Translations under genes and position numbers: made by a program
Shown: piece by piece, positions 1 through 23,046 of the stretch
Layout of the letters: each line of letters begins with the position of its first letter
How positions within the stretch are numbered: position 1 is the stretch's first letter
Notes under the pieces: model-generated
Seen by the model: only the letters and a program-made list of their open reading frames with translations
What the model was told of the DNA's origin: nothing
The model's database searches: none
Source of the DNA: a virus
Strand: one strand, 5' to 3'
Length of the DNA: 23,046 bases
Virus record (IMG/VR): IMGVR_UViG_3300042565_001310
Coordinates: 1 to 23,046 of that record

Positions 1-108
1 TTAAAAGAGCTTAACGCGATGTATGGGTTTAATGAGGCTACAAAGATCAATATTGGTGGGCAGAAAGGCAATCCGATTATCATAGCACCTGATGAAAAGG
101 ATCTTTAA
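1..108 (+). CDS. Terminase small subunit, C-terminal end (partial)
   Basis: An open frame enters from the left edge and ends with TAA at 106-108, giving the last 35 residues. The tail contains LKELNAMYG followed by a short beta-like stretch ending IIIAPDEKDL. Small terminase subunits often end with a similar 'LKxLNxMxGxxxxxK' segment. The stop codon overlaps the ATG of the large terminase (TAATG), which fits the usual pairing and suggests coupled translation. The small subunit recognises the packaging site on phage DNA and hands it to the large subunit. The DNA-binding part is outside the window, so the assignment rests on position and this short tail. Confidence 0.7.
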   Translation, partial: LKELNAMYGFNEATKINIGGQKGNPIIIAPDEKDL

Positions 109-1382
109 TGCTTATCAAATGGACCGATAAGCAAAAACAGGCCTTAAAGCTACTCAGTGGCGATGCAAAACACGTTATGCTCTATGGTGGCTCACGTTCT
201 GGCAAGACGTATCTTTTGACGCATGTGGTATTCATCCGCGCTTTAAAATATGACAAAACGCGACACGCGATAATCAGACAGACACAGACAGCAGCAAGGC
301 GGTCTTTATGGCTTGGCACTATTCAGGATGTGATAGCCAGCAGGTATCCTGATGCCGATTTAAAGATCAATAAGACAGAGATGACGGTGACCTTCCCCAA
401 CGGTTCTATGATTGAGATTATGGGCGTGGATGAAGGCGCAAAGGAAAAGATGTTGGGGAATGAATACACCACCATATACTTTAATGAATGCTCGGAGATG
501 ATGTTTAGCACTGTTTCCTTCATGTATTCACGGTTAAGCCAAAAGAGCGCGGCCAAGAACAAGTTTTTCTATGACCAGAACCCGCCGCATATCTCTCACT
601 GGTCCTTTCCTATGTTTGTCCAAGGCATAAACTACTACAGCAAGGAAAAGCACGTCACGCCTAGTGATTATGTTTCACTGGTGCTAAACCCTGCCGATAA
701 CGTGCAGAACATATCCAGCGATTATATCCAGCAACTTATGGAGAATATGAATGAGCAGCAAAAACAACGGTTTATATTTGGCCAGTTTGCAAGTGATCCT
801 GACGAGAAGACGGTGTTCACCAACTGGACTATCAAGGCCTTTGATACTGACCCTGATGCTGTCTTTCAGTTTGGGTGTGACTTTGGTTTTAGCGTAGATC
901 CCACGGTCCTGATACGCTGTTACCTGAAAGAGCGCACGTTATACATAGACCAAGAGTTGGTGCTGAAGCAGTGTGAAACGATAGATATGCCAAAGATGTT
1001 CCTGAGCATACCAGAGAGTCAGCGGTATATCATTGTGGCGGATTCATCACGGCCTGAGACCATATCGCATCTGAAGCGGCATGGGTTCCCTAAGGTGATG
1101 CCAAGCCTCAAGGGCAAAAATAGCGTGATTGAGGGGATAGAATTGCTGAAGGGATACAGGATTGTTGTGCATCCACGGTGTGAGGAAACGATAAACGAAT
1201 TGTCTTTCTATAGCTATGCCACCGATAAAGACAGCGGGAAGGTGTTGCCTGAACTTGAAAAGAATCAGGCGGATCATTGCATTGATGCGTTACGGTATGC
1301 CTGTGAAGGATTTAGGTTGACGGCGGCGACTAACAATGTTCAACCTGTTGTTATAAAGCCCGTATCATGGAAATGGAGATAG
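108..1382 (+). CDS. terL: Terminase large subunit (packaging ATPase/nuclease)
   Basis: This is the motor that cuts concatemeric phage DNA and drives it into the prohead through the portal. Residues 27-34 (GGSRSGKT) form the Walker A loop. IYFNECSE around residues 123-130 is the Walker B region, with Asn126-Glu127 where many ATPases have Asp-Glu; Asn-Glu also occurs in phage terminases. The C-terminal RNase H-like nuclease shows its acidic residues at Asp258 (CDFGF), Asp312 (VADSS) and Asp389/Asp393 (ADHCIDALRYA). The 424-residue length is typical. The start overlaps the stop of the upstream small subunit, and the portal begins one base after the stop. The family call is firm; the packaging mode (headful or site-specific) cannot be read from this gene alone. 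Confidence 0.96.
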   Translation: MLIKWTDKQKQALKLLSGDAKHVMLYGGSRSGKTYLLTHVVFIRALKYDKTRHAIIRQTQTAARRSLWLGTIQDVIASRYPDADLKINKTEMTVTFPNGSMIEIMGVDEGAKEKMLGNEYTTIYFNECSEMMFSTVSFMYSRLSQKSAAKNKFFYDQNPPHISHWSFPMFVQGINYYSKEKHVTPSDYVSLVLNPADNVQNISSDYIQQLMENMNEQQKQRFIFGQFASDPDEKTVFTNWTIKAFDTDPDAVFQFGCDFGFSVDPTVLIRCYLKERTLYIDQELVLKQCETIDMPKMFLSIPESQRYIIVADSSRPETISHLKRHGFPKVMPSLKGKNSVIEGIELLKGYRIVVHPRCEETINELSFYSYATDKDSGKVLPELEKNQADHCIDALRYACEGFRLTAATNNVQPVVIKPVSWKWR

Positions 1383-1383
1383 C

Positions 1384-3810
1384 ATGTCAACCAAAGAAGA
1401 AAAGTTGCAAGAGGTTTTAGAGGAAGCCTTAGAGCAATTTGACACCATTATGTCGGCGGTGAAAGAGACGAGGGATATGTGTGTAGAAGATCGCAGGTTT
1501 TATAGCGTCCCTGGTGCGCAGTGGGAAGGTGTGTTGCGTGAACAATACGACAACAAGCCTATGTTTGAGGTTAACAAGGTTCACTTGTCTGTGATTCGGA
1601 TTATCAACGAATACAGAAACAATCGCATCACGGTTGATTTTGTGAGCAAGGACGGCAAAGACGGGTCTGATATGGCGGACGTTTTGAAAGGTTTATATCG
1701 TGCGGATGAACAGGACAGCAATGCAAATGAAGCGTATGACAATGCCTTTGAAGAGGCGACCAGTGGTGGTATTGGCGCATGGAGATTGCGCACGGTTTAT
1801 GAAGATGAGGAGGACCCTGACAATGACAGACAAAGGATAAGTATTGAGCCTATCTTTGATGCGGATTCCTCTGTGTTTTTTGACTTGGGGGCAAAGAGAC
1901 AGGATAAAGCCGATGCAAAGCATTGTTTTGTCATCACGGCCATGGATTCAGATGATTATGAAGACACGTGGGGAGATAATCCAGATTCATGGCCTGAGGA
2001 CATACGCAAGACAGAGTTTGACTGGGTAAGCAACGAAGTTGTGTACGTGGCAGAGTATTATAAAATTGAGGAAGTTTCTGAGAAAGTCTTTTATTATCAA
2101 AGCCGTATTGAAAAGGACGCTAAAGGTAACTTTAGAAAAGAGCAATACACGCAAGCTGATTTTGATGCTGATCCGTTGCTTGAGAATCTTTTGATAGCGA
2201 CGCAAATGGATAAGGTGAATGAGAGAAAGATTAAACGGAAAAAGGTTAGGAAGTATATTTTATCGGGCGGTGCTGTCTTAGAGGATTGTGGGTATATTGC
2301 TGGGAAGTATATTCCGATTGTGCCTGTGTATGGTAAGCGGTGGTACATTGACAACGTAGAGCGTTGTATGGGGCATGTAAGGCTGTCAAAGGATGCCCAG
2401 AGATTAAAGAACATGCAGATTTCTAAGCTGGCGGAGATTAGTGCGATTTCCACGGTACAAAAGCCTATCTTTTTGGCCCAACAGGTTGAGGGCCATCAGA
2501 GTTGGTGGCAAGACGATCAAAAGAACAATTATCCATATTTGACGATCAATCCTGTTTATGATGCTGCTGGCAATCTTGTTGCTAATGCGCCCATAGGGTT
2601 TACGCAAAGTCCGCAGGTTCCACCCGCTATGGCTGGTTTGTTGCAGGTGACAGAGCAGGACATGCAAGAAATTTTAGGAAGTCCCCAGCAAGGGGATAAA
2701 ATGGTGAGCAATATCAGTGGCAAGGCTGTTGAGATGATTCAGCAGCGTTTGGATATGCAAACCTTTATTTACATGAGTAACTTTGCCAAGGGCATGAAAC
2801 GGTGTGGTGAAATTTGGTTATCCATGGCTAAGGAAGTATACTCTGAAAAAGGAAGACAGATGAAGTCTTTATCGGATGATAAAAAGGTGGAGTCTGTTGA
2901 GGTGATGAAGCCTGTTATTGATGAAGACACTGGGGAAATGGTTTATAAAAATGATATAAGCAAAGCGAATTATGATGTGTCTGTGGATGTTGGGCCTTCA
3001 TCGAGCAGTCGTCGGGCTGCAACGGTTCAGGCATTGACTGGGTTGCTAACGATCACGGATGATCCTGAAACAAAGCAAGTGCTAACGGCCATGTCTATGA
3101 TGAATATGGAGGCTGAGGGCATTGATGACATACGTAAGTATTTCCGTCAAAAGTTGGTGCGTAATGGTGTTGTTAATCCAACAGAGGAAGAAAAGCAGCA
3201 GTTGATGGTAGAGATGCAGAATCAGAAAGAAGATCCAAATGAGATTTTCTTGAAGGCGGCTGCGGATGAGGCAACGGCGAAAGCATCTCAAGCGCGGGCT
3301 AACGTTGTAAAAACCATTGCGGATACGGAATTAAAACGCGCACAAACGGAAAAAACCTTATCAGAAGCGGGTCAGATTCAAAACCAGCCTGTTGATATGG
3401 GAAGTGAAAGTCCACAACCCATAGAGGTAAAACCAGAAAACAGCAAAAAGGTTGAATTAGAAATTGAGGCTATGGAACTTGAGAATGAATTAAAGCGGGT
3501 GAAAATAGAAGCGGCATTAAATGAGCAGACAAAGCAGATGGGTAGTTCTGTCGAGGAAGCAAATCGCACGTTGATGATGGCAACGCAAGCCTTGGAAAAG
3601 GCATATGGTGACCATGAAGAGAAAAGCAATGGCGATCAGATGGGAAAGCAAATGGCATCTATGAGTGAGGCTATATCAAAGGTTGGGGATGCAATAAAAG
3701 AATTTTCTACTGTTAGTTCTCAAAACACACAAAGTGCTTTATCCATGATAAGCAAACCAAAGAAACTGATTCGAGAAAATGGCCGCATAGCCCGCATTGA
3801 AACAGATTAA
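1384..3810 (+). CDS. Portal protein, P22 gp1-like
   Basis: The portal is the dodecameric ring at one head vertex through which DNA enters and leaves, and on which the tail is built. The N-terminal region (EQYDNKPMFEVNKVH, then IINEYRNNRITVDF, residues about 45-85) and the segment DADSSVFFDLGA around residue 160 are characteristic of the P22-type portal family rather than the lambda or HK97 types. The 808 residues are longer than P22 gp1 (725). The extra length lies in a C-terminal half rich in Lys, Glu, Gln and Ala from about residue 600 onward, predicted to be long helices or coiled coil, comparable to the helical barrel that extends into the P22 capsid. It lies one base after the large terminase stop and before the scaffold region, as in P22. 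Confidence 0.95.
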   Translation: MSTKEEKLQEVLEEALEQFDTIMSAVKETRDMCVEDRRFYSVPGAQWEGVLREQYDNKPMFEVNKVHLSVIRIINEYRNNRITVDFVSKDGKDGSDMADVLKGLYRADEQDSNANEAYDNAFEEATSGGIGAWRLRTVYEDEEDPDNDRQRISIEPIFDADSSVFFDLGAKRQDKADAKHCFVITAMDSDDYEDTWGDNPDSWPEDIRKTEFDWVSNEVVYVAEYYKIEEVSEKVFYYQSRIEKDAKGNFRKEQYTQADFDADPLLENLLIATQMDKVNERKIKRKKVRKYILSGGAVLEDCGYIAGKYIPIVPVYGKRWYIDNVERCMGHVRLSKDAQRLKNMQISKLAEISAISTVQKPIFLAQQVEGHQSWWQDDQKNNYPYLTINPVYDAAGNLVANAPIGFTQSPQVPPAMAGLLQVTEQDMQEILGSPQQGDKMVSNISGKAVEMIQQRLDMQTFIYMSNFAKGMKRCGEIWLSMAKEVYSEKGRQMKSLSDDKKVESVEVMKPVIDEDTGEMVYKNDISKANYDVSVDVGPSSSSRRAATVQALTGLLTITDDPETKQVLTAMSMMNMEAEGIDDIRKYFRQKLVRNGVVNPTEEEKQQLMVEMQNQKEDPNEIFLKAAADEATAKASQARANVVKTIADTELKRAQTEKTLSEAGQIQNQPVDMGSESPQPIEVKPENSKKVELEIEAMELENELKRVKIEAALNEQTKQMGSSVEEANRTLMMATQALEKAYGDHEEKSNGDQMGKQMASMSEAISKVGDAIKEFSTVSSQNTQSALSMISKPKKLIRENGRIARIETD

Positions 3811-3843
3811 GGGGTTTATTGGCCCGATTGATGGTTTTTTAAA

Positions 3844-4341
3844 ATGTGGTCAAATCAATACTGGGCAAAAACATATTGGGCAGGGGTTTATTGGACACCT
3901 GCTCTTAAAATACAAAGTGTTCCCGTTTCTGGTAGCGGTACATCTGTCATTAAAAAAAGAACAACAGGATGGGTTCGAGAAAGAGAACTTTTAAGTTTAA
4001 GTTTAAAACAAATACACGATCAAGAATTACAAAAAATTGGGCAAAACCTTATACGGTCTGAACAACCTCAAGTTAAAAAGGTTGTTAAAAAACTGATTGA
4101 TTATGCTGGTGATGTGGAAAAATCCAAATCATTAGACTTAGAAATCAAAAGACTAGAAAGGTTTTTACAAGAAAAGAAGATTCTTGAAGGCTTAGAAAAA
4201 GAAAAGCAAAAAGAATTGCGGAATGCTCTTTCCACGCTTAAAGACATCTTAAAAGAAGATATGGAAATTTTAGAAATGTATTTAGATATTGAAAAAAATG
4301 AGACAATAGAATTATTATGTGTTATTGGTGTAATCATCTAA
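3844..4341 (+). CDS. Unknown protein with N-terminal Trp/Tyr pentad repeat and coiled coil
   Basis: I do not recognise a function. The first 19 residues carry a five-residue repeat with Trp at positions 2, 7, 12 and 17 (MWSNQYWAKTYWAGVYW). Similar aromatic repeats occur at the start of small uncharacterised phage proteins near head genes. Residues about 55-150 are Lys/Glu/Leu-rich and look like a coiled coil, and the last 13 residues are hydrophobic (ELLCVIGVII). The gene is in the portal's reading frame, 33 bases after its stop. No clear ribosome-binding site precedes the ATG, which is the only ATG after an in-frame TGA at 3829-3831. It sits between portal and scaffold, so a minor head or assembly role is possible but is inference only. 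Confidence 0.75.
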   Translation: MWSNQYWAKTYWAGVYWTPALKIQSVPVSGSGTSVIKKRTTGWVRERELLSLSLKQIHDQELQKIGQNLIRSEQPQVKKVVKKLIDYAGDVEKSKSLDLEIKRLERFLQEKKILEGLEKEKQKELRNALSTLKDILKEDMEILEMYLDIEKNETIELLCVIGVII

Positions 4342-4380
4342 CAAAGCAACCGTCAGCTTTAAGACGAGAAAAGGAAAACT

Positions 4381-5265
4381 ATGCCTATTATTGAAGACGA
4401 ACAAGACCAACAAAACCTAGAAAAAGAAGAAAATCCTGTTTTAGAAGAAGATGTTTCTGAAGAAGAAACTCAGGAAAACGATAAAACAGATGAAACGGAT
4501 TCTGAAGAAGAAAGTCCTGTTATTTCCGATGAGGATGATAGCGAAATTGTATTGTCTCTTGGCGATGATGCAGAAGAAGAAGAGACAACGCCTTCAACGC
4601 AACTTTTGCGTGATTTAAGAAAAGCAAACCGCGAAAAAAACAGAAGAATTAAAGAGTTAGAATCTCAAATTAACCGTCCTGTACAAAAAACGGTTTTGGG
4701 TCCAAAGCCTACTTTAGAAAGTGCGGATTATGATGCGGAAGAATTTGAGAAGAAATTAGAAGAATGGTACACCAAAAAGTCTGCTGTTGATGCGGAAGAA
4801 GCAAAGCAACGTCAAGAAGAAGAAGATCAAAAGCGGCAATGGGAAAACAAATTGTCCGATTATGAAAAATCCAAAACATCCCTTCGTGTTCGGGATTATG
4901 AGGAAGCAGAAGCGACGGTTCAGGAACTTTTTAATGTTACTCAGCAAGGCATGATTCTTGAGGGCGCATTAAATCCGGCTGCTTTGGTTTATGTTTTGGG
5001 AAAAAATCCTGAAAAAGCAGCAAAATTTGCTAAAATTAACAATCCTGTGGCTTTTGCTTTTGAAATGGGAAGATTAGAAAAGGACATTAAAATGACTAAA
5101 AAAACAACACCTTCACAAACTATTCCTGCGCCTGAGCGTACTGTTCAGGGAACAGCTAAGACACGGTCTGATTCAGCGTTGGATCGTTTGAGAAAAGAGG
5201 CAGAAACGTCTGGGGACTATACAAAGGTCGTCCAGTATAAAAAACAACTGGCTAACAAAAAATAA
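4381..5265 (+). CDS. Scaffolding protein, P22 gp8-like
   Basis: The 294-residue product fits an internal scaffold that directs coat assembly and then leaves the prohead. It has no conserved catalytic motif. The first 75 residues are extremely acidic, with Glu/Asp runs throughout. A helical charged region follows (about 75-175), then a middle helical part and a basic C-terminus (RLRKEAETSGDYTKVVQYKKQL, spread over about residues 266-290). In P22 the coat-binding helix-turn-helix is likewise at the basic C-terminus, and P22 gp8 is 303 residues long. The gene lies between portal and coat, exactly the P22 position. AAAAGGAAA lies just upstream of the ATG as a ribosome-binding site. The call rests on size, charge pattern and position. 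Confidence 0.9.
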   Translation: MPIIEDEQDQQNLEKEENPVLEEDVSEEETQENDKTDETDSEEESPVISDEDDSEIVLSLGDDAEEEETTPSTQLLRDLRKANREKNRRIKELESQINRPVQKTVLGPKPTLESADYDAEEFEKKLEEWYTKKSAVDAEEAKQRQEEEDQKRQWENKLSDYEKSKTSLRVRDYEEAEATVQELFNVTQQGMILEGALNPAALVYVLGKNPEKAAKFAKINNPVAFAFEMGRLEKDIKMTKKTTPSQTIPAPERTVQGTAKTRSDSALDRLRKEAETSGDYTKVVQYKKQLANKK

Positions 5266-5280
5266 TTCTTGCAAAAGAAT
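5265..5280 (+). other. Short hairpin with GCAA tetraloop at the scaffold stop
   Basis: ATTCTT (5265-5270) and AAGAAT (5275-5280) are perfect inverted repeats closed by GCAA, a GNRA-type loop. The last base of the scaffold stop codon is the first base of the stem. The stem is AT-only apart from one G-C pair, and A residues follow rather than T residues, so it does not look like a terminator. It could mark an mRNA end or processing site, or be chance. Confidence 0.35.
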
Positions 5281-5295
5281 AAAAAAACATATAAT
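5269..5295 (+). promoter_or_regulatory. Candidate sigma70-type promoter before coat
   Basis: TTGCAA (5269-5274) resembles a -35 element and TATAAT (5290-5295) is a perfect -10 hexamer. The spacer is 15 bases, shorter than the usual 17. It is in the longest gap among the plus-strand genes, about 105 bases upstream of the coat start. A dedicated coat promoter would fit the need for hundreds of coat copies per virion. In an AT-rich region a perfect TATAAT can arise by chance. Confidence 0.4.
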
Positions 5296-5347
5296 TCAAA
5301 GAAAGTTCGCTGTCTTTAAAGCTGTGTAGAGTTCCCGCCCGCTTCAG

Positions 5348-5386
5348 TGGTGAGTAAAAAAATCGCTATCTTTTTTTTATTCACCA
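5348..5386 (+). promoter_or_regulatory. Long stem-loop in the coat leader next to the ribosome-binding site
   Basis: TGGTGAGTAAAAAAA (5348-5362) pairs with TTTTTTTATTCACCA (5372-5386): 15 base pairs, one of them a G-U wobble, around the nine-base loop TCGCTATCT. It ends two bases before the coat ribosome-binding site (CTGGAG, 5388-5393), leaving that site accessible. The T-run is inside the stem and no T-run follows, so it is not a standard terminator. A 5' stem-loop that stabilises coat mRNA or is recognised by a phage protein would fit, but this is inference. Confidence 0.6.
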
Positions 5387-5400
5387 ACTGGAGTTGATCT

Positions 5401-6675
5401 ATGGCTAACAATTTTTCTAAAGAAGAGCGGGTTGCGTTTGAGCAAATCCTTGAGGGGTTTGAAACTCAGTTTTTCTTGTTAAAAACAATTTCAAAATACA
5501 ATGTTGATTCTGTGATGATGGAGCGTGCTGGTAACACCATCTGGCGGCCTCAGCGTTACATCATGCGTTCATATGATGGTTTTGATCAATCCAATAACTT
5601 TCGTGATGTTACGCAGCTTTCTGTTCCTGTGACCATTAACACAGTTAAGGCGTCTCCATGGATTATGTCTGCGACTGATCTTAATGATGCTATTCAAGAA
5701 GGTCGTTTGGTTTCGGATGCTAAATATCGTTTGGCCTCAGATGTAAATCAGGCCATTTACAATGCGGCATGTTATAATGGTTCTGTTTTCATTAAGCGGA
5801 CGGCTGCGGCTTCTGGTTTTGATGATGTGGCGGCCATTGATGCGACATTGAATGAACGTGGTGTTCCTATGGAGGATCGCAGCCTTGCTTTAAGTAGCCG
5901 TGATTATAACGGTATGGCAAGCAACCTTGCGACATCGACACGTTCTTTTGGAAATGACATTAGTGATGCTGCTTTGCGTCGTGCTTTTGTTGGAAACATT
6001 GCTTCGTTTGATACGTATAAATTGGATTATCCTTTGATACTTCCTGCTGCGGCTGGTGGTGCTGGTATTACAATTAGTACGCTTACTGGTGGTAATAACG
6101 CATATGTTCCTCGGGCTCGGACTCAAGCGGCTTCTGGTGAATCTCAGAACGTTGATAACCGATACCAAGTGGTAACGGTAAGCTCTACAACCAACGTTCG
6201 CGCTGGTGATGCGTTTACGATTGCCAACGTCAATGCCATGAACCCCATTACCAAAACGGATACGGGACAATTAAAAACGTTTCGTGTAGTTGCTGTAAAC
6301 TCTGGAACCACAATGACCATTACGCCACCTATCATTAGTGCGCAAGGTGGTTCGGATTCAGAATTGCAATATCAAAACGTTGTGGTAACCACGGCTTCAG
6401 GAACGGCTGCTATTGTGTTTTTAAACACTGTGGCGGCTGCTATGAATCCATTTTGGTGCAAAGATGCTTTGGAGATTATTCCTGGGCGCTTTACTGTGCC
6501 AACCGGTTCTGGTGTTGATGTTATGCGCGGACGCATTGAAGGTGGTTTAGAGGTGGTGATGACAAAAGCCGTAGACATTAACACGCTTCAGCTTAAGGTG
6601 CGTGTGGATACGTATTATGGTGTTGCCAACAAGCAGCCTGAAATGTCCGGCATTATTATGTTTTCTCAATCTTAA
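5401..6675 (+). CDS. Major coat protein, P22 gp5-like
   Basis: This is the shell protein of the icosahedral head. The N-terminal region, with 'FFLLKTISKYNVDS', 'NTIWRPQRYIMRSYDGFD' and 'SVPVTIN' in the first 80 residues, is typical of the P22-type coat family. The 424 residues match P22 coat (430). A Thr/Val/Gly-rich stretch at about residues 225-330 (including AGDAFTIANVNA and ITKTDTGQLKTFRV) corresponds to the P22 telokin-like insertion domain, known to stabilise the P22 monomer and shell. The start follows CTGGAG with seven bases of spacing. The gene follows scaffold and has its own leader with a promoter candidate and a stem-loop, suggesting separate high expression. Confidence 0.95.
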   Translation: MANNFSKEERVAFEQILEGFETQFFLLKTISKYNVDSVMMERAGNTIWRPQRYIMRSYDGFDQSNNFRDVTQLSVPVTINTVKASPWIMSATDLNDAIQEGRLVSDAKYRLASDVNQAIYNAACYNGSVFIKRTAAASGFDDVAAIDATLNERGVPMEDRSLALSSRDYNGMASNLATSTRSFGNDISDAALRRAFVGNIASFDTYKLDYPLILPAAAGGAGITISTLTGGNNAYVPRARTQAASGESQNVDNRYQVVTVSSTTNVRAGDAFTIANVNAMNPITKTDTGQLKTFRVVAVNSGTTMTITPPIISAQGGSDSELQYQNVVVTTASGTAAIVFLNTVAAAMNPFWCKDALEIIPGRFTVPTGSGVDVMRGRIEGGLEVVMTKAVDINTLQLKVRVDTYYGVANKQPEMSGIIMFSQS

Positions 6676-6692
6676 TAAAAGGAACTGGTTTT

Positions 6693-7307
6693 ATGTCTTT
6701 GGTTATTACAGATATTGGGATTACAAAGGTTTCTGTTCCTGCTGGTGGGTCTGTGGCTGTTTACACACAGGGTCGTGCGTCTGTGGGTCGGATTCTTACG
6801 GAATTGCCAAGTGGTTACAATGAACTAACGCCTCTGGGTGTTGTTATTAGTGGACAATCGGTGTTTGGTCCCTATACAAATGGAACCACCATTGTTATTG
6901 AGAACAAAACGCTTCAGCCTGTGTATTATGAGGTTGGAACAGCCCCAACAGTACAGCAAGGGCGTTTGGTTACATTTCAACAGGTTGCTCCTGGTACATT
7001 GAACGCCACGGGTACATTGACGGGTGAATTGTGTTTGACGGGTATTGTCACGTCTACAACGGCGGCGTCGGTAACGGCTACACTTGACACGGGTGCGGCT
7101 TTGGATGTTAAAAGCACTTGGAACGTCAATGATGCCTTTATGTGGTCGGTCATTAACACAGGTGCAACAAACGCCTTTACGGTTGCGGCTGCGGCCAGTG
7201 GTCACACGCTTGTGGGCGGTGGTGCGGTTTCGGCAAGTAGCTCTGGTTTGTTTATGACACGTAAAACGGCTTCTGCCACGTTTGTGACATATCGGATCGG
7301 AAGTTAA
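6693..7307 (+). CDS. Probable head decoration or minor capsid protein
   Basis: The 204-residue product has no catalytic motif and is almost entirely Thr, Val, Gly, Ala and Ser, predicted to be all beta strand. The start MSLVITDIGITKVSVPAGGSVAV and the middle section TTIVIENKTLQPVYYEVG are typical of small beta-sandwich phage structural proteins. It begins 17 bases after coat, behind AAAGGAACTGG, and is followed by a terminator-like hairpin, so it is probably made together with coat. A protein co-expressed with coat and of this composition is most simply a decoration or stabilising protein. I cannot assign it to a named family. Confidence 0.65.
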   Translation: MSLVITDIGITKVSVPAGGSVAVYTQGRASVGRILTELPSGYNELTPLGVVISGQSVFGPYTNGTTIVIENKTLQPVYYEVGTAPTVQQGRLVTFQQVAPGTLNATGTLTGELCLTGIVTSTTAASVTATLDTGAALDVKSTWNVNDAFMWSVINTGATNAFTVAAAASGHTLVGGGAVSASSSGLFMTRKTASATFVTYRIGS

Positions 7308-7317
7308 TCATAAAATG

Positions 7318-7346
7318 GGCGGGTTGCTTTTGTGGCCCGCCTTTTA
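7318..7346 (+). terminator. Rho-independent terminator candidate after the coat operon
   Basis: GGCGGG (7318-7323) pairs with CCCGCC (7336-7341), with two further G-U pairs possible inside the loop, and is followed by TTTTAT. It lies 10 bases after the stop of the decoration-like gene. The GC-rich stem stands out in this AT-rich sequence. It would limit transcription from the coat promoter to coat and its neighbour, with some read-through into the tail genes. The T-tract is only four bases, so termination is probably partial. Confidence 0.7.
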
Positions 7347-7360
7347 TCAAAGAAAGTTTT

Positions 7361-7522
7361 ATGCCGTTAAAAAAAGGTTATAGTCTCAAGACTGTATCGG
7401 CCAATATCAAAAAAGAAATGGATTCAGGCAAGCCTCAGAAACAAGCCGTTGCTATTGCCTTAAGTGTTGCAAAAGAGGCCAAAAAAAGAGGCCGTTCCGC
7501 CAAAGGAGTAAAAAAAAAATGA
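7361..7522 (+). CDS. Small basic conserved phage protein (53 aa)
   Basis: This 53-residue frame is below the usual length cut-off. It reads MPLKKGYSLKTVSANIKKEM, then a Gly-Lys-Pro-Gln segment, then QAVAIALSVAKEAKKR, and ends in three lysines. The pattern 'KKGYS..xxNIKxEMxSGKPQKQAxAIALSxAxxA' is familiar from many phage genomes as a tiny basic protein of unknown function beside head and tail genes. It begins 15 bases after the terminator candidate. Its last codons are a run of ten A residues (7510-7519), and its TGA overlaps the next start (ATGA). The basic, helical character would suit nucleic-acid binding, but that is inference. Confidence 0.8.
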   Translation: MPLKKGYSLKTVSANIKKEMDSGKPQKQAVAIALSVAKEAKKRGRSAKGVKKK

Positions 7523-7692
7523 GTGATTTTTCAGAAATTGTTTACAGGTGCCCTGGCCCTCATTTTGGTTCTGAAGGAACTACCTTTGATTCTAAAGGTG
7601 TAACGGATGAAGATACGTTTGAGGATTTGTTAGAAAGTGGTTGGTATAAAACCATGCCAGAGGCCATTGAGGCGTTTAAGCAATCCAAATAA
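7519..7692 (+). CDS. Small acidic conserved phage protein (57 aa)
   Basis: A 57-residue frame starts inside the stop of the previous gene (ATGA) behind AAAGGAG at 7502-7508. It reads MSDFSEIVYRCPGPH, then GTTFDSKGVTDEDTFEDLLESGW and ends with YKTMPEAIEAFK. The 'IVYRCPGPH...YDxKGV.DE..F...L..GW..T.PEA' pattern recurs in small phage proteins, usually next to tail-completion genes. The single Cys-Pro with a nearby His is not enough for a zinc site. It is probably coupled to its basic partner upstream and stands 11 bases before the gp4-like gene. Function unknown. Confidence 0.8.
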   Translation: MSDFSEIVYRCPGPHFGSEGTTFDSKGVTDEDTFEDLLESGWYKTMPEAIEAFKQSK

Positions 7693-7703
7693 GGTTATGG
7701 TTT

Positions 7704-8180
7704 ATGGCTTATACCTGCCGTCAGCTTGTGGAAGCCGCCTTTGAGGAAATTGGTTTAGCGTCCTTTTCTGTAGATTTGCAGCCAGATCAGTTACAATCTG
7801 CTTTGCGGAAATTGGATATGATGATGGCGGAATGGAATGGTAAAGGTATTCGTTTGGGGTATCCTATACCATTTACAGCCCTAGGAAATGATTTGGAGGC
7901 ATCTTCAAACATTCCTGATAGTGCAAACAATGCTGTTGTCACAAATTTAGCTGTTCGTCTTGCGCCGTCCTACGGAAAAACGGTTTCTATGGAAACAAAA
8001 GTAGCGGCAAGAATGGGGTATGATGTTTTGTCGGCCCGTGCGTCTAAAATTCCTGAGTATTCTATATCGGGAATGATGCCTCGCGGTGCTGGAAACAAGC
8101 CATGGAAAAATGATACTTTTGTCACGCCAGCGGATGATCCTTTATTGGTTGGCAATGATGGTGAATTAGAACTTTATTGA
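7704..8180 (+). CDS. Tail accessory factor / head completion protein, P22 gp4-like
   Basis: In P22, gp4 binds under the portal as the first ring of the tail after packaging and holds DNA in. This 158-residue protein (P22 gp4 is 166) begins MAYTCRQLVEAAFEEIGL with LDMMMAEWNGKGIRLGY at about residues 35-52, typical of the family's helical N-terminus. The section LAVRLAPSYGKTVSMETKVAARMGYD matches the second helical half, and it ends in an extended acidic tail. The start has AAGG nine bases upstream. Its order before the gp10-like gene agrees with P22, although two small genes are inserted between them here. Confidence 0.88.
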   Translation: MAYTCRQLVEAAFEEIGLASFSVDLQPDQLQSALRKLDMMMAEWNGKGIRLGYPIPFTALGNDLEASSNIPDSANNAVVTNLAVRLAPSYGKTVSMETKVAARMGYDVLSARASKIPEYSISGMMPRGAGNKPWKNDTFVTPADDPLLVGNDGELELY

Positions 8181-8187
8181 GGATTTT

Positions 8188-8640
8188 ATGGCTACGATCA
8201 ATCAGTTATCTTCTCTTGATACGGTATCATCTGGGGATCAGTTGCCTATTTTTAGCGTATCAAATGGTGATGCGCGTCGCTTGTCGATTTCATCTTTGTT
8301 GTCGTATTTTCAGCAAACGTTTGCTTCTCCTACGGTGGCAGTTAATCTGTATGTTCCTTCCACGGGGTTTAATATCACGGTTCCAACGCCTGTATCTCAG
8401 ACACAATGGATATTGTTGCAGCCTGTGGCGACGTTGGCGACGGGTACAATTACATTGCCTTTAAACACGTCTACGGCGGATGGGACAAGTGTTCTTGTGA
8501 CAAGTACGCAAACGATAAGCTCTTTAACGGTGGCAGCAAATGGTGCAACGGCTGTTTTTGGTGCTCCTGCATCGTTTGCTTCAACGGGTCCTTTTACGTT
8601 GCGTTATTATCGATCCACAAACAGTTGGTATAAAGTTTAG
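8188..8640 (+). CDS. Small beta-rich virion protein
   Basis: The 150-residue protein has two parts. Residues 1-45 (MATINQLSSLDTVSSGDQLPIF...LSISSLLSYF) resemble the short N-terminal module seen on many phage tail and fibre proteins. Residues about 50-150 are Thr/Val/Ala-rich beta sequence ending FTLRYYRSTNSWYKV, a type of ending that also recurs in phage fibre modules. It lies seven bases after the gp4-like gene, behind TTGAGGA. A tail-associated or head-surface role is likely from composition and place, but no precise function can be given. Confidence 0.7.
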   Translation: MATINQLSSLDTVSSGDQLPIFSVSNGDARRLSISSLLSYFQQTFASPTVAVNLYVPSTGFNITVPTPVSQTQWILLQPVATLATGTITLPLNTSTADGTSVLVTSTQTISSLTVAANGATAVFGAPASFASTGPFTLRYYRSTNSWYKV

Positions 8641-8648
8641 GAGTTTTT

Positions 8649-8951
8649 ATGGTTGCTCAAGCCCCTTTTAATCCTGTTTATGGAAGTGGCATCACGGTTA
8701 CGCCAACATCCACGTCGGCATCCAGTACGCTTGGTTTAGGTTCAAAAAACTTTGCTTTAACAAATCTAAGTTCCACGATCGTTACTTATATTCGTGTGGG
8801 CGATGGATCACAAACGGCAACAGCGGCGGATTATCCTGTATTGCCTAACACTCAAGTGCGCATCACAAAAGATGATCGTCACACGACGATTGCATATGTT
8901 TCCCCTGCGGGATCGGGTTCTCTTCACATTATTGCTGGAGAAGGTTACTGA
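8649..8951 (+). CDS. Small beta-rich virion protein
   Basis: A 100-residue protein, Ser/Thr/Ala-rich and without charged clusters, with segments ALTNLSSTIVTYIRVGDGSQ, TAADYPVLPNTQVRITKD and GSLHIIAGEGY that suggest a small beta-sandwich. Similar small proteins occur in phage head-tail regions without known function. AGGAG precedes the start by five bases. Its TGA overlaps the ATG of the gp10-like gene (TGATG), so the two are probably translated together. It is likely a virion component near the neck. Confidence 0.7.
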   Translation: MVAQAPFNPVYGSGITVTPTSTSASSTLGLGSKNFALTNLSSTIVTYIRVGDGSQTATAADYPVLPNTQVRITKDDRHTTIAYVSPAGSGSLHIIAGEGY

Positions 8952-10357
8952 TGCAATTAGGCATCTTAAACGGCATTTACGCAGACAATACGCCAAGTTT
9001 ACGGACCAGTTATCCTGTTAATCTTATGCCTGTTCCTAAAGGGTCAGGTGTAAGTCAGGGGTATTTGTGTCCTGCAAGCGGTATTGTAGCCTTTGGAGCG
9101 GGACCTGGTGTTGATCGGGGTGGGATAAATTATTATGGCACGTGCTATCGTGTTATGGGAAGCAAATTGATAAGCGTGTATAGTGATGGAACTATAAGCA
9201 TTTTGGGTGATGTTGAAATTGGGACGGACCCATATGTAACATTAGATTATGGTTTTGGTGTTTTGATGATTGTATCAAACAACTGTCTTTTTTATTGGAA
9301 TGGTACAACCTTAACCAAAGTAACTGATCCTGATTTAGGGTTTGTTTTGGATGCTTTGTGGGTTGATGGATATTTTATGACCACGGATGGCACAAACATT
9401 GTGGTGACGGAATTGTCTGATCCAACGCAGGTTAATCCTTTAAAATATGGTGCAGCAGAAATTGATCCTGATCCCATTAAGGCTTTGCTCAAGGTGCGTT
9501 CTGAGGTGTATGTTCTTGGTCGGCATACGATTGAGGTATTTGATAATGTTGGTGGTGATTTGTTTCCGTTTGCCCGTGTTGAGGGTGCCCATATCATGAA
9601 GGGGACCGTAGGAACACATGCGTGTTGTGTGTTTATGCAGTCTTTGGTGTTTTTGGGATCAGGAAGAAATGAACAGCCTTCAATCTATGTTATTTCGGAT
9701 GCTTCGGCTCAAAAAATAGCCACGGATGAAGTGGATAAACTTTTAGCACAATATACGGAAGAGCAGATAGCGCAGGTTAAGCTGGAAACAATAACAAAAA
9801 ACATTCATGAACTTTTATATGTTCATTTGCCTGACAGAGCTTTGGTTTTTGATGGGGTTGCTTCCAAAGCATTGGGTAGTCCTGTTTGGTTTGTGGTTAC
9901 AAGTACACTGGATGGTTTTGAACAGTATCGCGCTCGTAATATGGTATGGGCATACAATAAGTGGATTGTAGGTGATCCTCAGTCCAGCAATATAGGTGTA
10001 TTGAGTGATGATGTGGGGACGCACTGGGGAAACAAGGTGCGATGGGAATTTGGAACGCAGATTGTTTATAATGAAAGCAAGGGTGCGATATTCAATGAAT
10101 TAGAATTGGTGTCTTTGACGGGAAGTGTTGCCCAAGGAAAGAATCCTTTAATTAGCACCAGTTATTCTTTGGATGGCCAAACATGGAGTATGGATCGGTT
10201 TATTCAATCGGGATCAACGGGCAACAGAAACAAACGGTTGGTTTGGTATCAACAAGGCAGCATGAGAAATCGGCGGATGCAAAGGTTTCGTGGGGATAGT
10301 GATTCGCATTTATCGTTTTTGTGTTTAGAGGCTCAAATAGAACCGCTGGCATATTGA
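8951..10357 (+). CDS. Packaged DNA stabilisation protein, P22 gp10-like
   Basis: P22 gp10 forms the hexameric ring that sits under gp4, holds the needle and provides the platform for spikes. This protein has 468 residues against 472 in P22. The N-terminus MQLGILNGIYADNTPSLRTSYPVNLMPVP, read in two parts around residue 15, and the strands DYGFGVLMIVSNN, FMTTDGTNIVVTELSDP and RSEVYVLGRHTIEVFDNVG are characteristic of the family, which is a mostly beta (propeller-like) protein. Its start overlaps the upstream stop, and the needle candidate starts one base after its own stop. The assignment is strong from length, motifs and order. Confidence 0.92.
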   Translation: MQLGILNGIYADNTPSLRTSYPVNLMPVPKGSGVSQGYLCPASGIVAFGAGPGVDRGGINYYGTCYRVMGSKLISVYSDGTISILGDVEIGTDPYVTLDYGFGVLMIVSNNCLFYWNGTTLTKVTDPDLGFVLDALWVDGYFMTTDGTNIVVTELSDPTQVNPLKYGAAEIDPDPIKALLKVRSEVYVLGRHTIEVFDNVGGDLFPFARVEGAHIMKGTVGTHACCVFMQSLVFLGSGRNEQPSIYVISDASAQKIATDEVDKLLAQYTEEQIAQVKLETITKNIHELLYVHLPDRALVFDGVASKALGSPVWFVVTSTLDGFEQYRARNMVWAYNKWIVGDPQSSNIGVLSDDVGTHWGNKVRWEFGTQIVYNESKGAIFNELELVSLTGSVAQGKNPLISTSYSLDGQTWSMDRFIQSGSTGNRNKRLVWYQQGSMRNRRMQRFRGDSDSHLSFLCLEAQIEPLAY

Positions 10358-10358
10358 T

Positions 10359-11030
10359 ATGGCAAAAAAACTAAGTCTTACCAGAAGTGAATTGGCTTCG
10401 TTTCTTAAAACGCACGAACAGATCAAGCAATTTGAAAGTTTGTTTTCTACGGTTGAAGGATCAACGGGAGACATTAGTCAATTAACCACAGGTGTATCAA
10501 ATTTGTCACAAGATATTGGATCAATTAATCTGTCGTTAAATTCAATTAACGCTCAGATTGCTTTTATCAATACCAGCATTCAAAAATACTTTGGTCAGTT
10601 TTCTAGTTCTGTAACACAGACGGCGGCGGTTATAAACACGGCTTACGCAATGACTCTTGATACATCAGTTCTTGCACAAAACGTTATTATTGGAACCGTG
10701 CCATCTCGCGTTTATGTTTATTCAACAAGAATTTATAACATCCAGTTTTCTGCTCAGTTTGATAATACGTCTGGTGGAAGCCATTTGGCTTTTGTTTGGT
10801 TGCGCGTTAATGGCATTGATGTTCCACAAACGGCATCACAAATTCGATTAAAGGGAACAGATGGCGAATTGGTTGCATCGTGGAATTTTCTTCATTCTTT
10901 AAACTCTGGGGATTATTTTGAAATTATGTGGAGTGTTAACGATATTGCTGTTCAACTGAAGGCATCTGGTGCTGTGGCTCCCGTTCCTTCAATTCCTTCA
11001 GTGATCGTATCGTGTTATAACGTAAACTAG
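10359..11030 (+). CDS. Tail needle candidate, gp26-like stalk with C1q/TNF-like tip
   Basis: The 223 residues begin with a helical section (LTRSELASFLKTHEQIKQFESLF, about 6-28) and then a stretch of heptad-like Leu/Ile/Asn/Ser sequence to about residue 80 (ISQLTTGVSNLSQDIGSINLSLN and following), as in a trimeric coiled coil. Residues about 95-220 look like a small jelly roll of the C1q/TNF kind (RIYNIQFSAQF, HLAFVWLRVNG, GDYFEIMWSVND). P22 gp26 (233 residues) is a trimeric needle that plugs the tail, and the needle of phage Sf6 carries a TNF-like knob. Position directly after gp10 is the same as for gp26. Needle function is therefore inferred from order, length and architecture; a small fibre is the alternative. 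Confidence 0.65.
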   Translation: MAKKLSLTRSELASFLKTHEQIKQFESLFSTVEGSTGDISQLTTGVSNLSQDIGSINLSLNSINAQIAFINTSIQKYFGQFSSSVTQTAAVINTAYAMTLDTSVLAQNVIIGTVPSRVYVYSTRIYNIQFSAQFDNTSGGSHLAFVWLRVNGIDVPQTASQIRLKGTDGELVASWNFLHSLNSGDYFEIMWSVNDIAVQLKASGAVAPVPSIPSVIVSCYNVN

Positions 11031-11072
11031 TAACTTTTTGTATTGAAAAACAAAAGAAAAAATGCAAAGTTT

Positions 11073-11357
11073 ATGAAAATACCCATTGTTAATAGAGATG
11101 ATTATGTCATTTTTATTGAGTATTTTAATGATGCGTATTGGGCGCACACGGATGTGTTTCGGTGGTCGGCAAATGTGAAAAAGGCGTATTTGAAAGATTT
11201 GGATCAGTTACAGGAAATGATTGGTGAGACTTTGTATGGTCTTTCGGAAAAAAAAGATAAGAAGTTGATTAAGTTTGGGGAATCTTCGGGTTTTAAGTAT
11301 CTTAAAGAAGTTAAGGCTGATGATTGTGAGTATTGTCTTTATGCAAGGAGTTTATAA
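11073..11357 (+). CDS. Small unknown protein in the P22 gp14 position
   Basis: A 94-residue protein from ATG 11073 (MKIPIVNRDDYVIFIEYFND). The frame is open upstream to a TTG at 11043, which would add ten Lys/Asn-rich residues, but ATG is preferred; neither has a good ribosome-binding site. It is rich in aromatic and charged residues (DAYWAHTDVFRWS at about 21-33, then Lys-rich helices). Pairs of Cys occur near the end (DDCEYCLYARSL). In P22 this place between needle and gp7 is held by gp14, a head-assembly helper, but I see no clear sequence match. Its TAA overlaps the start of the gp7-like gene (TAATG). Confidence 0.7.
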   Translation: MKIPIVNRDDYVIFIEYFNDAYWAHTDVFRWSANVKKAYLKDLDQLQEMIGETLYGLSEKKDKKLIKFGESSGFKYLKEVKADDCEYCLYARSL

Positions 11358-12043
11358 TGGGTAAAGTTGTAAGTGCCGTAACGGGTCCGATTGGTGGTAT
11401 TTTAGGTGGTATAGACCAACAACGTTCTGCGCGTAGAGCTGGAAACATTCAGGCGGGCGCGGCTCAAAGAGCCATGGATGCACAAGAAGAGTATTTCAAT
11501 TATATTCGGGAATTGTTGCAACCATATGCAGATGTGGGGGCGCCTGCGTTAGAGCAACAAAAGGCTTTGATGGGGTTAGGTGGTGCAGAGGCCCAACAAG
11601 CGCAAATCAATCAATTAGAATCATCGCCTTTGTTTCAATCCTTGGTTCGTCAGGGCGAAGAGTCACTTTTACAAAACGCATCTGCCACAGGGGGATTGCG
11701 TGGAGGAAACACTCAAGGGGCCTTAGCACAGTTTAGACCCGCTATGCTTAATCGAGAAATTGCAAACCGTTACGGTCAATTAGGGGATATGATTAACCTT
11801 GGCACGGGTGCTATAGGAAGTTTAGGCAAAGCCAGAATGGATACGGGAACAAACATATCAAACCTTATCATGCAACAAAGTCTGGCCCGTGCTAACAAAG
11901 CTATGGCGGGAGGATGGATGGGAAGTCTTGGTCAAGGATTGATGATGGCGGGATCAAGTCCTGGATTAGGAAATTTGAAATGGGCAGATTTTAATCCTTT
12001 TGGTGGTGGATCAGGATCACCCGCAACTTTGCAGCTTAGGTAA
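11357..12043 (+). CDS. DNA transfer (ejection) protein, P22 gp7-like
   Basis: The 228 residues match P22 gp7 (229) in length and position. The Gly-rich start (MGKVVSAVTGPIGGILGGID), the helix QAGAAQRAMDAQEEYFNYI, the segment ELLQPYADVGAPALEQQ, and SATGGLRGGNTQGALAQF around residue 115 are typical of this ejection-protein group found in many phages. Gp7-type proteins are packed in the head and leave it with gp16 and gp20 to let DNA cross the cell envelope. The start at 11357 is chosen over an in-frame ATG at 11333 because AAGGAG lies six bases before it and it overlaps the upstream stop. In P22 the N-terminus is cleaved; whether that holds here is not visible. Confidence 0.85.
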   Translation: MGKVVSAVTGPIGGILGGIDQQRSARRAGNIQAGAAQRAMDAQEEYFNYIRELLQPYADVGAPALEQQKALMGLGGAEAQQAQINQLESSPLFQSLVRQGEESLLQNASATGGLRGGNTQGALAQFRPAMLNREIANRYGQLGDMINLGTGAIGSLGKARMDTGTNISNLIMQQSLARANKAMAGGWMGSLGQGLMMAGSSPGLGNLKWADFNPFGGGSGSPATLQLR

Positions 12044-12061
12044 TAATAAAGGAATGTTCAG

Positions 12062-13357
12062 ATGGCTATAGAGAATTACATTCTTCCTGCTGCTGCGCCG
12101 AGAAATCCCATTGAGGATATGAATAAGTATTTGACGTACAATTATAATGCTCAGTTGATGGCGGATAAGCAAGCCGAGCAAAATTTGGCGATGGAGCAGC
12201 AAAGACGGTACGACGAAGAACAGGCTTTGTTTTTAAACAATCCGAAACCCACGGTTAAGGATGCTGTGCGTTTTATGGGTGCCATGACACCGCAGCAACA
12301 AGCGGGATTTAAGCCTGTTTTTGAACAGATTGACCAAAAAGAGTTGCGTTCTTCTATGATGTTTGGATCGCAGGTTATGTCGGCCTTAGAAACAGACCCA
12401 GCGGTGGCTCAGAGGCTTTTAAAAGACCGTGCAGAGGCAGAAAGAAACTCAGGTAACGCAGATAGTGCGTCTTTTATAGATCAGATTGCTGCTCAGGCTG
12501 CGTCTAGCCCAGAAAATGCCATGAAGTCCGTCACCATGTTTATGAGTACGATTCCGGGGGCTAAAGATTTTTTTGATGCACAGTATGGGGCGGGTCAAGA
12601 ATCTCGTGCTCAGGCTTTGGCTCCTTATCAGCAGGGCAGTGAAATGGCTTTGGCGCAACAAAGACAGACGGCTTCGCAAGCAAATTTGGCTTCTGCGGCG
12701 GAATCATATGCGGGTGTTGGATTAAAACAAGCGCAAGCGGAAACAAGTAGACAGCTTGCTCAAAAATATTTGGTGGAAACAAACAAAACTTTAAAAGAAA
12801 TGGCTGGGAATGATGGGACAATACCAGAAAAAGACAAACCAGATATGGAATATAAATTAAGAAAAGAATATAACACAGAAACAAAAGTTCATAAAGATGT
12901 TTTAGAATCTTATCGTCGTATTGAGGCAACGGAAGATACGGCTGTTGGCGATATTTCTTTAATTTTTGCTTATATGAAAATGCTTGATCCTGCTTCAGTT
13001 GTTAGAGAAGGAGAACAAGCAACGGCGCAAAATGCAAGAGGTGTTCCAGATACAATTATGAACGCATACAATAAAGCTTTATCGGGAGAACGATTAACAG
13101 AAAACCAAAGAAAACAATTTCGATCTCAAGCCAATAAACTTGCGGATGCTTCTAAAGAAACAGAAAAAACAGTCCGTGCAGGACTTACCCGAATTTCTAA
13201 AAAATATGGGTTGGATTCAGACAATATATTTTATGATGTAAATCAAACTCCCACACAGGGGGGTGGTGCAACTGTTCGATTGCCCGATGGAAAAGTTATG
13301 CAATTTCCTTCTCAAAAAGAAGCAGATTTATTTAAAAAAGAAACGGGAATAAAATAA
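12062..13357 (+). CDS. DNA transfer (ejection) protein, P22 gp20-like
   Basis: A 431-residue, mostly helical, Gln/Ala-rich protein (P22 gp20 has 471). The N-terminal 60 residues are Gln/Glu-rich helix (NAQLMADKQAEQNLAMEQQ). From about residue 275 to 370 there is a segment with KMLDPASVVREGE and a later Gly-Glu-Arg-Leu stretch, a pattern seen in many phage internal virion proteins. The end contains VRLPDGKVMQFPSQKEADLF, a short domain also found at the ends of ejection proteins. AAAGGA precedes the start. Its TAA overlaps the ATG of the next gene (TAATG). Its role, from family and order, is to leave the capsid before the DNA and help form the channel. Confidence 0.82.
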   Translation: MAIENYILPAAAPRNPIEDMNKYLTYNYNAQLMADKQAEQNLAMEQQRRYDEEQALFLNNPKPTVKDAVRFMGAMTPQQQAGFKPVFEQIDQKELRSSMMFGSQVMSALETDPAVAQRLLKDRAEAERNSGNADSASFIDQIAAQAASSPENAMKSVTMFMSTIPGAKDFFDAQYGAGQESRAQALAPYQQGSEMALAQQRQTASQANLASAAESYAGVGLKQAQAETSRQLAQKYLVETNKTLKEMAGNDGTIPEKDKPDMEYKLRKEYNTETKVHKDVLESYRRIEATEDTAVGDISLIFAYMKMLDPASVVREGEQATAQNARGVPDTIMNAYNKALSGERLTENQRKQFRSQANKLADASKETEKTVRAGLTRISKKYGLDSDNIFYDVNQTPTQGGGATVRLPDGKVMQFPSQKEADLFKKETGIK

Positions 13358-16296
13358 TGGCTGTTGATTACAGTGCGATTGCCAAAAAATACGGCGGAGT
13401 GCCCGTTTCAGATAATCAAAATGAGTCTGTTGATTATGAAGCAATTTCCAAAAAATATGGAGGTGTAGTTGTTCAGCCCACACAGCCGCAAGCCCCACAA
13501 CCTATTCAACCCACTCAACAACCAGAAACAACCGCTGGGGGCTTGGTAGCGGCTGCTGGACGTGGTGCTGCGCCATATGCGGCTGTGACGGCTTTAGGTT
13601 CTCTTGTTCCTGGGGGGGTTGTGGCTGCTCCTACGGCATTACTTGCGGCGGATATGATCACGCCTATTGTCAATTCTGTGTTGGGGACGAATTATTCTAG
13701 CCCCTCGGAGTCCATACAGAATTTACTTACGCTTGCGGGGACGCCTAACGCCGATACAGAGGCAGAGCGTATTGTTCAGGCTATTTCTGGTGGTGCAGCG
13801 AGCACATCGGCATTTACGGGCTTGGGAAAAACACTTTTAGGCTCTGCGAATCCTCTGGCTCAAAGGGTGGGGCAAGTGTTGGCTGAATCGCCTTTAGCGC
13901 AGTATTTTGGTGGTGCTCTTGGTGCGGGTGCAGGGCAAGCCGTTGCAGAGGCAGGTGGCGGTCCTATACCACAGGTTCTTGCAAGCCTTTTGGGTGGTGT
14001 GGGTGGTGCGCGAGCAGGTCAGGCCATGTCCCCTCGCCCTAATGTGCCTGTTGTATCAAGTGCTGCGGAAGTTCCTATTAGTTCAACAATTCCCGTTAGT
14101 CCAACGGCTCCTGCCATGTCAATGGTTTCTGAAGCTTACCTTACGCCAGAACAAAAAAACCTAAAACTTTTGCAAAAACAAGCAGCGGAACAAAAGGTAA
14201 CTTTGCAGACAACAAATATCTTTCCGCCACAAACGGCTTTTCAAAAAACCATTAAAAATCTTTATACAAGAACACCCATTTTTGGTACTGGTAAAAAAGT
14301 TGCGATTCAACAAGAAGAGCGTGCGTCCGCTGGAGAGCGCGTTATCAATCAATATCTTCCAAAAACAGATAAAAACAAAGACTACTACACAGAAATTGTT
14401 AGCAACATTCAAAAGAAAAATGAAAAAGAGATTGGCAAATATACCAACCAAAAATCAGGCATTTTATACAACAATAGGTATAACACGCCTTTATCGTTGT
14501 ATAGAAAAGAAGAAAATATCAACAATTTTATTGATAAAACTCAAAAAGATATTGCTGAGGCAAGTGATTTGTTGAATAACAATCAAACAAGAAATTACGC
14601 TGATATTTTAAGTGAAGAATTGGACCCAAGGTATCAGGCTATGCGTCAAGGCATTGATGTTAAAAATTGGGATGAATTTAGTGCGCTTTTGGATGGTGCA
14701 ACGCAAAAAATGCCAAAAACGGCGCAACCTACAACATTGCTTCAAAGGATTCGTCAACTTGGTGGCATAAAAAAGAATGATTACAATATAAATGACGTTA
14801 AAGCCATGGATATAAATGTTCGTGGAAAAACAAAACGTCAAATTACTCCTGAAGGAAATTTAAGTGTTACAAACAAGCCAAAATCTTTAGATTATATGAG
14901 GGAATCTTTGGTTGAAGAAGGTTGGTTAAATCCAAAAGACGACATTAACGATTTACTTGATTTGATGCAAAAAGATGACATGGCTCGCAATACAGGAATA
15001 GGTCATATTTACAAGCCTTCTGATATTTCTAAAGGTTTAGAATATGAAAATTCCTTGCAATACGATACTCAAATAAGCAGTGCAAGAGATTCTCTTTATT
15101 TTGATTATGGCGTGGATAATCCCGAGGCTGTAAAAAAAGATATTTATAAAAACATTGATAAAGCTCAAAAAGAATTGGATCGTTATGAAAAAAAACAAAT
15201 GACTTTCAAAACACTATCTGAGGAAGAAAAAGTAAAATTAAATAATGATATTATTAAAAAACAAGTCGATTTGCAAAACGCAATAAAGGTTAAAGATTCA
15301 TTTGCTGCTGGTAAAACATCTGTTCCTGTTCCAAATGTTACGGAAAGAATAGATGAACTTATCAGTCAATACTCAAGAAACCAAAACGATCCTTTCTTTA
15401 AAAAGATGTTAGGCATTCTTGAAAATGAAAAGAAATTATTATCTCAAAATGATGGAATTGGATATTTAGAAAATTTAAGACAAAAATACAGTCAAAAATG
15501 GAAAGATGATCCTGATGTTTTGGCATTAGAAAACAAAATTTATGATCCTTTAAGGCAGGACATTGGTAATTTTTTAAAGAAAAACAATTCTAAAGATTAT
15601 GGTTTATGGAATAGCGCAGATAGAAATCTTGAAAGGTTGATAAAAGAAGGTGCAGGAACAGCGACATCGAGAATAGTAAAAAAAGGTGAGATAACGCCAG
15701 AATTGGTTAAAAGTGCTGTTCTTAGTGAATTGCCCAGTGAGGTTTTAAGGGTAAAAAAATCTTTATCTAAACAGGGTATAAAGAATGCTCAATCTATTAT
15801 CATGCGGGATATTTTTGAAAAATCTTCAATAGAAACGCCACAAGGGACTTTTTCTATAAATCCTGATAAGTTTTTATCTCAGTTTTCAAAAAGAAGTATG
15901 CAGATTGATCAATTTTTCTCTAAAGATCAAAAGGAAACTTTGAATGGATTAGAACGGGTTCTTAATGCCACAAAAGATGCGGGAAAAGAAACATCTTATG
16001 CACCTATAGGTATGTCAGCATGGATAGGAAGTATGTTAGGTGGTATTGTTTATTCATTGGGATTGCCTTGGTGGTCTGTAGCGGGTGTTGGTGCAGCCAT
16101 TGGGGCAGCGGGTCGTCGCTATGAAAGTAGTGCGGTTTTAAATAAAAAGATTGCAAATTTAGCAAAAGAGATAGGGACATCTCCTAAAAACTCAAAAAAA
16201 GAAAAGTATTTGATAGATCAATTATTTAATGTTATCAAAGCAGAAAGTGCCAAAGTTCCTGTTCCGCAGCAGCAACAACAAGAAGGTGAACAATAA
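13357..16296 (+). CDS. DNA transfer (ejection) protein, P22 gp16-like, enlarged
   Basis: At 979 residues this is much longer than P22 gp16 (609). It starts with two copies of an 11-residue motif, DYSAIAKKYGG (residues 4-14) and DYEAISKKYGG (26-36), a signature seen at the start of phage ejection proteins. A Pro/Gln-rich linker follows, then Gly/Ala-rich hydrophobic segments at about 64-115 and 180-225. The centre, about 260-860, is Lys/Asn/Glu-rich, very helical and very AT-rich. Near the end, around residues 885-925, is another hydrophobic stretch (SAWIGSMLGGIVYSLG, WWSVAGVGAAIGAAG). Hydrophobic segments in a packaged protein fit insertion into the host envelope. No transglycosylase or peptidase motif was seen. 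The start overlaps the gp20-like stop, and the stop overlaps the next gene. Confidence 0.82.
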   Translation: MAVDYSAIAKKYGGVPVSDNQNESVDYEAISKKYGGVVVQPTQPQAPQPIQPTQQPETTAGGLVAAAGRGAAPYAAVTALGSLVPGGVVAAPTALLAADMITPIVNSVLGTNYSSPSESIQNLLTLAGTPNADTEAERIVQAISGGAASTSAFTGLGKTLLGSANPLAQRVGQVLAESPLAQYFGGALGAGAGQAVAEAGGGPIPQVLASLLGGVGGARAGQAMSPRPNVPVVSSAAEVPISSTIPVSPTAPAMSMVSEAYLTPEQKNLKLLQKQAAEQKVTLQTTNIFPPQTAFQKTIKNLYTRTPIFGTGKKVAIQQEERASAGERVINQYLPKTDKNKDYYTEIVSNIQKKNEKEIGKYTNQKSGILYNNRYNTPLSLYRKEENINNFIDKTQKDIAEASDLLNNNQTRNYADILSEELDPRYQAMRQGIDVKNWDEFSALLDGATQKMPKTAQPTTLLQRIRQLGGIKKNDYNINDVKAMDINVRGKTKRQITPEGNLSVTNKPKSLDYMRESLVEEGWLNPKDDINDLLDLMQKDDMARNTGIGHIYKPSDISKGLEYENSLQYDTQISSARDSLYFDYGVDNPEAVKKDIYKNIDKAQKELDRYEKKQMTFKTLSEEEKVKLNNDIIKKQVDLQNAIKVKDSFAAGKTSVPVPNVTERIDELISQYSRNQNDPFFKKMLGILENEKKLLSQNDGIGYLENLRQKYSQKWKDDPDVLALENKIYDPLRQDIGNFLKKNNSKDYGLWNSADRNLERLIKEGAGTATSRIVKKGEITPELVKSAVLSELPSEVLRVKKSLSKQGIKNAQSIIMRDIFEKSSIETPQGTFSINPDKFLSQFSKRSMQIDQFFSKDQKETLNGLERVLNATKDAGKETSYAPIGMSAWIGSMLGGIVYSLGLPWWSVAGVGAAIGAAGRRYESSAVLNKKIANLAKEIGTSPKNSKKEKYLIDQLFNVIKAESAKVPVPQQQQQEGEQ

Positions 16297-17339
16297 TGCC
16301 AGCAATCAATATCAATCCTTCTTTTCCTATTTTTACCGAGAGCAATGGTCAGCCTTTAGAAAATGGCTATATTTTTGTGGGTGTGGCAAATTTAGAGCCT
16401 CAATCAAACCCCATAACCATTTATTGGGATAAAGGATTAACGCAGCCCGCAGCGCAGCCTGTGCGCACGTCTGGTGGGTATCCTATCAACAATGGTTCCC
16501 CTGCCCGTCTATACGCCAACAGTGATTTTTCTATTCGCGTGATGGACCGTAAGGGAACACAAGTGTATTACGCTCCTGTGGTAACAGACCGCATTTCTAA
16601 TTTAATTTTTGAAACGTCTTTAATCAATACAGTGGATATTGTGGATAGCGCCGTAACAACGGCTAAAATTGCGGATGGCAATGTAACCAACGCCAAATTA
16701 GCCAGTGTAGCAGGAAACACCATTAAAGCGAATGCAACGGCCAGTGTGGCTACACCACAAGATTTTGCCATGCCAACGCAATCGTTTTTGTATAGGGGTG
16801 CTGGAAACATAGCCGCTTTGCCTATTTTGTCATCTCAGGTTGTTGGCGCAACAGATGCTGGATTAGCAGCTACGCTTGGTGTGGGAAATGGCTTAACCGT
16901 TTCTGGTTCTGTATTGCAAGCACGGACAAGACCTGCTTTTTATGCTTATAAAAGTGGAACACAAGCCATAACGCCAACTGTTATAACAAAAATGGATTTT
17001 AGCGCAGAATTGCTAGATACAAATAATTGTTATGATACAACCTTATCAAGGTTTACCCCTAATGTGGCTGGATGGTATTTTGTTTCCGCATCTTTAACGG
17101 CTAGAGACACGGGTGCGGCTTATGCACTGACAGCCTATATTTATAGAAATGGTGTCAAATGGTATGAACAATGGGAAGCGCAAGCAGATTATAATCCTTC
17201 ATCAGCAATGTTGAATCAAATTGTTTATTGCAATGGGTCAACGGATTATATTGAAATCTATTGTCAAACGGGTGGTGGTTCTACTTTGATTGAGGCCATT
17301 GGATGTAATTTTATGGCTTGGCTAACAAATATAGGATAA
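16296..17339 (+). CDS. Tail spike/fibre: P22-type head-binding domain fused to C1q-like domain
   Basis: Residues 1-105 (INPSFPIFTESNGQPLENGYIFVGV, in two stretches, then VRTSGGYPINNGSPARLYAN and FSIRVMDRKGTQVYY) match the pattern of the P22 gp9 head-binding domain, which fixes spikes to the tail machine. A Thr/Ala/Val linker follows (about 110-210; AVTTAKIADGNVTNAKLA is a common fibre sequence). Residues about 212-347 look like a C1q-like jelly roll (RPAFYAYKSGTQAI, RFTPNVAGWYFVSASL, YIEIYCQTGG, FMAWL). There is no room for the long beta-helix with endorhamnosidase activity found in P22 gp9, so it probably binds but does not cleave the receptor. The start overlaps the gp16-like stop (TAATG). 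Confidence 0.82.
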   Translation: MPAININPSFPIFTESNGQPLENGYIFVGVANLEPQSNPITIYWDKGLTQPAAQPVRTSGGYPINNGSPARLYANSDFSIRVMDRKGTQVYYAPVVTDRISNLIFETSLINTVDIVDSAVTTAKIADGNVTNAKLASVAGNTIKANATASVATPQDFAMPTQSFLYRGAGNIAALPILSSQVVGATDAGLAATLGVGNGLTVSGSVLQARTRPAFYAYKSGTQAITPTVITKMDFSAELLDTNNCYDTTLSRFTPNVAGWYFVSASLTARDTGAAYALTAYIYRNGVKWYEQWEAQADYNPSSAMLNQIVYCNGSTDYIEIYCQTGGGSTLIEAIGCNFMAWLTNIG

Positions 17340-17346
17340 GCAGTGT

Positions 17347-17799
17347 ATGGCAACTTATGATTCAATTTTTAGCGGTTTGCTTGGCTATCCCGTTGTGATA
17401 GGAACGGATTATATTTTGCAATCCGACGACGGAACCATGATTCGGTTAATCACATTACCCGATCAATTAGAACCTTTATCAACAGAGGTTGTTACGCAAG
17501 CCGTTGCGGGTGTTTCCACAACACCCATTCCAAATTTGACTGTGCGGCAATTTTTATGTGCCTTAACATTAGAAGGACTTATTACGGAATCCGAGGCTAT
17601 GAATCGAAGCAGTATTCCTGTTGCTATAGATGCTTACCTAGCAACGTTACCCGCAGAATCAGCAACGGTGGCTCGAATTACATGGGCAACCATGGTTACG
17701 ATTCCCAGAAACGATCCTTTGGTTGATCTTTTGGGGGCAGCCTTAAACAAAACACCTGAAGAAATTGATCAGTTTTTTATACAGGCGGCGCAAATATGA
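17347..17799 (+). CDS. Tail-region protein, possible fibre partner
   Basis: A 150-residue protein with two parts. The first 60 residues are beta-like (LGYPVVIGTDYILQSDDGTMIRL). The second is helical and includes TVRQFLCALTLEGLITESEA, ARITWATMVTIPRNDPLVDLL and ALNKTPEEIDQFF. The second half resembles a short module, 'xxRQFxxxLxxxGLI....A..xWxxAxxxxRxxPLVxxLGxALxxT..xxDxxF', that is common in small genes next to phage tail fibres. The role of that module is not known to me. The start has a weak ribosome-binding site. The stop overlaps the next start (ATGA), so it is coupled to the membrane protein that follows. Confidence 0.7.
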   Translation: MATYDSIFSGLLGYPVVIGTDYILQSDDGTMIRLITLPDQLEPLSTEVVTQAVAGVSTTPIPNLTVRQFLCALTLEGLITESEAMNRSSIPVAIDAYLATLPAESATVARITWATMVTIPRNDPLVDLLGAALNKTPEEIDQFFIQAAQI

Positions 17800-18179
17800 C
17801 ATTTTTATCAGTTATCCTAAAAAGCCTGAAAACACCAGACGATCAAAAACTTGATTGGTACGGGTGGGCGACAAATCAAACGGGGCATTTTACCATTGGT
17901 GTGATTATCACCGCCATTGCCGTTCAGCTATTGCCCATTCATTTTGCAATTCTTCCTGCTTTGGTTTTTGCTGGAATCAAAGAAATCATTGATATGCTTA
18001 GAAATTCTTCTTTCAAGGATTCTTTGATTGACTGGATATTTCAGGGTGTTGGTGCTATTTTTTCTATTGTTTTTTTTATAAAAAACATGGATCTTTTGAA
18101 TCTAACCATAGGTTCTTTTCTTGTATTTCTTGTTTTTGGTGTTATACCAAGAGTAAGACGTGCTTTTCGTAAACAATAA
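17796..18179 (+). CDS. Three-helix membrane protein, function unknown
   Basis: The 127 residues hold about three membrane segments: roughly 32-60, 77-96 and 100-121, with a basic end (RVRRAFRKQ). Between and around the first two are polar residues in an ordered arrangement: His31, Lys62-Glu63, Asp66, Asp75 and Asp79. A His, then Lys-Glu-x-x-Asp, then Asp-x-x-x-Asp layout near membranes recalls VanZ- or YfiM-like proteins, but I cannot confirm it. It could be a second holin or a pinholin-like protein, given that holins are often small with two or three helices, yet a separate holin candidate lies in the minus-strand lysis cassette. It is coupled to the upstream gene by ATGA. Confidence 0.7.
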   Translation: MTFLSVILKSLKTPDDQKLDWYGWATNQTGHFTIGVIITAIAVQLLPIHFAILPALVFAGIKEIIDMLRNSSFKDSLIDWIFQGVGAIFSIVFFIKNMDLLNLTIGSFLVFLVFGVIPRVRRAFRKQ

Positions 18180-18197
18180 TTAAAAACAGAGGGTAAC

Positions 18198-18602
18198 ATG
18201 GCTACGTTTAATAAATTCAACTCTTTTGCAGAGGTTCTAGCTGAGCCTATCAATCTTGGGACGGATCAGTTTGTCATTGCTTTGACCAACACAGCCCCCA
18301 CAGCGTCCAACAGTGTTTTAACGGACATTACGCAAATCAGTTACACAAACCTTTCGAGTCGAAACGTGACTACCACAAGTTCGTCTCAGACATCGGGAAC
18401 CTATACTTTAGTGTTGGCGGATTTGGTTTTGACGGCCTCTGGTAGTGTTGGTCCATTTCGGTATGTGGTTTTGTATGATGACACGCCCACATCGCCTGCC
18501 GATCCTTTGGTGGGCTGGTGGGATTATGGATCAAGCATTACGATGGCAAATGCTGAGACATTTACGGTAGACTTTACGGGCGCAGCAATCACTATCTCTT
18601 AG
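18198..18602 (+). CDS. Conserved phage tail-region protein
   Basis: A 134-residue protein, MATFNKFNSFAEVLAEPINL, then DQFVIALTNTAPTASNSVL and VGPFRYVVLYDDTP, ending in YGSSITMANAETFTVDF. This pattern ('MATFNKFNSFVEALAEGxHxLGxDTLKVALTNTAPTxxNSVL.DITEI') is common in phages and prophages, where it is annotated as hypothetical. It is mainly beta strand, without signal peptide or catalytic residues, and is usually found among tail genes. GAGGGTAAC precedes the ATG by about four bases. A structural role is likely but unproved. Confidence 0.78.
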   Translation: MATFNKFNSFAEVLAEPINLGTDQFVIALTNTAPTASNSVLTDITQISYTNLSSRNVTTTSSSQTSGTYTLVLADLVLTASGSVGPFRYVVLYDDTPTSPADPLVGWWDYGSSITMANAETFTVDFTGAAITIS

Positions 18603-18612
18603 AGGTAACATC

Positions 18613-19089
18613 ATGGTATCCCAAGTCCTTATTGACAAGGTTGCGGAATCACAGTTTAACGGTCTGCCTGAGTGGCAGGTTGCTGATATCCTCAATGCAC
18701 CGGATGCCAGTTTGCCAAAAGTTAAACAGGATATTAAGCCACAAGATTTGCGTCTAGCGTTTTTTAGTGCCATTCCAGCGATTAAGCGGCTGGTTCACCA
18801 GACGTATTTGGATAGCGCAGATCCGAACGTGCGGGCTTTAGCTGAGGTGTGCAGTCTCGCCATAGAATCAGTGTCAGTTGAGACCCGCGAAATTATATTC
18901 ACTAGTAACCCTGAGACATTTGCCCAGCTTGAGGCGCTTTCGCAAGTTCTGCTGAACGCAGGTCTGATTTCAACGGACATTCGCAACGCCGTTCTTTCTT
19001 TGCCGGATAAAACAGTATCATGGGCAGAAGCCAATAATTTACCACCTGTCACATCTCGTGACGTAGGGTTAGCGAGAGGAGCATCATAG
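18613..19089 (+). CDS. Conserved phage protein of the tail region
   Basis: A 158-residue, largely helical protein. The start MVSQVLIDKVAESQFNGLPEWQVADILNAPD with DLRLAFFSAIPAIKRL, and the end SWAEANNLPPVTSRDVGLAR, form a pattern found in uncharacterised phage genes next to fibre genes. The C-terminal 'SWAEANxxPxVTxRxVGxAR' is the most recognisable part. AGAGGTAAC precedes the ATG. From this gene to about 20314 the sequence becomes visibly richer in G and C, suggesting a different origin from the AT-rich genes around it. Function unknown. Confidence 0.75.
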   Translation: MVSQVLIDKVAESQFNGLPEWQVADILNAPDASLPKVKQDIKPQDLRLAFFSAIPAIKRLVHQTYLDSADPNVRALAEVCSLAIESVSVETREIIFTSNPETFAQLEALSQVLLNAGLISTDIRNAVLSLPDKTVSWAEANNLPPVTSRDVGLARGAS

Positions 19090-19090
19090 T

Positions 19091-19504
19091 ATGTCTGTAG
19101 CAAAATGGACCGCTCTTGGCACGGAATCAAGCAACATTGCTGGAACCGCCCTTGATAGTAAAGCCAATGGTACAACAACGTTTATTGCGGATATAACGAA
19201 TACAACCGACAAAGATTTATACCTTAACGTATGGATGACCATGGGTAGTATTACCCCTACCGCAGGCTCTAGCGTTACATTACAGTTGCGGCAAAAACGA
19301 TCATCAACGTATGCAGAAAACACTTTAGAGCAATATGTGGCTGCTACAAATGGTACGGGTGCACGGACTGTTCCTTTGGCGGCGGTAATGAGGATTCCTC
19401 ATGGGGGAACATTTGGTCTTTACTGGACAAATAATTTAGGGGTGACAAGTGCAGCCAGTGGAAATGAAGTTTACACGCGCACTTGGAACGAGGATATTGT
19501 TTAA
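19091..19504 (+). CDS. Small beta-rich virion protein
   Basis: A 137-residue protein: MSVAKWTALGTESSNIAGT, then FIADITNTTDKDLYLNVWM, and a Thr/Ser-rich middle ending with GGTFGLYWTNNLGVTSAASGNE read across about residues 110-130. It is predicted to be a small beta-sandwich without catalytic residues. Such proteins are common in phage tail clusters with a conserved 'KW.ALGTE...IAGTALxSLAxG' start. It has a very good ribosome-binding site (GAGAGGAG, nine bases upstream), and its stop directly abuts the next start. It is probably a tail-surface component. Confidence 0.72.
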   Translation: MSVAKWTALGTESSNIAGTALDSKANGTTTFIADITNTTDKDLYLNVWMTMGSITPTAGSSVTLQLRQKRSSTYAENTLEQYVAATNGTGARTVPLAAVMRIPHGGTFGLYWTNNLGVTSAASGNEVYTRTWNEDIV

Positions 19505-20314
19505 ATGCCTCGGGGCCTAAATCCTTATGATGAGGCGAATTTGCAGAATCGGTTGTGGGCGGCTGCTAATCTGAATACATCCCGCCATACCTTTTGGATG
19601 GAAGCCGCAATCCCACAGTGTGTAAGCGTTGAAAGCAACGGTAAAGTCTCGTCCATTCAAGACGCTTTTGGGCGGACGGGCAGTTTTGTCCAAGCTACGG
19701 ATGCCCGCAGGCCGACATTTACACCAAGTGTCGCATCGGACCCGCATTCGCTGAAATTCAGCAATTCGGGCCAGAATAATTTAGACAGCAGCGATGTGAC
19801 TTTTTCCGGCGCAAACCAAAGTGTGTTTGTGGTGTTGAGGAGCGCAAACCCGAGCATCAATGGCGAAGACATATACGACACGGGTGCGGACAACGCTCTA
19901 TCGCGGCGAAGGCTATCAATTACCAACACGACTGGCCGATTGACGGCTGTGCGTGATGGTAGCGGGGGGTCAATGATTTCCCCGATCACTACCATATTTG
20001 GGTGGCAGGCCGTCGCGGTGGTCTATAATGGGTCAACTTCATTTATTGCCGTGAACGGACTGCAAACCACGGGAACAATAAGCACAAGCACAACATCAAG
20101 CGTTGCGCCGTATCGTCTTGGTTCCCGTTTTGCCACCCCATCTACTAGCAACTGGTTCAACGGCAATCTGGCCGCCTTGGTACATTTCAACGGCGTGTGG
20201 ACAGCCAATGAGGTTGCCTTGCTGCAAGGATACTTTGCTTGGCGCGGCGGGTTCAATGCGTTGCTGACCGCATCGCACCCATACCGCAATCGCCCACCTC
20301 TTATCGGTGACTGA
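19505..20314 (+). CDS. LamG/concanavalin-like lectin-fold tail protein
   Basis: A 269-residue protein with a likely laminin-G/concanavalin A-type jelly roll at about residues 85-240. Features include LKFSNSGQNNLDSSDVTF, NQSVFVVLRSANPS, RLSITNTTGRLTAVRD, WQAVAVVYNGSTSFIAVNG and WFNGNLAALVHFNGVW, followed by the frequent 'ANEVALLQGYFAWRGG' ending that closes such domains. These domains bind carbohydrate in phage fibres and bacterial surface proteins, and a receptor or glycan-binding role in the virion is inferred. The N-terminus has PYDEANLQNRLW, which may anchor it. The DNA is GC-richer than its neighbours; for example 33 of 60 bases at 19681-19740 are G or C. It starts immediately after the previous stop. 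Confidence 0.75.
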   Translation: MPRGLNPYDEANLQNRLWAAANLNTSRHTFWMEAAIPQCVSVESNGKVSSIQDAFGRTGSFVQATDARRPTFTPSVASDPHSLKFSNSGQNNLDSSDVTFSGANQSVFVVLRSANPSINGEDIYDTGADNALSRRRLSITNTTGRLTAVRDGSGGSMISPITTIFGWQAVAVVYNGSTSFIAVNGLQTTGTISTSTTSSVAPYRLGSRFATPSTSNWFNGNLAALVHFNGVWTANEVALLQGYFAWRGGFNALLTASHPYRNRPPLIGD

Positions 20315-20316
20315 TT

Positions 20317-21246
20317 ATGTTGCGGGTTCGGGTCCCTAGAATCACAGGAGCAGCAAGCGGCGCATATACGTTAGTTGCGGATGGTGGAACATACACTTAT
20401 TCAGGAAATAACGCTAATTTAACGTATACAACAGTTGGATCGTATGTTTTGTCTGCGGACGGCGGCACATACACTTACAGTGGGAATAACTCTAATTTAT
20501 TGTTTAATAGGACAATCCCTTTAGATGGAGGGGTATTTTCTTATTCTGGAAACAACACTAATTTTGTTTCTTCTCGGATTATTTTGGCCGATGGAGGTGC
20601 TTACACTTATTCAGGTAACGATGCTAATCTTGTATATGCTACCGCAGGTTCATACACATTATCCGCAAATACAGGGACGTTTTCGTATTCAGGAAACAAC
20701 GCAAACCTAATTTATTCTAGAACCATTACGGCTGATGGCGGGATTTATACATACTCCGGTAATGCTTCTAATTTATTATACAATAAAAACATTATTGCCG
20801 ATGGTGGTACGTACAGCTATTTAGGGAATAATGCAAATTTAACGTATGCAACAATAGGCTCCTATATTTTAATAGCGGATACGGGTACATTTTCTTACTC
20901 GGGCAACAATGCCACATTAACGTATTCAGGTGCTTCCTCTAATAACCCAACGGCTGAACAAATTGCCCAAGCGATTTGGGCAACAGACCTTTCTCAATTT
21001 AGCGGAAACCAAGCGGGCGCAGTTTTTTTTTCTCTTCCTGATTCATTTTGGAATCATGTTTTAGAAAACTCTATTACGGCGGGTCAAATGCTTCGTGGTA
21101 TTGCCCGCACACAGCTTGCCAAAGTGGATATTAATGAAACCACGGGACAGGTGACAATCTATAAACTGGATGGTACAACCGTATTTGCACAGGCATCAAC
21201 GTCTCCCACAGGGGATAGAAATGCCCCAACAGTAGACTGGAATTAA
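20317..21246 (+). CDS. Tail-region protein with eight DGG..YSGNN repeats
   Basis: A 309-residue protein. Residues 21-205 hold eight copies of a unit whose core is DGGTYTYSGNNANLTY. Core Asp/Asn residues are at 22, 48, 70, 92, 118, 140, 162 and 188, giving steps of 26, 22, 22, 26, 22, 22 and 26, that is, a 70-residue higher-order repeat. Repeats of the 'DxGxxxxSGxxAxLxY' type are seen in phage and marine bacterial proteins. The unique end has EQIAQAIWATDLSQF, a helical MLRGIARTQLAKVDI, and VTIYKLDGTTVFAQAS, the sort of C-terminus also seen in small phage proteins. The repeats probably form a stacked beta rod or tandem beta units. Function is inferred to be in host recognition or tail structure. 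Confidence 0.78.
   Translation: MLRVRVPRITGAASGAYTLVADGGTYTYSGNNANLTYTTVGSYVLSADGGTYTYSGNNSNLLFNRTIPLDGGVFSYSGNNTNFVSSRIILADGGAYTYSGNDANLVYATAGSYTLSANTGTFSYSGNNANLIYSRTITADGGIYTYSGNASNLLYNKNIIADGGTYSYLGNNANLTYATIGSYILIADTGTFSYSGNNATLTYSGASSNNPTAEQIAQAIWATDLSQFSGNQAGAVFFSLPDSFWNHVLENSITAGQMLRGIARTQLAKVDINETTGQVTIYKLDGTTVFAQASTSPTGDRNAPTVDWN
20377..20925 (+). repeat. Eight tandem coding repeats, 66/78-base units in a 210-base super-repeat
   Basis: Units begin at codons 21, 47, 69, 91, 117, 139, 161 and 187 of the gene. Three-unit blocks (26+22+22 residues) recur: in every first member of a block the core is followed by GSY plus a hydrophobic stretch, while the other two lack that insert. Within a class, codons differ at many synonymous positions, so the copies are not recent duplicates. 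The final block stops after its second unit. Confidence 0.85.
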
Positions 21247-21256
21247 AGGAATTTTT

Positions 21257-21298
21257 ATGAAAAAGAAAAAAGGAAAAGGCGGCGGTAAAGGCTGTTAA
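21257..21298 (+). CDS. 13-residue Lys/Gly micro-ORF ending in Cys
   Basis: ATG 21257 to TAA 21296-21298 encodes MKKKKGKGGGKGC. AAAGGA at 21245-21250 is a good ribosome-binding site six bases upstream, and the start is only ten bases after the repeat-protein stop, so it is in a normal position for the last gene of the operon. The peptide is highly basic with a single terminal Cys. It is too short for comparison by eye. Against its reality, AAA and GGA/GGC codons are abundant by chance in such sequence. Its stop abuts the stop of the convergent holin. Confidence 0.4.
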   Translation: MKKKKGKGGGKGC

Positions 21299-21308
21299 TT
21301 ATGCCTTT
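21287..21308. other. Inverted repeat spanning two convergent stop codons
   Basis: AAAGGC (21287-21292) and GCCTTT (21303-21308) are perfect inverted repeats around a ten-base loop. The loop holds TAATTA (21296-21301), a palindrome that supplies the TAA stop on both strands: the micro-ORF on plus and the holin on minus. There is no T-run after the stem on either strand, so it is at best a weak bidirectional terminator. Confidence 0.4.
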
Positions 21309-21814
21309 GATCGCAATGCCGAAAGCTTATCAAATGTTCTTAGCCCCATGTAAATGTAGGGCAGCATCATAAGCCCATCAAATACCTTTTCGTTGGGGCT
21401 GGGCATAAGAATAACATAAGCGATGCTTCCTAAGAGTCCTAGCCACGCCATACCAGGGCGAGTGGAGCGCACAAAAATATCATCTGCTTTGTCTCCTGCC
21501 CTAATGGTGTCTTGCGTTTCTTTTTGCTCAAGCTGGGCATCCTGTAGCTGGATGCGTTCCATTTCCAGCAGGTGAGAGCGAATAGAGGCTTCATTCTCAT
21601 AAGCCATCTTTTTAAGCCGTTCTAGGGCCTGTGGATCGTTTTGCAGGACGGATAGTGCTTGGTCAGGCGTTGCATAGTGTGTTGCCCCTGAAACCAGCTT
21701 TACGCCAGCCTCTACAGCATTTCCAAGATTTCCAGTTAAAAGTGAACCGACAAGGTTTGCGCCTTCCGTGCCGTTTCTGCTTAGCCATGCGCCTACGTCC
21801 TTCCATGTGCTCAT
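21299..21814 (-). CDS. Holin, GTA/3TM-holin-like
   Basis: Holins open the inner membrane so that the endolysin can reach the wall. The 171-residue product starts MSTWKDVGAWLSRNGTE, then has a long helical, charged section with EASIRSHLLEMERIQLQD (about 75-95), and then hydrophobic segments after FVRSTRPGMAWLG (about 115-165), containing WLGLLGSIAYVILM and MLPYIYMGLRTFDKL. The Arg-Pro element before the membrane part is familiar from the three-helix holin family of gene transfer agents. Start 21814 is chosen over an ATG 15 bases upstream because it overlaps the previous stop as ATGA and has GGAAG at a suitable distance. It is the last gene of the minus-strand cassette. Confidence 0.72.
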   Translation of the reverse strand: MSTWKDVGAWLSRNGTEGANLVGSLLTGNLGNAVEAGVKLVSGATHYATPDQALSVLQNDPQALERLKKMAYENEASIRSHLLEMERIQLQDAQLEQKETQDTIRAGDKADDIFVRSTRPGMAWLGLLGSIAYVILMPSPNEKVFDGLMMLPYIYMGLRTFDKLSALRSKA

Positions 21815-22062
21815 AGTTCGTCTTCCCATAAATCTCTTTTTGCAAAACCTGTTAGAAAAAACAGCAAACTTGATCGAATAAAATGCTGTTTGTTTTCACC
21901 GTGCGTTGAATAAAACTCAACGTTTCCGTTTTTATCCCATGTCATAGCAAAAACACCAGTGGGTTTGCTTTCTAAAAACCCATCACACATTTTTTTAGGG
22001 TTTATTCTAATTGATTTTTTTCGTTTTTGTTTTGGGTACAAAGCAACGACGTTAGATGTCAT
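21811..22062 (-). CDS. Unknown basic protein in the lysis cassette
   Basis: An 83-residue protein. It begins MTSNVVALYPKQKRKKSIRINPKK (residues 1-24, strongly basic), then has MCDGFLESKPTGVFAMTWD and VEFYSTHGENKQHFIRSS, followed by a short hydrophobic run SLLFFLTGFA near the end. I do not recognise it. The hydrophobic run is too short for a confident membrane helix. It is coupled by ATGA overlaps to the genes on both sides and so is probably made together with endolysin and holin. It may be a lysis regulator or unrelated. Confidence 0.7.
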   Translation of the reverse strand: MTSNVVALYPKQKRKKSIRINPKKMCDGFLESKPTGVFAMTWDKNGNVEFYSTHGENKQHFIRSSLLFFLTGFAKRDLWEDEL

Positions 22063-22361
22063 AGTTTCATGCCTTTCCCGTATTCCCTTAACCCTGAAAA
22101 CTCTCTCATTTTATCAATATGACGGCATTGTTCAACTCGGATATGTTCAGCGAGATCATCCGTAAACTCTATAATCTCTTCAAGACTTTCCCGTTTTTCC
22201 TGATCCACATCATCTAAATTTAGCCGCAAAGTATGAGAAATCATAGGCAAAAATTTATGAATTTCATTTAGTTTGTCATTCAATGCCACGCATAACCAGT
22301 GCGCGTTTGTTTCCCCTTTGAGGTTTTCAAACACATCTTGGTAAATGGTTAGGTTTTTCAT
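22059..22361 (-). CDS. Unknown acidic helical protein in the lysis cassette
   Basis: A 100-residue protein starting MKNLTIYQDVFENLKGETN. It is almost fully helical, with LCVALNDKLNEIHKFLPMI (about 24-42), ESLEEIIEFTDDLAEHI (about 60-76) and the basic end REFSGLREYGKGMKL. No signal peptide, membrane span or metal site is visible. The start at 22361 overlaps the endolysin stop (ATGA) and is preferred over the ATG 15 bases further upstream. Its place between endolysin and holin is unusual, and its function is unknown. Confidence 0.7.
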   Translation of the reverse strand: MKNLTIYQDVFENLKGETNAHWLCVALNDKLNEIHKFLPMISHTLRLNLDDVDQEKRESLEEIIEFTDDLAEHIRVEQCRHIDKMREFSGLREYGKGMKL

Positions 22362-22825
22362 AATAACTCTTTCCATCCTTTATTGCCTAAAAACATCAAA
22401 GATTCTGCTTTTCTGCGTCTGCGAAGGCCGTTAGAGGGAACTTTGTTAATATAGATCCAGCGTTCAAATTCTCTGGCTGCTCCGTCAATTCTTCCTTCGT
22501 TCACCATGCGACGAAGGGTGGATTGTTCAAGGTTCCTGCGCCCAAGGTTAAAGGTGAAGGACACAAGCGCATCAAATTGCCCTTGGTTTATGGGATAAAA
22601 AATCAAATCCCGAACAGAGTTTTCTTTTTTTGCCGCATCTTTTAAAAACAAAGCATCCGCTTGTTCTTGGGTGATTCCGTTTTGGAATTGAGGTATTTCC
22701 TCTGGCCATACTCTGTGGCCCCACCCAATGGTGTCAATGCCAGCAGAATCCTTGTAAATCTTTAACACGCACCCTTCAAAAGCATGGATCAGGTCAATTC
22801 CATCTTGAGAAAGAGATAGCATCAT
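22358..22825 (-). CDS. Endolysin, T4-type lysozyme (GH24)
   Basis: The 155-residue enzyme should cut the glycan strands of peptidoglycan at lysis. The catalytic triad typical of T4-type phage lysozymes is visible: Glu17 in HAFEGC, Asp26 in YKDSAG and Thr32 in IDTIGWGH, with the same spacing as T4 lysozyme (11, 20, 26). Further family marks are QFDALVSFTFNLG (about 83-95) and the late RRRRKAES. There is no signal peptide or signal-anchor helix, so it depends on a holin. AAGGGG lies upstream. Two consecutive ATG codons begin the frame; the first overlaps the previous stop and is used here. Coupled by ATGA at both ends. Confidence 0.94.
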   Translation of the reverse strand: MMLSLSQDGIDLIHAFEGCVLKIYKDSAGIDTIGWGHRVWPEEIPQFQNGITQEQADALFLKDAAKKENSVRDLIFYPINQGQFDALVSFTFNLGRRNLEQSTLRRMVNEGRIDGAAREFERWIYINKVPSNGLRRRRKAESLMFLGNKGWKELL

Positions 22826-23046
22826 TTAGCCCCTTGGTTAGCGATAAGGGTTGGGATGGCGTTTTCAATATTAGTAACGCGCTCTTCGAGTTTGGCAAAA
22901 TCGGATTGCTCATCTTCTTTTTTCATAATCGCCACCATTACGGCAAGGTTTTTATCCATGTCCGCTTGCGTTTTCAGAAAATAGGTTCCAGCCCCCGCAA
23001 TGGTGGCGATGACAATACCAATAAGCGTTATAAGCAATTTGGTATT
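22822..23046 (-). CDS. Small membrane/coiled-coil protein, upstream of endolysin (partial)
   Basis: The frame is open to the window edge; within it, a TTG at 23035-23037 would give 71 residues, but the true start may be outside. One membrane segment (LITLIGIVIATIAGAGTYFL) is followed by a polar section and a predicted coiled coil (SDFAKLEERVTNIENAIP). The layout, one membrane helix plus a coiled coil, resembles small phage lysis-helper proteins such as XhlA-type or spanin-like proteins, but no lipobox or Pro-rich section is seen. Its TGA overlaps the endolysin start. A lysis accessory role is inferred from position. Confidence 0.6.
   Translation of the reverse strand, partial: NTKLLITLIGIVIATIAGAGTYFLKTQADMDKNLAVMVAIMKKEDEQSDFAKLEERVTNIENAIPTLIANQGAK

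Follow-up and report, generated by a model that had tools for sequence, protein, structure and literature searches.

Pseudoknots in the scaffold and coat leaders of P22-like phages as probable switches of capsid-protein translation

In P22-like phages, pseudoknots that lie ahead of the scaffold and coat genes probably act as on/off switches for capsid-protein translation. Comparison across related loci shows that a single H-type shape, the pairs of which covary, is common to the scaffold leader and, in one to three copies, to long coat leaders. We consider it reasonably probable that this is a translational control element of the capsid genes, which in the coat leader would act as an ON/OFF switch and whose likeliest ligand would be unassembled scaffold protein. 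All of the support is comparative and computational.

The window and its coat leader

The sequence analysed, hereafter the window, is an IMG/VR virus contig of 23,046 bases with a P22-like head module comprising terminase, portal, scaffold and coat genes. A search of a phage collection for near DNA similarity to the window returned no match. Its relevant features, including the Shine-Dalgarno (SD) sequences and the coat-leader pseudoknots PK1 and PK2, are as follows.

4343-4366, plus strand: scaffold-leader H-type pseudoknot (best descriptor match in the 23 kb, score 21.8)
4371-4375, plus strand: scaffold SD, AAGGA (from sequence; start codon at 4381)
4381-5265, plus strand: scaffold protein gene (phrog_648, E 6.6e-53)
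5269-5295, plus strand: promoter candidate, TTGCAA (5269-5274), 15-nt spacer, TATAAT (5290-5295), scoring above all 30 shuffles of the region
5302-5322, plus strand: PK1-like element, degenerate (homology in alignment A3)
5329-5352, plus strand: PK2 (descriptor score 16.6; homology)
5341-5394, plus strand: SD-masking stem, 22 pairs with one bulge (folding; duplex z -6.8)
5390-5393, plus strand: coat SD, GGAG, within the stem (folding; whole GGAG paired)
5401-6675, plus strand: P22-like coat protein gene (PF11651, E 5.5e-84)
6693-7307, plus strand: unassigned ORF neighbouring coat (below-cut-off Pfam match only)
7317-7342, plus strand: terminator-like hairpin, 11 pairs followed by TTTATC (-19.5 kcal/mol for the folded 35-nt stretch)

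The scaffold and coat genes are separated by 135 nt (5266-5400), and this stretch is probably the 5' UTR of a separate coat mRNA. A first-pass annotation of the sequence had pointed to TATAAT with a -35-like element, and that site was confirmed as TTGCAA-15-TATAAT; a transcript start would fall near 5302, downstream of TATAAT. The same annotation regarded coat and its neighbour as an isolated unit closed by a terminator near 7318. A terminator-like hairpin does begin at 7317 and, together with the promoter candidate, fits a separate transcript, but promoter scores among relatives are mostly unremarkable: in 13 of 46 loci, including the window, the score beats every one of 30 shuffles (about 1.5 loci expected; mean 6.7 versus 4.0 in shuffles), and in the other 33 it does not stand out. 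A simple promoter and terminator scan of the window called neither TATAAT nor the 7317 hairpin. The place of this hairpin is similar to that of the stem-loop or terminator annotated directly 3' of the coat gene in the records of P22, Sf6 and HK620, only one gene later. The intervening ORF (6693-7307) resembles a single Pfam family, Caf1, under its cut-off, and matched no PHROG at E 0.01.

Folding of the coat leader is strong, with z -3.7 for 5250-5420 and z -4.0 for 5300-5400, and none of 200 shuffles folded as well. The long stem described in the first-pass annotation is therefore upheld as a strong structure, but it has 22 pairs and not 15 (5341-5362 with 5372-5385 and 5387-5394), and instead of ending two bases before the coat ribosome-binding site it encloses the whole of GGAG. 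An inverted-repeat search of the window returned no pairs, so that this stem was missed. Nor does 5341-5394 have the G+C-rich stem and U run of an intrinsic terminator; its U run lies within the stem, with the SD after it, and the terminator scan was silent there. A GCAA-capped hairpin that had been claimed at the scaffold stop (5265-5280) was rejected as a functional element. Apart from one C-G pair its pairs are all A-U, the -35 element falls within it, and the predicted transcript start is downstream of it. One of its pairs is also lost in a locus (L003) whose coat is 99% identical to that of the window.

A covarying pseudoknot shape at two capsid genes

Relatives were collected by coat searches, with the best 80 loci kept per search and many contigs recurring among searches. 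This gave at least 378 coat loci, reduced to 237 with distinct upstream sequence, in which the scaffold-coat gap is shorter than 60 nt in 153, longer in 71 and undetermined in 13. Hand curation removed five of the 79 long or undetermined leaders (misassigned, or with a small ORF before coat), and the remaining 74 yielded 47 representatives. Alignment A3 contains 46 of these (L171 excluded) and was built with MAFFT without structure. For scaffold leaders, 57 of the 237 loci had no usable start, which left 180, and 101 of these served as representatives; alignment A2 comprises the 82 that start with ATG. The pseudoknot shape reads S1, 3-4 nt usually ending in C, S2, 0-1 nt, S1', 2-9 nt, S2' and AG. 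The descriptor was shaped on these same sequences, and it is therefore the unselected alignments and the shuffles that carry weight.

In the scaffold leader of the window, S1 pairs 4343-4347 with 4356-4360, L1 is AAC (4348-4350), S2 pairs 4351-4354 with 4363-4366, and AG follows at 4367-4368; other descriptor matches in the 23 kb reach 20.0-20.6. The pseudoknot is present in 66 of the 82 ATG-start leaders, which were not selected for the motif, as compared with a mean of 6.25 and a maximum of 11 in shuffles. With all start codons counted, it occurs in 68 of 101 (6.5 shuffled). Covariation in A2 is 0.439 versus 0.181+-0.013 in shuffles and at most 0.129 in slid controls, with 87.5% pairing in S2 and 69.5% in S1; the number of A2 pairs changed on both sides, 10, was not above shuffles (85/500). 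Few bases are conserved outside the stems of this alignment, namely C at L1 position 3 (75 of 82) and the A and G of the following AG (72 each). The scaffold SD is mostly free, with a median unpaired probability of 0.54 (n=82).

A descriptor scan of the 237 loci (1.2 Mb) returned 264 sense matches and 61 antisense. Coat leaders account for 91 of the sense matches, and 129 fall between -1200 and -801 relative to the coat start, the region that holds the beginning of the scaffold gene; the other 44 lie outside both. Given enough upstream sequence, a match scoring at least 20 occurs at the scaffold gene in 76 of 117 loci with short coat leaders and in 44 of 56 with a coat pseudoknot; none at score 20 was found in the other 41 and 12, respectively. 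Among the matches listed (80 loci of at least 120 stretches), the scaffold-type pattern lies 5' of a scaffold gene in 76 of 80, and the other four contigs end within 150 nt. These placements bear on a possible role at the DNA level or in transcription, such as a packaging signal or antitermination. Promoter-like sites and a terminator-like hairpin are indeed nearby, but in 56 of the 61 leaders for which this was counted the sense-strand pseudoknot ends 10-22 nt 5' of the scaffold start codon, and in coat leaders the SD is involved, so that such a role is extremely improbable.

Long coat leaders are highly divergent in sequence but follow one common plan, PK1-PK2-SD stem, frequently with a promoter-like site 5' of PK1. 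At least one pseudoknot of the fixed shape is found in 46 of 47 (mean 1.38 per leader versus 0.12 shuffled): three copies in one leader, two in 17, one in 28 and none in one. In A3, 81.7% of PK1 cells are paired, with covariation of 0.218 versus 0.119 shuffled (0/500 as high). For PK2 the figures are 89.4% and 0.466 versus 0.215 (0/500), with slid controls at 0.122 or less. The first-pass annotation had named a lack of conserved pairing in relatives as an outcome that would speak against it; instead, pairing is both kept and covarying.

Pattern searches place these elements at the same genes. By tblastn count, the PK1 pattern lies 5' of a coat gene in 105 of 114 matches. Of 54 matches to the PK2 pattern, 34 precede coat and two lie within a scaffold leader (L501 and L515); the remaining 18 appear chance-like by eye. 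A context count based on the next ORF (coat after 66 of 114 PK1 and 33 of 54 PK2 matches) was discarded, as it chose spurious leader ORFs. On the coat tree, built with FastTree only, 19 changes of the coat-leader label are required, and well-supported branches force at least 14 of them, as if the element were exchanged as a module.

Several leaders depart from the common plan. One (L038) has three pseudoknot copies with near-alike cores, as if recently duplicated. PK1 and PK2 are near-alike in sequence in two others (L361 and L368), a likeness which suggests that the two may be copies of one motif. A short ORF apparently lies between scaffold and coat in L171, L209 and L355, and in L171 the pseudoknot and SD region are 5' of this ORF and not directly 5' of coat. 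The coat leaders of L084, L085 and L110 (241-357 nt) carry additional sequence 5' of PK1. In L110, we take the stretch GTTCGAATC to resemble a tRNA T-arm.

The window's own PK1 and PK2 are weak, degenerate copies, and their assignment rests on homology. The PK1-like pairs are AAAG 5302-5305 with CUUU 5314-5317 and GCU 5309-5311 with AGC 5320-5322, with UUC 5306-5308 as L1; a descriptor scan of the window did not detect PK1. In PK2, S1 pairs GAGU 5329-5332 with GCUU 5341-5344, L1 is UCC 5333-5335, S2 pairs CGCC 5336-5339 with GGUG 5349-5352, and AG follows at 5353-5354. Its score of 16.6 is unexceptional alone, as 13-18 matches of 16 or more occur per strand in five shuffles.

Named phages also carry the element. 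The strict descriptor finds a scaffold-leader pseudoknot in CUS-3, PfAn1 and ct3Oc712 and a coat-leader pseudoknot in VSN-002; the CUS-3 leader is matched at 99% or more by ten further records, Sf101 twice. A relaxed descriptor adds Sf6, HK620 and ct76p945 (0/100 shuffles as good); with it, Skarpretter, Kc259, sortkaff and C130_2 show a variant in which CG comes next (0-5/100). On this scale, CUS-3 and PfAn1 score 3/100 and 1/100, and the best candidates in Vibrio 1.275, Aeromonas 4_4512 and AH02 7-11/100. Two candidates with 0/100 were set aside: that of APSE-1 uses the SD itself as a strand in a different arrangement, and that in the VSN-002 scaffold leader has no AG, lies 39 nt from the start and was not counted. 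The scaffold gene of P22 (gene 8) is autoregulated post-transcriptionally by free scaffold protein. It is homologous to the genes studied here, yet P22 shows no clear copy of the pseudoknot (15/100 shuffles as good). A search of the open-access literature turned up no paper on P22 scaffold autoregulation.

Competition between PK2 and the SD-masking stem

By sequence and folding, the 3' strands of PK2 can alternatively pair with the coat SD region, and in the window the SD-masking stem takes up both of them. PK2 and the stem are mutually exclusive because the same strands are used. Both pairings are possible in 32 of 46 leaders. The re-pairing test covered 41 of the 47 leaders, the other six lacking a pseudoknot close to the start; against shuffles of the downstream strand, the median z of the duplex is -3.3. 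At least three bases of S2' pair downstream in 40 of the 41 and at least three of S1' in just 23; the S1' region pairs with three or more SD bases in 29 leaders and with fewer in 12. These tests on single sequences give stronger results than the covariation of the same helices.

In A3, 86.9% of cells of the S2' stem are paired (84.1 shuffled, 53.9 or less slid), and its covariation is modest, 0.221 versus 0.187, with 5/500 shuffles as high. The S1'-SD helix is not above column shuffles in A3 (72.1% both) but is above slid controls (56.8% or less). These strands vary little, and both covariation tests are therefore of low power. The median unpaired probability of the coat SD is 0.20 in long leaders (n=47) versus 0.52 in short leaders (n=66; p 4e-11).

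Two exclusive structures, one of which controls access to the SD, are thus indicated by sequence and folding, an arrangement that resembles the expression platform of a riboswitch. A riboswitch for a metabolite or ion, built from tandem aptamers and a translational platform, is nevertheless quite improbable, given the few conserved core positions, the linkage to capsid genes and the lack of any Rfam family at cut-off in the window and the related loci searched. A parallel in form is the E. coli rpsO (S15) leader, in which a pseudoknot opposes an alternative fold in translational autoregulation; it differs in being the leader of a cellular gene and in that S15 traps the ribosome.

The earlier reading, a static stem-loop plus a promoter, can also be weighed here. 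Both the stem and the promoter candidate are present in the window, but the covariation of the pseudoknot and its recurrence at the scaffold gene make this reading very improbable. A stem that simply stabilises the mRNA, as had been suggested, is likewise at odds with a masked SD, with a pseudoknot that competes and covaries, and with the second occurrence of that pseudoknot ahead of scaffold. The first-pass annotation caught only the outer part of the element and missed the pseudoknots.

Known RNAs and a proposed mechanism

No Rfam 15 family reached its gathering cut-off in the whole window. A relaxed search of window positions 5000-5700 and 19 related loci gave matches that are all far below cut-off, including mir-3747 at the window SD stem (18.3 bits versus 63) and sR28 overlapping the coat leader of L161 on the minus strand (16.8 versus 39); the others lie outside these leader sites. 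In the open-access literature, no title or shown abstract described this leader pseudoknot element.

According to PMC3014915, the leader pseudoknot of T4 gene 32 is bound by that gene's own product, which inhibits its own translation. As in T4 and T2 gene 32 (PMC3014915), an H-type pseudoknot lies in the leader of a phage gene, here scaffold and coat on comparative evidence, and the element appears to resemble that of gene 32 in function and to be a different RNA. As far as that source goes, the gene 32 pseudoknot lies 67 nt 5' of the start, an A+U-rich tract covers the ribosome-binding site, and gene 32 is another gene with one copy and no competing SD stem (PMC3014915). STAXI RNA (RF01728), as PMC2864571 describes it, is a tandemly repeated pseudoknot near genes for DNA-handling proteins, and coat leaders share the tandem arrangement. 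No RF01728 match was found at the loci tested, and the neighbours here are capsid genes. By the tests made, the element is neither a gene 32-type nor a STAXI member.

We propose that PK2 folds first on the emerging RNA and leaves the coat SD free (ON), and that refolding into the long stem would turn coat translation OFF. On its own, this sequence of events could constitute a ligand-free kinetic timer, in which PK2 forms, coat is made in a burst and the stem closes; the pseudoknots might also merely protect the 5' end from decay. The order of transcription (PK1, PK2, stem) and the promoter-like sites close 5' of PK1 in some loci fit a timer, but a timer would not account for the pseudoknot ahead of scaffold, whose SD is largely free, and we regard this alternative as distinctly unlikely.

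In the switch that we favour, a factor holding PK2 would keep coat ON, and the same factor on the scaffold pseudoknot, close to the SD, would block ribosomes and repress scaffold. Scaffold would be repressed because its pseudoknot lies against the SD, and coat opened because its pseudoknot displaces the SD-masking stem. Weighing against this switch are the weak PK1 and PK2 of the window, the loci without a scaffold pseudoknot at score 20, the want of a clear copy in P22, and the S1' and SD pairing figures given above. That the leader binds a phage protein, as the first-pass annotation had proposed, is plausible, since in T4 gene 32 a pseudoknot of the leader is acted on by a protein of the phage (PMC3014915). 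The same switch may respond to some other ligand, be it coat, another protein of the phage, or a ribosomal or RNA-binding protein of the host. Protein binding in general would be expected to leave few conserved bases outside the stems, as is seen, but the tie to scaffold and coat genes favours a capsid protein, and coat would be self-activating under the proposed logic; such a ligand is, in our estimation, unlikely.

Free scaffold protein is put forward as the factor because it would fit both the ON/OFF logic and the autoregulation of P22 scaffold. Surplus unassembled scaffold would then stop its own synthesis and call for coat. The full proposal, that unassembled scaffold recognises one pseudoknot shape on two mRNAs to opposite effect, blocking scaffold and opening coat so as to balance both capsid proteins, is a tentative one, which we hold to be possible though doubtful.

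The control of the scaffold-to-coat ratio in phages has long been a question, and we know of no RNA target for scaffold autoregulation in P22. A covarying candidate RNA target is now defined in HK620, Sf6, CUS-3 and well over a hundred distinct environmental loci, and the opposite effects predicted at the two genes are directly testable. The element adds an RNA without an Rfam match and a probable compact switch that combines a pseudoknot and an anti-SD stem. If the proposal is true, a virus balances its two main capsid proteins by means of one RNA shape.
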